A stretch of 64,000 nt of DNA, taken from the NCBI RefSeq assembly GCF_003122205.1, contig NZ_QEYE01000003.1, forward strand, positions 62,001 through 126,000, written 5' to 3'. The notes below the pieces were generated by a model that saw nothing but the letters and a program-made list of their open reading frames with translations, was not told where the DNA came from and searched no databases. Both the position numbers and the translations under genes were made by a program. The DNA comes from Maritimibacter sp. 55A14. GTDB lineage: Bacteria; Pseudomonadota; Alphaproteobacteria; Rhodobacterales; Rhodobacteraceae. Position 1 is the first letter of the stretch. Every line of letters begins with the position of its first letter. Below are positions 1 through 64,000 of the stretch, in pieces.

Positions 1-4
1 TGAG

Positions 5-700
5 ATGCAGAAGATCTACGGCTCGGCGTCCGAGGCCCTCGACGGGCTTCTGGAGGACGGCATGCTGATCGCGGCGGGGGGATTCGGGCTCTGCGGCATT
101 CCCGAACTGCTGATCGCGGCGATCCGCGACAGCGGCGTGAAGGACCTGACCGTCGCCTCCAACAATGCGGGCGTGGACGATTTCGGGCTGGGCGTTCTGC
201 TTCAGTCCCGGCAGGTGAAGAAGATGATGTCGTCCTATGTGGGCGAGAACGCGGAATTCATGCGCCAGTATCTTTCCGGCGAGTTGGAACTGGAATTCAA
301 CCCGCAGGGCACGCTGGCCGAACGCATGCGCGCCGGCGGCGCGGGCATTCCGGGCTTCTACACCAAGACCGGCGTCGGCACACAGGTCGCCGAGGGCAAG
401 GAGCACAAGGAATTCGACGGCGAGACCTATATCCTGGAGCGCGGGATCGTGGCCGACCTGTCGATCGTCAAGGCCTGGAAGGCTGACGACACCGGCAACC
501 TGGTCTTCCGCAAGACCGCGCGCAACTTCAACCCGGCGGCGGCAACCTGTGGGCGCGTCTGCGTGGCCGAGGTGGAGGAGATCGTGCCGCGCGGCAGCCT
601 GGACCCGGACTGCATCCACCTGCCGGGCATCTATGTGCACCGTCTGATCCAGGGCGAGCACGAGAAACGCATCGAACAGCGCACCACGCGCGCGGCGTAA
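5..700 (+). CDS. scoA: 3-oxoacid CoA-transferase subunit A
   Basis: 231 aa, the usual length of the alpha subunit of succinyl-CoA:3-ketoacid (or acetoacetate) CoA-transferases. The CoA-binding glycine loop GGFGLCGIP lies at residues 25-33, and the family signature region [15 protein letters not shown] follows in the middle. The subunit pairs with the B subunit encoded at 889-1518 to move CoA from succinyl-CoA onto acetoacetate or a related 3-oxoacid in the cytoplasm. The two subunits are normally adjacent or overlapping; here a small membrane-protein gene sits between them. The family is clear; the exact substrate (acetoacetate versus 3-oxoadipate) is not decided by the sequence, although the propionate genes nearby favour short-chain acid or ketone-body use. 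Confidence 0.93.
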
Positions 701-703
701 GAA

Positions 704-886
704 ATGGCTAGGCTACTCGGGGCAGTTTATATTGTCGCGGATATCGCGACTTTCCTCTACCTCACATTCTTCGACGGCTACGTCTACACCTCTTGGAATT
801 GGCTCATAGCAATTCCCGTCAACTTGTTTCTTGCGCAAATTTGGCCGATCTATTGGCTGATCTTGCGACCACTTATGGGAGGATAA
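704..886 (+). CDS. small two-helix membrane protein between scoA and scoB
   Basis: 60 aa, starting 3 bases after the scoA stop and ending 2 bases before the scoB start, so it is embedded in the same transcript. Two hydrophobic helices are visible (about residues 5-24 and 32-54), separated by an aromatic loop ([12 protein letters not shown]). No enzyme motif is present and I cannot assign a function. Its base composition is visibly more AT-rich than scoA or scoB. Its last codons carry a GGAGG-like sequence (ATGGGAGGATAACC) that serves as the ribosome binding site of scoB, so its translation is probably coupled to that of subunit B. Confidence 0.75.
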
Positions 887-888
887 CC

Positions 889-1518
889 ATGCCTTGGGAC
901 CGCAACCAGATGGCCGCACGGGCGGCGCAGGAACTTGAAGACGGCATGTATGTGAATCTCGGCATCGGCATTCCGACGCTGGTGGCCAACTACATTCCCG
1001 AAGGCGTCGATGTGACGCTGCAATCGGAAAACGGGATGCTGGGCATCGGCCCCTTCCCGACCGAGAACGAGGTCGATCCGGACCTCATCAACGCCGGCAA
1101 GCAGACCGTGACCGAGTTGGAGCGCACCTCCTATTTCGGCTCCGACCAGAGCTTCGCGATGATCCGCGGCGGCAAGATCGCGATGGCGATCCTGGGCGCG
1201 ATGGAAGTGGCCGAGAACGGCGATCTGGCCAACTGGATGATCCCCGGCAAGCTGGTGAAGGGCATGGGCGGTGCGATGGACCTGGTCGCGGGCGTGCGCC
1301 GCGTCGTGGTGGTGATGGACCACACCAACAAGGCGGGCGACTCCAAGCTGCTTAAGGCATGCACCCTGCCGTTGACCGGCACCGGCGTGGTGGACCGCAT
1401 CATCACCAATCTGGGCGTGCTCGACGTGGTTGAGGGCGGCCTGAAGATCGTGGAGGCTGCCGAAGGCGTCACCGAAGACGACATCCGCGCCGCGACCGAG
1501 GCCACGATCGTCAACTGA
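889..1518 (+). CDS. scoB: 3-oxoacid CoA-transferase subunit B
   Basis: 209 aa from the ATG at 889, which has a GGAGG-type site 6-8 bases upstream. An upstream in-frame extension to 793 would overlap the preceding gene and lacks family similarity. The beta-subunit active-site motif SENGMLG is at residues 46-52; E47 is the glutamate that forms the covalent CoA thioester in this family. Together with scoA it makes the heteromeric cytoplasmic transferase. The length is typical (about 208-215 aa). A short intergenic region follows and the next gene shows no functional link. Confidence 0.93.
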
Positions 1519-1614
1519 TCCCGACCGTTTCGCCGGGGGTGTTTTCCCGAATGCCCCCGGCCGCTATACTGGCGCGGACGCAACCCGGACGACGCCATTC
1601 CGTATCCTGCCCCC

Positions 1615-2122
1615 ATTCTGCGCGCCGCGCTTGCGGCAATCCTTCTGGCCCTGCACATCTCCGGGGCGGCATCGGCGCAGGCGCCGCGCCCCCGTGACCC
1701 CCGACATGCCGCTTGTCGCCACCCTGCTGGACTGGATCGACGCGACCAGCCCCTACGAGACGGAGGCGCTGCGGGAGGTGCCGCCGCGCATCATCTTCTG
1801 TGCGCGCGGCGAACACATCCCCTATGGCGAGGGCGAACTGGTCGTCGACCGCGCGCTGGAAGGCGCCTATGACCCCTCCGCGCGGCTGATCTACCTGCCG
1901 CAGCCGTGGGATGCGGCCAATCTCTGGGACCGTTCGGTACTTCTGCATGAGCTGGTCCACTTCGTGCAGCTCGAATCGAGACTATGGGACTGCATCAACG
2001 CAACAGAGCAGGAGGCCTATGCGCTCCAACAGCGCTGGCTGGCCGGACAAGGCATCGCCTGGGAGTACGATGCCCTCCTGGTCTTCTTTCGCAGCCGCTG
2101 CCCGCGCGACGTCCATCCCTGA
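1615..2122 (+). pseudogene. secreted HELxH-type protein (DUF6647-like), apparent frameshift after the signal peptide
   Basis: The mature part reads openly from about 1694 to 2122 and includes a HELVHFVQ motif typical of zinc-binding metalloprotease-like folds, plus a conserved acidic and tryptophan-rich N-terminal half. The best fit I can name is the DUF6647 group, tentatively. A convincing signal peptide (ILRAALAAILLALHISGAASAQA) lies immediately upstream, at 1615-1683, but in the preceding frame. The switch falls in a C-rich stretch near 1687-1702 (CCCCCGTGACCCCC). No good ATG exists for the signal-peptide frame. Either the gene is broken, a base is miscalled, or a cytoplasmic form starts at GTG 1694 or ATG 1706. 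No catalytic role is assigned. Confidence 0.55.
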
Positions 2123-2134
2123 GGCCTGGGAGCC

Positions 2135-4030
2135 TCAACCGCCCTTGGGGTAACCCAACGTCTTCAGCGCCGCGGCGATCTCATCCAGGATCGCCGGGTC
2201 GTCGATGGTGGCGGGCATTTTCCATTCGGTGCCGTCGGCGATGCGCACCATGATCGCGCGCAGGATCTTGCCCGAGCGCGTCTTGGGCAGCCGGTCCACC
2301 ACCACAGCGAGTTTGAAGGCCGCGACCGGGCCGATCTGGTCGCGCACCATCGCAACGCATTCCTTGACGATCTCCTCATGCGGACGGGTCACGCCGCTTG
2401 TCAGGCACAGGAACCCCATCGGAAGCTGGCCCTTCAACTCATCCGCCACGCCGATCACGGCGCATTCCGCCACGTCCGGATGGGCGGCCAGCACCTCCTC
2501 CATCGCGCCGGTCGAGAGCCGGTGGCCCGCAACGTTGATCACGTCGTCGGTGCGCGCCATGATCCAGAGATAGCCGTCCTCGTCGACATAACCCGCATCG
2601 CCGGTTTCGTAATAGCCGGGGAAGGTTTCGAGGTAGCTCTTGCGAAAGCGCGCCTCGGCATTCCAGAGATTGGGCAGCGTGCCCGGCGGCAGCGGCAGCT
2701 TGACCGCGATCGCGCCAAGCTCACCCGGTTTCATCGGGTGGCCGCCCTCGTCGAGGATCTGCACGTCATAGCCCGGCATCGGCACCGAGGGCGAGCCGAC
2801 CTTGACCGGCAGATGCTCGATCCCCAGCGGGTTCGCGGCGATGGCATAGCCGGTCTCGGTCTGCCACCAGTGGTCGATCACCGGCACGCCCAGCTTGTCG
2901 GCGGCCCAGTTGACCGTGTCGGGGTCCGCGCGTTCCCCAGCGAGATAGAGCGCGCGCAGGCAGGAGATGTCGTATTTCGCCAGTTCCTTCGCCTCCGGAT
3001 CCTCGCGCTTGATGGCGCGGAAGGCGGTGGGCGCGGTGAAGAAGGAACGCACCTTGTGGTCGCGGATCACCCGCCAGAATGTGCCGGCATCCGGCGTGCC
3101 GACGGGCTTGCCCTCGAAAACGATGGTGGTGTTGCCGTGGATGAGCGGGGCGTAGCAGATATAGCTGTGGCCCACGACCCAGCCCACGTCGGAGGCGGCC
3201 CAGAAGACGTCGCCCGGATCGACGTTGTAGATGTTCTTCATGGTCCAGTTGAGCGCGACCAGATGGCCCGCGGTCGGCCGGATCACGCCCTTGGGTGCGC
3301 CCGTGGTCCCGGAGGTGTAGAGGATATAGGCCGGGTGGTCGCCCTCCACCGGCACGCAATCGGCGGGTTTCACGCCGTATTGGAAGGCATGCCAGTCGTG
3401 ATCTCGGCCGCGCTCCAGCCGCGCGACTTCCTGCTCGCGCTGGAAGATCACGCAGAAATCGGGCTTGTGGCTTGCCTGCTCGATGGCCCCGTCCAGGAGC
3501 GGCTTGTAATGCACGACGCGGCCCGGCTCGATCCCGCAGCTTGCCGCGATGATGCACTTTGGCGCGGCGTCGTCGATGCGAACCGCCAGCTCATGCGCGG
3601 CGAAACCGCCGAAGACGACGGAATGGATCGCGCCCAGCCGCGCGCAGGCCAGCATCGCCTCCAGCGCCTCGGGGACCATGGGCATGTAGATGATGACGCG
3701 GTCGCCCTTCTCCACACCCTGCGCGCGCAGCGCGCCGGCCAGCCGCGCCACGCGGTTGCGCAACTCGCCATAGGTGATGCGGTGGACAGTGCCGGTCACC
3801 GGGCTGTCATGGATGATCGCCGCCTGCCCGCCGCGCCCGGCTTCCACATGGCGGTCGACCGCGTTCCAGCAGGTGTTCACCATGCCGTCCTTGAACCACT
3901 CGTAGATCGGCGCGTTCTCGTCGAAGAGCGCGCGGGACGGTTTCTCGTCCCAGTCGATCGCCTGTGCGGCATCCATCCAGAACCCTTCCGGATCGGATTT
4001 CCAGGCGTTGTATGTCTCGGCGTATCCCAT
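2135..4030 (-). CDS. prpE: propionyl-CoA synthetase (propionate--CoA ligase)
   Basis: 631 aa AMP-forming acyl-CoA synthetase of the acetyl/propionyl-CoA synthetase group. The P-loop YTSGTTGAPKG is at residues 238-248, the WWQTETG adenylate motif is in the middle, the hinge YETGDAGYVDEDGYLW follows, and the C-terminal catalytic lysine is K588 in KTRSGK. Length and the N-terminal YxxxYxxWKxDPEGFW pattern fit PrpE better than Acs (about 650 aa). It makes propionyl-CoA from propionate, CoA and ATP in the cytoplasm. The mutase and carboxylase subunit genes within the next 14 kb are the expected downstream steps. It ends close to and converges on the 1615-2122 gene. Confidence 0.88.
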   Translation of the reverse strand: MGYAETYNAWKSDPEGFWMDAAQAIDWDEKPSRALFDENAPIYEWFKDGMVNTCWNAVDRHVEAGRGGQAAIIHDSPVTGTVHRITYGELRNRVARLAGALRAQGVEKGDRVIIYMPMVPEALEAMLACARLGAIHSVVFGGFAAHELAVRIDDAAPKCIIAASCGIEPGRVVHYKPLLDGAIEQASHKPDFCVIFQREQEVARLERGRDHDWHAFQYGVKPADCVPVEGDHPAYILYTSGTTGAPKGVIRPTAGHLVALNWTMKNIYNVDPGDVFWAASDVGWVVGHSYICYAPLIHGNTTIVFEGKPVGTPDAGTFWRVIRDHKVRSFFTAPTAFRAIKREDPEAKELAKYDISCLRALYLAGERADPDTVNWAADKLGVPVIDHWWQTETGYAIAANPLGIEHLPVKVGSPSVPMPGYDVQILDEGGHPMKPGELGAIAVKLPLPPGTLPNLWNAEARFRKSYLETFPGYYETGDAGYVDEDGYLWIMARTDDVINVAGHRLSTGAMEEVLAAHPDVAECAVIGVADELKGQLPMGFLCLTSGVTRPHEEIVKECVAMVRDQIGPVAAFKLAVVVDRLPKTRSGKILRAIMVRIADGTEWKMPATIDDPAILDEIAAALKTLGYPKGG

Positions 4031-4148
4031 CAGATCATCTCCTCCACTCAGCCATAGCTGTTATCCAGCGTCACCTGCCGGCTCAACCGCCGGGCCTGCG
4101 CCGCAATGTCACTCCCGCCCGGCGCATTTCGCGCCGCGTCGGGCCAAA

Positions 4149-4166
4149 TTCGACATTCTGGTCGAA
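4149..4166. promoter_or_regulatory. inverted repeat TTCGAC-N6-GTCGAA upstream of a small peptide gene
   Basis: A perfect 6 bp inverted repeat (TTCGAC at 4149-4154, GTCGAA at 4161-4166) with a 6-base spacer. It lies about 90 bases before the small ORF at 4256 and about 120 bases upstream of prpE, which is divergent. It resembles a dimeric regulator site, but I cannot name the protein. Confidence 0.3.
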
Positions 4167-4255
4167 ATCCCGCGAGAATCGGGGGCCGTGTTGCGCGAGG
4201 GTTTGCATCAGGGAACGGCATTCCGCCCTCCCGATCTTGCAGAGGAATTGTTGCC

Positions 4256-4306
4256 ATGGGCGACAAGAAAGCCAAACCCGCGAAACCCGGCACGACCAAG
4301 AAGTAA
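4256..4306 (+). CDS. 16-residue basic peptide (candidate small gene)
   Basis: ATG at 4256 with an AGAGGA ribosome binding site at optimal spacing. The product MGDKKAKPAKPGTTKK is short, hydrophilic and very lysine-rich. A 13 bp perfect hairpin begins 16 bases after the stop, as expected for a dedicated short transcript, and an inverted repeat lies upstream. I know no family for it. It could be a real microprotein or the coding-like part of a small RNA. The combination of ribosome binding site, compact ORF and terminator-like hairpin is the only evidence. Confidence 0.4.
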   Translation: MGDKKAKPAKPGTTKK

Positions 4307-4322
4307 CCCTCCCATGCAGTTC

Positions 4323-4354
4323 TGCGCCGCCATGCCTCCGTGCATGGCGGCGCA
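4323..4354. terminator. strong hairpin between the small ORF and maeB
   Basis: TGCGCCGCCATGC (4323-4335) pairs perfectly with GCATGGCGGCGCA (4342-4354) across a 6-base loop. There is no T-run on either side. It is placed to stop both the plus-strand small transcript and the minus-strand maeB transcript ending at 4364. Confidence 0.6.
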
Positions 4355-4363
4355 TGTCCCCTG

Positions 4364-6649
<2,286 letters not shown>

Positions 6650-6684
6650 TTCAAAGGTCTCCCCCGAGTCTGGTTCTTATTTCA

Positions 6685-6696
6685 TTTAACGTTAAA
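6685..6696. promoter_or_regulatory. perfect 12 bp palindrome TTTAACGTTAAA upstream of maeB
   Basis: TTTAACGTTAAA is fully self-complementary and AT-rich in a GC-rich genome, centred about 42 bases before the maeB start. This is typical of a dimeric repressor or activator site overlapping a promoter. The cognate regulator is unknown. Confidence 0.4.
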
Positions 6697-6822
6697 CTAT
6701 TTCCGCAGAAAGCGGAACCGAAGCATTCCCTCCGGCGGCGCGCCGGCAGGCGATCAGATGATCCATAGCACCACACCACGCCATCCGGCCAGCATTGCCA
6801 GAGAACCACCCGCACCCGCGCA

Positions 6823-8958
6823 TCAGGCCGCCCGCGTCTTGCGCACCAGATCGAGGATGTTCTTTGCGGCCTCGGGGATGTTGGTGCCCGGCCCGAAGAT
6901 CGCCTTCACCCCGGCCTTGTAAAGGAACTCGTAATCCTGTTGCGGGATCACGCCGCCGCAGATCACGATGATGTCCCCGGCGCCCTGGGCCTTCAGCGCC
7001 GCGACCAGCTTGGGCGCCAGGGTCTTGTGGCCCGCCGCCTGGCTGGAGACGCCGACCACATGCACGTCGTTGTCGACCGCGTCCTGCGCGGCTTCCTCCG
7101 GCGTCTGGAAGAGCGGGCCGACATCCACGTCGAAGCCAATATCCGCGAAGGCGGTGGCGATCACCTTGGCGCCGCGATCGTGGCCGTCCTGGCCCATCTT
7201 CACCACCAGCATGCGGGGGCGGCGGCCCTCCTCCTCGGCGAAGGCGTCCACGTCCTTCTTGATCCGTGCGAACCCCTCGTCGCCCTCATAGGCGGCGCCA
7301 TAGACGCCCGCCAGCGTCTTCACCTCGGCGCGGTGGCGCCCGAATGCCTTTTCCATCGCCATGGAAATCTCTCCTACCGTTGCGCGGGCGCGCGCGGCCT
7401 CGACCGCCAGCGCCAGCAGATTGCCCTCTCCGGATTTCGCGCCCGCTTCCAGTGCGCCGAGCGCCGCGTCGCAGGCGGCCTGGTCCCGCGTGGCGCGGAT
7501 TTTCTCCAGCCGCGCGATCTGGCTCTCACGGACCTTGACGTTGTCCACATCAAGGATCTCGATCTCCTGCTCCTTTTCCAGCCGCCACTTGTTGACGCCG
7601 ACGATCACCTCGTCGCCGCGGTCCACGGCGGCCTGCCAGCGTGCCGCGGCTTCCTCGATCCGGAGTTTCGGCATGCCCGAGGCCACGGCCTTGGTCATGC
7701 CGCCCATCTTGTCCACCTCCTCGATGATCGCCCAGGCGGCATCGGCCAGGTCGGCGGTCAGCTTCTCGACATAATAGGAGCCCGCCAGCGGATCGACGAC
7801 CTTGGTCACGCCGGTCTCGTTTTGCAGGATGAGCTGCGTGTTGCGCGCGATCCGGGCCGAGAAATCGGTGGGCAGCGCGATCGCCTCGTCGAAGGAATTG
7901 GTGTGCAGCGACTGGGTGCCGCCCAGCACCGCCGAGAGCGCCTCATAAGCGGTGCGCACGATGTTGTTGTAGGGATCCTGTTCGGCCAGGCTGACACCCG
8001 ATGTCTGGCAATGGGTGCGCAGGATCAGCGAACGTTCGTCCTTGGGGTCGAATTCCGACATGATGCGGTGCCACAGGAAACGCGCGGCGCGCAGTTTGGC
8101 GGCTTCCATGAAGAAATTCTTGCCGATGGCGAAGAAGAACGACAGCCGCGGCGCGAACTTGTCCACGTCGAGCCCGCGCGCCAGCGCCGCCTTCACGTAT
8201 TCCTTGCCATCGGCCAGCGTGAAGGCCAGTTCCTGCACCAGCGTCGCGCCGGCCTCCTGCATGTGGTAGCCGGAAATCGAGATCGAGTTGAACCGAGGCA
8301 TGTCGGTGGAGGTGAACTCGATAATGTCGCTGACGATGCGCATCGAGGGTTCCGGCGGATAGATATAGGTGTTGCGGACCATGAACTCCTTGAGGATGTC
8401 GTTCTGGATGGTACCCGAAAGCTGTGCCCGGTCGACGCCCTGTTCCTCGCCCGCGACGATGAAGCTGGCCAGCACCGGGATCACCGCGCCGTTCATGGTC
8501 ATCGAGACCGACACCTTCTCCAGCGGGATGCCGTCGAAAAGGATCTTCATGTCCTCCACGCTGTCGATGGCCACGCCCGCCTTGCCGACATCGCCCTCCA
8601 CCCGCGGGTGGTCGCTGTCATAGCCGCGATGCGTGGCCAGGTCGAAAGCGACCGAGACACCCTGCTGCCCCGCCGCCAGGCCACGGCGATAGAAGGCGTT
8701 GGAGTCCTCGGCGGTCGAAAAGCCCGCATATTGCCGGATCGTCCAGGGCCGGCCGGCATACATCGTGGCCTTGGGGCCGCGGGTGAAGGGCGCCGCACCG
8801 GGCATGGAGCCCATATGCGCCAGGTCCTGCGTATCCTCGGCGGTGTAGACCGGCTTGACCGTGATGCCCTCCGGCGTCTCCCAGTCGAGGTCGTCCGGGC
8901 TGCGGGTCCTGAGTTCCTTCTCAGCGCGCTGCGCCCAGTCCTTCTTGCTGTCCGTCAC
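6823..8958 (-). CDS. mcmA: methylmalonyl-CoA mutase (single-subunit, adenosylcobalamin-dependent)
   Basis: 711 aa from the GTG at 8958, which has a GAGAGGA site at good spacing; the frame continues upstream only as antisense to the next gene. The TIM-barrel substrate domain (residues about 1-550) carries the family segment [13 protein letters not shown]. The C-terminal B12 domain has the DGHDRGAKV motif, with H593 as lower axial cobalt ligand, and the GVSSQAAGH segment. It converts (R)-methylmalonyl-CoA to succinyl-CoA, the last step of propionyl-CoA assimilation begun by PccAB. The epimerase and the MeaB chaperone gene are not in this window. The start overlaps the upstream sulfotransferase-like gene by 38 bases, implying cotranscription. 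Confidence 0.93.
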
Positions 8959-9943
8959 GGATCCATTCCTCTCTTGCTGTCGTTTCTGCCGGGGTGTTCC
9001 CCGCGGCTTCGTTCCAGAATCGGGCGATGCCATCGGCACCGTCCCGCAGCCATTCCAGGTCCCCGGCATAGCGCGCGCGCATCGCATCGCGTGCCGCCGG
9101 GCCGAAGGGCATGAACGGCCCCTTCCCCGGCGGGATGCGCGCAGCCGCGGCGTGATCGCCGCGCGCGGCGAGACGCGCGCGAAGCAGGTCGCGCGAGCCG
9201 GAGGCGTTGTGGTGTCCGGCCGGCCCCGCCAGAGCCGGGCGAAGCAAACCGCCAACCATCAGGGCGAGCTGATCTCCGATCCGGCCCTTCAGCGTGTCGA
9301 AATCCCATACCACGAGGCGGGCGCCGGGAAAGGCCGCGGCGGTCTCGCGCAGGACCTGTCGCCAGCCGCGTCGCGCCCCGGCCAGCCGGGCCAGCCCCGC
9401 AGCGTCCGGCAGCGGCAGCCCGGCGCGGATCGCATAGGCGATGGCGGAAGCCCAATAGCTGTCGTAACTGCGCAGCGCTACCGCCACGCTTGTGCAATCG
9501 GCCCCGAACCCGGCCCCGAGGGCGCCGAGCCGCGCCGCCGCCTGCGGGTAGAGCGCGCCCGCCGCCAGGTTGGTGCGGATATCGCCGATCATGTTCTCCT
9601 CGCTCACCAGAAGATGGCTGTGGCCGGCCTCCCGCAACGCCGCGATCTCGCGCCGGATGCGCGCGGAACTGAGCGCCCCGCGCAGCGCCTGCGCACCGCT
9701 CAGCGGCGCCGGCGCGCGGATCAGCCCGGTGAAGAGCCCGGCACGCGTGCGCTCCGGCCCCCAGACGGCGATTCCGTTTTTCGTCAAATTGTCCCGGTTC
9801 AGGTGCAGGTGGTGCTGGAGGGTCGTGGTGCCGGTGCGGTGCGCACCGATATGCAGGACAACTTCCAAGAGCCGCCGTACCCCGCATCCGAATGCGGCCA
9901 GCGCCGCCGGGATTATGCCTGTGACCGCCGACATTAGGCGCAT
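8921..9943 (-). CDS. sulfotransferase-like P-loop protein
   Basis: 340 aa if started at 9943; internal starts (ATG 9934, or a TTG just before the conserved core) are equally possible. The motif [16 protein letters not shown] near residue 28 resembles the PAPS-binding 5'-phosphosulfate loop of sulfotransferases, and the fold continues with [10 protein letters not shown]. Relatives are widespread in Rhodobacterales and usually annotated only as sulfotransferase family or hypothetical. Its 3' end overlaps the mutase start, but no biochemical link to propionate is known. A second member of the same broad family is encoded at 54,781. Confidence 0.6.
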
Positions 9944-10033
9944 GTCCTCTGCATCGGGTTAATGGCCGCGCGGTGCCGCGCCCTCTTCGCATTCCTGCCC
10001 CACTGGCCTATATGTGGGGGAACCGGAGGTTCC

Positions 10034-10531
10034 ATGACACGAGCGATCGCATTCCTCTTTCTTGTCCTGCAAGCCGCCGCCGCGCCGGCACAGGACAGCC
10101 TGGCCGTGGCGGTCACAGATGACAGCCCTTCCGAGGCGTCCGGGGCGCAGACGGCCGAAGCGGCGGAAGCGGGGTCCGACCTGGTCGTCATGTCGGCCGC
10201 GGAGGCCGATCTGGAGGCACTGAAATGGGTGGCCCGACCGATCGTCGTCTTCGCCGACACCCCCGCCGATCCGCGCTTCAGCGAGCAGATGGATCTGCTC
10301 GCCGCGCGGCCCGCCGAGCTGGTGGAGCGCGACGTGGTGGTGATCACCGATACCGACCCAAAGGCCATGAGCCCTCTGCGCCAGCGGCTCCGCCCGCGCG
10401 GCTTCATGCTGACGATCATCGCCAAGGACGGCACCGTTGCCCTGCGCAAGCCGGTGCCCTGGGATGTGCGCGAGATTACCCATGCCATCGACAAGATGCC
10501 GATGCGCCGCGACGAGATGGAACGCCGGTAG
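10034..10531 (+). CDS. exported DUF4174-like protein
   Basis: 165 aa from ATG 10034, preceded by GGAGG at a 5-base spacing. A signal peptide (residues 1-20, cleavage after AAPAQ) is followed by an acidic Ala/Glu-rich linker and a thioredoxin-like fold of the DUF4174 type: a strand RPIVVFADTP, then LVERDVVVITDTD and RGFMLTIIAKDGTVALRKP. There is no CXXC pair, so redox chemistry is unlikely. It probably acts in the periplasm; function unknown. It lies between the mutase operon and pccA and converges on pccA. Confidence 0.7.
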   Translation: MTRAIAFLFLVLQAAAAPAQDSLAVAVTDDSPSEASGAQTAEAAEAGSDLVVMSAAEADLEALKWVARPIVVFADTPADPRFSEQMDLLAARPAELVERDVVVITDTDPKAMSPLRQRLRPRGFMLTIIAKDGTVALRKPVPWDVREITHAIDKMPMRRDEMERR

Positions 10532-10606
10532 CCCCACCCGCCCGCGCGGGCGGGCATGGCGGGGGCCGGTCCGCGGCGACAGGACGGGCGGGCGGCGGAC
10601 AACATC

Positions 10607-12607
10607 CTATTCGAACTCCATAATGACATCGTCCACCGCCAGGCTCGATCCGGGCTCGGCGTTGATCTTCGAGACCACGCCCGCGCGTTCGGCGCGCAGC
10701 ACGTTCTCCATCTTCATCGCCTCCACGGTGCAAAGCACCTGACCCTCCTGCACTTCGTCGCCCGCAGACACCGCCAGCGACACGACGAGACCCGGCATCG
10801 GGCAAAGCAGCATCCTGGAGGTGTCGGGCGGCGTCTTCTCCAGCATATGCGCCGACAGCTCGAACTGGCGCGGGGTCTGCACGCGCACGTCCAGATCGGC
10901 GCCGCGGTGACGCATCCGGAAGCCCAGCGGCTGCGGGGCGACCTTGGCAACGACCGTCTCGCCGTCCACGTCGAGCACCGCCAGCGGCCGGCCCGGCACC
11001 CAGTCGGAGGTGACGCGCAACGCGCCGTCATCGGCAAGGCGCACCGTCGCGCCGCCGCGGTCGGCGTCGATGGTCACCGGATAGTCGTGCCCGCCCAGCG
11101 ACACGACCCAGTCGCGGCCGACCTCGCGCTCGTGATGCGACATGCGCCCCGAGACCCGCGCCGCCCGGATCTCGGAAACCCGGTGCATCGCGGCCGCCCC
11201 CGCCGCCAGCTTTCGCAGCGCCGAGTCGTGCAGCACCGCGCCCGAGAACCCGTCGGGATACTCCTCGGCGATGAAGGCCGTGGTGATCTCGCCCGACACG
11301 AAGCGCGGGTGATCCATGACCGCCGAAAGGAAAGGCAGGTTGTGCCCGATACCCTCCAGCTCGAAACTGTCGAGCGCCACACGCATCCCCTCGATGGCAT
11401 GATCGCGCGTCGGCCCCCAGGTGCAGAGCTTGGCGATCATCGGGTCGTAATACATCGAGATCTCGCCGCCCTCATAGACGCCGGTGTCGTTGCGTACCAC
11501 GGAGGCGTCCTCGACATGCTCCTCGGGCGGGCGATAGCGCGTCAGCCGACCGATGGAGGGCAGGAAACTGCGGTACGGATCCTCGGCATAGAGCCGCGAT
11601 TCCATCGCCCAGCCGTCGAGCGAGATATCCTCCTGCGTCAGGTCGAGCTTCTCGCCCGCGGCGACCCTGATCATCTGCTCGACCAGATCGACCCCGGTGA
11701 TCAGTTCGGTCACCGGATGCTCCACCTGAAGCCGTGTGTTCATCTCCAGGAAGTAGAAATTGCGCTCGCCATCGACGATGAACTCCACCGTCCCGGCGCT
11801 GCTATAATCCACCGCGCGGGCCAGCGCCACGGCCTGTTCGCCCATCGCGCGGCGGGTCTTTTCATCGAGGAACGGGCTTGGCGCCTCCTCGATGACCTTC
11901 TGGTTCCGGCGCTGGATCGAGCACTCTCGCTCTCCAAGATAGAGGCAGTTACCGTGCTTGTCGCCCAACACCTGAATCTCGATGTGTCGCGGTTGGGTCA
12001 CAAATTTCTCGATAAATATGCGGTCATCGCCGAATGAGCTTGCGGCCTCGTTCCTGGAACTCTGGAAACCCTCGCGCGCCTCGTCGTCGTTCCAGGCGAT
12101 GCGCATGCCCTTGCCGCCACCCCCGGCGGAGGCCTTGATCATCACCGGATAGCCGATCTCGCCCGAGATTTTCACCGCCTCCTCGGCATCCTCGATGAGC
12201 CCCATATAGCCGGGCACCGTGGACACACCCGCTTCCTGTGCAAGCTTCTTGGAGGTGATCTTGTCGCCCATCGCCTCGATTGCGCCGGCGGGGGGGCCGA
12301 TGAAGGCCACGCCCTCGGCCTCCAGCGCCTCGGCGAACTTCCTGTTTTCGCTCAGGAACCCGTAACCCGGATGGACCGCCTCGGCGCCCGTCGCGCGGAT
12401 CGCCTCCATCACCTTGTCGATGACGATATAGGACTGGTTGGCGGGCGGGGGGCCGATATGCACCGCCTCGTCGGCCATCTGCACATGCAACGCATGGCGG
12501 TCCGCATCGGAATAGATTGCAACCGTGGCGATTCCCATCTTCCGCGCCGACTTGATGACCCGGCAGGCAATTTCGCCCCGGTTGGCAATCAGAATCTTAT
12601 TGAACAT
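10607..12607 (-). CDS. pccA: propionyl-CoA carboxylase alpha subunit (biotin carboxylase and carrier)
   Basis: 666 aa. The biotin carboxylase domain (residues 1-450) has the ATP-grasp glycine loop KASAGGGGKGMR and the segment LQVEHPVTE. A BT linker domain follows, and the C-terminal biotinyl domain ends with EAMKMEN, where K632 is the biotinylation site. It carboxylates biotin for transfer to propionyl-CoA by PccB, encoded 3.2 kb away in the same orientation. Length and linker distinguish it from acetyl-CoA carboxylase AccC (about 450 aa). It is the first committed step toward methylmalonyl-CoA. Confidence 0.94.
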   Translation of the reverse strand: MFNKILIANRGEIACRVIKSARKMGIATVAIYSDADRHALHVQMADEAVHIGPPPANQSYIVIDKVMEAIRATGAEAVHPGYGFLSENRKFAEALEAEGVAFIGPPAGAIEAMGDKITSKKLAQEAGVSTVPGYMGLIEDAEEAVKISGEIGYPVMIKASAGGGGKGMRIAWNDDEAREGFQSSRNEAASSFGDDRIFIEKFVTQPRHIEIQVLGDKHGNCLYLGERECSIQRRNQKVIEEAPSPFLDEKTRRAMGEQAVALARAVDYSSAGTVEFIVDGERNFYFLEMNTRLQVEHPVTELITGVDLVEQMIRVAAGEKLDLTQEDISLDGWAMESRLYAEDPYRSFLPSIGRLTRYRPPEEHVEDASVVRNDTGVYEGGEISMYYDPMIAKLCTWGPTRDHAIEGMRVALDSFELEGIGHNLPFLSAVMDHPRFVSGEITTAFIAEEYPDGFSGAVLHDSALRKLAAGAAAMHRVSEIRAARVSGRMSHHEREVGRDWVVSLGGHDYPVTIDADRGGATVRLADDGALRVTSDWVPGRPLAVLDVDGETVVAKVAPQPLGFRMRHRGADLDVRVQTPRQFELSAHMLEKTPPDTSRMLLCPMPGLVVSLAVSAGDEVQEGQVLCTVEAMKMENVLRAERAGVVSKINAEPGSSLAVDDVIMEFE

Positions 12608-12792
12608 GCTCGCTGTCCCTTTCCCTGGGTTACCGTTCCGGCCTTCTGGCCGTATCTTCGTGACACAATCGCAACAGTGGTTGCCCGATATGTTCTGTCA
12701 CATTTTTGTTGAATTCCATGCGGAAAGCTTTGGTGCCAAAGTCTGGCCAGGTTCGGAGCGACCGGACTGTGAATTGAAGAATGAGGTACACA

Positions 12793-14004
12793 ATGAAATA
12801 TGCAACCAAGCGCATCGCGACGCTGGCCGGTTCGACCGCGCTGGCATCCGCGATGCTCATGGCGCCTGCCTTCGCGGACACCTCCGCGCTGGACGCACGC
12901 GTCTCCACGCAGAGCGCGGGCACCGTGAACGTCCCGGCGAACACGGTCCTGACCTTCGGCGGCTACGTCAAGGCTGACTTCATCTACGACTTCGATCAGA
13001 CCCAGGGCGACACCATCTTCCCGCCGTCCCTGACGATCCCGGATTCGGCAGCCAATGACGGTGGTTTCCGCTTCCACGTGCGTCAGTCGCGCCTGAACAT
13101 CACCTCCACCACCCAGACGGGCATCGGTGAAGTGACCGCGAAGATCGAATGGGACCTGTTCGGCGGCCAAGGCAACCAGGCCGTTTCCAACTCCGAGCAC
13201 TTCCGTCTGCGTCACGCCTTCATCCAGACCAACGGCTGGACCATCGGTCAGTACTGGACCCTGTTCATGCCGCTGTCGTCCTATCCGGGCACCGTGGACT
13301 TCCAGGGCCCCTCGGGCATCCTGTTCGTGCGTCAGCCGCAGATCCGCTATACCCACCAGGTCAACGACATGTTCTCGGTCGCCTTCTCGGTCGAGAACCC
13401 GGAAACCATCGGTGACTCCGGCGGCTCCGTCAACAACAACGACCAAGTCCCGGATTTCGTCGCGGCAGTGCGCGCTGAAGGCGCCTGGGGTTCGGTCGAT
13501 GTTGCCGGTATCTACCGCAACATCGAAGACCCGAACCTTGCCCCGACCATCGGCGGTGTGCCTGTGACCGGGTCCGATTCCGATGACGGCTTCGGCATCA
13601 TGTTCGGCGGCATCTTCAACGCCTGGCAGGGCGGCTCCATCAACGGTAACGTTGCCTGGGGTGAAGGCATCGGCCGCTACGTGGTCGACGGCGCACCGGA
13701 CGCCCGTCTGGACGGTGGCGGCTCCGTCGACGCCGTCGAGGTTCTGATGTACAACATCGGCGTCACCCAGCAGCTCAGCCCGACCCTGTCGGCCGGCCTG
13801 CAATGGGGTGTGACCGAGATCGACGACACCTTCGCCGCTGCGACGGCTCCGGAAACCCAGCAGACCATCCACGCTTCGCTGTTCTGGTCCCCGACCGACC
13901 GCATGACGGTTGGCGCGGAAGTCAGCTGGAACGAGCTGGAACTGGTGAACGGTGCTTCCGAAGAAGCCACCCGTCTGCAGACCTCGGTTCAGTTCAACTT
14001 CTGA
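12793..14004 (+). CDS. DcaP-family outer-membrane porin
   Basis: 403 aa from ATG 12793 (GAGG at 7-10 bases; an earlier ATG at 12781 would spoil the signal peptide). A Sec signal peptide ends near MAPAFA-D. The first strand FGGYVKADFIYDFDQ, the repeated amphipathic strands and the terminal phenylalanine (SVQFNF) are hallmarks of a beta-barrel outer-membrane protein. The pattern matches the DcaP-like trimeric porins that take up dicarboxylates and other small anions. Codon choice is strongly biased, as for an abundant protein. A rho-independent terminator follows. Confidence 0.85.
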   Translation: MKYATKRIATLAGSTALASAMLMAPAFADTSALDARVSTQSAGTVNVPANTVLTFGGYVKADFIYDFDQTQGDTIFPPSLTIPDSAANDGGFRFHVRQSRLNITSTTQTGIGEVTAKIEWDLFGGQGNQAVSNSEHFRLRHAFIQTNGWTIGQYWTLFMPLSSYPGTVDFQGPSGILFVRQPQIRYTHQVNDMFSVAFSVENPETIGDSGGSVNNNDQVPDFVAAVRAEGAWGSVDVAGIYRNIEDPNLAPTIGGVPVTGSDSDDGFGIMFGGIFNAWQGGSINGNVAWGEGIGRYVVDGAPDARLDGGGSVDAVEVLMYNIGVTQQLSPTLSAGLQWGVTEIDDTFAAATAPETQQTIHASLFWSPTDRMTVGAEVSWNELELVNGASEEATRLQTSVQFNF

Positions 14005-14028
14005 TCTGACGATCTGAGGGGAATTCGG

Positions 14029-14054
14029 CGGGGCGGCCTTTGCGGGCCGCCCCG
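14029..14054 (+). terminator. rho-independent terminator of the porin gene
   Basis: CGGGGCGGCC (14029-14038) and GGCCGCCCCG (14045-14054) form a 10 bp GC stem with a TTTGCG loop, followed by TTTCCTTT. It starts 25 bases after the porin stop. Confidence 0.85.
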
Positions 14055-14071
14055 TTTCCTTTGCGGGGTGT

Positions 14072-14272
14072 TCAGTTGCAGACGCCCGCGTCGTCGCACA
14101 AGGCGCCCGCCGCGCCGCCGATGGCGGCACCGGCCAGCACGTTGCCGCCGGTCGCATCCGCGATGACAGCGCCACCCGCGGCCCCGACCCCGGCCCGCCC
14201 CAGGTCGTTGTTGAGACAACCGCCAAGCAGCGTGACCACCGCGAGCCCGGCGAGTTTTGTCCAGATTTGCAT
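14072..14272 (-). CDS. small glycine-rich lipoprotein
   Basis: 66 aa with a lipoprotein signal peptide; the lipobox LLGGC places the lipidated cysteine at C19. The mature part is an Ala/Gly zipper (AGVGAAGGAVIADATGG, AGAAIGGAAGA) ending CDDAGVCN, whose two cysteines may form a disulfide. Such glycine-zipper lipoproteins sit at the inner face of the outer membrane; their function is unknown. It converges on the porin terminator. Confidence 0.65.
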   Translation of the reverse strand: MQIWTKLAGLAVVTLLGGCLNNDLGRAGVGAAGGAVIADATGGNVLAGAAIGGAAGALCDDAGVCN

Positions 14273-14435
14273 TGCTCTCGTCCTCCATGATCCCGGTCTG
14301 TAAACGCCCCGGTTCCGTGCCGGTTCCGTTTGCAGACCCTCAGAAGAAGGATTTGAGCACCACGCAACGGCCGTGCAAGCAAAAACGGACGGTTCAGGCG
14401 GAATACCGCAGATATGTGAACGGCCGCAAAAAGGA

Positions 14436-14457
14436 CCCGGCCAGAGAACTGGCCGGG
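14436..14457 (-). terminator. minus-strand rho-independent terminator
   Basis: CCCGGCCAG (14436-14444) and CTGGCCGGG (14449-14457) form a 9 bp stem with an AGAA loop. On the minus strand the stem is followed by TCCTTTTTGC. It most simply ends a transcript from the 14,631-14,987 gene or an unannotated short RNA in this gap. The rest of the 14,273-14,630 gap shows no convincing gene. Confidence 0.65.
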
Positions 14458-14630
14458 CCCCAGCTGAGGGGAAGGGTAACGGTTATGGATACCACAGGCA
14501 GAAGTTAGGGTACTTGGAGCATCTGCCTTGTGCATACGATAGGACGCCGTCCCGGACACCGCCAGCATGGCGTTCCGCCCCGCCCCGCGATGAGCAGAAT
14601 GCCGCCAGATCGAGTTTTTGCTGCGCGGGA

Positions 14631-14987
14631 TCATGCCGATCCCCCGTCGAAGATATCCGGGAATGTCCGCCGTGCGGCGCTCACGTCGATTCTCAGCAGT
14701 GCGTCGTAACTGGCCGGATCGAAGGGATCTTCGGCGGGAATCACCTCGCGCCCGAAGAGCCAGGACAGCCGCCCGGCATCCAGATTGCCCCGCTCAAACG
14801 GCGTTTCGCCATAAACCGACCAGAGTGCGTGCAGAAAGCCCGAATCGGCACGCCGGTCCGCAGCGCGGCGGTCGGCGAAGCGTTCGCGGCGCACAATCGG
14901 CGTGGCTCCGGCCTTGGCCGGGCGGCGGATCGTGAACTGGTAATCAGTTCCGGGCAGTCGTGAGGGGATTCCGCGGTGCTTCAGCAT
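14631..14987 (-). CDS. hypothetical protein, 118 aa
   Basis: No recognised domain, signal peptide or membrane segment. The N-terminal half is strongly basic (RRPAKAGATPIVRRERFADRRAADRRAD). The C-terminal half is acidic and aromatic (LHALWSVYGETPFERGNLDAGRLSWLFGREV). It is oriented like the neighbouring lipoprotein genes, which lie on both sides. Coding potential rests on length, strand context and a downstream terminator; the function cannot be inferred. Confidence 0.5.
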   Translation of the reverse strand: MLKHRGIPSRLPGTDYQFTIRRPAKAGATPIVRRERFADRRAADRRADSGFLHALWSVYGETPFERGNLDAGRLSWLFGREVIPAEDPFDPASYDALLRIDVSAARRTFPDIFDGGSA

Positions 14988-15065
14988 GAGACCCCCTGCG
15001 GATAAGGGGTCTGAAGGGGGGCGGGCGCGTGGGCAAAGCCCTGCGCGCGCCGCCCCGAAACAGAA

Positions 15066-15200
15066 TCAGTACTTCGTGGTTGCCGGTTCTTCCATGATCG
15101 GCTCCGGCTCCACGTACACGACCTCTTCCTCTTGCTGCGCGCAGGCAGCGGCAAAGGAAACCAGGCCAAGGGCGAGGACCAGTTTGTAGTATTTGGACAT
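15066..15200 (-). CDS. 44-residue lipoprotein with acidic tail
   Basis: ATG at 15200, stop at 15066-15068, with a GGAGTAAAG ribosome binding site. The product is MSKYYKLVLALGLVSFAAAC followed by AQQEEEVVYVEPEPIMEEPATTKY. It has an N-terminal hydrophobic signal, a lipobox-like FAAAC with C20 as lipidation site, and a glutamate/proline-rich tail. Short lipoproteins of this type are common in Rhodobacterales and easily missed. Function unknown. An inverted repeat about 70-90 bases upstream may be regulatory. Confidence 0.65.
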   Translation of the reverse strand: MSKYYKLVLALGLVSFAAACAQQEEEVVYVEPEPIMEEPATTKY

Positions 15201-15269
15201 TCTTTACTCCTCAGTCTTTCAAAACTACGCCCCGCTTCGGCCTCAGGCTCCACGGTGCGTATGCTAGAG

Positions 15270-15291
15270 GTGGTCATTTTAGCGTGACCAC
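15270..15291. promoter_or_regulatory. 7 bp inverted repeat upstream of the 44-aa lipoprotein gene
   Basis: GTGGTCA (15270-15276) and TGACCAC (15285-15291) flank an 8-base spacer. On the minus strand the spacer region reads CGCTAAAATG, including a possible -10 box TAAAAT, so a protein bound here would cover the promoter. The regulator is unknown. Confidence 0.35.
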
Positions 15292-15414
15292 TGTCCACGT
15301 TACGCGAAAAAATCGCAAGAGGATAGGATCGCATATTCGCATCGGCAGAATGTGACGCGTTTGCACCAGCAGCATGGCAGAATGAGGAAGCGTCCGCATG
15401 GCGTTGCCCCAGCA

Positions 15415-15810
15415 TCAAAAAGCCTCCCAAATGCAACGCCCGTCCTCGGGGCGGAAAGCCTCGAAGAACTGGGTGGCCTCGGGGTCGGCCTGGCCGTGCG
15501 GGACGGCGCGGTCCGAGAGCGACACGATGACGCGGGCGGGTGTCCGTCCGGCCTCGGCGATGAGCGGCAGCGCGACGGTTTTGCACAGATGCGCGAGGTC
15601 GGATTCGGCCTCGGCGAAGGTGATCCCGCCGTCCGCCTGCGCGATCCGCGGCGCCAGGAAGCGCAGCCGCAGCGGCGCGGCCGCGCCGTCCTCCCAGATC
15701 GCCTCCAGCAGCGAGACAGGCTGCCCGGAAGGTACATCGTAGGACTTGCCCTCCGCCGTGGCCGGCCCGGCGGCCAGCGCCGCCAGCAGCATGATTGTGC
15801 CTCGTGTCAT
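15415..15810 (-). CDS. exported hypothetical protein (DUF6497-like)
   Basis: 131 aa with a signal peptide (residues 1-19, ATAE cleavage). The mature region carries VPSGQPVSLLEAIWE, LRFLAPRIA, DLAHLC and VIVSLSDRAVPHGQADPEATQFFEAFRPEDGRCIWEAF. This pattern recurs in an exported Rhodobacteraceae family that I tentatively equate with DUF6497. Two cysteines may form a periplasmic disulfide. It follows pccB on the same strand with a 10-base gap and is likely cotranscribed with it, but no role in propionate use is known. Confidence 0.65.
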   Translation of the reverse strand: MTRGTIMLLAALAAGPATAEGKSYDVPSGQPVSLLEAIWEDGAAAPLRLRFLAPRIAQADGGITFAEAESDLAHLCKTVALPLIAEAGRTPARVIVSLSDRAVPHGQADPEATQFFEAFRPEDGRCIWEAF

Positions 15811-15820
15811 CGCCTGACCT

Positions 15821-17353
15821 TCAGAGTGGAATGTTGTCGTGTTTCTTCCAGGGGTTCGTCTGCTTCTTGTTGCGAAGCGACGCGAAGGCCCGGCAGACGC
15901 GTTTGCGGGTGGAATGGGGCTGGATCACCTCGTCGATGAAGCCGCGTTCCGCCGCCACGAATGGATTGGCGAAACGGTCCTCGTAATCCTTGGTGCGCGC
16001 CGCGATCTTCTCGGCGTCGCCCAACTCGCTGCGATAGAGGATCTCGGTCGCGCCCTTGGCACCCATCACCGCGATCTCGGCGGTGGGCCAGGCATAGTTG
16101 AAATCGCCCCGGATGTGCTTGGAACTCATCACGTCATAGGCCCCGCCATAGGCCTTGCGCGTGATGACCGTGACCTTTGGCACCGTCGCCTCGCCGAAGG
16201 CGAAGAGAAGCTTCGCGCCATGCTTGATGACGCCGCCGAATTCCTGGCCCGTCCCCGGCAGGAAGCCCGGCACGTCGACGAAGGTCAGGATCGGGATCTC
16301 GAAGGCATCGCAGAACCGCACGAAACGTGCCGCCTTTCGGGAACTGTCGATATCCAGGCAGCCGGCCAGCACCATCGGCTGGTTGGCCACCACGCCCACG
16401 GTCTGGCCTTCCAGCCGGATGAAGCCGGTGATCATGTTCTTCGCGAACTCGGCCTGGATCTCGTAGAAATCCCCCTCGTCCGCGGTCTTCACGATCAACT
16501 CCTTCATGTCGTAGGGCATGTTGGGGTTTTCGGGGATCAGCGTGTCGAGTGACATGTCCAACCGCTCCGGGTCGTCGAAGAACGGCCGGTGCGGCGGTTT
16601 CTCGCGGTTATTGAGCGGCAGCATGTCGATCAGCCGGCGCACCTCCATCAGTGCTTCCAGATCGTTCTCGAAGGCCGCATCCGCGACCGAGGACTTGGTG
16701 GTGTGGGTCTTGGCCCCGCCCAGTTCCTCCGCCGTCACGACCTCGTTGGTGACCGTCTTCACCACGTCGGGGCCGGTGACGAACATGTAGGAGCTGTCCT
16801 TGACCATGAATATGAAGTCGGTCATCGCCGGGGAATAGACCGCGCCGCCCGCGCAGGGGCCCATGATGACGCTGATCTGCGGCACCACACCCGAGGCCAT
16901 GATGTTGCGCTGGAACACGTCCGCATAGCCCGCCAGCGAGGCCACACCCTCCTGGATGCGCGCCCCGCCGGAATCGTTGAGCCCGATCACCGGCGCGCCG
17001 TTTTGCATCGCCATATCCATGATCTTGCAGATTTTCTGCGCGTGGGTTTCGCTCAAGGAGCCGCCGAAGACGGTGAAATCCTGGCTGAAGACATAGACCA
17101 GGCGGCCGTTGACCGTGCCCCAGCCGGTCACCACGCCGTCGCCGGAATACTTGCTGTCCTGCATCCCGAAATCGGTGCAGCGATGCGACACGAACATGTC
17201 GAATTCCTCGAAGGAGCCGGGATCGAGCAGCAGTTCGATCCGTTCGCGCGCGGTCAGCTTGCCCTTGCTGTGCTGCGCCTCCACGCGCCGCGCGCCGCCG
17301 CCTTCGCGGGCATCGCCGCGGCGTCTCTCAAGCTCCTGCAGGATGTCTTTCAT
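15821..17353 (-). CDS. pccB: propionyl-CoA carboxylase beta subunit (carboxyltransferase)
   Basis: 510 aa from ATG 17353, the standard PccB length; an open extension to 17,545 would run through the promoter repeats. The two crotonase-like carboxyltransferase halves carry the family segments [38 protein letters not shown] and [10 protein letters not shown]. With PccA it makes (S)-methylmalonyl-CoA from propionyl-CoA and bicarbonate. The region 70-125 bases upstream holds several TTTGC/GCAAA repeats like those bound by ScfR-family regulators such as PccR, whose likely gene is at 22,085-23,506. Confidence 0.94.
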
Positions 17354-17425
17354 CGCCGGTCTCCCCCTGAGTATCAGCGCGAACATACCGTTGGCGGACA
17401 GGCCGGGAAAGGTAAATATGGAATA

Positions 17426-17474
17426 TTTGCAAAGTCTTGGCAGAAGTAAGAAAGCAAATTGCAAATTAGCAAAT
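17426..17474. promoter_or_regulatory. TTTGCAAA-type operator cluster upstream of pccB (predicted ScfR/PccR sites)
   Basis: A perfect TTTGCAAA octamer is at 17426-17433, and three GCAAAT repeats begin at 17454, 17461 and 17469. All lie 73-121 bases before the pccB start. The ScfR/RamB/PccR family is known to bind TTTGCAAA-like elements, and in Rhodobacter sphaeroides PccR activates pccB through them. Binding here is inferred from the motif and context. Confidence 0.65.
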
Positions 17475-17571
17475 CCCGCAGGCATCGGCACAAACATTCC
17501 GGAAGGGCTTGTGCCGCCGCGCAGGACCGGCTTGGCTGGGCGCATCGGGAAACGATAGGGGGTGCTGCGCC

Positions 17572-18615
17572 ATGCGATCGGACCGTGTCATTCAGGTCGT
17601 GTCCGCCCATGCCGAGGGCGAGGTGGGCGATGTCATCACCGGCGGGATTGCACCGCCGCCGGGAGACACGCTCTGGGCGCAGCGCGACCACCTGGCCGCC
17701 GACGGGCGGCTGCGCGATTTCGTGCTGAACGAGCCGCGCGGCGGCGTCTTCCGGCACGTCAATCTGCTGGTCCCCGCGAAGGACCCCCGCGCCGTCATGG
17801 GTTTTCTGACGATGGAACCCGAACATACCCCGCCCATGTCCGGCTCCAACACGATCTGCGTGGCCACCGTGCTGCTGGAGACGGGGCTGATCCCGATGGA
17901 GGAGCCCGTCACCCGCTTCACGCTGGCAGCCGCCGCCGGGCTGGTGGAGATCACCGCGCGCTGCGAGAACGGCAAGGCACGCGATATCGAATTGACGAAC
18001 GTGCCCGCTTTCGCCGACCGGCTGGACGCCGCGCTGGAGGTGGAGGGGCTGGGGCGGCTGACCGTCGATACCGCCTTCGGCGGCGACAGTTTCGTGCTGG
18101 TCCGCAGCGAGGAAGCTGGCCTGCCGCTCGTCCCCGGCAACGCCCGCGCGCTGGCCGCACTTGGCGCGCGGATCACCGCCGCGGCCAATGAGCAGTTGGG
18201 TTTCCGCCACCCCGCACAGCCCTGGGCGCACATATCCTTCTGCCAGTTCACCGAGGCGGTGAGCGAATGCGACGGCGTGAAGACCGGCCGCTCCGCCGTG
18301 GTGATCGACCCCGGCAAGATCGACCGCTCGCCCACCGGCACGGGCTGTTCGGCGCGCATGGCCGTGATGGCGGCGCGGGGCGAGTTGAGGCCGGGCGAGC
18401 CCTATGCCGGGCTCTCGATCCTGGGCGGCCGCTTCGATTGCCGCTTCGAGGCCAAGACGCAGCTCGCTGGACGGCCCGCCATCATCCCCCGCGTGCGCGG
18501 ACGCGGCTGGATCACCGGCATGCATCAGCTTTTGCTCGACCCCACCGACCCCTGGCCGCGCGGCTACCGCCTGACGGATACATGGCCCGAGATGCCGGCT
18601 GCGGCACGCGCATAG
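17572..18615 (+). CDS. proline racemase superfamily, probable trans-3-hydroxy-L-proline dehydratase
   Basis: 347 aa PF05544-type protein. At the first catalytic position, where racemases and epimerases usually have MCGH, this protein has PPMSGSNT with S90. At the second it has DRSPTGTGC with T255 instead of SPC. Loss of the second cysteine is associated with dehydratases of trans-3-hydroxyproline rather than epimerases, so a dehydratase (making pyrroline-2-carboxylate) is favoured. The Ser/Thr pair makes any racemase activity unlikely. It is divergent from pccB; no other hydroxyproline genes are adjacent. The start at 17572 is supported by AGGGGGTG upstream. Confidence 0.7.
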
Positions 18616-18670
18616 CCGCCATTCGCGGGCGCATATGGACATCGCCGCGCGCAGGCGTAAATTCTGCGCC

Positions 18671-19888
18671 ATGACATCCCGCCCCGAGGTGCGATTTCTC
18701 GACCGCACCACCCCGCCGCATATCCTGACGCTTGTGCTCTTCGCCGGTCTCTCGGCGATGGCGATGAACGTGTTCCTGCCGTCGCTGCCCTCGATGACCG
18801 CATATTTCGAAACCGAGTACCGGGTGATGCAGCTTTCCGTCGCGCTCTATCTGGCGATGAATGCCGGGCTGCAACTGCTGATCGGCCCGATTTCCGACCG
18901 CTACGGACGCAGGCCGGTCATCCTGTGGTCCGCGATGCTGTTCGTGCTGGCCACGATCGGCTGCATCCTGGCCCCCACGGCGGAGGTCTTCCTGGGGTTC
19001 CGCATGGCGCAGGCTGTGATCGTCACCGGCATGGTGCTGAGCCGCGCCATCGTCCGCGACATGGTGCCGGAGGCCGAGGCCGCCAGCATGATCGGCTATG
19101 TGACGATGGGCATGGCGGTGGTGCCGATGATCGGCCCGGCGATCGGCGGTGTGCTCGACGAACTCTTTGGCTGGCAGGCCAATTTCATCATGCTCGCGCT
19201 TGGCGGCGTGCTGGTCTGGCTGGTGGCCTGGGCCGACCAGGGCGAGACGGCGGCGGGCGGCGCGACCAGCCTACGCGCCCAGATCGCACAATACCCCGAA
19301 TTGCTGCGCGCCCATCGGTTCTGGGGCTACGCGCTGACCGCCGCCTTCTCGTCGGGCGCATTTTTCGCATATCTCGGCGGTGCGCCCTTCGTGGGTGCGC
19401 AGGTCTACGGGCTGGCACCGGCCGCCTTGGGCCTCTATTTCGGCGCGCCCGCGTTGGGTTACGCGCTGGGAAATTTCCTCTCCGGGCGCTATTCGGTGCG
19501 GCTGGGGATCAACAGGATGGTGCTGCTGGGGTCCGCGCTCTGCGCCGCCGGGCTGGCGGTCTCGCTGGTGCTGTCGCTGTCGGGGATCAGCAGCGCGCTC
19601 CTCTTCTTCGGCTTCATGACCTTCGTGGGGCTGGGCAACGGGCTGGTGCTGCCCAACGCGACCGCCGGGCTGCTGTCGGTGCGCCCGCATCTGGCCGGCA
19701 CCGCCAGCGGGCTGGGCGGCGCGATCATGATCGGCGGCGGCGCGGCGCTTTCGGCCCTGGCGGGCGCGCTCTTGAAACCCGGCTCGGGCGCGCTGCCGCT
19801 GCAATGGATCATGGCGCTCACATCGGGCGCGGCGGTGCTGTCGATCCTCTACGTTCTCCGGCGCGAGCGGCAACTCGCCCGCGCCTGA
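18671..19888 (+). CDS. Bcr/CflA-type multidrug efflux MFS transporter
   Basis: 405 aa with 12 predicted hydrophobic segments. The MFS signature between helices 2 and 3 reads GPISDRYGRRPVIL, and the drug:H+ antiporter motif C region GPAIGGVLDELFGW lies in helix 5. The order and spacing match the Bcr/CflA (DHA1) subfamily, which exports drugs or small metabolites across the inner membrane in exchange for protons. It starts 55 bases after the racemase-like gene and is probably cotranscribed. The substrate is unknown. Confidence 0.82.
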   Translation: MTSRPEVRFLDRTTPPHILTLVLFAGLSAMAMNVFLPSLPSMTAYFETEYRVMQLSVALYLAMNAGLQLLIGPISDRYGRRPVILWSAMLFVLATIGCILAPTAEVFLGFRMAQAVIVTGMVLSRAIVRDMVPEAEAASMIGYVTMGMAVVPMIGPAIGGVLDELFGWQANFIMLALGGVLVWLVAWADQGETAAGGATSLRAQIAQYPELLRAHRFWGYALTAAFSSGAFFAYLGGAPFVGAQVYGLAPAALGLYFGAPALGYALGNFLSGRYSVRLGINRMVLLGSALCAAGLAVSLVLSLSGISSALLFFGFMTFVGLGNGLVLPNATAGLLSVRPHLAGTASGLGGAIMIGGGAALSALAGALLKPGSGALPLQWIMALTSGAAVLSILYVLRRERQLARA

Positions 19889-19911
19889 GTCCACGACGCG
19901 TTTACCGCGCG

Positions 19912-20994
19912 TCAGCCCATTTGGTAGCCTGGCGTGGAATTCGACAGCGCCCGCTCCTCGGCATCCATATCCGCCTCGATCCCGTCGAAGAGCGGCGTGG
20001 AAAGGTACCGCTCCCCCGTATCGGGCAGCATGCACAGGATCACCGCGCCCGGCTCCTCCCTCTCGGCGATCTGCATGGCGACCGCGAAAGTGGCGCCGCC
20101 CGAGATGCCGGTGAAGATGCCCTCACGCTGCGCGAGTTTCTTGGTCCAGGCGATCCCGTCGGGCCCCGCAACCGGGATCAGCTCGTCATAGAGACCGTCA
20201 TCTATGCTTTCCTGCAGGACGAGCGGAATGAAATCCGGCGTCCAGCCCTGGATCGGATGCGGCTCGAAGGACGGATGGCTGACAGCCGGGCCGCCGTCCG
20301 GACCGCGCTCCTGTGCCTGACCGCTGCCCACGATCTGCGCATTGGCCGGCTCGGAGAGCACGATCTTCGTCTCCGGGCGCTCGCGGCGCAGCACGCGGCC
20401 GACGCCGGTAACCGTGCCGCCCGTGCCGTAGCCCGTCACGAACCAGTCGAGCCGGTGGCCCGCGAAATCCGCGAGGATCTCCCGCGCGGTCGTGGCCTCG
20501 TGAATATCGGCGTTGGCCTCGGTCTCGAATTGGCGCGCCAGGAACCAGCCATTTGCCTCGGCCAGTTCCACCGCCTTCATGTACATGCCGGTGCCCTTCT
20601 GCTCCTTCGGGGTCAGAACCACCTTGGCGCCCAGCATGCGCATCAGCTTGCGCCGCTCCACCGAGAAGCTCTCGGCCATCGTCACCACCAGCGGATAGCC
20701 CTTCTGGGCACAGACCAGCGCCAGCCCGATGCCGGTATTGCCGCTGGTGGCCTCCACGACGGTCTGGCCGGGCCTGAGCGCGCCCGCGCGCTCCGCCGCC
20801 TCGATGATCCCGACCGCCAGGCGGTCCTTGACGGACGCGCCGGGATTGAAGAACTCGGCTTTCACGTAAAGCTCCACGCCCTCTGGCGCGAGGTGGTTGA
20901 CCCGCACCGCGGGCGTGTCCCCGATCGTCTCCACGATACTGTCGTAGCGCCTGCCACGGCCATTGGTGCGGCGCAGCCCCCCGGTTCCTGTCAT
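19912..20994 (-). CDS. PLP-dependent cysteine synthase family protein
   Basis: 360 aa. PGASVKDR carries the PLP Schiff-base lysine K56, followed by the substrate loop EATSGNTGIG and the phosphate loop GTGGTVTG. It is longer than CysK (about 310-325 aa), with an insert rich in Gly/Glu after SGQAQE and a C-terminal tail, features of CysK-like O-acetylserine sulfhydrylases or related beta-replacement enzymes. It is cytoplasmic. It probably makes cysteine from O-acetylserine and sulfide, but a specialised substrate cannot be excluded. It converges on the MFS gene. Confidence 0.82.
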   Translation of the reverse strand: MTGTGGLRRTNGRGRRYDSIVETIGDTPAVRVNHLAPEGVELYVKAEFFNPGASVKDRLAVGIIEAAERAGALRPGQTVVEATSGNTGIGLALVCAQKGYPLVVTMAESFSVERRKLMRMLGAKVVLTPKEQKGTGMYMKAVELAEANGWFLARQFETEANADIHEATTAREILADFAGHRLDWFVTGYGTGGTVTGVGRVLRRERPETKIVLSEPANAQIVGSGQAQERGPDGGPAVSHPSFEPHPIQGWTPDFIPLVLQESIDDGLYDELIPVAGPDGIAWTKKLAQREGIFTGISGGATFAVAMQIAEREEPGAVILCMLPDTGERYLSTPLFDGIEADMDAEERALSNSTPGYQMG

Positions 20995-21065
20995 TGCCTG
21001 TCCCCCTGTTTCGGAGCGTGCAGCCTAGCACGAAGTTGCGCCGCGCCAATAGGACAGGATGCGGG

Positions 21066-22088
21066 TCAGTCGACACGTACCAGAAGCTTGCCCGTGTTCT
21101 CGCCCCGGTAGAGCATCCCGATCGCGTCGCGCGCGGCCTCGGCCCCGTCGAGGATATGCTCGCGCCAGACGATACGCCCGTCCCTCACCCAGCCGGCCAG
21201 CCGCGCAATGGCGTCCGCATAGGCGTCCTTGTGATCGAGAACAAGGAAACCCTCCATGCGAGCGCGCTTTACAAGCAGCGCGCGGTGTACGCGCGGGCCG
21301 TCGGGCCAGGGGTCCCAGTCGGTCACGGCGGCGGTGCCGCAGATGATCCAGCGCGCACCCGTCGCCATCCGGTGCAGGGCCGCGTCGGAGACCGGCCCGC
21401 AGGTATTGTCGAAATAGACGTTCCAGCCGTCCGGGCAGGCCGCTGCCAGCGCCGCGTCGAGCCCGCCGGCCTTGTAGTCGATGGCCGCGTCATAGCCGAA
21501 GACATCGCGGCAAAGCGCCGTCTTCTCCGGCCCACCGGCCACGCCCACGGTGCGGCAGCCCAGCAGTTTCGCGATCTGACCCACGGCCGAGCCGACCGCG
21601 CCCGCGGCGGTAGAGACCAGCACCATCTGCCCCGGCTCCGGCGCGCCCACACGGGTGAGGCCCAGATAGGCGGTCACGCCGTTCAGCCCCAGAAGGCCCA
21701 GCGCCAGGGATTGCGGCAGGTCCGTCTCCACCACCTTGCGGTCGATCGTGGCGCCTTCGACCAGCGCGTAACGTTGCCAGCCGAAGAGCCCGGTGACGAT
21801 CTCGCCCTCGGCAAAGCCGGGATGGCGCGAGGCCACCACCCGCCCCACGGCGAAGCTGCGCATCACCGCGCCGATCTCCACCGGCGGGATGTAGTTGGGC
21901 ACGTCGTTGACCCAGCCGCGCATCGCGGGATCCACCGACCAGAACGCGGTCCGCACCAGAACCTGTCCCGGACCCGGCACCGGGACCGGCCCGTCTTCCA
22001 CCGCGAAATGCTCAGGGCCTGGCACGCCCTTTGGCCGCGCGGCAAGAATCACGCGGCGGTTTTCCAGCCCCGGCATCGTTTCGGTCAT
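21066..22088 (-). CDS. NADPH-dependent medium-chain oxidoreductase (CurA/leukotriene B4 dehydrogenase-like)
   Basis: 340 aa zinc-free MDR protein with an N-terminal GroES-like half and a C-terminal Rossmann fold (STAAGAVGSAVGQIAKLLGCRTVGVAGG). The motif LGLLGLNGVTAYLGL and the NTCGPVSDAAL segment match the alkenal/one oxidoreductase group that reduces alpha,beta-unsaturated ketones and aldehydes. The stop of the regulator gene at 22,085 overlaps this start by 4 bases (ATGA), so it is cotranscribed with the ScfR-type regulator. The substrate is unknown. Confidence 0.82.
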   Translation of the reverse strand: MTETMPGLENRRVILAARPKGVPGPEHFAVEDGPVPVPGPGQVLVRTAFWSVDPAMRGWVNDVPNYIPPVEIGAVMRSFAVGRVVASRHPGFAEGEIVTGLFGWQRYALVEGATIDRKVVETDLPQSLALGLLGLNGVTAYLGLTRVGAPEPGQMVLVSTAAGAVGSAVGQIAKLLGCRTVGVAGGPEKTALCRDVFGYDAAIDYKAGGLDAALAAACPDGWNVYFDNTCGPVSDAALHRMATGARWIICGTAAVTDWDPWPDGPRVHRALLVKRARMEGFLVLDHKDAYADAIARLAGWVRDGRIVWREHILDGAEAARDAIGMLYRGENTGKLLVRVD

Positions 22089-23506
22089 GTCACCTCCCCG
22101 TCCTGTCCGATCGTGTAGGGCAGCACGCCCCTGACGTCGTGGTTCACCCGCAAGGGCCGCTCCAGCGGCGGCACGGAGCGCTGGTGGCAGCGCGTGCGCT
22201 CGCAGATCCGGCAGGAGATCCCGATCGGCTCAAAGGCGGCGGAATTGTCCACGTCCAGATCGTCGGCATAGACCAGCGCGCCCGCATGGACGACCTCGCA
22301 GCCCAACCCGATGGCATAACGCCGAAGCGGCGCCTTGAAGCTGCCGCCGGGCTTGGAGACGTCGCGCGCCAGGCAGAGATAACGCACCCCGTCCGGCGTC
22401 TCCGCCAACTGGCGCAGGAACTGGCCCGGCGTCTCGAAGGCGCGGTGGACGTTCCACAGCGGGCAGGCGCCGCCGAACCGGGCGAATTGCAGCCGTGTGG
22501 CCGAATGCCGCTTGGTGATCGTCCCCGCCTGATCGACCCGCACGAAGAAGAAGGGAATACCCTTCGCCCCCGGCCGCTGCAGGGTCGAGAGCCGGTGCGC
22601 CACCTGCTCGATCGAGGCGCCGAAGCGGTCGGCGAGTTGTTCCAGGTCGTGCCGCACCTCCTGCGCGGCGGACAGAAAGGCGCCATATGGCAAGAGCGCG
22701 GCGCCCGCGAAATAGTTGGCAAGGCCGATCCTGGCGATGGCGCGCGCCTCCTCGGACTGGAAGCGCGCCAGATCCAGCGTGGCATCCAGCAACTCGCCCT
22801 GGGTCAAGAGCGCTATCTGGTGCAGAATCTGGAACCGCTGCGTGGACGGCGCGCTGCGCGCCGCCAACGACAGCACGCGCGCCTCCGCATCGAAGCTGCG
22901 CAGCGCGGCGCCGTCGGTCAGCCGCACCGCTACGTCGCGCGCCTCCAGATAGCCTATGGCGGCGGCGAGCGGTGGCTGGTCGGCCTCTGCCAGCGCCCCG
23001 GCCACCCGTTCCGCCGCCCGGTCCACCGCGTCGATGTAATTGTCGCAGTAGTGGAAGAAATCGCGCACCTCCTCCCAGGGCGAGGGGCGGATGGCGCTGT
23101 CCTCGCGCCCCAGCGCCTCGTCGAGCGAAGCCAGTCGCTCGTGGCTTTGCCGGTAGGCGCGGTGCAGCTCAAGGAAGGCGCGCGCCAGTGCCGGCGCGTT
23201 CGACGCCGCGAGCCGCAGGTCGGCCAGCGGCGGCGCGGTGTCGGCGAAGACCGGATCGGCCAGCGCCTCGCGCATGTCGGTGACCATGCGCTCGGCGTCG
23301 CCGGTGCTCAGTTCGGTCACGTCGAGGCCGAACTCGCCGGCGAGCGCCAGCACCACGCCGGTGGAAACCGGGCGGTGGTTGTTTTCCATCTGGTTGAGAT
23401 AGGGCAGCGACACGCCCAGCTTGGCGGCGAAATCCTTCTGCGTCAGGCCGAGCCGCGTGCGCGTCTCGCGCAGCTTCACACCGGCATAGAGTTTCTGCGT
23501 CGCCAT
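22085..23506 (-). CDS. pccR: ScfR-family transcriptional regulator, likely PccR (propionyl-CoA responsive)
   Basis: 473 aa from ATG 23506. The N-terminal XRE helix-turn-helix (residues about 8-62) contains LRETRTRLGLTQKDFAAKLGVSLPYLNQMENN. A long helical ligand-sensing region follows, then an IrrE/DUF955-like segment. The C-terminal DUF2083-type zinc-finger-like domain has cysteines in ISCRICERTRC. Members (RamB, PccR) sense short-chain acyl-CoAs and bind TTTGCAAA-like DNA. The nearby pccAB, mcm and prpE genes and matching motifs upstream of pccB and of this gene support assignment as PccR with autoregulation. Gene identity is inferred from context. Confidence 0.82.
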   Translation of the reverse strand: MATQKLYAGVKLRETRTRLGLTQKDFAAKLGVSLPYLNQMENNHRPVSTGVVLALAGEFGLDVTELSTGDAERMVTDMREALADPVFADTAPPLADLRLAASNAPALARAFLELHRAYRQSHERLASLDEALGREDSAIRPSPWEEVRDFFHYCDNYIDAVDRAAERVAGALAEADQPPLAAAIGYLEARDVAVRLTDGAALRSFDAEARVLSLAARSAPSTQRFQILHQIALLTQGELLDATLDLARFQSEEARAIARIGLANYFAGAALLPYGAFLSAAQEVRHDLEQLADRFGASIEQVAHRLSTLQRPGAKGIPFFFVRVDQAGTITKRHSATRLQFARFGGACPLWNVHRAFETPGQFLRQLAETPDGVRYLCLARDVSKPGGSFKAPLRRYAIGLGCEVVHAGALVYADDLDVDNSAAFEPIGISCRICERTRCHQRSVPPLERPLRVNHDVRGVLPYTIGQDGEVT

Positions 23507-23576
23507 CACCCTGCACCCCGCCCGCAAGTTTGCCAATGCCGATCTGTCCTGCGCATGCGCCGAACGCCCCGCCTGA

Positions 23577-23613
23577 TTTGCAGATTTGCTGGCCGAGGTT
23601 AGCAATTGCAAAT
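23577..23613. promoter_or_regulatory. TTTGC/GCAAA repeat cluster upstream of the pccR-like gene
   Basis: TTTGC occurs at 23577-23581 and 23585-23589, and AGCAATTGCAAAT at 23601-23613, about 70-110 bases before the regulator start. The halves resemble the repeats before pccB, so autoregulation is predicted. The divergent coxG promoter lies in the same gap. Confidence 0.55.
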
Positions 23614-23736
23614 GGGTCGCGGCAAGACCCGGCGTTCCGGCGCCGGCGCACGCAGGCGTGACCCGCTCCGACATTTGGCGGATTGCAAGCACGCCCCGTG
23701 CGCCCCTATCCTGCCGCACAGGACAGGGAGGAGATC

Positions 23737-24210
23737 ATGGAACTCAAGGGCAGCCGCACCATCGCCGCCGACCGCGCCACCGTCTGGGCGGCATTGAACG
23801 ACCCGGACGTTCTGGCCGCCTGCATTCCGGGCTGCGAGGAGCTGACCGGTTCGCCCGAGGAAGGTTTCGAGGCCACCGTGAAGCAGAAGGTCGGCCCGGT
23901 GAAGGCCACCTTCAAGGGTGCTGTGACGCTGTCGGACATCGTGCCCGAGCAAAGCTACCGCATCTCCGGCGAGGGCAAGGGCGGCGTCGCGGGTTTCGCC
24001 AAGGGCGCGGCCGACGTGCATCTCGCCGATGCCGAGGCTGGCGGCACCGAGTTGAGCTATGACGTGGAAGCCAAGGTGGGCGGCAAGCTCGCGCAACTCG
24101 GCTCGCGCCTGATCAACGGATTCGCGACGAAGATGGCGGACCAGTTCTTCGAGCGGTTCCAGGAGCGGGTCGAGAGCGACGGCGCGGCGGAAGAGGACGG
24201 CGCGGCCTGA
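23737..24210 (+). CDS. coxG: CoxG-type SRPBCC protein
   Basis: 157 aa from ATG 23737 (GGGAGGAG upstream). It is a START/SRPBCC fold of the CO dehydrogenase subunit G family: MELKGSRTIAADRATVWAAL, then DPDVLAACIPGCEEL and a C-terminal amphipathic helix (INGFATKMADQFFERFQERV). In Oligotropha CoxG anchors or recruits molybdenum CO dehydrogenase to the membrane. No coxMSL structural genes are present here, but coxD- and coxE-type genes occur at 29.8-32.1 kb. It may serve a different molybdenum hydroxylase encoded elsewhere. Confidence 0.8.
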   Translation: MELKGSRTIAADRATVWAALNDPDVLAACIPGCEELTGSPEEGFEATVKQKVGPVKATFKGAVTLSDIVPEQSYRISGEGKGGVAGFAKGAADVHLADAEAGGTELSYDVEAKVGGKLAQLGSRLINGFATKMADQFFERFQERVESDGAAEEDGAA

Positions 24211-24240
24211 CCGGTTCCCGCGCCGCCCGGCCGCCCGGCC

Positions 24241-24480
24241 TCAGGCTGGCTGAAGCATCGACCAGATGTGATCCTTCAGCATGAGCCGCTTCTTGCGCAG
24301 TTCCGCCTCGTACAGGTCGTCGATGGGTTCCACGTTCGTCTCCGCACGGTGTATGGCGCGGTTCACGTCGTGATAGTCGTCCACCAGTTTGGCGAAATGG
24401 GCGTTCACTACCTTGAGCTTCTGAATCGCCTCGGCCTGTTCGGGAAATTCCTCGGCCAGTTCATGCGGGGTGTGGGACAT
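24241..24480 (-). CDS. DUF465 / YdcH-family protein
   Basis: 79 aa, almost entirely alpha-helical, with the family pattern VVNAHFAKLVDDYHDVNRAIHRAE and ELRKKRLMLKDHIWSML. DUF465 proteins are small cytoplasmic helical-hairpin proteins, widespread in Proteobacteria, of unknown function. It is on its own minus-strand unit converging with coxG. Confidence 0.85.
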   Translation of the reverse strand: MSHTPHELAEEFPEQAEAIQKLKVVNAHFAKLVDDYHDVNRAIHRAETNVEPIDDLYEAELRKKRLMLKDHIWSMLQPA

Positions 24481-24572
24481 TGCGCTTCATCCTCCTCTGA
24501 TCGCGTCACCCGGCAACCCTAGGCAGGGCGGCGCGGGCAAACCTTGATCGGGGTCAAGTCGAGGCCAGCGAT

Positions 24573-25271
24573 TCAGCCCCGCGCACGCCGCCATCCGGCC
24601 GCGCGCGCCTCGGCCTCGGAACAGAACCAGCGCTCGCCCCGCGCGGTGTCTATGCGCGTATCACCGTACCAGCGGCTGCCCGGCAGATGGTAAAGGCGCC
24701 CGTTGCCCGAGATGTTGCCCTTGATCCGGCAGTCCGCCTGCGGCGCCGCATCCGCCTGCCGGTCTTGCCGGCGGTTCGCCCGGTAAGCTCCGGGCGCGAC
24801 CATTTGGCCGGCCCAGAGCCCCCGCGATTCGCGCTTTGCCGCCGCCTCCTGCGCGACATAGGCGGTTGAATATTTCCGGTAAGCCGTGGCCATGCCGTTC
24901 AGCACCAGCCAACGGCCCAGATCCGCCTCCCCGGCCCGGCACTGCGCCACCAGGCGGCCATAGCGGTCCCGCTCGCGCCCGTAGCAGCTTACCTGCGCGC
25001 CGCGCAGGCGTTTCGCCAGTTGGCGCTTCGCCCAGCGGCCGCAACTCCAGGCGCGGCCCTGCGCGTCGGTGCAGGTCTGTGCCAGTTCCGGGGCGTCTAT
25101 GCCGTGCAGCCGGATCGTGGTCGCGCCGATCTCGATCGTGTCGCCGTCGATCACCCGCGCGCGGCCGCCGATCTCGGTCGCCCAAACGGGGAGCGCTGCG
25201 CAGAGCAGAAGAAAGAGTGAACAAATCCTTAACACGGGGCTCAGGATGCGCGCGCCGACGCCACCTCGCAA
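24573..25271 (-). CDS. secreted thermonuclease-family (SNase) protein
   Basis: 232 aa if started at 25271; a GTG at 25235 just before the hydrophobic segment is an alternative. A signal peptide (LFLLLCAALPVWA) precedes an OB-fold nuclease domain with VIDGDTIEIGATTIRLHGIDAPE and RDRYGRLVAQC, which provide the Arg/Asp/Glu set expected for Ca2+-dependent phosphodiester cleavage. Residues about 180-230 form a Cys-containing tail (CRIKGNIS, YHLPGSRWYG, ERWFCSEAEARAAGWRRA), as often seen on Rhodobacterales nucleases. It is probably periplasmic or extracellular. Confidence 0.82.
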   Translation of the reverse strand: MRGGVGARILSPVLRICSLFLLLCAALPVWATEIGGRARVIDGDTIEIGATTIRLHGIDAPELAQTCTDAQGRAWSCGRWAKRQLAKRLRGAQVSCYGRERDRYGRLVAQCRAGEADLGRWLVLNGMATAYRKYSTAYVAQEAAAKRESRGLWAGQMVAPGAYRANRRQDRQADAAPQADCRIKGNISGNGRLYHLPGSRWYGDTRIDTARGERWFCSEAEARAAGWRRARG

Positions 25272-25383
25272 CCGGTATGTTAATCTTTCTTAACGCGCCC
25301 TGAGCGGCTTGCCTTCGGCCCGCTTCGGGGCGATGACTGACCGGTGCGCACGCCCCGCGCCGCCCGTCTTGCAGGAGCCCCCC

Positions 25384-26658
25384 ATGCCGCTCTCCGATCC
25401 CGGTCTCATGTCCGAAATCCGCGCCCGTTTCGCGCATGTGGACGCCTGCCCGTTCCAAGGCCCGCGCGTCTTCTTCGAGAATGCCGGCGGCGCGTTGACC
25501 CTGAATTCCGTGGTCGAGACCTCCGCCCGGATGGCCGCGATCCCCGACAACCAGGGCCGCGACAACCCTGCGTCGAAGGCGCTTGCCGATATCATCGCGG
25601 GTGCGCGGGCGGATATGCGCGTCTTCTTCAACGCCCCCGACGGCCAGTTCTTCGTCGGAGAAAGCGGCACGGAATTGCTGTTCCGGCTGATCCGCACCGC
25701 CTGCCTGGACGCCGGTCCGGGCGAGGTTCTGGGCAGCACGCTGGAACACCCCGCCTCGCGCAGCGCCGCGATCCGCTGGGCGGGGATCGCGGGCATGGAC
25801 TATGTCAGCGTGCCCCATGATCCGGCGACCGGCACCGTCACCGCCGCGGATTACGTGCCGCACCTGTCCGGGAAAACCCGCGTCGCCACGATCCTGCACA
25901 CCTCGCCCGTCACCGGCATGGGCGTGGACGTGGCCGGGATCGCGGCGGCGATCCGCGCCGTGTCGCCCGACTGTCTGATCGTGGTGGACGGCATCCAGCA
26001 CGCCGCGCATGGCGGCATCGACATCGCCGCCTACGGCATCGACGGCTACGTGGTGTCGCCCTACAAGGTCTTCTCGCGCCACGGCTATGGGCTGGCCTGG
26101 ATTTCCGACCGGCTGACGCGCCTGCCCCATGACATGCTGCGCGGCGCCCCGTCCGAGGGCTGGGAGATGGGCACGCGCGACACCGGCGCCTATGCCACCT
26201 TCGCCGATGTCGTGGCCTATTTCGACTGGCTGGGCGGCGCGGTCTCGCAGGCCACCGACCGGCGCGCCCGGATCGAGGCGGCGGCACGCGCGATCCACGC
26301 GCACGAGTCGCGCCTGACGCATGCGATGCTGCACGGCGTGGGCAACCTGCCGGGACTGGCCGCGATGCCCGGCGTAGAGGTCATCGGCGGGGTGGAGAAC
26401 CCGCGGCGCGAAGGGCTCGTCTCCTTCGTCGTGGACGGGATCGGTTCGGTGGATGTCGTCGCGCGGCTGAACGCGCAGGGGGTGCGCACCCATCTGCGCA
26501 AGGCCGATCATTATTCGGGCAACATCCTGGACCCGCTGGGGCTGGAGAGTTGCATCCGTGTCTCGCTCTGCCACTACAACACCGAGGCCGAGGTGCTGGA
26601 GTTTCTGGGTGCGATGGCCGGGATCACCGGTGCGGCGGTTCCGGTCCCGCAGTCCTGA
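25384..26658 (+). CDS. class V aminotransferase-fold PLP enzyme (cysteine desulfurase/selenocysteine lyase-like)
   Basis: 424 aa from ATG 25384. It is a fold-type I PLP enzyme of the class V group: the PLP lysine is K228 in VSPYKVFSRHG, the PLP-anchoring aspartate is in VVDGIQHAAHG, and the N-terminal FFENAGGALTL matches the L-N-NAG start of the family. The strict desulfurase cysteine loop is not evident, so the reaction could be a desulfurase, lyase or another class V activity. There is no operon partner. A gap of about 360 bases follows with no convincing gene, apart from a 9 bp hairpin at 26801-26821 without a T-run. Confidence 0.75.
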   Translation: MPLSDPGLMSEIRARFAHVDACPFQGPRVFFENAGGALTLNSVVETSARMAAIPDNQGRDNPASKALADIIAGARADMRVFFNAPDGQFFVGESGTELLFRLIRTACLDAGPGEVLGSTLEHPASRSAAIRWAGIAGMDYVSVPHDPATGTVTAADYVPHLSGKTRVATILHTSPVTGMGVDVAGIAAAIRAVSPDCLIVVDGIQHAAHGGIDIAAYGIDGYVVSPYKVFSRHGYGLAWISDRLTRLPHDMLRGAPSEGWEMGTRDTGAYATFADVVAYFDWLGGAVSQATDRRARIEAAARAIHAHESRLTHAMLHGVGNLPGLAAMPGVEVIGGVENPRREGLVSFVVDGIGSVDVVARLNAQGVRTHLRKADHYSGNILDPLGLESCIRVSLCHYNTEAEVLEFLGAMAGITGAAVPVPQS

Positions 26659-27016
26659 ACCGGGACCAATGCCGGCTTGCGGTCAATCCGCCGCACCCGG
26701 TGAACCTCCAATGCGGCACGCCGCGCTGGCCAATGTCGCGGCGCCCGGTCGCAGGTGGCGCCGTTCATCGTTGCGTTCCGTCCTACTCCGGGCGCGGCTT
26801 GGAGCCGCGCCGGCAGTTCCGGCCCGCGCCCCTTGCCCGCGATTTTCTGTCTATTCGGCGGAAACACGCGGACAGGCCGGCTCGATCGGTGACCATCCGC
26901 CGACATTCCCGGCATTCCTGCAACACCCGGTGGCCAGTTGTCGCGACGGAGATTGCCGTGCGAGGCGATTCCACCGCATCACTCCAACACACACGGATCG
27001 CACGCGGAGAGACGCC

Positions 27017-27088
27017 ATGTCGAGCGCAGTCATCTTGATCGGATTGGTCGCTGTCAGCGGCCTCCTCTTTGCCTTGGCGCGCACATAG
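27017..27088 (+). CDS. 23-residue single-helix membrane peptide (candidate)
   Basis: ATG 27017 with a GGAGA site 6 bases upstream. The product MSSAVILIGLVAVSGLLFALART is one transmembrane helix with a basic C-terminus, the typical form of bacterial membrane microproteins. It lies alone in a 594-base gap between the aminotransferase-like gene and the ABC exporter gene. There is no known family; support is the ribosome binding site and the membrane-helix composition only. Confidence 0.4.
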   Translation: MSSAVILIGLVAVSGLLFALART

Positions 27089-27252
27089 CGCCGGGCTCAA
27101 CTTCCACAAACGGGAACCCCGTGCGGGCTTGCGCGTGACCCGCTGCGTCGGATTCCGGATGCGGTGATGGCACGGTTCGATCCTGCGATTTCCGCGTGGC
27201 GGCGGTCCGGCCGCTTCTTCCCCACGCGCCGCACCGATGCTGGTCCCGCCTT

Positions 27253-29037
27253 CTAGCTTGCGGCGTCCTCAGCCGCGAATTGCAGCCGGTAGAGCCCGGC
27301 ATAGATGCCTTCGCGGGCCAGAAGCTCGTCATGGGTGCCCTCGTCCACCACCCGGCCCTTGTCCATCACCACGATCTTGTCGGCGTCCCGCACGGTCGAG
27401 AGCCGATGCGCGATCACCAGGGTCGTGCGGCCTTCGGCAAGCCGCTCCAGCGCCTCCTGCACCACTGCCTCCGAGCGCGCGTCGAGCGCCGAGGTCGGCT
27501 CGTCCATAAGCAGCACCGGCGCGTCGCGCAGTACCGCGCGCGCGATCGCCACGCGCTGGCGCTGGCCGCCGGAGAGATTGGAGCCGCGCGGCCCCGCGCT
27601 GGCGTCCAGCCCCTCGGGCATCCGGGCCAGGAAATCGCTCACATGCGCGGCCTCCAGCGCACGCTCCAGCGCCGCCGCATCCGCCTCGGGGCGCCCGAAG
27701 AGGATGTTGTCGCGTATCGTCTCGTCGAAGAGCGCGGCCTCCTGGCTGACCACCGAGAAGAGGCCGCGCAGATCGCCCAGCGACAACTCGCGGATATCCA
27801 CGCCGCCGATGGTGATGCGGCCCTCCTGCGGGTCGCCCAGCCGCGTGAGCAGGTTGAAGACCGTGCTCTTGCCCGCCCCCGACGCACCGACCAGCGCCGT
27901 GACCTGCCCGGCCTTGGCGGTGAAACTGACCCCGTCCAGCACCGGCGCGTCGCCATAGGCGAAATGCACGTCCACCAGCCGGATATCGGCGGGCTGTTCC
28001 AGCTCCGACAGCGACCGCGGCCGCGGCGGCGACAGGACATGCGGGCGTTCTTGGAAAATGCCGTAGATCCGTTCCAGGCTGGCCAGAGCCGACTGCCAGA
28101 CGCCCGCGACGTTGCCCAGCCGCTTGAGCGGGTCGAAGACCAGCGCGATGGCGGTGAAGAAGGACATGAACTCGCCGATCGTGGCGCTGCCCTCCATGAT
28201 CTGGAGCCCGCCATAGACGATCAGCCCCAGAAACCCGAGACCGGCGGTCACATCCATCAGCGCGGGGATGCCGGCCTGCCCCGCGCCGGAGCGGATTTGC
28301 GCGCGCGTGAAGCCCTTGAGCCCCGAGGCAAAGCGCGCCGCGTCGCGGTCTTCCATGTTGTTGAGCTTGATCGTGCTCACGCCGTGGAAAATCTCGTCGA
28401 GCCGGGTGGCGATGCCCGCGGCCGCGACGCGCGCGGCGCGCGTAGTGCGGCGCACCCAGCGTTGCAGGCCCATGATCGGCAGCAGCAGGACCGGCACGCC
28501 GGCCACGGCGATCAGGGTCCAGACCCAGTCGATGGAGATCGCCACCGCCAGAAGCGAGATCAGCGCCACCATGTCGCGGCCGAAGGCGGTCAGCACGCTC
28601 GACCAGACCTTGGTGGCGACCAGCGTGTCGCCGCGAACCCGCTCGATCAGGCTGCCCGGCGGGTTGATCTGGAACCAGGTCCCGTCGAGCGTCAGCAGAT
28701 GGCCCACCATGTCGCGCTGGAGCGCGGCCGCCACCTTCTGGCCCACGGTGACCATGATGAAGCGCTGCCCGAACCCGGCCAGCGCGCGCGCCAGGAAGGA
28801 GCCAAAGACCAGGAGCGCGATCCAGCCCGCCGCAGCGCGGTCCCCGCCCTGGGCGAAGACCTCGTCGAACATCGGCTTGACCATGTAGCTCAGCGCGCCC
28901 ACCGAGGCGCCCTCCACCACCATCAGTGCCAGCGCGACGCCGATCCAGGGCAGCCAGGGCCGCAGATAGGCGCGCCAGAGCCAGGCCATGACGACCCGCC
29001 CGTCGGCGTAGGCGTCGGAGGGCGAGAGGCCGTTCAA
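27253..29037 (-). CDS. MsbA-like ABC exporter (fused permease and ATPase)
   Basis: 594 aa half-transporter. Six transmembrane helices cover residues about 20-310. The nucleotide-binding domain has Walker A GASGAGKST, Q-loop SQEAALF, signature LSGGQ, Walker B LLMDEPTSALD and the H-loop IAHRLS. It works as a homodimer in the inner membrane. MsbA-type exporters flip lipid A or other hydrophobic substrates. The tyrosine-phosphatase-like gene upstream overlaps it by 4 bases, so the two form an operon. The substrate cannot be read from the sequence. Confidence 0.88.
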   Translation of the reverse strand: MNGLSPSDAYADGRVVMAWLWRAYLRPWLPWIGVALALMVVEGASVGALSYMVKPMFDEVFAQGGDRAAAGWIALLVFGSFLARALAGFGQRFIMVTVGQKVAAALQRDMVGHLLTLDGTWFQINPPGSLIERVRGDTLVATKVWSSVLTAFGRDMVALISLLAVAISIDWVWTLIAVAGVPVLLLPIMGLQRWVRRTTRAARVAAAGIATRLDEIFHGVSTIKLNNMEDRDAARFASGLKGFTRAQIRSGAGQAGIPALMDVTAGLGFLGLIVYGGLQIMEGSATIGEFMSFFTAIALVFDPLKRLGNVAGVWQSALASLERIYGIFQERPHVLSPPRPRSLSELEQPADIRLVDVHFAYGDAPVLDGVSFTAKAGQVTALVGASGAGKSTVFNLLTRLGDPQEGRITIGGVDIRELSLGDLRGLFSVVSQEAALFDETIRDNILFGRPEADAAALERALEAAHVSDFLARMPEGLDASAGPRGSNLSGGQRQRVAIARAVLRDAPVLLMDEPTSALDARSEAVVQEALERLAEGRTTLVIAHRLSTVRDADKIVVMDKGRVVDEGTHDELLAREGIYAGLYRLQFAAEDAAS

Positions 29038-29681
29038 GACACGAGATCCCTTTTGCCGCGCAGCGCCGCGAATTCGGCCTCCAGCGCGACGTGATCGTAA
29101 CGCGTTTCCAGCCAGTCACGCAGGGAAATCGGCCGCGCCGCACTGTCGCGCGCATAGGCGTCGAGCAGGTGATCGACGGCGCCGCGATTGGTGAAGCTCA
29201 GATGCAGGTAGCGCAGCCCGAGCTGGCGGCGGGCCCGGTCGACCGGCACGCCCTCGGCATCCATCAGGTAGAGTGCGGCGGCCAGCCCGGACCGGTCCGA
29301 ACCCGACTTACAGTGCATCACGAAGGGCCGTTCGACGCGGGCGAAGAGATCGAGCATCTCGATCAGCCGCGCGGGCGGCGCGAAGCGGCGCGCCGAGAAG
29401 CGCAGGCTCTCCAGCCGCAGCCCCAGCGCGGCGCAGGCTTCGGCCTCCAGCAGATATGGCGCCTTCGGCTCCGCCCCGCGCAGGTTGACGACACTGCGGA
29501 TGCCGCGCGCACGCCAGCGGCGCAGCCGCAGCGGCGAAGGCTGGTTGGCACGCCACACGCCCGGCGCGATCCGGTGCATGTTGGGCCAGAGCACACGCAG
29601 GATGCCGTGATCGGTCATCATCAGTTCCCACCAGGCGCCAGCGCGGCCCAGCGGCGTGGAGAGCCGGTCGCCTTGGGTCAT
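29034..29681 (-). CDS. tyrosine/dual-specificity phosphatase-like protein
   Basis: 215 aa from ATG 29681; a longer start at 29735 is possible and neither has a strong ribosome binding site. The P-loop HCKSGSDRSG matches CX5R, supplying the catalytic cysteine and arginine. The earlier IRSVVNLRGAE segment is typical of bacterial DSP-like phosphatases, though the general-acid aspartate is not obvious. The short overlap with the downstream ABC exporter gene suggests a joint role, perhaps in envelope lipid or polysaccharide handling. The substrate may be a phosphoprotein, phosphoinositide-like lipid or sugar phosphate. Confidence 0.78.
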   Translation of the reverse strand: MTQGDRLSTPLGRAGAWWELMMTDHGILRVLWPNMHRIAPGVWRANQPSPLRLRRWRARGIRSVVNLRGAEPKAPYLLEAEACAALGLRLESLRFSARRFAPPARLIEMLDLFARVERPFVMHCKSGSDRSGLAAALYLMDAEGVPVDRARRQLGLRYLHLSFTNRGAVDHLLDAYARDSAARPISLRDWLETRYDHVALEAEFAALRGKRDLVS

Positions 29682-29821
29682 CGGGGCAGCGCGGTCATTG
29701 GGAACGGGCCTGTGCTGATATGGTCGGGAGGACATGCCGTGCCGGTGGGATGGCGGGAAAAACAGGGGCGAGGTCTAGCCTGAAACGCGATGCGGGGCAA
29801 GACGGGCGGTCTTCCGTCGTC

Positions 29822-31084
29822 TCAGGCGGCGGCCAGGAGCCGCATCAGCCGCGGCTTGTCGCCCTGATCGGTGGCGCTGGCCAGCGCCCTGGTCAGTTCC
29901 TCCAGAGAGGCGATATTGTGGCCAGCCCGGAAACAGTCCACATGGGGTAGCATCGCCCGCACGCCCGCGGCGCGCGGTGCGAAACCTTCCCAGCGCAGCA
30001 GCGGGTTGATCCAGACGACGCGCCGGGCGCTCAGGTGCAGCCGTTCCATCTCGCGCGCGAGCCGCTCAGGCGCGCCACGCTCCAGCCCGTCGGTGATCAG
30101 CAGGACCAGCGCGCCGCGCCCCAGCACCCGCCGCGACCAGTCGCGGTTGAAGGCATGCAGGCAGTCGCCGATGCGGGTGCCACCCTCCCAGTCGCGCGCC
30201 TCCGCGCCAGCGGCGGCCACCGCGGCGTCCACGTCGCGGGCGGCCATTTGCCGGGTGATGTTGGTCAGCCGGGTGCCGAAGGTGAAGGCGTGGACCTTCG
30301 ACCAGCCCGCGCCGCGCGCGTTTGAGATGGCATGCAGGAAATGCAGCACGGCGCGGGAATAGGCCGACATCGAACCCGATATGTCGCAAAGCACCACCAG
30401 GTCGGGCCAGCGGGTGCGGCGCGCGCGGAAGGCCAGCCGCTCCACCTCGCCGCCGCGGCGCATCGCGGCGCGCATCGTGGCGCGCCAGTCGGGGCGGCGG
30501 CCCAGCGGATCGACAGCCAGCCGGCGCGTCTTGAGCGGCAGTACCGGCAGGCGGAGCCGCGCGAGAAGCCGGCGGGCCTGCGCCATCTCCTCGGCCGACA
30601 TCTGCTCGAAATCAAGCTGGCGGAGGCGTTCCTCGGCGGACATGGTCAGGCTTGCGTCGATCTCGATCTCTCTGCCTTCGCGGTCATCCTCCGGGAGGTT
30701 GGGCGCGGCGCGCTCCACGCCGTCGAGAAGCGCCTCGGCGGCGCGGCGTTCGGCGGCCTGCGCGTTCCGCTCTTCCCGCGCGCCGCGCACCGAGGGCAGC
30801 AACATCGCCATCATGTGCTCCAGGTAACGCGGATCACGCCAGAAGAGCCGGAAGACCTGCGCGAAGACGGCGCGGTGTTCGGGACGCGAGCAGAAGCAGG
30901 CGCGCAGGCAATAGAAGAAATCCGCCCGGTCGCTGAAACCGACCGCGGCCACGGCGCGCACTGCATCGACGATGTGCCCCGTGCCCACCGGCAGCCCCGC
31001 GGCGCGCAACGCGCGGCCGAAATGCGCGATATTGTCCGCGAGCCGGCCGTCCTCGGGCAACTCGAGCGGCGCGTATTCAACCAT
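29822..31084 (-). CDS. coxE: CoxE-type VWA domain protein
   Basis: 420 aa from ATG 31084. An N-terminal helical region with an Arg/Glu-rich middle is followed by a C-terminal von Willebrand A domain with the MIDAS motif DISGSMS. The match is to CoxE, partner of the MoxR-type AAA ATPase CoxD in maturing the copper-molybdenum site of CO dehydrogenase and relatives. The coxD-type gene lies directly upstream. No hydroxylase structural genes are in the window, so the client is unknown. The protein is cytoplasmic. Confidence 0.8.
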   Translation of the reverse strand: MVEYAPLELPEDGRLADNIAHFGRALRAAGLPVGTGHIVDAVRAVAAVGFSDRADFFYCLRACFCSRPEHRAVFAQVFRLFWRDPRYLEHMMAMLLPSVRGAREERNAQAAERRAAEALLDGVERAAPNLPEDDREGREIEIDASLTMSAEERLRQLDFEQMSAEEMAQARRLLARLRLPVLPLKTRRLAVDPLGRRPDWRATMRAAMRRGGEVERLAFRARRTRWPDLVVLCDISGSMSAYSRAVLHFLHAISNARGAGWSKVHAFTFGTRLTNITRQMAARDVDAAVAAAGAEARDWEGGTRIGDCLHAFNRDWSRRVLGRGALVLLITDGLERGAPERLAREMERLHLSARRVVWINPLLRWEGFAPRAAGVRAMLPHVDCFRAGHNIASLEELTRALASATDQGDKPRLMRLLAAA

Positions 31085-31112
31085 GGCGGCGCGCCCGGCG
31101 GCGGGCGCCGCG

Positions 31113-31163
31113 GCGGGGGTTTTCCACCCCCGCACCCCCGGAGGATATTTCGGGCAAGAAGAA
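31113..31163 (-). repeat. post-stop conserved element plus hairpin, copy A (after the MoxR gene)
   Basis: On the minus strand, right after the MoxR-gene stop, the sequence reads TTCTTCTTGCCCGAAATATC and continues CTCCGG. A 7 bp hairpin follows (GCGGGGG 31113-31119, CCCCCGC 31127-31133). A very similar element and hairpin follow the ggt stop at 60859-60908. It is likely a recurrent 3'-end/terminator structure. Confidence 0.5.
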
Positions 31164-31165
31164 CC

Positions 31166-32077
31166 TCATGCGGGCTCCAGCCCGGCGCGGGCCTCCTCAA
31201 GCAGGCGAGCGGCTTCGGAGCCCTGGATCTTCTGGATGTCGTCCTGGTATTTCAGCACCGCGCCCAGCGTGTCGGCGATCACATCCGGCGTCAGGCTGAC
31301 CACGTCTAGGGCGAGCAGGCATTTCGCCCAGTCGATGGTTTCGGCCACGCCGGGCTTCTTGAAGAGATCCTCGGTGCGCAGCCGCTGCACGAAGGCCACC
31401 ACCTCGCGCGAGAGCTGCCGGGAGGCGCCAGGCGCGCGGGCGGCAAGAATTTCCAGCTCCCGCGCCGCGTCAGGGTAGTCCACCCAGTGATAGAGGCAGC
31501 GCCGCTTGAGCGCGTCGTGCACCTCACGCGTGCGGTTGGAGGTCAGGATGACGATCGGGGGCGCGGGCGCGCGGATCGTGCCCATCTCCGGGATCGTGAC
31601 CTGGAAATCGCTGAGCGCCTCCATCAGGAAGGCCTCGAAAGGTTCGTCGGTACGGTCCAGCTCGTCGATCAGCAGCACCGGCGGGCCGCCGGGCTGCGGG
31701 CTCATCGCCTCCAGCAGCGGGCGGCGGACCAGGAAACGCTCGGAGAAGAGTTCGTCGGTGAGCGCCTCGCGATCGGTTCCCTCCACCGCCTCGGCGGTGC
31801 GGATCGCGACCATCTGGGCGGGGAAGTTCCATTCATAGACCGCGCTTGCGGCATCGAGCCCCTCGTAGCATTGCAGGCGGATCAGTCGGCGGTCCAGCCC
31901 GGTTGCGAGCGCCTTGGCGATCTCGGTCTTGCCGGTGCCGGCCTCGCCTTCCAGAAAGAGCGGACGGCCGAGCCGAAGTGCAAGGAAGACCACCGTGGCC
32001 AGCGCCCGGCCGCAGACGTAATCCTGCCCGGCCAGGAGCTTCTGCACGTCCTCGATGGACTGGATACCGGTTGTCAT
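31166..32077 (-). CDS. coxD: CoxD-type MoxR AAA+ ATPase
   Basis: 303 aa. Walker A is GEAGTGKTE, Walker B is LLIDELDR, sensor 1 lies in VILTSNRTREVHDALKRRC, and the C-terminal lid follows. The LLAGQDYVCGRALATVVFLALRLGRPLFLEG start is typical of CoxD/MoxR proteins. Paired with a VWA protein (coxE, next gene) it forms a chaperone-like remodelling system for metalloenzyme assembly. It is cytoplasmic and ATP-dependent. The gene upstream is divergent. Confidence 0.85.
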   Translation of the reverse strand: MTTGIQSIEDVQKLLAGQDYVCGRALATVVFLALRLGRPLFLEGEAGTGKTEIAKALATGLDRRLIRLQCYEGLDAASAVYEWNFPAQMVAIRTAEAVEGTDREALTDELFSERFLVRRPLLEAMSPQPGGPPVLLIDELDRTDEPFEAFLMEALSDFQVTIPEMGTIRAPAPPIVILTSNRTREVHDALKRRCLYHWVDYPDAARELEILAARAPGASRQLSREVVAFVQRLRTEDLFKKPGVAETIDWAKCLLALDVVSLTPDVIADTLGAVLKYQDDIQKIQGSEAARLLEEARAGLEPA

Positions 32078-32207
32078 GCGCGCCTCCGCCCCCTGGGATG
32101 TCTCGCGGGAGCTTAGCGGCGGCGCCCGGCATGGTCCACAGGCTGCGGTCTTGTCTGCGCGGGTGCGCTGCTATGTAATCGGGGGACAGCCCGGCAAGGA
32201 GGCCGCG

Positions 32208-33197
32208 ATGGCAGTTCATGTAGAGCAGGCGCCGGATTTCGCGGCATTGCCCGATCCCCTGGGCCTCGGCGGCGCACCGCGGCGCGTGGGCGTGGAGATC
32301 GAGTTCGGCGGGCTCGATACGCGGCGCGCGGGCGAATTGGTGCAGGCGCGTTTCGGCGGCCGGCTGGAGGTGAGCGGGCCACAGGACGTCAGGGTGCGCG
32401 GCACGAAGCATGGCGATTTCGAGATTTACCTGGACGCGCGCTGGCGCGATGCCGCGGACACGCCGCTCAAGAAGGCAGGGCTCGAGCTGGGACGCGCGGT
32501 CATCCCGGTGGAGATCGTGACGCCGCCCCTGCCGGTCGCGGCGCTGCCGGACCTGGAGCGGCTTCGCGCCGACCTGCGCGCGGCGGGTGCGCTGGGGAGC
32601 CGCGACGGGCTGCTCCTGGGCTTCGGATTGCATTTCAACCCCGAGGTGCCGGCGCTGGAGGGCACGGCGCCGGTGCATATCCTGACCGCCTTCGCGCTGA
32701 TCGAGGACTGGCTGCGCAAGCGCAACCCGATCGACATCAGCCGCCGTCTGCTGCCGTTCACCGACCCCTATCCGCGCAGCCTGATCGACGCGCTGGCCGA
32801 TGGCTGGCCGGACCTGGATCTCGACGGGCTTTTCGATGTCTATGCCGCCCACCGGCCGTCGCGCAACCGCGGGCTCGACATGCTGCCGCTGCTGGCGCAT
32901 CTGGACCGCGCGCGCTTCGACCGGCTCTTCGGCGATCAGGGCAAGCTGCGCGCGCGGCCCACCTTCCATTACCGACTGCCCGATTGCCGCATCGACGAGC
33001 CCGGCTACAGCCTGGCCGCCGAATGGAACCAGTGGGTGCTGGTGGAACGCGTCGCCGCCGACGCGGAAGCGATGGCCGATCTGACCGTGGGCTGGGACGC
33101 GCATCGCAATGCGTTCCTGAGCCTGCGCCCGGACTGGGCGCGGCAGAGCGGCGAGATCCTGCGCGCCCACGGCCATGCCGGAGCGCAGGATCCATGA
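32208..33197 (+). CDS. amidoligase-family protein (Amidoligase_2)
   Basis: 329 aa from ATG 32208, with AAGGAGG upstream. It is a glutamine-synthetase/COOH-NH2 ligase-like fold: the metal and ATP-binding strand VGVEIEFGGL (E30, E32), KHGDFEIYLD, EIVTPPLP, GFGLHFNPEV, a DISRRLLPFTDPYP segment and a C-terminal AEWNQWVLVE. These match the family predicted by Aravind and colleagues to form amide bonds on peptides or small molecules. The stop overlaps the next gene by 4 bases (ATGA); that gene encodes a class I glutamine-amidotransferase-like hydrolase. The substrate and product are unknown. Confidence 0.8.
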   Translation: MAVHVEQAPDFAALPDPLGLGGAPRRVGVEIEFGGLDTRRAGELVQARFGGRLEVSGPQDVRVRGTKHGDFEIYLDARWRDAADTPLKKAGLELGRAVIPVEIVTPPLPVAALPDLERLRADLRAAGALGSRDGLLLGFGLHFNPEVPALEGTAPVHILTAFALIEDWLRKRNPIDISRRLLPFTDPYPRSLIDALADGWPDLDLDGLFDVYAAHRPSRNRGLDMLPLLAHLDRARFDRLFGDQGKLRARPTFHYRLPDCRIDEPGYSLAAEWNQWVLVERVAADAEAMADLTVGWDAHRNAFLSLRPDWARQSGEILRAHGHAGAQDP

Positions 33198-33916
33198 GCC
33201 GCCCGCTGATCGGCGTCACCACCTCGTCGCGGTCGGGCTGGCGCATCTTCCCGCTCATCGCGCTCAATATCCGGCTGGCCGGCGGGCGGGCCGTGCGCTG
33301 GGGCGTCGGGCGGGCGTCGGACGTCGCGCGGGTGGACGGAATCGTGATCGGCGGGGGCGACGATATCTCGCCGGACATATATGGCGGCGCGCTGGTCGCC
33401 ACGGCACGGCTCGACCCCGACCGCGACCACTACGAGCGTGACCTCGTGCATGCGGCGGACGCCCAATCCAAGCCAGTGCTGGGCATCTGCCGCGGCGCGC
33501 AGATGCTCAACGTGGCGCGCGGCGGCACACTGCATCAGGACGCTTACGAGGTGCACCGCGAAAGCCGCCGTTTCCGCACCATCCTGCCGCGCAAGACCGT
33601 GCGGGTGGAACGCGGGACGCTTCTGGAAATCCTTGCAGGGCCGCAGGAGATGCGGGTCAACGCGCTCCACAGCCAGGCGGTGGACCGGCTGGGCGACGGG
33701 CTGCGCGTGGCCGCGCGCGACAGCGGCGGCATGATCCAGGCAGTGGAATGCGCAGGTGCGGTCTTTGCGCTGGGGGTGCAATGGCATCCCGAGCACCTGA
33801 TTTACGCCCGCCGGCAACGTGCACTTTTTGCCGCGCTGACCGCCGCGGCGGCGGGCGACGGCGGGACCGCGCGCGACGCGGTCGCCCGCGCCATTGCTCC
33901 GGGTCATTGCAAATGA
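33194..33916 (+). CDS. gamma-glutamyl amide hydrolase-like class I glutamine amidotransferase (peptidase C26)
   Basis: 240 aa. The nucleophile elbow GICRGAQ places C99 as nucleophile, with H198 and E200 in WHPEH completing the triad. The IVIGGGDDISPDIYGG segment is typical of PuuD-like gamma-glutamyl-gamma-aminobutyrate hydrolases. Translational overlap with the amidoligase gene implies joint action: it could hydrolyse gamma-glutamyl or isopeptide bonds made by the ligase, or feed it ammonia. No polyamine-degradation genes accompany it, so a classical puuD role is not supported. Confidence 0.82.
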   Translation: MSRPLIGVTTSSRSGWRIFPLIALNIRLAGGRAVRWGVGRASDVARVDGIVIGGGDDISPDIYGGALVATARLDPDRDHYERDLVHAADAQSKPVLGICRGAQMLNVARGGTLHQDAYEVHRESRRFRTILPRKTVRVERGTLLEILAGPQEMRVNALHSQAVDRLGDGLRVAARDSGGMIQAVECAGAVFALGVQWHPEHLIYARRQRALFAALTAAAAGDGGTARDAVARAIAPGHCK

Positions 33917-33959
33917 TACGGTCCCGCCCAACCCCTGACACAGCCTGCCGGAGACCGAC

Positions 33960-35176
<1,217 letters not shown>

Positions 35177-35180
<4 letters not shown>

Positions 35181-36994
35181 GCCCCGGCCTGACGCTCCAG
35201 CAGGCGCGCGTCGGTGAGCGGCTCCTCCTCCGGCGCGGCGTATCCCCAAGTGGCGAGCGCGTCGGCGAAGGCGGCGGCCTCGTCCGCCTGCTCCAGCATC
35301 AGCCGGCCCGCGATCACGATGCGCAGTGGCGCCGCACCAGTTGCGTCCAGCGCGCCTGCGACCATGCCCGGCGTCAGGCGCGGGTCGCCCAGATAGAGCA
35401 GGTCCGGCCGGGTATTGCGCAGCAATTCCGCCAGCCCGCGCGCATCGTGCTGGCCGTCCTCGGCATGAAAGAGCGGCACTGCCGCCAAGTGGTGGCGGGC
35501 CGTCATGCAAAGCCCGTTCTCCGCCCAGACCCGCGCCGCGGTGCAGGCTAGTGCCGGGCGTTCCTCCTGCGCGGTGACGGTGACATCCGGGCGCGTGCGG
35601 GCCAGGTGGCCGGCCAAAAAGCCCACCGCGGCGCCCACCTCCAGATAACGCCCGTCTTCGGGCAGCAGGCCGGGGAGGCGGCGCGCATGATTGCGTTCGA
35701 ACTTGCCCTCGGCGATCGCTTGTAGCCCCGCGGGGGTGAAGACGCGGGCATCGGCGGGCAGCTTCAATTCGTGGTTCGTAAACCATTCGAGCGGCGGGTC
35801 GCCGGACAGGTCGATCTCGCCCGAGACATAAAGCGCCTCGGCGAGCACGCCGGCCGCTTCCTGCGCCGCGGCCTGCCGCGCCGCCTTCGCCTGCCCGACG
35901 CGTTTCTTCTCCACCTCCGACATCAGCGCGGCGATCTTTTCGGGATCGCGCGGCTTGGGCGGTTTCGCCTCCACCTGCGTGATCGGCACTTTCGCGGCCG
36001 CCTTGAGCCCGGCGATCAGTTCGTCATAGTCCGGGGTCCGCTTGAATTCGGCGAGCCGCGCCTCGGCGCGCTCGACTGCCGCGAAATGCAGCCGGTTCAA
36101 CACCGGGTCTTCCAGAAGCGCCTCGAAAATCTCCGCCCGGCGCGGCGCGTGGCGCAGAATCGCGTCGTCATAAACCTCGTTGCGGTCCTGCAGTGCCCAG
36201 TAATCGGCGTTGTACTTGTCCTTCTTGAAATTAACGTTGCCGCGGAACTTGCGGATCGCGTAGCTGTCCATCGACTTCACGGCGTAATGGTTCATCTGCA
36301 CCCAGTCATAGCCCACCGTGCGGGTGATCGACCGCCAGCCACGGAACTTGAAATACTCCTCCATCGGGCGGCCCGACCCGTTGAGCCATTTCACGCGGTC
36401 GGGAAATTCCGTCTTCAGATGCTTGTTCTTCATCTTCGGGCGGTGGATGCCCAGCTTCCAGTAGTCGGGATCGAACCGGAAGAGTGTCTTGACCCCCCAA
36501 CCCTTGTTCCACATCGGCGGCGCGGCATGGAGATACTGCTCGGTCACCGGCGCGCGGGACCAGTCCTGCACCCCGCCGGAGCCGAAGATGCGCCAGGTCA
36601 CGACGATGCCGTTCGCGCCCTCCGCCTCGACCGCCGAGATCAGCCCGTCGATCGTACCCTCGCCACGCTTGATGCACAGGAACTCATCGGCATCGAAAAC
36701 GATCAGCCAGTCGCTGTTGCAAACCACAGGCTCCACTTGCGCGTATTTCAGCGCCGAGGGTTGCGGGCGTATCCCCTCCGGGATCGCGTTGACCCGGTGA
36801 TGGGCGAGGCCCAACTCCTCCAGCCGCATCAGCATCTCGTCGGTGCCGTCGGTGCAGTCGTTGGTGTAGACGACCAGATCGGTGAAGCCCAGCGCCAGGT
36901 GATGCGCCACCCATTCCAGCACATAGGGCCCCTCGTCCTTCATCATCGAGACGGCGGTGACTCGCCCATGCGGGCTGACATTCCTGGAAATCAT
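35177..36994 (-). CDS. glycosyltransferase family 2 protein fused to a methyltransferase-like domain
   Basis: 605 aa from ATG 36994. The N-terminal GT domain (residues 1-330) begins [23 protein letters not shown] and contains the metal-binding DADEF motif and [11 protein letters not shown] charged Lys/Pro/Ala linker (about 335-440) leads to a region with the SAM-binding-like glycine motif [14 protein letters not shown] (about 485-605). No transmembrane segment is present. The GT half is paralogous to the protein at 39739-40815. It is probably part of surface glycan or glycoprotein modification by the divergent operon. Acceptor and sugar are unknown. Confidence 0.75.
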
Positions 36995-37238
36995 CGCATC
37001 CGCCTTGTGCCTGCTTGCCTGCGCGGGGCCATTGCATATCGGGCCGGGGCCGAAAAGCAAGGGGGGCGGCCCGCGGTGAGTCGGACACGTCACAGACCGC
37101 CCCCAATCGCACCGCCGGTCCGCCCGCGGGGCAAAAGGAACTGGACAGCCCGCGGCGAAATCCGCATCCTCCGCGCAACAACAATCACAATGTTCCGCGC
37201 GTCCCAAGGCGCGGTCCGGGGCAAGAGCGGAGACAGGA

Positions 37239-38048
37239 ATGGTCGAGTTGAACCGGAGGCCGGTGGCCTCCCTCTGGATCGGTAAGGAACTGCATTACCT
37301 CAACCAGCTCTGCCTGAAGTCGCATATCCTGGCCGGGCACCCTACCACGCTCTACTGCACCGACAACGTCACCAACGCACCTGAAGGCGTCGAGGTGCGG
37401 CCCGCTGCCGAGATCATGGATATCGACATGGACGTGGTGGAGCAGACCAGCGCCTCCTTCCTGTCCAACGTGTTCCGCTACAAGATGATCAAGATGACCG
37501 GCGCGATCTGGATCGACTGCGACGCCTTCTGCCACAAGCCCTTTCCCGACGACATGGACCATATTTATGCCGGGCACGGATTTCGCGGCGCGCTCAATTG
37601 CGGCGTGGTCTACATCCCGCCGGACGGCGCGCTGATCGACATGCTGATGGACTATTACGAGAACCTGCCCGACGCTCCGCCCTGGTTCAACAAGAACCAG
37701 CGCAAGAAGCTGGAGCGCAACGCGCGCGACCCGCTGCCGGTGCGCATCTACAAGGCCGAACGCACCGCCTTCGGGCCGCAGGCCTTCACCTATTTCGCCC
37801 AGCAGACCGGCGATTACGACAAGGCGCTGAGCCACGACTACCTCTATCCGGTGCCGTTCCAACTCAACGATATCTTCTATGACCCCTATGGCCGGGTGGA
37901 GGGGCATTTCACCGACAACACCCTTTCGGTGCATCTCTACACCAACGGAACCAAGCCCTGGTGGCGCAAGAACCCGCCGCTCGAAGGTTCCTATGCCTGG
38001 CGGATGTGCGAGAAGATCGGCATCGACCCGAAAAAGGCGCTGAAATAG
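37239..38048 (+). CDS. glycosyltransferase-like protein with DxD motif
   Basis: 269 aa. A nucleotide-sugar-binding-like core has ASLWIGKELHYLNQLCLKS at the start, IWIDCDAFC (DxD) near residue 90 and a conserved CGVVYIPP strand. The layout resembles GT32/GT8-like or DUF6492-type transferases of Rhodobacterales. There is no signal or membrane helix. It is the first gene of a plus-strand glycan operon, divergent from the fused GT gene. Enzyme identity is inferred only from motif and context. Confidence 0.65.
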   Translation: MVELNRRPVASLWIGKELHYLNQLCLKSHILAGHPTTLYCTDNVTNAPEGVEVRPAAEIMDIDMDVVEQTSASFLSNVFRYKMIKMTGAIWIDCDAFCHKPFPDDMDHIYAGHGFRGALNCGVVYIPPDGALIDMLMDYYENLPDAPPWFNKNQRKKLERNARDPLPVRIYKAERTAFGPQAFTYFAQQTGDYDKALSHDYLYPVPFQLNDIFYDPYGRVEGHFTDNTLSVHLYTNGTKPWWRKNPPLEGSYAWRMCEKIGIDPKKALK

Positions 38049-38063
38049 GGCCGGGAGGCAGAC

Positions 38064-38972
38064 ATGGCCGGCACAAGAAGCCCCAGCCTGACGATTTTCT
38101 ACATCGTCGAGCCGCCGGAATACGAGGCGATGGCCTGCTACCTGCTGGCCTCGATCCGCATGCATTTCCCCGCCAAGGTCAAATGCGTCGGTTACTGCCC
38201 GGAACACCGGCTGGACGAATTGCACCCGGCCATCCATGCCGCGCATGAGAAGCTAGGCGGCGAAATCCGGACCTTCCGCAGCGAGGGCCGCTTCGACCCG
38301 CCCTACCCGCATGGCAACAAGATGCTGGCGGCGTTGGAGCCGCGCGACACGACCTATTCGATGTTCGTCGATTCCGACGTGCTCTTCCTGCGCCCCAACG
38401 ATGCGCGCAATATCGTCAAGGCGGGCCATGTCTCGTGCTCGATGGCGGCCTCGATGGTCTGGGCGGAACAGACGATCTGGGACACGATCTATGGCGCGCT
38501 GGACATGCCGGTGCCGGAGGAACGCTATTACATGATGCGGCGCAAGGCCCGGAAGGTCGTGCCCTATTTCAGCTCCGGCCTGGTCGCCTTCCCCGAAAAG
38601 GCCACCAGGACGCGGCGCCGCTTTCCCGATGTCTGGTACGAGACCGCGCAGATCATCGACAAGGTGGACAGCCTCGACCGCCGCCGCCCCTATCTGGACC
38701 AGATGGCGCTGCCCGCGGCGATCCAGCGCGCCGGGCTGAAATGGAACATCCTGCCCGAAGAGCAGCACTTCATCCTGGGCGGCAAGCTCAAGGGCAAGCC
38801 GCTGCCCGAGAACCGCGAGATCTACACGATCCATTATCGCAGCCAGAAGCATCTGCGCGATGTCGGCCACCACAAGACCGCGCGCGGCTATCTGCACGAC
38901 CTGACCGGCGAGAAATACGTGCGCCGGCTCGCACCGGACGCGGAAACGTCCCTGACCGGCGCGGCGGGTTAG
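38064..38972 (+). CDS. glycosyltransferase-like protein, DSD motif
   Basis: 302 aa, 15 bases after the previous gene. The start SLTIFYIVEPPEYEAMACYLLASIR and the central MFVDSDVLFL (DSD at about residue 103) match a nucleotide-diphospho-sugar transferase fold, followed by SSGLVAFPE and a long basic helical tail. It probably transfers a sugar in the same pathway as its neighbours. There is no membrane segment, so it acts at the cytoplasmic face. Confidence 0.62.
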   Translation: MAGTRSPSLTIFYIVEPPEYEAMACYLLASIRMHFPAKVKCVGYCPEHRLDELHPAIHAAHEKLGGEIRTFRSEGRFDPPYPHGNKMLAALEPRDTTYSMFVDSDVLFLRPNDARNIVKAGHVSCSMAASMVWAEQTIWDTIYGALDMPVPEERYYMMRRKARKVVPYFSSGLVAFPEKATRTRRRFPDVWYETAQIIDKVDSLDRRRPYLDQMALPAAIQRAGLKWNILPEEQHFILGGKLKGKPLPENREIYTIHYRSQKHLRDVGHHKTARGYLHDLTGEKYVRRLAPDAETSLTGAAG

Positions 38973-38980
38973 GAGAACGC

Positions 38981-39061
38981 ATGGGCATCAGCTACTTTCC
39001 GGCGTCCTTTTTCCCTCTCAACGCCGTACATGCCGCGGCTTCGTACAGGGACATGACGTGA
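38981..39061 (+). CDS. 26-residue peptide translationally coupled to the FkbM gene
   Basis: ATG 38981 with a strong AGGAG site 5 bases upstream, which itself overlaps the stop of the preceding gene. The product MGISYFPASFFPLNAVHAAA plus SYRDMT is aromatic and hydrophobic. Its TGA stop is only 3 bases before the ATG of the FkbM gene, which has no ribosome binding site of its own. The likely role is a leader peptide delivering ribosomes to the next ORF; a functional microprotein is possible. No homologue is known to me. Confidence 0.5.
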   Translation: MGISYFPASFFPLNAVHAAASYRDMT

Positions 39062-39064
39062 CCC

Positions 39065-39742
39065 ATGTCTGAGCCCGCAAAGACGCCCGAGACCAAGGCG
39101 GAAAAGATGATCCGCCGGATGGAGCGCAACCAGCGCAAGGCCCGCGCGGAGGGGTTCATGCTGGGTGTGACCGCGCTCTTGAAACCGGGCGATCTGGTGC
39201 TCGATTGCGGGGCGAATGTGGGCGCGGTGACGACGCTGCTGGCCGCCACCGGCGCCGACGTGATCGCATTCGAGCCCGACCCCTATGCCTTCGGACGGCT
39301 AGAAGAGGCCACGGCCGAGATGCCCAACGTCACCCGCATCAATGCCGCCGTCGGGGTGGAGGCCGGCCAGGTCGAACTGATGCGGGCGGAGAATTTCGAC
39401 ACCAACCCTTCCGGCGCCTCGGTCAAGAGCACGATCATGGCCGGCGGGCGCTCGATCAGCGCGGAAAACGCGGTGGAGGTGCCGGTGATCGCATTCCCTG
39501 ATTTCCTGCGCGAGAAGATCGCCGAGCGCGGCGAGATCGCTTTCGTCAAGATGGATATCGAGGGCGCTGAACTGGACATCCTCGAAGCGATGGAGGCGGC
39601 AGAGCTTTTCGGCCCGATCCGCTGCCTTGTGGCCGAGACGCATGAGCGCAAGTTCAAGGATCTGCGCCCCCGCTTCAAGGCGCTGCGCCAGCGCATCACC
39701 GCGGCATACCCGCCGCGCAAGGTCAATCTGGACTGGATATGA
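39065..39742 (+). CDS. FkbM-family SAM-dependent methyltransferase
   Basis: 225 aa. The SAM-binding motif LVLDCGANVGAVTTLLAATGADVIAFEPDP is near residues 43-73, and the FkbM signature FVKMDIEGAELDILE is near 155-170. It O-methylates sugars or glycolipid-linked residues, consistent with the glycan operon. It lacks its own ribosome binding site and relies on the upstream 26-codon ORF. Its stop overlaps the next start (ATGA). Confidence 0.85.
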   Translation: MSEPAKTPETKAEKMIRRMERNQRKARAEGFMLGVTALLKPGDLVLDCGANVGAVTTLLAATGADVIAFEPDPYAFGRLEEATAEMPNVTRINAAVGVEAGQVELMRAENFDTNPSGASVKSTIMAGGRSISAENAVEVPVIAFPDFLREKIAERGEIAFVKMDIEGAELDILEAMEAAELFGPIRCLVAETHERKFKDLRPRFKALRQRITAAYPPRKVNLDWI

Positions 39743-40815
39743 CCGGCGCGCCCGAAGACCCCGCCCTGCGCGTGCTGGCCATCCTGACGGTGCGCAACGA
39801 GGGCGCCTTCCTGCTGGAATGGCTGGCTCATCACAGCGCTACGGGGTTCACCGATTTTCTGGTCTTCTCAAATGATTGCGACGACGGCACCGACGCGATG
39901 CTCGACCGGCTCGACGCGATGGGGCGGATCACCCATGTCCGAAATACCGAAATCGACGACAGCGGTGTGCAGTGGAGCGCGTTGAAACGCGCCGACAAGC
40001 ACCCGCTGACGCAGGCGGCGGACTGGATCGCGGTGCTCGACGTGGACGAGTTCGTGAACATCCACGCGGGTGCGGGGCGCATCGGCGATCTGCTGGAAGC
40101 GGTGCCGGAAGCCAGCGCCATCGCCCTGACCTGGCGGATTTTCGGCAATGACGGCGTCGATGCATTCGAGGATGCGTCGGTCACGGGGCAATTCACCCGC
40201 GCGGGGCAGAACCCGCCGCTCTGGCCCTGGCGTTTGGGGATGTTCAAGACGCTCTTTCGCAATGACGGTATCTACCGCAAGCTGGGCGTCCATCGCCCCA
40301 GGAACCCCGACAGGGACCGGCTGGACGAGGCACAATGGGTGGACGGATCCGGCCGCGCCCTGCCCGCGATCTACCGAAGTTCGCGGCTCTTCACCGATTT
40401 CCGGCAGGACTGTTTCGGGCTGGTCCAGCTCAACCACTACCCGCTCGGCGCGATGCAGAGCTACATCCTGAAATGCGACCGCGGCCGGCCCAACCGCAGC
40501 GGCAGCGCCACTGGAATGTCCTACTGGGTGGAGCGCAATCTCTGCCATGTGGAAGACCGCTCGGTCCTCGCGCATTGGCCCCGCGTGGAGGAAGCGTTGC
40601 AGCGCCTGAAATCCGACCCGGAGTTGGCCCGCCTCCACGACGCGGCCTGCGCCTGGCGGGGGCAGCGTTTCGAGGCGCTGATGCGCGACGAGGATCTGCG
40701 CGCGCTTTACGGGCATATCCGGATCTGCCCGCCGACCCGCGCGATCACCCGAACGGAAGCCGCCCGCCTGATGGCTTGGGCGCGGAAGGCGCATGCGGAA
40801 TCGCAAGACCGCTAA
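39739..40815 (+). CDS. glycosyltransferase family 2 protein (GT92-like)
   Basis: 358 aa with AILTVRNEGAFLLEWLAHHSATGF at the N-terminus, NDCDDGTDAML, and DVDEF as the metal-binding motif, then a segment LTWRIFGNDGVDAF. It is clearly paralogous to the N-terminal half of the protein at 35177-36994 but without the methyltransferase-like tail. It is the last glycosyltransferase of the plus-strand operon. The sugar and acceptor are unknown. Confidence 0.75.
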   Translation: MTGAPEDPALRVLAILTVRNEGAFLLEWLAHHSATGFTDFLVFSNDCDDGTDAMLDRLDAMGRITHVRNTEIDDSGVQWSALKRADKHPLTQAADWIAVLDVDEFVNIHAGAGRIGDLLEAVPEASAIALTWRIFGNDGVDAFEDASVTGQFTRAGQNPPLWPWRLGMFKTLFRNDGIYRKLGVHRPRNPDRDRLDEAQWVDGSGRALPAIYRSSRLFTDFRQDCFGLVQLNHYPLGAMQSYILKCDRGRPNRSGSATGMSYWVERNLCHVEDRSVLAHWPRVEEALQRLKSDPELARLHDAACAWRGQRFEALMRDEDLRALYGHIRICPPTRAITRTEAARLMAWARKAHAESQDR

Positions 40816-40961
40816 TGTTTCGGTAACCAAAAAGTCACATTGATTTCTTGATGCGGCCCGATCCCGGACCCACCCCCATGCCACAAGCACTGCAAGCAGC
40901 GGCGACACCCGGCGCCGACGTCGCGCGGCCCATAGTTCGTACAGGTTTCGGAGACAGAATC

Positions 40962-41918
40962 ATGGAAGCGTTCTCGACACTTGCGGCGGTTCAGACCCCG
41001 GAAGCCTGGCAGGACGCCATGCGGTCGGCACTGATCGGCAAGGGCTTTTTCCAGCCGGTGGGCGATCTGCACACGGCGATGCATCTGCGGCAGGGCAGGA
41101 CGCTCCTGGTCGCCTTCGACTGGCGCGAAGCCGCGCTCGCACGCGCCCCGTCACGCCTGCCTCTGGGCCTGCCGGCGGCGCTCGAACGGGGCTGGTCCTA
41201 TCTCGGCCTTGTGTCGGACCGGCACGACTGGTTTCGCGACGGCGCCCTGCACGCCTTCTTCGATCACATGACCGATGACGACTTCTTCGACGAGTTCGAC
41301 AGCGTGCTCTTCCTGGGCATCGGCTCCTGCGGCTATGCCGCCTGCGCCTATTCGGTGGTCGCGCCGGGCGCGCGGGTGCTGGCCGTCGGCCCCCAGGCCA
41401 CGCTGGCCCGGAACACCACGGAATGGGACAACCGCTTTCCCGAAGCGCGCCGCATGAACTTCACCGACCGCTACGGATATGCACCCGAGATGATCGAGGC
41501 GGCCGACGCGATGCTGCTTCTCTACGATCCGACCGTGGCCGAGGACGCCATGCATGCCGCGCAGTTCACCGGCGAGCACGTCACGAAGCTGCGCTGCCGT
41601 CACATGGCCGGTACGCTGCCAGGGATGTTCGCGGGAACGGACCTGTTGGGCCGGATGCTGGACGCGCTGCGCGGGGGCCGCACCTCGCGGGCCGGATTCG
41701 CCGCACTGATGCGGACCCGCCACGACCACCGGCCCTATCTGCGCCAGTTCACCCGGCGCGTCGGGCGCAATGAGCGGCCGGACCTTCTTGCGCGCTGCAC
41801 AGCCGCGATTCTGGCGCGACACGACGACCGGTTCATCCGCAAGTTTCACGACGCGGCGCTGCGAAAGTTGCACAGCGAGGAAACTGATGCGCGGCCGTGG
41901 CAGGCCGCGGCGCTCTAG
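40962..41918 (+). CDS. alpha/beta-hydrolase-like Rhodobacterales protein, function unknown
   Basis: 318 aa from ATG 40962, which has GGAGA 7 bases upstream; an earlier in-frame ATG at 40848 has no such site and adds a low-complexity extension. The central strand-turn FLGIGSCGYAACAYS contains a GxSxG elbow (S122), suggesting an alpha/beta hydrolase fold. Homologues in roseobacters are often labelled phosphoadenosine phosphosulfate reductase, but I see no PAPS-reductase motifs to justify that. The region after the glycan operon may be a separate transcription unit. Confidence 0.6.
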   Translation: MEAFSTLAAVQTPEAWQDAMRSALIGKGFFQPVGDLHTAMHLRQGRTLLVAFDWREAALARAPSRLPLGLPAALERGWSYLGLVSDRHDWFRDGALHAFFDHMTDDDFFDEFDSVLFLGIGSCGYAACAYSVVAPGARVLAVGPQATLARNTTEWDNRFPEARRMNFTDRYGYAPEMIEAADAMLLLYDPTVAEDAMHAAQFTGEHVTKLRCRHMAGTLPGMFAGTDLLGRMLDALRGGRTSRAGFAALMRTRHDHRPYLRQFTRRVGRNERPDLLARCTAAILARHDDRFIRKFHDAALRKLHSEETDARPWQAAAL

Positions 41919-41963
41919 TTTCAGCGGCGGCGGACGGCATGGCGCCGCCCGCCGCCAGGCGCC

Positions 41964-42188
41964 TCAGAGATAGTAGATATCGCGGAAGACGTAATGCAGG
42001 ATGCGCTCGCGCGTAAGCCCAATGCGCGCCAGTTCGGCATCGGACATCGCCTCGAGTTCCTCGATCCGGTCCCGGCGCGAGCGCCGCTCGAGATAGGCGT
42101 TCACCCCCTGCCCCATCCGCGCAAAGAACATGTCGATGCGCTGGCGCAGATCGCTGTTGCGGCCGGAATTCGTGGTGATTGCTGCCAT
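41964..42188 (-). CDS. DUF1127 protein (longer form)
   Basis: 74 aa. The C-terminal DUF1127 motif RDRIEELEAMSDAELARIGLTRERILHYVF follows a basic helix. In Rhodobacter and Agrobacterium, DUF1127 proteins are small RNA-binding or stress and phosphate-linked regulators and can be cotranscribed with sRNAs. Here it is monocistronic and faces the CPA2 gene. A second, arginine-richer member is at 56553. Confidence 0.82.
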   Translation of the reverse strand: MAAITTNSGRNSDLRQRIDMFFARMGQGVNAYLERRSRRDRIEELEAMSDAELARIGLTRERILHYVFRDIYYL

Positions 42189-42487
42189 TTGGAAACCTCA
42201 TTTGCTTCGCAGTGTGGTTTCCTCCCTTGCGCCTCAAGATGGCCCGATCGGGCGGTTCGTACCAGTGGTTTGGGCGCATGCCCGCGTTGCACGGGCCGGG
42301 ATGCTGGACCTCGGTCTGCCCGGATCCGCGCCATCGTGCCGTCGATGTGGGCAGCGGAAGGGCGCCCGCCGCGACGCGGGGCTTTGCGACGCCAAGCCGA
42401 TTACCGCTTGAATGACGCATCGGCCCTGCCGCATGCTTTCAGGACAGGCCAATCACCCGGATCCCGCGCAAAGGTCGAAGGCATTTC

Positions 42488-44431
42488 ATGGAATCCTTCC
42501 TGCACCAGTCCACGATTTTCCTGGCCGCCGCCGTGATCGCGGTGCCGCTGGCGATGCGGCTGGGTATGGGCTCGGTGCTGGGCTACCTGATCGCGGGAGT
42601 CGTCATCGGTCCGGTCGTGGGCCTGGTCGGGGCCGAAATGACCGACATCCGCCATTTCGCGGAGTTCGGCGTGGTGCTGATGCTCTTTCTCGTCGGACTG
42701 GAGCTTGACCCACGCAGCCTTTGGAACATGCGCAACAAGCTCATAGGGCTGGGTGGGCTTCAAATCCTGCTCAGCATGGGGCTGATTGCAGGCGGCGCCT
42801 GGTATCTGGGACTGCCGGTCAGCGTATCGGTCGCCGTGGGCATGATCTTCGCCCTCTCCTCCACCGCGATCGTGCTTCAGACGCTGTCCGAAAAGGGACT
42901 GATGCACACCAATGGCGGGCGCTCCAGCTTCTCGGTACTGCTGACCCAAGACATCGCAGTGATCCCGATGCTGGCGCTGGCCCCGCTGCTGGCGATGAGC
43001 GAACTGGCCGCACTGGGCCGCCACGTCACCGCCGCAGAGCAGGGTCATGGCGCGGGCGGCCAAGGGGCCGAGGCGCTGTCGCTGGTCGAGGGGCTGCCGG
43101 GCTGGGGCGTCACGCTGGTCACCATCGGCGCCATCGCGGCGGTGATCCTGGGCGGTCACTACCTGTCGCGGCCGATTTTCCATTTCGTCGCCGCCGCGCG
43201 CCTGCGCGAGCTTTTCACCGCGGTTGCGCTGCTCATCGTCGTGGGAATCGCCTTCCTGATGACGCTGGTGGGCCTGTCGCCCGCGCTCGGCACCTTCCTG
43301 GCCGGCGTGGTGCTGGCCAATTCGGAATTCCGGCACGAGCTGGAGGCCGATATCGATCCCTTCAAGGGCCTGCTGCTGGGGCTGTTCTTCATTTCCGTGG
43401 GCGCCGGGATAGATTTCAATGTTCTCTTCGGCGATTTCACCACCATCCTCGGCCTGACGCTGGCGGTCATGGCGATCAAGGGGGGCGTGCTCTTCGTGCT
43501 GGCCTGGCTCTTCAGGCTGAAGGCGCGCGACAAGTGGCTTTTCACGCTGAGCCTTGCGCAGGCCGGGGAATTCGGCTTCGTGCTCATCAGCTTCATGACC
43601 CAGACCTTCGTGCTGCCGGTCGAACTGTCGCAGACGCTGCTCCTGGTCGTCGCGCTCTCGATGCTGCTCACACCGCTGCTCTTCATCGCCTATGACCGGA
43701 TCAAGGTCTATTTCAAGGACGAGAAGCAGCGCCGCGAGGCCGACGAGATCGACGAGCACGGCCAGGTGATCATCGCCGGGATCGGACGTTTCGGGCAGGT
43801 GGTCAACCGGGTCGTCGGCGCCAGCGGTTACAAGACCACGGTGCTCGACAACGATATCCGAACGGTCGAACTGATGCGGCGCTTCGGCTTCAAGGGATTT
43901 TTCGGCGACCCGACGCGGCCCAAGCTGCTGGAAGCTGCGGGCCTGGCCAGCGCCGATGTGCTGGTCGTGGCGCTCGACGATCACGAGGCGGCGCTGAAAC
44001 TGGTGCAACACGCCCGCCGGGTCCGGCCCGACCTACATATCGTGGCGCGCGCCCGCGACCGGGTGCAGGTCTATGCGCTCTATCGCGCTGGCGCCGACGA
44101 AATCGTGCGCGAGACCTTCGACAGCAGCCTGCGCGCCGGGCGCTACGTGCTCCAGCATTTGGGCGTCCTGGAACCGGAGGCGCATCAGCGCGTGCGAGCC
44201 TTCTACCGGGCCGACCGCTATGTGCTCCAGGAGCTCGCGAAACTCTGGAAGCCCGGCATTCCGGTGACGGAAAACGAGGCCTACATCGAACGCGCGCGCG
44301 AACTGGACCGGGAACTGGAAACCGAACTGGTCTCGAAATTCAACAACCCTGAAAAGGCCGAGGACGACGAGATCCGCGACGAGGCGGCGGATTACCCGGT
44401 GCCCGACACGCCGGTCGGTCGGGCGGACTGA
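42488..44431 (+). CDS. CPA2-family K+/H+ antiporter (KefB/KefC-like)
   Basis: 647 aa. The N-terminal Na/H-exchanger domain with about 12 membrane helices spans residues 1-390 and includes ALSSTAIVLQTLSEKG and LSPALGTFLAGVVLANSEF. A C-terminal RCK/TrkA-N NAD-binding domain (about 420-540) has VIIAGIGRFGQVVNRVV and LDDHEAALKLVQHAR. An extended acidic tail follows. It carries K+ out in exchange for H+ across the inner membrane and is probably gated by nucleotide or glutathione adducts. There is no ancillary KefF/KefG gene nearby. Confidence 0.87.
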   Translation: MESFLHQSTIFLAAAVIAVPLAMRLGMGSVLGYLIAGVVIGPVVGLVGAEMTDIRHFAEFGVVLMLFLVGLELDPRSLWNMRNKLIGLGGLQILLSMGLIAGGAWYLGLPVSVSVAVGMIFALSSTAIVLQTLSEKGLMHTNGGRSSFSVLLTQDIAVIPMLALAPLLAMSELAALGRHVTAAEQGHGAGGQGAEALSLVEGLPGWGVTLVTIGAIAAVILGGHYLSRPIFHFVAAARLRELFTAVALLIVVGIAFLMTLVGLSPALGTFLAGVVLANSEFRHELEADIDPFKGLLLGLFFISVGAGIDFNVLFGDFTTILGLTLAVMAIKGGVLFVLAWLFRLKARDKWLFTLSLAQAGEFGFVLISFMTQTFVLPVELSQTLLLVVALSMLLTPLLFIAYDRIKVYFKDEKQRREADEIDEHGQVIIAGIGRFGQVVNRVVGASGYKTTVLDNDIRTVELMRRFGFKGFFGDPTRPKLLEAAGLASADVLVVALDDHEAALKLVQHARRVRPDLHIVARARDRVQVYALYRAGADEIVRETFDSSLRAGRYVLQHLGVLEPEAHQRVRAFYRADRYVLQELAKLWKPGIPVTENEAYIERARELDRELETELVSKFNNPEKAEDDEIRDEAADYPVPDTPVGRAD

Positions 44432-44452
44432 CCGTCCGGAGGCCGCGAAAAA

Positions 44453-44473
44453 GGCCGCAGCGGGGCTGCGGCC
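44453..44473 (-). terminator. terminator of carD, possibly bidirectional
   Basis: GGCCGCAG (44453-44460) and CTGCGGCC (44466-44473) form an 8 bp stem with a CGGGG loop. The minus strand continues TTTTTCGCGG, fitting carD, which ends at 44507. On the plus strand only TT follows, so it is weaker for the antiporter gene. Confidence 0.75.
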
Positions 44474-44506
44474 TTGGCATTGCGATACCGGGAGAAAGCC
44501 CGTGTG

Positions 44507-45019
44507 TCAGGCGGCGCGGCTGATCAGCACGTCGTCCACGCGCTGCTGCGCCTTATCCTCGTCGATCCCGCTGACTGCCGCAACCTCGCGGGTCAGCCGC
44601 TCCAGCGCGGCCTCGTAGAGCTGGCGCTCGGAATAGGACTGCTCGCGCTGCTCGTCGGTGCGGTGCAGGTCGCGCACGACCTCGGCGATCGAGATCAGGT
44701 CGCCGGAATTGATCTTCTGCTCATATTCCTGGGCGCGGCGCGACCACATCGCGCGCTTGACCCGCGCACGCCCTTTGAGCGTGTCGAGCGCCTTGGTGAC
44801 AATGTCCGGGCTCGACAGCGTGCGCATGCCGATCTCCGAGGCACGGTTGGTGGGCACGCGCAACGTCATCTTGTCCTTCTCGAACGAGATCACGAAGAGT
44901 TCCATCGTGATGCCAGCGATCTCCTGCTCCTCAATCGACAGGATCTGGCCCACGCCATGCGCGGGGTACACAACATAATCGTTGGGACGGAATTCCGAGT
45001 TCTTCTTGGTCTTGCTCAT
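44507..45019 (-). CDS. carD: CarD-family transcription regulator
   Basis: 170 aa from ATG 45019 (a TTG two codons upstream is less likely). The N-terminal CarD/CdnL RNA-polymerase-interacting domain contains FRPNDYVVYPAHGVGQILSIEEQEIAG. The C-terminal helical DNA-binding part is rich in Arg/Lys and Glu. Proteins of this class bind the RNA polymerase beta subunit and stabilise open complexes at rRNA and other promoters; in Rhodobacter CarD compensates for weak -10 elements. The carD-fdxA-S4-helicase order is conserved in this group. The 290-base upstream gap contains an AT-rich TATATT region that may be its promoter. Confidence 0.92.
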   Translation of the reverse strand: MSKTKKNSEFRPNDYVVYPAHGVGQILSIEEQEIAGITMELFVISFEKDKMTLRVPTNRASEIGMRTLSSPDIVTKALDTLKGRARVKRAMWSRRAQEYEQKINSGDLISIAEVVRDLHRTDEQREQSYSERQLYEAALERLTREVAAVSGIDEDKAQQRVDDVLISRAA

Positions 45020-45314
45020 GTACAACTGTTCCCGATCAGGCCCGCAGGCAGTAAGAGACGAAGTGCCCTAGACCGCACCCGCGGACCGGAACCTCCTCCG
45101 TCTTTCAAAAATTCACCGCCGCACGTCGCGTTCGCGCGTTCGGTTCAGGTTTCCCCACATTGCGACAGGAATATAACAGAAAAACCCGGCATTTTCCAGT
45201 GCCGCGGCGCCGCATTGGCCGTAAACAAAACGTTATCAGCCGCTTAACGGCCTAATCACGGGTTGCGCAGCAGGCAGATCGGCGTGCTGCGGCGAATCAT
45301 CGGCCGTTTTGCGC

Positions 45315-45653
45315 TCAGCCGCCCTCGCCCGGAGCTTCGGAAAAATACTTCTCCAGCTTTCCGGTCTCGCCGTCGCGTTCCTCGGCGTCGGGAAGGGGGT
45401 CCTTCTTGGTGATGATCACCGGCCACATCTCGGAATACTTGCGATTGAACTCGACCCATTTTTCCATGTCCGGCTCGGTGTCCGGGCGGATCGCGTCGGC
45501 GGGGCATTCCGGCTCGCAAACGCCGCAGTCGATGCATTCGTCGGGATGGATCACCAGCATGTTCTCGCCCTCGTAAAAACAATCCACCGGGCAGACCTCG
45601 ACACAGTCGGTGTATTTGCAGGCAATGCAGTTGTCGTTGACGATATAGGTCAT
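45315..45653 (-). CDS. fdxA: 7Fe-8S type ferredoxin
   Basis: 112 aa. N-terminal [21 protein letters not shown] supplies ligands for a [3Fe-4S] and part of a [4Fe-4S] cluster, and [16 protein letters not shown] supplies the rest. Length and ligand spacing match FdxA of Proteobacteria. It is a cytoplasmic one-electron carrier; the partner is unknown. It sits between carD and the S4-domain gene. Confidence 0.93.
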
Positions 45654-45714
45654 TGGCGGGCGATCTTCGTGGCTGTGTTCATCGGATGTGAGCTACCTAT
45701 TCCGGCGGGCAGGA

Positions 45715-46089
45715 TCAATCAAGCGGGGAGCGGCGAAAAGGATCAAACTTGCGCCGCTCCTTCTTGGTGGGACGCCCCTTTCCTTCAGGACGCGGCGCGC
45801 CTGGAACGCTCTCCTCCGGCGGCGTCAGATCGTCATAGAGCGCCTGCGCCTCAGGCGCCGGTCCGCGCCGCTCGCCCAGCGCCAGGACGCGCACCACGCG
45901 GATGCGGCGGGCCTGCGGAAAGGTCAGCGTGTCGCCCGGCCCCACCGTGGCGGAGGGCTTGGTCACGCGGGTGCCGTTCACGCGCAGCTTGCCGGCGCTC
46001 ACCACCCGTGCGGCCAGGCTGCGGGTCTTGAAGAACCGGGCCTGCCAAAGCCATTTGTCGATCCGCAGGGTCTCGCGCGCCGGTCCCAA
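45715..46089 (-). CDS. S4-domain RNA-binding protein (Hsp15-like)
   Basis: 124 aa with an S4 domain at residues 8-70 (LRIDKWLWQARFFKTRSLAARVVSAGKLRVNG). The rest is basic and ends GKGRPTKKERRKFDPFRRS, typical of Hsp15/ribosome-associated heat-shock proteins that recognise stalled 50S-nascent-chain complexes. It starts 4 bases after the helicase stop, so the two are translationally linked. Confidence 0.87.
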   Translation of the reverse strand: MGPARETLRIDKWLWQARFFKTRSLAARVVSAGKLRVNGTRVTKPSATVGPGDTLTFPQARRIRVVRVLALGERRGPAPEAQALYDDLTPPEESVPGAPRPEGKGRPTKKERRKFDPFRRSPLD

Positions 46090-46093
46090 AACG

Positions 46094-48949
46094 TCAGGTC
46101 TTGTCCTTCAGCCCCATCAGCGCCGCGGCGAAGGGATTGTCCGGGTCTATGGGCTTTTCCTTGCGCGGTGGGCGGGCCGAGAAGGACTTGCCGCCACGGT
46201 CCTGCGGATCGCGTTCCCTGGCCCCGCCCTGCGTCTTGGCCTTGGGTTTGCCGCGCGGCTTGCCGCCCTGACGCGCCGCACGCGGACCGCCCGGCCGCCG
46301 CTTGGGCGCCCATGTGAAGGTATAGAAGACCTCGGTCTCGGGTTCGGGGGTGGCGCCGCCTTCGGCTTGCGCCTCCGCCGGCGTCCCGGCCTCGGGCTCG
46401 GGCGCCTCGGTCGCGGGGGTGGGCGCGGGATCTGCCCCGGCCGCGGATTCCGCCGGCGCGTCGGGCGTCGCCTCGGGCTCGGACGCGCCGTTGCCCTCGG
46501 GGGCATCGGCGCCGGCCTCGGGCGTATCCGGACTTGCCTCGGCCTCCGGCGTCGCGGCCGCGACCGGCCGCGCCTTGGGCCGCTCGCCGCGCTCGGCCTT
46601 GTAGCCCAGGCCCTGCAACAGGTCGGCGAATTGCTCCAGCGTCATGCCAGTGATCGACAGCATGTCGGCGGCGGCCTCAAACCCGCCCCGGTTGTCCTGA
46701 CTACGCAGCATATCGGCCAGACGTTCCAGCATGTCGATGCGGATCGCCCGCGCCCCCGACAGCCGGTAGCCCGACATCGGGTAATAGCCCGGATCGGCAT
46801 CGACCACGGCGGGGATCGTCACCAGCCCCGGCGGCGGCGCCGAGGGAAATTCGCCCAGCCCCTTCACCAGCGACCAGAGCACCAGCCGCAGCCGCGTCGG
46901 CGCGGGCTTGAGCAGGAGCGGCATGAAGATCGTGTACTGGCCGAAGCGCACCCCGTGCTTGCGCAGCATGCCCCGCATGTCCTGCTCCAGCGCCTTGACG
47001 TCCTGCGCGATCTCCTCGCGCGGGATCACGCCCATCGCTTCCACCAGGCGGAAGGCGACACCGCGGGCCATCCCGGTCATCTCCTCGTCGCGCTTGAGCG
47101 CCAGCAGCGGCTCGAAGAGCGTGGCGATGCGCCGGTCAATGAAATGCTGGAGCCGGCGGCGCACCTTCTCGGCCACGTCGGGGCCGGCTTCCTCGTCCAC
47201 GAAGGGCTGCACCTGCGGCGAGAGCGCGTCGGCGCCCGGCACCAGCTTGCCCACCGCGTTCTCGCCCCACATCAGCCCGCCCTGCTCGGTGAAGTCGAAC
47301 TCGGTATCGGGGGCGTTGTAGAAGCGGTCCGCGCGCAGGTGGAACTGCGGCTGCAGACCCTGGATCGCCGCGGCGCGCAGCGTCTTGGCCTCATCGGCGC
47401 TGGCGGTGCTGTCCTGGCGGAACCGGAATCCCTCCAGCCGGCCGATATACTGACCCTCGACCGTGACCTCGCCCTTGTCGTTCACCTCTGCCACAAGGCT
47501 CTCCTTCTGCTTCAACCGGCGCATCAGCACGCTGGTGCGCCGGTCAACAAATCTCTGCGTCAGACGGGCATGGAGCGCATCCGACAGACGGTCTTCTACC
47601 GCGCGGGTCTCGCCGCGCCAATGATTTTCGTCCGCGACCCAACCTTTGCGCTGCGCCACGAAGGTCCATGTGCGGATATATGCCAGCCGTTTTGACAATG
47701 TGTCGATATCGCCCTCGGTCCGGTCGATGCGGCGGATCTGCCCGGCCATCCAGTCGTCGGGGACGGTACCGCCGCCCTGAAGGAAGGCATAGAGCCGCGT
47801 CAGGAGCGCGGCATGTTCCCCCGAGGTAATGTTGCGAAAGTCGGGCACCTGGCAGATGTCCCACAAAAGCCGAACGTCGCGCGGCCCGTCCATGCGGTCC
47901 AGAACCTCCGGCAGGGACGCAAGCGTCTTGAGCGCGGCCAGGTCGTCGGCCTCGCGGGTGCGCATCAGCCGCGGATCACCGCTTGCTACCTCCAGCGAGG
48001 CGATGAGCCGCGCGGGGCTGCCGAAATCGAGTTTCCGGTTGCGCCACTGAAGCCGGTGCAGCGGCGTGAAGCTGTGATTCTCGATCGCCTCCACAGTCTC
48101 GGGGGACAGCTGCGGCGCCTCGCCGGTCACGCCGAAGCTTCCCGGCGCCATGTAGCGCCCCGCCCGCCCGGCGATCTGCGCCAGTTCGTTGGGCGCAAGG
48201 TGACGCATCCGTCGGCCGTCGAACTTCTCCAGCCCCGAGAAGGCCACATGGTCGATATCGAGGTTGAGCCCCATGCCGATGGCGTCGGTCGCCACCAGAT
48301 AGTCCACATCGCCGTTCTGGTAGAGCGCGACTTGCGCATTGCGGGTTCGGGGCGAGAGCGCGCCCATCACCACGGCCGCGCCACCCTTCTGACGGCGCAG
48401 CAACTCGGCGATGGCATAGACGTTTTCCACCGAGAAGCCGACGATGGCGGAGCGCGGCTTCATCCGGCTGATCTTCTTCGGCCCGGTATAGGTCAGCGTC
48501 GAGAACCGCTCGCGGCGAAGGAACTCCACCTGCGGCACCAGTGCGGCGATGGCCGGGCGCATCGTGTCGGAGCCCAGGAAGATCGTCTCGCGCAGCCCGC
48601 GCGCATGCAGCAGCCGGTCGGTGAAGACATGGCCGCGCTCGGGATCGGCGCAGAGCTGGATCTCGTCCACCGCCAGGAAATCCGCACCAATGCCCGTCGG
48701 CATCGCCTCGACGGTGCAGACCCAGTATTTCGTCCGGTCCGGGACGATCCGCTCCTCCCCGGTTACCAGCGCCACGACGGACGGGCCGCGCAGTGCTACG
48801 ATCCGATCATAGACCTCGCGCGCCAGAAGCCGGAGCGGCAGGCCGATCACGCCGGTCGGATAGGCCAGCATCCGCTCGATGGCGTAATGCGTCTTGCCGG
48901 TATTGGTCGGCCCCAGCACCGCCTTGATCGCGCTGTCGTTCATAGCCAT
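46094..48949 (-). CDS. SUV3-like DExH-box RNA helicase with low-complexity tail
   Basis: 951 aa. Walker A is LGPTNTGKTH, motif II is DEIQ in VDEIQLCADPERGHVFTDRLLHARG, and the Suv3-like motifs ATDAIGMGLNLDIDHVAFSGL and IAGRAGRY are present. A long Pro/Ala/Glu-rich segment (about 770-890) is followed by a strongly basic C-terminus (RRPGGPRAARQGGKPRGKPKAKTQGG) that may bind RNA. Mitochondrial SUV3 degrades RNA with a partner nuclease; the bacterial alphaproteobacterial homologue is poorly studied. Confidence 0.87.
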   Translation of the reverse strand: MAMNDSAIKAVLGPTNTGKTHYAIERMLAYPTGVIGLPLRLLAREVYDRIVALRGPSVVALVTGEERIVPDRTKYWVCTVEAMPTGIGADFLAVDEIQLCADPERGHVFTDRLLHARGLRETIFLGSDTMRPAIAALVPQVEFLRRERFSTLTYTGPKKISRMKPRSAIVGFSVENVYAIAELLRRQKGGAAVVMGALSPRTRNAQVALYQNGDVDYLVATDAIGMGLNLDIDHVAFSGLEKFDGRRMRHLAPNELAQIAGRAGRYMAPGSFGVTGEAPQLSPETVEAIENHSFTPLHRLQWRNRKLDFGSPARLIASLEVASGDPRLMRTREADDLAALKTLASLPEVLDRMDGPRDVRLLWDICQVPDFRNITSGEHAALLTRLYAFLQGGGTVPDDWMAGQIRRIDRTEGDIDTLSKRLAYIRTWTFVAQRKGWVADENHWRGETRAVEDRLSDALHARLTQRFVDRRTSVLMRRLKQKESLVAEVNDKGEVTVEGQYIGRLEGFRFRQDSTASADEAKTLRAAAIQGLQPQFHLRADRFYNAPDTEFDFTEQGGLMWGENAVGKLVPGADALSPQVQPFVDEEAGPDVAEKVRRRLQHFIDRRIATLFEPLLALKRDEEMTGMARGVAFRLVEAMGVIPREEIAQDVKALEQDMRGMLRKHGVRFGQYTIFMPLLLKPAPTRLRLVLWSLVKGLGEFPSAPPPGLVTIPAVVDADPGYYPMSGYRLSGARAIRIDMLERLADMLRSQDNRGGFEAAADMLSITGMTLEQFADLLQGLGYKAERGERPKARPVAAATPEAEASPDTPEAGADAPEGNGASEPEATPDAPAESAAGADPAPTPATEAPEPEAGTPAEAQAEGGATPEPETEVFYTFTWAPKRRPGGPRAARQGGKPRGKPKAKTQGGARERDPQDRGGKSFSARPPRKEKPIDPDNPFAAALMGLKDKT

Positions 48950-48976
48950 GGAAGCTGCCCGTGTTCTGCCCGGCGA

Positions 48977-49543
48977 TCAGAGTTCCCGGCCGGTCACCTT
49001 GCGCGCCAGCCGTTCCTCCGCCTCGATTATGCCGGGCCGGTGCGGATGTACAGCCAATGCCGCGCGATAGGCGGCCAGCGCCGCCGCGTCCTCGCCAAGC
49101 GCCTCAAGGATCATACCGAGCCCGGAGAGCGCACCGAAATGCCGGGGGTTGAGCGCCAGGACATGGCGGATATCGGAAATCGACGCGCCGAACTCCTCCA
49201 TGTGGAAGAACGCGGTGGCGCGCGCGTTCCAGCCCTCGGCGAAGTCCGGCGCGTGATCGGTCAGCGCGCTCAGATGCTCCACCGCGGCCTCCATCTCGCC
49301 GGCCTTCATGGCCTCGATACCGCGTTCCAGCAGAAGATCCATTGCCGCGGAGCCCGATTTCGACCAGCTCGACATGATCTCCTGCTCGATGATCTGCCAG
49401 TCCTGCGCGTCGGGCTGCCCGAGTTCCGCGAAGAGCTCGTTCAGCGTCTCGTCCTGCTGCGCGGCGGCGGGCACCGCCAGAACGGTCAGGAAAACCAGAC
49501 CTGCCGCCACGATAAGATTGGAAAGTGCTCTCAAACGCTCCAT
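48977..49543 (-). CDS. exported TPR protein
   Basis: 188 aa from ATG 49543. A signal peptide (residues 1-28, ending VPAAAQQ) is followed by two or three tetratricopeptide repeats (EGIEAMKAGEMEAAVEHLSALTDHAPDFAEGWNARATAFF and the following HFGALSGLGMILEALGEDAAALAAYRAALAVHP). It is probably periplasmic, as a scaffold for protein interactions. It is close to the helicase gene but no functional link is known. Confidence 0.78.
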   Translation of the reverse strand: MERLRALSNLIVAAGLVFLTVLAVPAAAQQDETLNELFAELGQPDAQDWQIIEQEIMSSWSKSGSAAMDLLLERGIEAMKAGEMEAAVEHLSALTDHAPDFAEGWNARATAFFHMEEFGASISDIRHVLALNPRHFGALSGLGMILEALGEDAAALAAYRAALAVHPHRPGIIEAEERLARKVTGREL

Positions 49544-49612
49544 AACGGAAAGTGTAACCTCCGCGGCGGAAATTGCGAGCCGCGGACATTCATTTTTTAC
49601 CGGGAGACCCAA

Positions 49613-49900
49613 ATGAGCGATGTGATTGACGGTGCCGTGGCCGCGCTGAAAGACAAGATCGGCGACGGCTTCGACGGGAGCGTGAAATTCGAGATCGAAG
49701 GCGAAGGCTCCGTCATGGTCGACGGCGCGGGGGTGCGCGCGGGCGACGAACCCGCCGATTGCACGCTCAAGGCCGACGCCGACACGTTCCAGGCCATGCT
49801 TTCGGGCGACCTGAACCCAACCACTGCCTTCATGTCCGGCAAGCTCAGCGTCGATGGCGACATGGGCACCGCGATGAAACTCGGCTCGGCCCTGAGCTGA
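49613..49900 (+). CDS. SCP2 sterol-binding-domain protein
   Basis: 95 aa small SCP2-fold protein: VAALKDKIGDGFDGSVKFEIEGEG, then LKADADTFQAMLSGDLNPTTAFMSGKLSVDGD, a typical lipid-binding cavity layout. ATG 49613 follows GGGAGACCC. It sits directly before an alpha/beta hydrolase gene (the next ATG follows its stop by zero bases) and may shuttle or present acyl lipids in the cytoplasm. Confidence 0.87.
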   Translation: MSDVIDGAVAALKDKIGDGFDGSVKFEIEGEGSVMVDGAGVRAGDEPADCTLKADADTFQAMLSGDLNPTTAFMSGKLSVDGDMGTAMKLGSALS

Positions 49901-50845
49901 ATGGAGCCCGCGCCGCTTTTCGAGGACGTCGCCGACGCGCCTGAAGGCGGCACCGCCTGGTGGCTGACCGCGGATGACGGCGTGCGCCTACGCGCCGCCA
50001 TCTGGCGCGATTCGGCGCGGGAGGCGCCGAACGGCACGATCATTATCTTTCCGGGGCGCACCGAATTCATCGAGAAATACGGCCGCGCGGCGGGTGACCT
50101 GCGCGCACGCGGCTTCGACTGCGCCGCGGTCGACTGGCGCGGCCAGGGGCTGGCCGACCGCCTGCTGGCCGATGCAGGCGCGGGGCATGTGGAGGATTTC
50201 GCCGACTATCAGCGGGACGTGGCGGTTTTTCTGGAACTTCTGGACGCGCAGGAGATGCCGCAGCCCTGGTACCTTGTGGGCCATTCCATGGGCGGCTGCA
50301 TCGGGCTGCGCGCGCTGCACGAGGGAATGCCGGTGCGCGCCGCCGCCTTCACCGGGCCGATGTGGAAGATCGCGATGGCCGCCCCGCTGCGCCCGGTCGC
50401 CCGCGCGCTGAGCCGGGTCAGCCGCCCGCTGGGATTCGGGCATCTTTATGCGCCGGGCACCGAAGGGCAGAACTACGTCTTTACCGCACCCTTCGAGGAC
50501 AACACCCTGACCACCGACCGGGACATGTGGGATTACATGTCGCGCCAGATGGCCGAGCACCCGGAACTGGCCATCGGCGGGCCGAGCCTGCACTGGCTCT
50601 CGGAGGCCCTGCGCGAGAAGGTTGCGGTTACCAGCCTGCCGCAACCCGACTTGCCGATCCTCGTGATGGTCGGCTCGGAAGAACGCATCGTCGATCGCGC
50701 CGCAGTGGAGGAAATCGCCCGGAGCTGGCCCAATGCACGGATGGAAGTCCTCGAGGGTGGCCAGCACGAAATCATGATGGAGACACCCGCAATCCGCGGT
50801 CTCTGCTTCGACACGATGGCAGAGTTCTTCAAGGGCCACCGCTAG
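49901..50845 (+). CDS. alpha/beta hydrolase (lysophospholipase-like)
   Basis: 314 aa. The nucleophile elbow GHSMGG places S129 as nucleophile, with a downstream HEIM histidine segment near the C-terminus and FPGRTEF as oxyanion region. It resembles monoglyceride/lysophospholipase-type serine hydrolases. It starts immediately after the SCP2 gene, suggesting an operon. Its stop codon TAG is inside the CTAG at the left boundary of the inserted element at 50846, so the protein is intact. Confidence 0.85.
   Translation: MEPAPLFEDVADAPEGGTAWWLTADDGVRLRAAIWRDSAREAPNGTIIIFPGRTEFIEKYGRAAGDLRARGFDCAAVDWRGQGLADRLLADAGAGHVEDFADYQRDVAVFLELLDAQEMPQPWYLVGHSMGGCIGLRALHEGMPVRAAAFTGPMWKIAMAAPLRPVARALSRVSRPLGFGHLYAPGTEGQNYVFTAPFEDNTLTTDRDMWDYMSRQMAEHPELAIGGPSLHWLSEALREKVAVTSLPQPDLPILVMVGSEERIVDRAAVEEIARSWPNARMEVLEGGQHEIMMETPAIRGLCFDTMAEFFKGHR
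50842..50845. repeat. left copy of CTAG target-site duplication
   Basis: CTAG at 50842-50845, identical to CTAG at 52175-52178, abutting the first base of the left inverted repeat. It contains the stop codon of the alpha/beta hydrolase gene. Confidence 0.65.
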
Positions 50846-52174
50846 TGTTCGCCACCTGACATAAGATACCCGATGGAAGCAGGGTATCGGGCATTGGTCC
50901 AGCATCCTTGAGCAAAACGGTCAGATGACGGCTAGGAGCCCGAAGCGGACGTGTCAGCCGGCTCGGATTGGCATCAGATCGGTTTCCTAACAGTGCAAGT
51001 TTTGGCACAGTACTCCAACAACGTTTACTTGAGAAAGAGTGCCTTGACCTCCTCTGCTGCTGACCTTGCCTCCGCGTATTTCCTTGATGACGTGCCCGGA
51101 GCGATCATACCCGCGAGCCGACTTCACGCCGTGCTCCAGAAGGTTGACGCTCACCGCCCCCTGACCGACATCCAGCGCGCGTTTCTGCAAGAGAGAGGCT
51201 ACCATGCACTGCTCCAGCTTGCACTTGGCAGCCTGGATGGAAATTCGTTTCGCGAGAATGCACAGACGGAGCGGGAGGCGCGCCTCCGGGCCAAGGCGGC
51301 CGCCGAGCAAAGGGAAGCTGAAGAGGCGCGCCACAAAACAGAGGCAACCGAGCGAAAGAACAAAGCTCTCTTCGCGAAGCGAGAGAAGCAGCTCGAGAAG
51401 CGCCGCTTTCGCGAGCAGTTCGGCCAAGGTTATATCGAGCAGAGCCACTATCGACGGGTCATGCGAATTCTCCGATCGGTCGCGGATGGGGCCCCCATCG
51501 ATAAAGATGATCTTCTTTGGTTAGGTGAACATGGTTCGGACTACTGGACCGTCGAACTGCGCAAGGCCCACCATGGAAACTGTGCAAGAGAGCTCACCCA
51601 AGCCTGGCATCGGACCGGCGATGTGTGGCAGGCGGTCAATGCGTGCGCTCACTGGCGGAAGGCCGGGCGCGCCGAAGACGGGCTCATCGTAGTCGAGCAA
51701 GCGCTCCGTCAAGTCACAGAAGGAAATCAGCGTTCGGCCGTACTTACAACGCGAGGTGGTGCGTTCAGAGACGTGCAGCGTCACGATGATGCAATGCAAT
51801 CCGGTATCGAGGCTCACTCCCTGACACCGGAGGACTTTCGACCCTGCACACTGCTTGGTGCGGTCTGTTTGGAAATGGGAGACTATGCCTCAGGCGCCGA
51901 TTGGTATGAGAAAGCGGAAGCTCGCGGCGCGTCTCGGGCCTCCGTCGATGGGGAACTTCGATCAATCCTCGACGCGTTGCCGACAAAGGAAGGTGCAAGT
52001 ATGATAGCGGCGCTCAAGTCTCGGGACGCGCGTCGCTACAACTGGTTGTAACGTCCCGAAGGGGCGGAAGACCAGAGCGTGCGCTTTGTCCGCATAGTTG
52101 CCCCTCGGACCTTCGTCCGAGTGACCGAGGGCGCACCAGAGGCAGACTGGGAACCTTTTGTCAGGTGGCAAACA
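50846..52174. mobile_element. mobile insertion cassette-like element, 1,329 bp, one passenger gene, no transposase
   Basis: The ends are 26 bp imperfect inverted repeats (left 50846-50871, right 52149-52174; 22 of 26 match; left begins TGTTCGCCACCTGACA, right complement begins TGTTTGCCACCTGACA). They are flanked by 4 bp CTAG duplications at 50842-50845 and 52175-52178. Removing the element and one CTAG restores two convergent genes whose stop codons share that CTAG. The interior holds one ORF (50951-52051) of visibly lower GC, plus a subterminal 7 bp inverted repeat (50865-50871/50882-50888) and a 7 bp hairpin (52104-52121). A YTAR-type 4 bp duplication is typical of the IS5 group, so mobilisation in trans by such a transposase is plausible. 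Confidence 0.8.
50951..52051 (+). CDS. TPR-like / coiled-coil protein of unknown function, cargo of the inserted element
   Basis: 366 aa from GTG 50951 (AGGAG about 12 bases upstream, slightly long). Residues about 100-160 are a highly charged heptad-like coiled coil (EREARLRAKAAAEQREAEEA, HKTEATERKNK). Residues about 210-340 look like degenerate tetratricopeptide helices (AREL, AWHRTGDVWQAVNACAHWRKAGRAEDGLIVVEQAL; EMGDYASGADWYEKAEARG). It lacks transposase, integrase, nuclease or toxin motifs. Composition is less GC-rich than the flanks, indicating recent acquisition. It is the only ORF in the element, so it is the passenger. A regulatory or protein-interaction role is possible. Confidence 0.75.
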   Translation: MSAGSDWHQIGFLTVQVLAQYSNNVYLRKSALTSSAADLASAYFLDDVPGAIIPASRLHAVLQKVDAHRPLTDIQRAFLQERGYHALLQLALGSLDGNSFRENAQTEREARLRAKAAAEQREAEEARHKTEATERKNKALFAKREKQLEKRRFREQFGQGYIEQSHYRRVMRILRSVADGAPIDKDDLLWLGEHGSDYWTVELRKAHHGNCARELTQAWHRTGDVWQAVNACAHWRKAGRAEDGLIVVEQALRQVTEGNQRSAVLTTRGGAFRDVQRHDDAMQSGIEAHSLTPEDFRPCTLLGAVCLEMGDYASGADWYEKAEARGASRASVDGELRSILDALPTKEGASMIAALKSRDARRYNWL

Positions 52175-52178
52175 CTAG
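52175..52178. repeat. right copy of CTAG target-site duplication
   Basis: CTAG at 52175-52178, abutting the last base of the right inverted repeat. On the minus strand it contains the TAG stop codon of the phosphatase gene. Confidence 0.65.
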
Positions 52179-52978
52179 GTGTTATGCAGTATCTCCAGCG
52201 CGCGGGCATGGATCTCCGGATTTGCGGCGGCCAGCACGCGGCCACCGCGATGCGCCGGCCCGCCATCCCAACCGGTGACGACCCCGCCGGCGGCCTGCAC
52301 CACGGCCATAGGGGCCTGGATGTCATAGGGTTTCAACTCGGCCTCCACCACCAGATCGATCTGGCCCAGCGCAAGCATCGCATAGGCGTAGCAGTCGATG
52401 CCGTAGCGGGTCAGCCGGGTGCGCGCCGCCAGCGCGTTGAAGGACGCGGTCTCAGCCGGGCTGCCCAAATCCGGATAGGTGGTGAAGATCGTCGCGTCCT
52501 CCAGCCGCCGGGTTCCGCGCGTGGCCAGCCGCCGGTCGCCCCGCGGACCCCGCATTTCCGCCCGATCCGGTCCGCCCAAGAAGCGCTCGCCGATATAGGG
52601 CTGGTCGATGATACCGAGCACTGGCCCGCCGGCATCGGAAAGCGCGATCAGCACGCCCCAGGTGGGCGCACCGCTCATGAAGGCGCGGGTGCCGTCGATG
52701 GGATCCAGCACCCAGGTCAGCCCGCTCCGCCCCGGCGTCTCGCCCATCTCCTCGCCCAGGATGGCATCGTCCGGCCGGTGTTCGGCCAGCAGGGCGCGCA
52801 TCCGCGCCTCCGCCGCGCGGTCGGCTTCGGTCACGGGATCGAACCCGGCCGGATCCTTGTTGTCGGCCGCAAGCCCGGCGCTGCGGAAATGCGGTAGCGT
52901 CGCGTCGCGCGCGGCATCGGCCAGGAGTTCGGCGACATCCCACAAAGCGGCCAGATCGGCGGTGTCCTTGCCTGTCAT
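52175..52978 (-). CDS. hisN: inositol monophosphatase family protein, HisN-type histidinol-phosphatase
   Basis: 267 aa. Metal-binding motifs are DPVTEADRAAE, GEEMG and WVLDPIDGT, and the second half has the WGVLIALSDAGG strand and CYAYAMLALGQIDLVVEAELKPYDIQAP. Sequence details fit the HisN/IMPase clade, which dephosphorylates histidinol phosphate in many Rhodobacterales. Other IMPase substrates are possible. The gene survives the adjacent insertion because its TAG stop lies inside the duplicated CTAG. Confidence 0.82.
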   Translation of the reverse strand: MTGKDTADLAALWDVAELLADAARDATLPHFRSAGLAADNKDPAGFDPVTEADRAAEARMRALLAEHRPDDAILGEEMGETPGRSGLTWVLDPIDGTRAFMSGAPTWGVLIALSDAGGPVLGIIDQPYIGERFLGGPDRAEMRGPRGDRRLATRGTRRLEDATIFTTYPDLGSPAETASFNALAARTRLTRYGIDCYAYAMLALGQIDLVVEAELKPYDIQAPMAVVQAAGGVVTGWDGGPAHRGGRVLAAANPEIHARALEILHNT

Positions 52979-53067
52979 GTCGCCCGCGCTCCACCCTGAA
53001 ATGCCATGGGGCCGGAGTTTTCACACCCCGGCCCCGCGGTCAACCTGGCTTGGCGCGTCGTACGCGA

Positions 53068-53445
53068 CTAGCCCACGTCGCTCAGCACGCGCGCAAGGTC
53101 GAAGAGGCGCCGACGCTGGTTTTCAGGGATGGCATAATAGGAGCGCACGAGTTCCAGCGCTTCCTTGTCCGCCAGCAGATCGCCCGGCAGGCTTTCCACC
53201 TCGTCGCTGCCCATGTCCCCCGCCCCGATCGACAGACCCTCGAAGAAAAAGCTGACCGGAACGCCCAGCGTCTGCGCGATGTCCCAGAGCCGGGACGCGC
53301 TGACCCGGTTCATGCCGGTCTCGTATTTCTGGATCTGCTGGAACTTGATCCCGACCTTTTCCGCGAGTTGCTGTTGGGTCATGCCCACCATCCAGCGGCG
53401 ATGCCGGACGCGCTTGCCCACGTGAACGTCCACGGGATGTTTCAT
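53068..53445 (-). CDS. XRE-family helix-turn-helix regulator
   Basis: 125 aa. The N-terminal HTH (residues 9-64) reads VGKRVRHRRWMVGMTQQQLAEKVGIKFQQIQKYETG, a Cro/cI type. The C-terminal region is acidic, then helical (ALELVRSYYAIPENQRRRLFDLARVL). It resembles the small XRE proteins common in alphaproteobacteria, whose targets are mostly unknown. It is separated by 373 bases from the quinone oxidoreductase gene, which is divergent. Confidence 0.83.
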   Translation of the reverse strand: MKHPVDVHVGKRVRHRRWMVGMTQQQLAEKVGIKFQQIQKYETGMNRVSASRLWDIAQTLGVPVSFFFEGLSIGAGDMGSDEVESLPGDLLADKEALELVRSYYAIPENQRRRLFDLARVLSDVG

Positions 53446-53677
53446 CTACTGGTCTCCTTCACTTGTACGCACCCAAGACGATTTCCAGATGCTCAGATCG
53501 TTCAGATTCTGCCAAAATGACTTTGTCGTGTTAGAATTTGCGGCGACCGGGCGGCACCCGGCCAATCCGAGGAATTCAGAAAGATAGACTCCAGTTTTCC
53601 GCAAAAGATAGAGACTTTTCCGATCTCGGTTAAGGTAATGCGGCCCCCACCCCGATCAATCAAAGCGTGTTTCGCAT

Positions 53678-53697
53678 TTTGCATTGCATTTTGCAAA
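53678..53697. promoter_or_regulatory. TTTGCATT-N4-TTTGCAAA, predicted ScfR/PccR-type operator
   Basis: TTTGCATT at 53678-53685, a 4-base spacer, then TTTGCAAA at 53690-53697, 122 bases before the start of the NADPH:quinone oxidoreductase gene. It agrees with the tandem TTTGCAAA-N4-TTTGCAAA layout I recall for PccR (16 half-site positions, two mismatches). Also nearby is the divergent XRE gene at 53445, but the site is closer to the oxidoreductase start. Confidence 0.5.
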
Positions 53698-53818
53698 TAG
53701 CATGTTGGAGATTCGCCTTTTTGCGACGCGCCCCCGGAACCGGGACACGCAGCGGTCACACTTGGCTCCGGCGGGAGGGGCGGATAGGCTCCGCAGCGAA
53801 GGAAAATCCGGAGTTCCC

Positions 53819-54784
53819 ATGAGAGCGATTCTCGTCCGCAGCCTCGACCAGCCCCCTGTCCTCGCCGAGTGCCCCGATCCCACACCGGGGCCGGGCGAGT
53901 TGCAGCTGAAGATCGGGGCCTGCGGGCTCAACTTCGCCGATCTCCTGATGGTGGAGGGTAAGTATCAGGAAAAGCCTGCCCTGCCATTCGTGCCGGGTAT
54001 GGAGGTGGCCGGCACCGTGGACGCGCTGGGACCGGGGGTGTCGGAGCCCGCACCGGGCACCCGCGTCGCGGTCTTCGCCGGGCATGGCGGGCTGGCCGAG
54101 TCGGGATGTTTTCCCGCCGACCGCTGCGTGCCTGTTCCCGACGCGATGAGCCTGACCGACGCCGCGGCCTTTCAGGTGGCCTATGGCACCTCGCATGTCG
54201 CACTGGCCCACCGCGCACATCTGCAACCCGGCGAGACGCTTCTGGTTCTGGGCGCGGCGGGCGGCGTCGGGCTGACCGCGGTGGAACTTGGCAAACTGAT
54301 GGGCGCGCGGGTGATCGCCGTGGCGCGCGGGGCGGAAAAGCTCAAGGCCGCCGAGTCCGCCGGCGCCGATCACCTGATCGACAGCGACAGCGCCGATATC
54401 CGCGAGGCGGTGAAGGCGCTCGGCGGGGCCGATGTCGTCTACGACCCGGTGGGCGGCGATCAGTTCAGGGCCGCCCTGCGCGCCTGCCGGCCGGAGGCCC
54501 GCGTGATCCCGCTGGGCTTCGCCAGCGGCGAGGTGCCGCAAATCCCCGCCAATATCCTGCTGGTCAAGAACATCACCGTGATCGGGTTCTACTGGGGTGG
54601 CTACATGGGCTTCCGGCCTGACGTGCTGCGCGAGAGCCTGGCCACGCTCTTCGCCTGGTACGCCGAAGGCCGGCTCAAACCGCATGTCAGCCATGTCCTG
54701 CCGCTGGAGCAGGCGGCGGAGGCGATGGAGCTTCTGCGCAGCCGCAAGAGCACCGGCAAGGTCGTGGTGCGGACCGGCGCGTGA
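53819..54784 (+). CDS. NADPH:quinone oxidoreductase-family MDR protein
   Basis: 321 aa zinc-free MDR enzyme. The N-terminal GroES-like domain contains CGLNFADLLMVEGKYQEKPALPFVPGMEVAGTV. The cofactor-binding Rossmann segment is LVLGAAGGVGLTAVELGKLMGARVIAVARG. Such proteins reduce quinones or alpha,beta-unsaturated carbonyls using NADPH. The upstream TTTGCAAA-type site raises the possibility that it works on unsaturated acyl compounds alongside propionyl-CoA metabolism; that is inference. The next gene overlaps by 4 bases. Confidence 0.83.
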   Translation: MRAILVRSLDQPPVLAECPDPTPGPGELQLKIGACGLNFADLLMVEGKYQEKPALPFVPGMEVAGTVDALGPGVSEPAPGTRVAVFAGHGGLAESGCFPADRCVPVPDAMSLTDAAAFQVAYGTSHVALAHRAHLQPGETLLVLGAAGGVGLTAVELGKLMGARVIAVARGAEKLKAAESAGADHLIDSDSADIREAVKALGGADVVYDPVGGDQFRAALRACRPEARVIPLGFASGEVPQIPANILLVKNITVIGFYWGGYMGFRPDVLRESLATLFAWYAEGRLKPHVSHVLPLEQAAEAMELLRSRKSTGKVVVRTGA

Positions 54785-55590
54785 CGACGCGTGCGATGCA
54801 CCCTGTCCTGCCACCCGGCCTGCGCCGCGCCTGCCAGCGCGCCACGGGCCCGAAACGGGGCCGGCGCATCGTGCTTCATCTGGGACCGCACAAGACGGCC
54901 AGCACCTTCATCCAGCGCATGGCGGAGTTCAACCTGCCCAGACTGCCGCTGAGCTGCGAGGTTATCGCGCGCGAGGCCGCGGAATTGCAGGCGCTGCGAC
55001 GTATCACCATGAAATTGCGGTCCGAGGACGCGGCCCGCGCCGCACACGCGGAACTGACGGAGGCCGCGGCGGTACTGGGCGTGCGCGGCCGTTATGCGCG
55101 CGCCACGCTGATCAGCCATGAGGATCTGCTGGGCCCGATGCCCAGTCGCGCCGGGATCATGGGGCTTTACCCCTTCGCCCATCTCACCCTGCCCGCCATG
55201 CTGGAGGGGTTGCAGACGGAGGGCGCAGAGGTGCAGGTCGCGCTTTACCGCCGGCCGATCCATGACTGGCTGACCTCTGTCCAGCGCTACCGCAACCGCC
55301 ACCGGCCCGATGCTCCCTGGCTCGACGTGCGGGATTTCGCGGCGCGGCACGCCATCCCCTATTACTGGCAGGGGTTCTACAAGCGGCTAGAGACGGTACT
55401 GCCGCAAGGCGCGCTGCATGTGCTGGAATTTCGCGCCGAACGCGATGCGGGGCTGGTGGGCGCGGGACTCTACCGGCTGATGGGGATGGACGCGCGCCGC
55501 ATCGCACGGCTCGTCCACATCCCGCCGCAGAACGTCACCCGGCCCGAGACAGCCCGGCCCGCCGGCGACCCGGCTCAGCCGCAGCAATAG
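54781..55590 (+). CDS. sulfotransferase-like protein
   Basis: 269 aa starting GTG 54781 with 4-base overlap (GTGA) of the preceding gene. RIVLHLGPHKTASTFIQRM near residue 25 is a PAPS-loop-like motif, and LYRRPIHDWLTSVQRYR follows. It resembles a distant member of the same broad family as the protein at 8921-9943 and may be cotranscribed with the oxidoreductase. The substrate is unknown. It converges on the LysR gene with a 16-base overlap of coding ends. Confidence 0.62.
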   Translation: MTTRAMHPVLPPGLRRACQRATGPKRGRRIVLHLGPHKTASTFIQRMAEFNLPRLPLSCEVIAREAAELQALRRITMKLRSEDAARAAHAELTEAAAVLGVRGRYARATLISHEDLLGPMPSRAGIMGLYPFAHLTLPAMLEGLQTEGAEVQVALYRRPIHDWLTSVQRYRNRHRPDAPWLDVRDFAARHAIPYYWQGFYKRLETVLPQGALHVLEFRAERDAGLVGAGLYRLMGMDARRIARLVHIPPQNVTRPETARPAGDPAQPQQ

Positions 55591-56429
55591 GCCTGGCGGA
55601 CCATCGCCGCCAGTTCCGCGCCGACGCCGCTGCCCGGACTGCCCGCACCGTAGAGATTGATGCAGGTGTGCCCCAGATCGGGCAGCGCGCCGCCGTGATC
55701 GACTTCCTCGATATAGGGCGGCGTAGTGCCCGCTACGCCGGCATGCACGGCCAGATCGGCAGTCACGCTGGCCTCCACCGACCGGGAGCGGTCCGATTCC
55801 ACCGCCATCTCCCACGGGATGCCCGCGGCGTCCAGCGCCTCCTGCGTGCGCTGCCGGAAGATGCAGCCATGCTCGAATGCCAGCCGCAGCGGCCGCGATT
55901 TCCAGGCCGATCCACCCGGCGCGCCCATCCACAGAAGCGGACGGGTGTCCAGCGTCTCGCCACCATTGTCGCAGCCCGCCTCGGTCGCCAGGATCACGTC
56001 GCATTCCCCGCGCGCGTGCAGATCCTTCAGCCGCCTCGTGTAGGAGGAGATGAGGTTCACCCGCACCCGCGGATATTCCGCATTGAACCGCTTCAGTACC
56101 TTGGGAATGTAGGGATAGACGATGTCGTCGGGCACGCCCAACAGCACCTCGCCCTCGAATTCCTGATGCGTCAGCCGCGCCCAGACCTCGTCGTTGAGCG
56201 CCAGCATCCGCTTGCCGTAGCCGAGGAGTTGTTCGCCCGCCGCTGTCAGCGCGATGCGCCGCGCGGAACGGTCCAGCAATTGCAGCTCGAGCGATTCCTC
56301 CAGCCGTTTGAGCTGCATCGAAACCGCCGATTGGGTGAGATGGAGAAGGCTCGCCGCGCGCGTCACCCCGCCGGCATCGGCCACGGTCACGAAGGAGCGC
56401 AGCGCGGTCATGTCGAGATTTCTGGGCAT
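55575..56429 (-). CDS. LysR-family transcriptional regulator
   Basis: 284 aa from ATG 56429 (a longer start at 56462 is possible). The N-terminal winged HTH is MTALRSFVTVADAGGVTRAASLLHLTQSAVSMQLKRLEE. The C-terminal effector-binding domain follows (GVPDDIVYPYIPKVLKRFNAEYPRVRVNL). The target is unknown. The AT-rich gap of 123 bases to the divergent DUF1127 gene is a likely operator region. Confidence 0.87.
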   Translation of the reverse strand: MPRNLDMTALRSFVTVADAGGVTRAASLLHLTQSAVSMQLKRLEESLELQLLDRSARRIALTAAGEQLLGYGKRMLALNDEVWARLTHQEFEGEVLLGVPDDIVYPYIPKVLKRFNAEYPRVRVNLISSYTRRLKDLHARGECDVILATEAGCDNGGETLDTRPLLWMGAPGGSAWKSRPLRLAFEHGCIFRQRTQEALDAAGIPWEMAVESDRSRSVEASVTADLAVHAGVAGTTPPYIEEVDHGGALPDLGHTCINLYGAGSPGSGVGAELAAMVRQAYCCG

Positions 56430-56552
56430 ATCACGATCCCTTATGTCAAAGCGCAAAAACATTCATTTCACAAATCAAACACGAGCACGCAAATATATCA
56501 AGCAAGTTGATGGGAGCACGAGCTTGCATCACCAGGAAAGAAGGAGAGAGCC

Positions 56553-56768
56553 ATGACCACACGCATCCGCACCGCCGTCAATCCGGGCCGGGTTCGCCGC
56601 ATCTCCCTGCCTGGCCTCATCCTGCGGGTCTTCAGGCAGCACAGGGAACGCCGCAAACTCGCCCGTCTCGATGACCACATGCTCGACGATATCGGGGTGA
56701 ACCGCGCCGAGGCCCTGCGCGAGGCGCGTCGTCCGATCTGGGACGTGCCGGAGAATTGGCTGAAATAG
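56553..56768 (+). CDS. DUF1127 protein (arginine-rich)
   Basis: 71 aa with basic N-terminal half (VNPGRVRRISLPGLILRVFRQHRERRKLARL) and the DUF1127 motif LDDHMLDDIGVNRAEALREARRP. It has an AGGAGAGAG ribosome binding site. It lies divergent from the LysR gene, which may regulate it. In Rhodobacter such proteins bind RNA and can control stress responses. Downstream, 56833-56852 is an 8 bp GC hairpin without T-run. Confidence 0.85.
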   Translation: MTTRIRTAVNPGRVRRISLPGLILRVFRQHRERRKLARLDDHMLDDIGVNRAEALREARRPIWDVPENWLK

Positions 56769-56882
56769 CCGGGATAACGGCAGGGAATGCTTGAAAACCT
56801 GCGCGACTGCGCCAATATGCCTATCCGAAGGTAACCGCCCATCCGGGCGGTTGCCGCAGGATCAGACAAGGAGAGTGCAGAC

Positions 56883-57605
56883 ATGGCCGAGTTCGAGACC
56901 ATCCGGCAGACAGGTGCCGGTGCCCGGACGACCCAGATCGACGAAGGGCTTCGCGCCCATATGAACAAGGTCTACGGGCTGATGTCCGTGGCGATGCTCA
57001 TCACCGGCGGCGTGGCTTTCGTGGTGGGCAACAACGATGCGCTGCTGGCACAGATCTTCGGCACCCCGCTGAAATGGCTGGTGATGTTCGCACCGCTGAT
57101 CGTGGTCTTTGGTTTCAGTGCCATGATCAACCGTCTCTCCGTGGGCGCCGCGCAGGCGGTGTTCTGGCTCTTCTCCGCGCTGATGGGCCTGTCGATCAGC
57201 TATATCTTCGCGGTCTTCACGGGCATTTCCATCGCCCAGACCTTCCTCGTGACGGCGATCGCCTTCGCGGGGCTCAGCCTGTGGGGCTACACCACGAAGA
57301 AGGATATCTCCGGCTGGGGCTCGTTCCTGATCATGGGTGTGATCGGCCTGATCGTCGCGATGATCGTCAACATCTTCCTGCAATCCGAGGCGGTGATGTT
57401 CGCGGTCTCCGCGCTTGGCGTCCTGATCTTCGCCGGTCTGACTGCCTATGACACACAGTCGATCAAGAACGAATACATCCAGCATGCCGCGCATGGCGAC
57501 CAGGTCTGGCTCGGCAAGTCGGCGATCATGGGGGCCCTGCGCCTCTATCTCGACTTCCTGAACATGTTCATGTTCCTGTTGCAATTCATGGGCGGGCGCG
57601 AGTAA
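56883..57605 (+). CDS. Bax inhibitor-1/YccA-family membrane protein
   Basis: 240 aa with seven predicted membrane helices, beginning after a short soluble N-terminus (RTTQIDEGLRAHMNKVYGLMSVAMLITG). The characteristic helix 6 GVLIFAGLTAYDTQSIKNEY and the C-terminal GALRLYLDFLNMFMFLLQ identify the UPF0005/BI-1 family, which acts as pH-sensitive calcium leak or membrane-stress protein. ATG 56883 follows AAGGAGAG. A rho-independent terminator follows. Confidence 0.9.
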   Translation: MAEFETIRQTGAGARTTQIDEGLRAHMNKVYGLMSVAMLITGGVAFVVGNNDALLAQIFGTPLKWLVMFAPLIVVFGFSAMINRLSVGAAQAVFWLFSALMGLSISYIFAVFTGISIAQTFLVTAIAFAGLSLWGYTTKKDISGWGSFLIMGVIGLIVAMIVNIFLQSEAVMFAVSALGVLIFAGLTAYDTQSIKNEYIQHAAHGDQVWLGKSAIMGALRLYLDFLNMFMFLLQFMGGRE

Positions 57606-57629
57606 CACCCGCCGACATCCCGCTTCCGA

Positions 57630-57660
57630 GGGCCGGTCCCCGCGACCGGCCCTTTTCTTT
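57630..57660 (+). terminator. rho-independent terminator after the Bax-inhibitor-like gene
   Basis: GGGCCGGTC (57630-57638) pairs with GACCGGCCC (57644-57652) and is followed by TTTTCTTT. It starts 24 bases after the stop and 46 bases before the MAPEG gene start. Confidence 0.9.
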
Positions 57661-57675
57661 GCAAAGGACGACCAC

Positions 57676-58077
57676 ATGGATACGATCCCGGCCCTGCCCG
57701 TGAGTTCCGCCGCCGCGCTGGCGAATGGCGCGCTCTATCTGCTGCTGACCATGTCGGTCATCCTCTACCGCCGGTCCGAGAAGATCGTGCTGGGCGATGG
57801 CGGCGACCGGGTGATGCTCAAGCGCATCCGCGGGCAGGCCAACGCGGCCGAGCAGATCCCCGTCTTCCTGATTGTGCTGGCGCTGGCCGAGGCCGCCGGC
57901 GCGCCCGGCACGCTGCTGGCCCCGGTCGCCGCCGCCTTCACGCTGGGGCGGGTATCCCATGCCGCCTATTTCGCGCAGTCCGGTCTGCACTGGCGGTTCC
58001 GCTTCTACGGAATGCTCGTCACGGTGCTGGCGCAGGGCGTCGCGCTGCTGGCGCTGGCCACCGCACTGCTGGGCTGA
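57676..58077 (+). CDS. MAPEG-family membrane protein
   Basis: 133 aa with four membrane helices. The RIRGQANAAEQIPVFLI helix-2 segment with Arg/Asn/Glu and the following GRVSHAAYF match MAPEG (microsomal glutathione transferase-like) proteins. In bacteria their role is uncertain, perhaps glutathione-dependent detoxification. It is immediately downstream of the terminator, so it has its own promoter in about 15 bases or read-through. Confidence 0.85.
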   Translation: MDTIPALPVSSAAALANGALYLLLTMSVILYRRSEKIVLGDGGDRVMLKRIRGQANAAEQIPVFLIVLALAEAAGAPGTLLAPVAAAFTLGRVSHAAYFAQSGLHWRFRFYGMLVTVLAQGVALLALATALLG

Positions 58078-58093
58078 GGCGTCGCGCACGGGC

Positions 58094-58612
58094 CTAGAGC
58101 GCGCGCTGCATCCGCACCGCGGGAAAGTCGATGCCGGGGCGTAGCCGCACGGTGATCTCGCCCAGCGTCTCCAGCCCCATTGCGGCGTAGAATGGCACCG
58201 CCATCAGCGTCGACTGGCATTCCAGCCGCTCCGCCCCGGCCCGACGCGCCGCCGCCACGGCCGCCGCCATCAGCATCCGACCGACACCGCGGCGCAGCGC
58301 CGCCGGGTCGGTCGCCACATGCCGGACATGCGCGGTGCTTCCGTCGGCGCGCCCGCCCTGCGGGGCGGCGAAGCTCCATCCGCCCGCCCCCAGCACGGCG
58401 CCACCTGCATCGGCCACCAGGTAATAGGTACCCGAGGCGACGAGCGCGGGATTGGCCCGCGCGATGATGGGCAGCGCGGTGACCAGCACCGAGGGCGGGT
58501 AGTCGGCCTTCAGCAGCGCCGGGTAGCTGCGCGCCAGCAGCCCGTCGATGGCGGGCAGGTCTGTCGGAAGGGCTGTGCGAAGTATCAGGGTCCGGGGCAT
58601 CCGGGCCTCCAT
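58094..58612 (-). CDS. GNAT-family N-acetyltransferase
   Basis: 172 aa. The acetyl-CoA-binding pattern VRHVATDPAALRRGVGRMLMAAAVAAA (R/Q-x-x-G-x-G/A-type) is present, with LVADAGGAVLGAGGW upstream. The substrate is unknown. The gene converges on the MAPEG gene and is preceded on its strand by rpmG and its terminator. Confidence 0.82.
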   Translation of the reverse strand: MEARMPRTLILRTALPTDLPAIDGLLARSYPALLKADYPPSVLVTALPIIARANPALVASGTYYLVADAGGAVLGAGGWSFAAPQGGRADGSTAHVRHVATDPAALRRGVGRMLMAAAVAAARRAGAERLECQSTLMAVPFYAAMGLETLGEITVRLRPGIDFPAVRMQRAL

Positions 58613-58637
58613 TGCGAAGCGAACGTGAAAACGAAAA

Positions 58638-58663
58638 GGGCCGCGCTGATCCCAGCGCGGCCC
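58638..58663 (-). terminator. rho-independent terminator of rpmG
   Basis: GGGCCGCGCTG (58638-58648) and CAGCGCGGCCC (58653-58663) form a perfect 11 bp stem with an ATCC loop. On the minus strand it is followed by TTTTCGTTTTC. It starts 28 bases after the rpmG stop. Confidence 0.9.
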
Positions 58664-58690
58664 GATGTCTGTCCCGTGAAGGGGGAAGGC

Positions 58691-58858
58691 TTACTTGATC
58701 TTGCCTTCCTTGTACTCGACATGCTTCCGCGCAACCGGGTCGTACTTGCGTACGGTCATCTTCTCGGTCATCGTGCGTGCGTTTTTCTTGGTCACGTAGA
58801 AGTGGCCGGTATCTGCCGTCGAGTTCAGGCGGATCTTGATCGTGGTGGGTTTGGCCAT
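58691..58858 (-). CDS. rpmG: 50S ribosomal protein L33
   Basis: 55 aa: [20 protein letters not shown] then [20 protein letters not shown] and [15 protein letters not shown], the classic L33 sequence, without the zinc-binding cysteines (C- form). It is basic, part of the large subunit near the E-site. It has its own terminator. The 5' neighbour is gamma-glutamyltransferase in the opposite direction. Confidence 0.97.
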
Positions 58859-59058
58859 CTCTGAGCTCCAGTCGAACGGGGCAGCGCGGGCCGCCCGTGA
58901 AATCCTTGAAGCCCGCCTTTTACCTGCGCGCGCGGCCCTGTCAACCGCAAAGGCCCGATGGCGCCGCGATATTGTGACCCCGCCGCCCCGCCGGGGGCTT
59001 TACCGGCCCGACCCTGCATGACAGGTTTGGCGCAGGTTCAACTGCCGGAAGACGGGCC

Positions 59059-60849
59059 ATGATCCGCACGACCCTCGGCCTCTGCGCCCTCCTGACGGCC
59101 CTCGCGCTGCCGCTCTTCGCCCAGCAGGCCGCCGATGCCGTCGCCCCCGAGGGCCCGTCCGAGCTGGCGCAGAGCGCGCAGCACCCGCAGACCCAGGCCG
59201 CGCTGGAGGCCAAGCAAGCGGGCCGCCCGGTGCGTGCGCACGACTGGATGGTCGCGGCCGCGCATCCGCTGGCCGCCGAGGCCGGGGCCGAGGTGCTGGC
59301 CCGTGGCGGCAGCGCGGCCGACGCGATGGTCGCAGTCCAGGCCGTGCTGGGGCTGGTGGAGCCGCAATCCTCGGGCCTGGGCGGCGGGGCGTTCCTGGTC
59401 TGGTACGACGCGGCGACGGGCGCGCTGACCACGCTGGACGGGCGCGAGACCGCGCCGCTCGATGCGACGCCGCGGCTCTTCCAGGACGAAAACGGCGCGC
59501 CGATGGAATTCTTCGACGCGGTGATCGGCGGCCGCTCGGTCGGCACGCCGGGAACGCCCGCGCTGCTGGAGGAGGCCCACCGCCGCTGGGGCAGGGCCAA
59601 CTGGGCCGGACTCTTCGACGCCGCGATCGGACTGGCCGAGGACGGCTTCGAGGTCTCGCCGCGTCTCGCGGCGATGGTGGCCGGCGACATGCTGAACCTG
59701 ATGAAAAGCGAAACCGCCCGGCCCTATTTCCTGCCCGGCGGCGTGCGGCCGACACCCGGCCATCGGCTGCGCAACCCCGCCTATGCGGCCACGCTGCGCG
59801 CCATCGCGCGCGACGGGGCGCGGGCCTTCTATACCGGCGCCATCGCGCGCGACATCGTGGCCACGGTCCAGGGCGCGTCGGACAATCCCGGCACGCTCTC
59901 GATGACCGATCTGGCGCTCTACCGGGTGCGCGAACGCCCGCCGGTCTGCGCGCCCTATCGCGGCCGGCAGGTCTGCGGCATGGGGCCGCCCTCCTCCGGG
60001 GCGCTGACGCTGGGCCAGATCCTGGGTCTCGTGGAGCCCTTCGATCTCGCCGCGCTCGGGCCCCGGTCGGCCGAGGCTTGGCGGCTCATCGGCGACGCCT
60101 CGCGCCTGGCCTTCGCCGATCGCGGCCGCTACATGGCCGACAGCGATTTCGTAGCGGTTCCGGTGAAGGGACTGATCGCGCCGGACTACCTGCGAGACCG
60201 GGCGGCGCTCCTGCGCGGAACGCGCGCGCTGGACGAGGCAGCGCCTGGAGAACCCGAATTCGACCACGCGCTCCGGCGCGCCGACGACATCGCGATCGAG
60301 TTGCCCTCCACCAGCCATATCTCCATCGTCGACAGCTATGGCAACGCGCTGGCCATGACAACGACCATCGAGAACGGCTTCGGCTCGCGGCTGATGACCA
60401 ACGGCTTCCTGCTCAATAACGAGTTGACGGATTTCTCCTTCGCCACCCATTCCGGCGGCCGGCCCATCGCCAATGCGCTTGCCCCCGGCAAGCGGCCGCG
60501 CTCGTCGATGTCGCCCACCATCGTGATGGAGGACGGCGCGCCGGTCCTGGTGCTGGGCTCGCCCGGCGGCAGCCGGATCATCGGCTATGTCGCGCAGGCC
60601 CTCATCGCGCATCTCGACTGGGGCATGGACGTGCAGCAGGCGGTGGCGATGCCGCATCTTTTGAACCGGTTCGGCGCTTTCGAGATCGAGGCCGGCAGCA
60701 GCGCGATGGCTCTCCAGACCCCGCTGGAGGCGCTCGGCTTCGAAACCGGCCTCACCCCGCTCGTCTCCGGCCTCCACGCCATCGCGATCGGCGACGATCT
60801 GCAAGGTGGCGCCGATCCGCGCCGCGAAGGCGTGGCGCTGGGGCGCTGA
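59059..60849 (+). CDS. ggt: gamma-glutamyltransferase (glutathione hydrolase)
   Basis: 596 aa proenzyme with signal peptide (residues 1-21, LPLFAQ). The N-terminal large subunit ends before PSTSHISIVD, where T418 becomes the N-terminal catalytic threonine after self-cleavage. The small-subunit segments GNALAMTTTIENGFGS and RPRSSMSPTIV follow. It is probably periplasmic, cleaving glutathione and gamma-glutamyl peptides. The post-stop conserved element and hairpin (60859-60908) are likely its transcription end. Confidence 0.92.
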   Translation: MIRTTLGLCALLTALALPLFAQQAADAVAPEGPSELAQSAQHPQTQAALEAKQAGRPVRAHDWMVAAAHPLAAEAGAEVLARGGSAADAMVAVQAVLGLVEPQSSGLGGGAFLVWYDAATGALTTLDGRETAPLDATPRLFQDENGAPMEFFDAVIGGRSVGTPGTPALLEEAHRRWGRANWAGLFDAAIGLAEDGFEVSPRLAAMVAGDMLNLMKSETARPYFLPGGVRPTPGHRLRNPAYAATLRAIARDGARAFYTGAIARDIVATVQGASDNPGTLSMTDLALYRVRERPPVCAPYRGRQVCGMGPPSSGALTLGQILGLVEPFDLAALGPRSAEAWRLIGDASRLAFADRGRYMADSDFVAVPVKGLIAPDYLRDRAALLRGTRALDEAAPGEPEFDHALRRADDIAIELPSTSHISIVDSYGNALAMTTTIENGFGSRLMTNGFLLNNELTDFSFATHSGGRPIANALAPGKRPRSSMSPTIVMEDGAPVLVLGSPGGSRIIGYVAQALIAHLDWGMDVQQAVAMPHLLNRFGAFEIEAGSSAMALQTPLEALGFETGLTPLVSGLHAIAIGDDLQGGADPRREGVALGR

Positions 60850-60858
60850 CCGCGCCCA

Positions 60859-60908
60859 TTCTTTTTGCCGAAAACATCCCCGCCGGAGGCACCCGCCCTC
60901 GCGGGCGG
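60859..60908 (+). repeat. post-stop conserved element plus hairpin, copy B (after ggt)
   Basis: TTCTTTTTGCCGAAAACATC then CCCGCCGGAGGC at 60859-60890, followed by hairpin CCGCCC-TCGC-GGGCGG at 60893-60908. It matches copy A after the MoxR-type gene (31113-31163 minus strand) at about 23 of 32 positions by eye. Both follow a stop codon directly in the sense direction. It also lies at the 3' side of rnpB, which converges. Confidence 0.5.
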
Positions 60909-60926
60909 CGCTTCCGCCGGATCGGT

Positions 60927-61329
60927 GCGCGCGGATGGCCTGTAAGCCGGATCCTGTCCGGGCGCCGCTTGCGCCGCGCCCTGGATGGCCATTCATCTGG
61001 CCCCGGCGTCGCCGCCGGGGTCTAGCTGCCAACCCGGACCTCTGGGCCGAAGCCGCCCTGCCCCGGATCGCTCCGGGACGCGAGGCCCCTATTCGGCATT
61101 GCTCCCGGTGGGGCTTGCCGTGCCGGTCCGGTTGCCCGTCCCGCGGTGGGCTCTTACCCCACCGTTTCACTGTCACCCCGGCCGAAGCCGGGGCCACCTG
61201 TTTTCTGTGGCGCTTTCCCTCGGGTTTCCCCGGCCGGGCGTTACCCGGCACCGTTGCTTCATGGAGTCCGGACTTTCCTCGCATTCCGGACGAATCCGGG
61301 ACACGTGGCCATCCGGCCATCCGCGCCCT
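60927..61329 (-). ncRNA. rnpB: RNase P RNA component, bacterial class A
   Basis: On the minus strand the CR-I hallmark GAGGAAAGTCCGGACTCC is present near 61275. A long P1 helix forms between 61315-61326 (GCGCGGATGGCC) and 60929-60940 (GGCCATCCGCGC), and the near-3' CCGGCTTACAG matches the P-domain end. The approximate length of 400 nt is right for class A. The 5' end begins within 10 bases of the amidase stop, so it may be processed from a common transcript or have its own promoter inside the amidase gene. Exact ends are not certain. Confidence 0.93.
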
Positions 61330-61335
61330 GCCCAT

Positions 61336-62034
61336 CTAGGGGCTGGCCGAGTTCCGGTCAAGCGCAACCGGCCAGCGCGCCGCCAGGTCGGCCAGCCGTT
61401 CCATGTCCTCAATCGCCAGCGGGCCGCGCGCCGCGGGGCGGAAGCGCTGGCGGAAGGCCGCCAGAACCGCCGCCTCGGCCGTCACGTCGCCCGCCGTCCA
61501 GACATAGCCCGCGCGCCGCGCCAGCGCGGCAAAGGACGCGCCGGCCGCATCGCGCGCGCCGGGCCAGACCGAAAGCCCCTGGCAGGCCAGCCGCCGCCAG
61601 TCGAATTTCGGCCCCGGATCGCTTTTGCGCCCCGGCGCCACGTCGGAATGCCCGATGACGCGCTCAGGCACGATCCCCCAGCGCGCGACTACGCCCGCCA
61701 GCAGCGCCTCCAGCGCGGTCATCTGCGGCGCCGGGAAGGGCGCGCCCCCCGGATTGGCCAGTTCGATCCCGATGGAGCGCGAATTCACGTCGCTGACCTC
61801 GCCCCAGGCCCCGGCGCCAGCATGCCAGGCGCGGTCTTCCTCGGCCACCAGGTGCAGGACCGTCCCGCTCTCCGAGACAAGATAGTGGCAGGAAACCTCC
61901 GTCGCCGGATCGCAGAGCCGCGCCAGGGCTGCCCCGGTGCTGGGCATCGCGGTGTAATGGAGTACCACCATGTCCGGCCGCGCGCCTCCGCGTCGCGGAC
62001 CGAAATTGGGCGAGGGATGCGCCAGCGGCTCCAT
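61336..62034 (-). CDS. N-acetylmuramoyl-L-alanine amidase (AmpD-like)
   Basis: 232 aa from ATG 62034 (a 47-residue N-terminal extension is possible but lacks family similarity). The amidase_2 domain includes VVLHYTAM, a zinc ligand, and GHSDVAPGRKSDPGPKFDW, a second ligand/catalytic lysine region, with GIELANPG between. It cleaves anhydro-muropeptides in cell-wall recycling in the cytoplasm. A C-terminal helical domain follows (about 155-225). The upstream lipoprotein gene ends 20 bases before it. Confidence 0.85.
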   Translation of the reverse strand: MEPLAHPSPNFGPRRGGARPDMVVLHYTAMPSTGAALARLCDPATEVSCHYLVSESGTVLHLVAEEDRAWHAGAGAWGEVSDVNSRSIGIELANPGGAPFPAPQMTALEALLAGVVARWGIVPERVIGHSDVAPGRKSDPGPKFDWRRLACQGLSVWPGARDAAGASFAALARRAGYVWTAGDVTAEAAVLAAFRQRFRPAARGPLAIEDMERLADLAARWPVALDRNSASP

Positions 62035-62053
62035 CACGGCCCCGGCGCGCCGG

Positions 62054-62680
62054 TCATTCGACCATCTGGCGGAACACCTCGGGCGACCAGTCGCAGGCGA
62101 AGCCGTCGCCATCCGGATCGAGCCCCAGCCGGTCATTGCGCGGCCCGCCCGCATCCAGGAATGCCTGCTGCGCATCGTTGGGTGTGCCGTAGCGCGCGCA
62201 GCGCCGCTTGGTCGAAAGCCCGCCGAAGGGGCTGCGATTGTATTTCTTCTCGCCCACCGAATGCACGGTGGAGAGCGCGAACTGCGCCACGTTGACCTTG
62301 CTGTCGCGTTCCGGCAGGGGCTTGGGCTTGGCGAATTCGTACTGTTCGCGCTGGGCGCGTATCTTGGCCGCGTCGGACTCGATCGTCTCGCGCTCCGAGA
62401 CGACCTCGAAGCTCTGGCTGCGCGAAATGCCCGGATTGTCGGTGTCGATCGCCACCTGCTGTTCCTGCGGGGCGGTGCCGGGGGGGTGCGTCTCGGGCGC
62501 CTCGTCCGAGATCACCGGCCCGTCAGGCACCGGCTGGCCACGCAGTTCGGCCTCGCGCGCGCGTTCCGCCTCGAGATAGCTGTCGTAGTCGCCGAAGCCC
62601 ACGCCCTGGCCGCTTTCGGGAACCGTGGGCGCACAGGCCGCCAGAGCACATAATCCGATGACGGGGAGAAAGATCCGCAT
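62054..62680 (-). CDS. lipoprotein with excalibur-like calcium-binding motif
   Basis: 208 aa from ATG 62680. A signal peptide with lipobox LAAC places C16 as lipidated cysteine. The middle is acidic and disordered (AERAREAELRGQPVPDGP). The C-terminal segment GPRNDRLGLDPDGDGFACDWSP resembles the excalibur DxDxDGxxC calcium-binding motif. It is a probable periplasmic envelope protein. Function unknown. It lies between the gatA and amidase genes, same strand. Confidence 0.75.
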   Translation of the reverse strand: MRIFLPVIGLCALAACAPTVPESGQGVGFGDYDSYLEAERAREAELRGQPVPDGPVISDEAPETHPPGTAPQEQQVAIDTDNPGISRSQSFEVVSERETIESDAAKIRAQREQYEFAKPKPLPERDSKVNVAQFALSTVHSVGEKKYNRSPFGGLSTKRRCARYGTPNDAQQAFLDAGGPRNDRLGLDPDGDGFACDWSPEVFRQMVE

Positions 62681-62709
62681 GGCTGCCTCGCCTCTTGTTT
62701 TTCTGTTAC

Positions 62710-64000
62710 CTACCACCATTTCGCCGGTTTGGAAACAAAGCCCGCCGCCTGCTCCAGCACCTGCGCGGTGTTCAGCAGACCGGCCTCGTCCCAGGGCCGG
62801 CCGATCAGCTGCAGCCCCAGCGGAAGGCCGCTCGCATCCGTTCCTGCGGGAACCGAAATGCCCGGCAGCCCGGCCAGGTTCACCGTCACGGTGAAGACAT
62901 CGTTGAGATACATCTGCACCGGATCGGCATCCGCCATGTCGCCGATCCCGAACGCTGCCGAGGGGGTGGATGGGGTCAGAATGGCATCGACACCCGTAGC
63001 GAAGGCTTCCTCGAAATCGCGCTTGATGAGTGTGCGGACCCGCTGCGCGCGGCGGTAATAGGCGTCGTAGAAACCCGCGGACAGGACATAGGTTCCGATC
63101 ATCACCCGGCGCTGCACCTCCGGGCCGAAGCCCTGGGCGCGGGTGCGCTCGTACATTTCGGTGATCCCGTCGCCCTTTTCGAGCTTCGCGCGGAAACCGT
63201 AGCGCACCCCATCATAGCGCGCCAGGTTCGAGGACGCCTCGGCGGGCGCGATCACGTAATAGGCGGGCAGCGCGTATCTGGTATGCGGCAGCGAGATATC
63301 GACGGTCTTCGCGCCCGCGTCGCGCAGCATCTCGGCGCCTTCGGACCAGAGCTTGTCGATCTCCGCGGGCATCCCGTCCATCCGGTATTCGCGGGGCAAC
63401 CCGATGGTCTTGCCGCGGATATCACCGGCCAGCGCGGCCTCGAAATCCGGCACCGCCATGTCGGCCGAGGTGCTGTCCTTCGGATCGTGCCCGGCCATCG
63501 CACCGAACATGATCGCCGCGTCGCGCACCGTCTTGGTCATCGGCCCGGCCTGGTCGAGCGACGACGCGAAGGCCACGATCCCCCAGCGCGAGCAGCGCCC
63601 GTAGGTGGGTTTCAGCCCGACGATCCCGGTAAAGGCGGCGGGCTGGCGGATCGACCCGCCGGTATCCGTTCCAGTTGCCGCGAGGCAGAGATCGGCCGCC
63701 ACCGCCGAAGCGGACCCGCCCGAGGAACCGCCCGGCGTCAGATCCTTGTTGGAGCCCTCCGCGCGCCACGGATTGACGACCGGCCCGTAGGTCGAGGTCT
63801 CGTTGGACGAGCCCATCGCGAACTCGTCCATGTTGAGCTTGCCCAGCATGACCGCGCCGGCGTCGTGCAGCTTCTGGGTGACGGTGGATTCGTATTCCGG
63901 CCTGAACCCGTCGAGGATGCGCGACGCCGCCTGGCTGGCCACGCCGCGGGTGCAGAAGAGATCCTTGATGCCGATCGGGATACCACACATCGCCGGTGCG
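62710..64000 (-). CDS. gatA: Asp-tRNA(Asn)/Glu-tRNA(Gln) amidotransferase subunit A, partial (5' end beyond window)
   Basis: The frame is open to the window edge; the segment visible covers the last about 430 residues. The amidase signature shows the catalytic lysine in [10 protein letters not shown], the Ser-cisSer loop [10 protein letters not shown] and the nucleophile serine in [12 protein letters not shown]. It generates ammonia from glutamine for the GatCAB complex, converting mischarged Glu-tRNA(Gln) to Gln-tRNA(Gln). The C-terminus [17 protein letters not shown] is canonical. The gene continues to the right of the window. Confidence 0.92.

Follow-up and report, generated by a model that had tools for sequence, protein, structure and literature searches.

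A ligase–hydrolase gene pair of the families Amidoligase_2 and Peptidase_C26 in Maritimibacter and its association with the general stress response in related Rhodobacteraceae

Described relatives and the locus

Amidoligases resembling glutamine synthetase (GS), including the family Amidoligase_2 (PF12224), were reportedly predicted by Iyer et al. in 2009, their pairing with proteins of the class I amidotransferase fold being part of that prediction. These enzymes are widespread, and we know of no member with an experimentally characterised function. The ligase described here shares with them both the Pfam family and the GS-like fold, and the ligase–hydrolase pair is of a known but uncharacterised kind. 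A GS-fold ligase combined with a γ-glutamyl hydrolase of the family C26 is also the basis of the PuuA-PuuD and PauA-SpuA pathways; unlike PuuA and PauA, however, the present ligase is a small Amidoligase_2 protein of 329 residues without detectable sequence likeness to any PDB chain, and, unlike the Puu and Pau loci, the pair has no oxidase or dehydrogenase partners and is accompanied in relatives by stress regulators. Adjacent genes for a ligase and an amidotransferase-fold protein are seen in MurT-GatD as well, although MurT is a Mur ligase, whereas the C26 protein here groups with γ-glutamyl hydrolases. The modules of LUZ24-like phages also have in common with the pair a PF12224 ligase clustered with an amidotransferase, the phage one being, however, of class II (Gn_AT_II) and having an ATP-grasp enzyme nearby (PMC3890496). 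The window—the whole analysed stretch of 64,000 nucleotides from Maritimibacter sp. 55A14—encodes a protein, P0001, for which no PHROG match was obtained.

Both genes of the pair lie on the plus strand and start with ATG. The first (32208–33197) encodes the 329-residue ligase, assigned from Pfam, an AlphaFold2 model and invariant residues as an ATP-dependent amidoligase of the fold common to GS and glutamate-cysteine ligase (GCS), and the second (33194–33916) a 240-residue Peptidase_C26 protein (PF07722), assigned from Pfam, its model and the structural alignment by VIA as γ-glutamyl-hydrolase-like, with the triad C99-H198-E200. The stop codon of the former and the start codon of the latter overlap in the ATGA at 33194–33197 (plus strand), just as the earlier, sequence-only reading had it, and this overlap probably couples the translation of the two; a Shine-Dalgarno-like AAGGAGG (32196–32202, plus strand) precedes the start of the ligase. 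The long open reading frames on the opposite strand most likely represent shadow frames of high-GC coding DNA. The genome contains one PF12224 gene and, elsewhere, a second, ordinary C26 gene (G000:C12, E 6e-31).

Concerning the surroundings, a CoxE-type VWA protein (29822–31135) and a MoxR-like AAA ATPase (31166–32077), both on the minus strand and divergent from the ligase, make up an ATPase/VWA chaperone-type pair (29822–32077); they were rejected as partners, their adjacency not being recurrent. An acyl-CoA dehydrogenase gene (33960–35180) follows the pair closely, and among the sampled loci the same gene is found downstream only in the closest relative, L044; being common to just these two, it was likewise rejected as a pathway partner. 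The window also encodes a short-chain fatty acyl-CoA regulator (ScfRs, with IrrE-type peptidase and HTH domains) at 22085–23719.

Fold and conserved residues of the two enzymes

The ligase matches the Amidoligase_2 profile with E 6.2e-46 over residues 24–277 (profile positions 2–244 of 245), its score of 157.7 bits lying far above the curated cut-off of 22. The VGVEIEFG motif, already recognised in the sequence-only reading, spans residues 27–34; its E30 and E32, together with D76, E102, N144, D224, R250, H254, R256 and E280, are unchanged in 91/91 relatives, and these residues may, by analogy, have metal- or ATP-binding roles. A G-x-E-x-E strand motif of this kind is found also in YbdK and in glutamate-cysteine ligases.

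The AlphaFold2 model of the ligase, built from an alignment of 37 relatives, has a pLDDT of 91.3. Its best Foldseek matches are YbdK, plant and bacterial glutamate-cysteine ligases and glutamine synthetases, none of them below E 0.001, the whole-chain likeness to YbdK and the glutamate-cysteine ligases being weak (E about 3e-3 to 8e-3, TM about 0.2–0.4). In the structural comparison with GS-like ligases proposed earlier, carried out with VIA-align, glutamine synthetase 5dm3 was superimposed with Z 12.4 and rmsd 4.3 over 221 residues and all 50 matches listed are glutamine synthetases; a sequence search against PDB chains yielded no match up to E 10. The ligase has both the common fold and the conserved acidic and basic residues of active-site type that mark the GS/GCS superfamily, and this fold match, taken with the invariant residues, makes it likely that the predicted enzyme is an active ATP-dependent carboxylate-amine ligase.

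The partner matches Peptidase_C26 with E 2.6e-48 (165 bits, cut-off 20.5), and C99, H198 and E200, the intact triad noticed previously, are invariant in 83/83 relatives. In its model (pLDDT 90.5), the fold is nearest to known γ-glutamyl hydrolases: Lin1909, SpuA and PuuD, which are also the closest solved relatives by sequence, are matched by VIA with Z 27.3–30.6 (identity to SpuA and PuuD 31–36% in the structural alignment), whereas the glutaminase subunits of anthranilate, aminodeoxychorismate, CTP and GMP synthases reach, among the matches listed, about 20–21. By its model, the protein groups clearly better with the γ-glutamyl hydrolases than with glutaminase subunits, and it is predicted to be a hydrolase. 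The former designation as a class I amidotransferase-like hydrolase holds as far as the superfamily triad is concerned, and is narrowed here to the γ-glutamyl hydrolase type. The SpuA structure entries include a glutamyl-thioester intermediate, and the same chemistry would be expected for C99.

These comparisons bear on the alternative of an amidotransferase complex, in which the C26 protein would be a glutaminase channelling ammonia to the ligase for the formation of a primary carboxamide, as in MurT-GatD or CTP synthase. The intact triad of the class I amidotransferase superfamily would suit such a role; however, the model is far nearer to the γ-glutamyl hydrolases, with Z 27–31 against about 21 for the glutaminase subunits listed, and the motif LGICRGAQMLNVARGGTLHQD aligns with that of the γ-glutamyl-polyamine hydrolase SpuA. 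They bear equally on an amine utilisation of the Puu/Pau type, by which the ligase would γ-glutamylate an amine, an oxidase and a dehydrogenase would modify it and the C26 protein would free the glutamate. The combination of a GS-like ligase with a C26 hydrolase follows the logic of these pathways, and SpuA and PuuD are among the closest solved relatives of the hydrolase. The ligase is, however, not of the PuuA/GlnA type by Pfam, and the hydrolase scores 87.4 bits against the PuuD equivalog model (NF008471), the cut-off of which is 266. No PuuA-type ligase accompanied by an oxidase and an aldehyde dehydrogenase was found in the window or among the recurrent neighbours, no amine oxidase or aldehyde dehydrogenase being recurrent in the neighbour families examined or present near the pair in the window; the earlier remark that puu and polyamine genes are lacking in the vicinity agrees with the roughly 20 neighbouring proteins scanned. 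With stress regulation as the recurrent context, amine utilisation seems distinctly improbable.

Coupling of the ligase and the C26 protein across genomes

Loci around PF12224 genes were sampled from the same family (Rhodobacteraceae) and from the wider phylum, giving 91 homologous loci, in 83 of which the C26 gene directly follows the ligase gene on the same strand. It adjoins the ligase also in 76 of 80 named loci, a set overlapping in species with the former; the named relatives possessing the ligase belong to the Rhodobacteraceae, for example to Rhodovulum, Roseovarius and Salipiger. No natural fusion of the two was seen in the 91 loci. In three loci from outside the class of the window (L139, L140 and L142), a second C26 gene follows a redoxin gene, and a gene for a mechanosensitive channel is divergent from the ligase.

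Among 394 genomes sampled from the same family, with the paired-type C26 protein defined by E below 1e-60, the ligase was found in 71 and the paired-type C26 in 66; all 66 C26-positive genomes are among the 71, and the C26 is absent from every one of the 323 genomes that lack the ligase (Fisher 1e-69). In two genomes (G107 and G361), the genes are unlinked, both being retained; the separate C26 loci (L240 and L239, respectively) are without an EcfG box. The ligase occurs without the paired-type C26 in three further genomes (G061, G203 and G355), while it is divergent in G004 and a fragment at a contig end in G244; in G578, a ligase-bearing genome of another family, no C26 whatsoever was found at E 1e-5. 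Since the C26 is always accompanied by the ligase and some ligases are without it, the C26 needs the ligase, and the ligase can do without the C26. Independent action of either protein, named in the sequence-only reading as evidence against a coupled pair, is therefore partly the case for the ligase, whereas the C26 was never found alone.

The coupling is far beyond chance, and the two genes are a functional unit, probably forming one operon; the pairing proposed before is borne out both by the gene order and by the co-occurrence that persists where the genes are unlinked. The overlapping two-gene unit and the strict dependence of the C26 on the ligase would be in keeping also with ammonia channelling; on the other hand, some genomes keep the ligase without the paired-type C26, and one without any C26, where free ammonia could substitute, and together with the structural likeness this renders an amidotransferase complex rather unlikely. 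A co-evolution check by distance matrices was discarded as adding nothing, because the ligase–C26 correlation (0.30, 29 loci) was not above that between the ligase and EcfG (0.39). Arg179 of the ligase is lost in three of the five intact ligases without C26 (L076, L151 and L152) and in none of the 86 others (Fisher 8e-5), which may be a sign of an altered substrate, yet only as a hint, because two of these three ligases are divergent; R219 is lost in the L076 ligase as well.

Association with the general stress response

The genes neighbouring the ligase loci were clustered, and the representatives were scanned with Pfam. The commonest among them encode a HisKA_2/HWE histidine kinase, an ECF sigma factor and PhyR, which form the core of the general stress response in Alphaproteobacteria (PhyR-NepR-EcfG). 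PhyR or an EcfG-type sigma factor lies within about 6 kb of the pair in 30/70 same-family loci, in various arrangements (upstream on the same strand in 19, downstream on the opposite strand in six and upstream on the opposite strand in five); the chance of such adjacency, taking 12 kb out of a genome of 4 Mb, is estimated to be well under 1%. A strong PhyR is present in 61/71 genomes with the ligase and in 133/323 without it (p 3e-12). Like the other counts across genomes, this one treats related genomes as independent, and the p-values for the stress link are inflated by relatedness. A safer argument than these p-values is the scattering of the arrangements on the ligase tree, where the adjacency changes its state 14 times. 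The homologous pairs from outside the family are without PhyR or EcfG neighbours. Regulators of the Crp/Fnr type are a recurrent feature close to loci of the stress-response version (L044:7250–8377 and L067:1773–2504). Another context, RlmN-IalB-asparaginase (about ten loci), resembles a conserved chromosomal site and was rejected as a pathway.

The promoter regions point in the same direction. Within the 130 bp ahead of the ligase, an EcfG box (GGAAC-N15-18-CGTT) was found in 19/70 same-family loci, compared with 27/579 other genes of these loci (p 1.7e-8) and 0.13% of shuffles; with the looser second element NGTT, the count rises to 31/70, and at 24–40 bp the looser box is present in 17/70 loci versus 3/407 other genes (p 9e-13). 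The distances cluster at 32–36 bp, most often about 33 bp, a spacing that agrees with many EcfG targets of Sphingomonas melonis, in which many boxes lie about 24–35 bp ahead of the coding sequence (PMC6599016). Even the loci not beside the regulators have the looser box within 130 bp in 15/40 cases, as opposed to 21/407 other genes (p 2e-8). Species in which the pair has the box include Palleronia marisminoris, Palleronia rufa, Donghicola tyrosinivorans and Thalassococcus halodurans. Taken together, 45/70 same-family loci have a box or adjacent regulators, which connects the pair with the regulon in relatives, and 25/70 have neither; outside the family, the box was found upstream of the ligase in 0/20 loci. 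It should be pointed out that the motif alone was rejected as evidence: in the whole genome of the window, it has 89 matches compared with 110 for the reversed-pattern control, so it proves nothing by itself, and weight is given only to its placement ahead of the ligase and to its rarity before other genes.

On these grounds, the pair is read, with a probability of roughly 0.55, as a single operon whose products make and cleave a glutamyl-type amide bond, a module commonly induced by stress in the Rhodobacteraceae-type family. The ligase would use ATP to convert a carboxylate—most likely the γ-carboxyl of glutamate or of a glutamyl group—into an acyl phosphate before joining it to an amine; the C26 protein would form a glutamyl thioester on C99 and hydrolyse the same or a derived γ-glutamyl amide, so that the compound could be made and then taken apart. 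Under stress, the ligase would make the γ-glutamyl-type amide, and the C26 protein would reopen it once permitted by the conditions or by its own control. Against such a module it may be objected that simultaneous making and hydrolysis of the same bond would be futile without separate control. As the pair in this family commonly lies in a stress-response locus or has its own EcfG promoter, the product would most likely be a stress metabolite or a protective modification serving under osmotic stress, desiccation or starvation. It is also possible, albeit held more tentatively, that the pair acts as an effector of the general stress response that has so far gone unrecognised, making, and later opening, a new γ-glutamyl-type stress metabolite. 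This would serve reversibly as a store or protectant, and would differ from the Puu pathway as well as from the compatible solutes already known.

Genes for PLD-type, ferritin-like and PRC-barrel proteins stand beside the pair in some loci, and the recurrence of the first, of the phospholipase-D/cardiolipin-synthase type, would fit a modification of the cell envelope or of proteins, in which a macromolecule would receive an amino acid or amine through the ligase and be edited by the C26 protein. Protein and peptide ligases do occur among the related folds. The PLD genes may, however, be mere neighbours within the stress regulon, inspection revealed no obvious membrane or secretion segment in either protein, and no peptidoglycan or export gene is recurrent among the neighbour families examined; a macromolecular target appears very improbable.

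The link to the general stress response was missed by the sequence-only reading, the observations of which are otherwise confirmed and the interpretation partly supported. The link appears to be a new element, since a search of open-licence PMC papers yielded no connection of an amidoligase with the general stress response, PhyR or EcfG. It gives an initial indication of when the pair may work, under stress with EcfG on, and makes an open annotation directly testable in harmless marine bacteria.

Statistically strong at the level of the family, the link is not displayed by the copy in the window, which has neither an EcfG box upstream nor stress-response genes nearby, so that stress induction is not supported directly there. 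A sigma-70-like TTGTCT-N17-TGTAAT seen by eye upstream of the ligase was dismissed, the promoter scan not having called it. A PhyR-sigma-kinase locus lies upstream of the pair in L044, the closest relative (66% identical), and the simplest story would be that this side of the pair was rearranged in the lineage of the window. The PhyR gene of the genome is located on another contig (G000:C34:78116), and several EcfG-type boxes cluster within 6 kb of it (G000:C34:77115–82963), two of them overlapping on opposite strands at 78350–78381.
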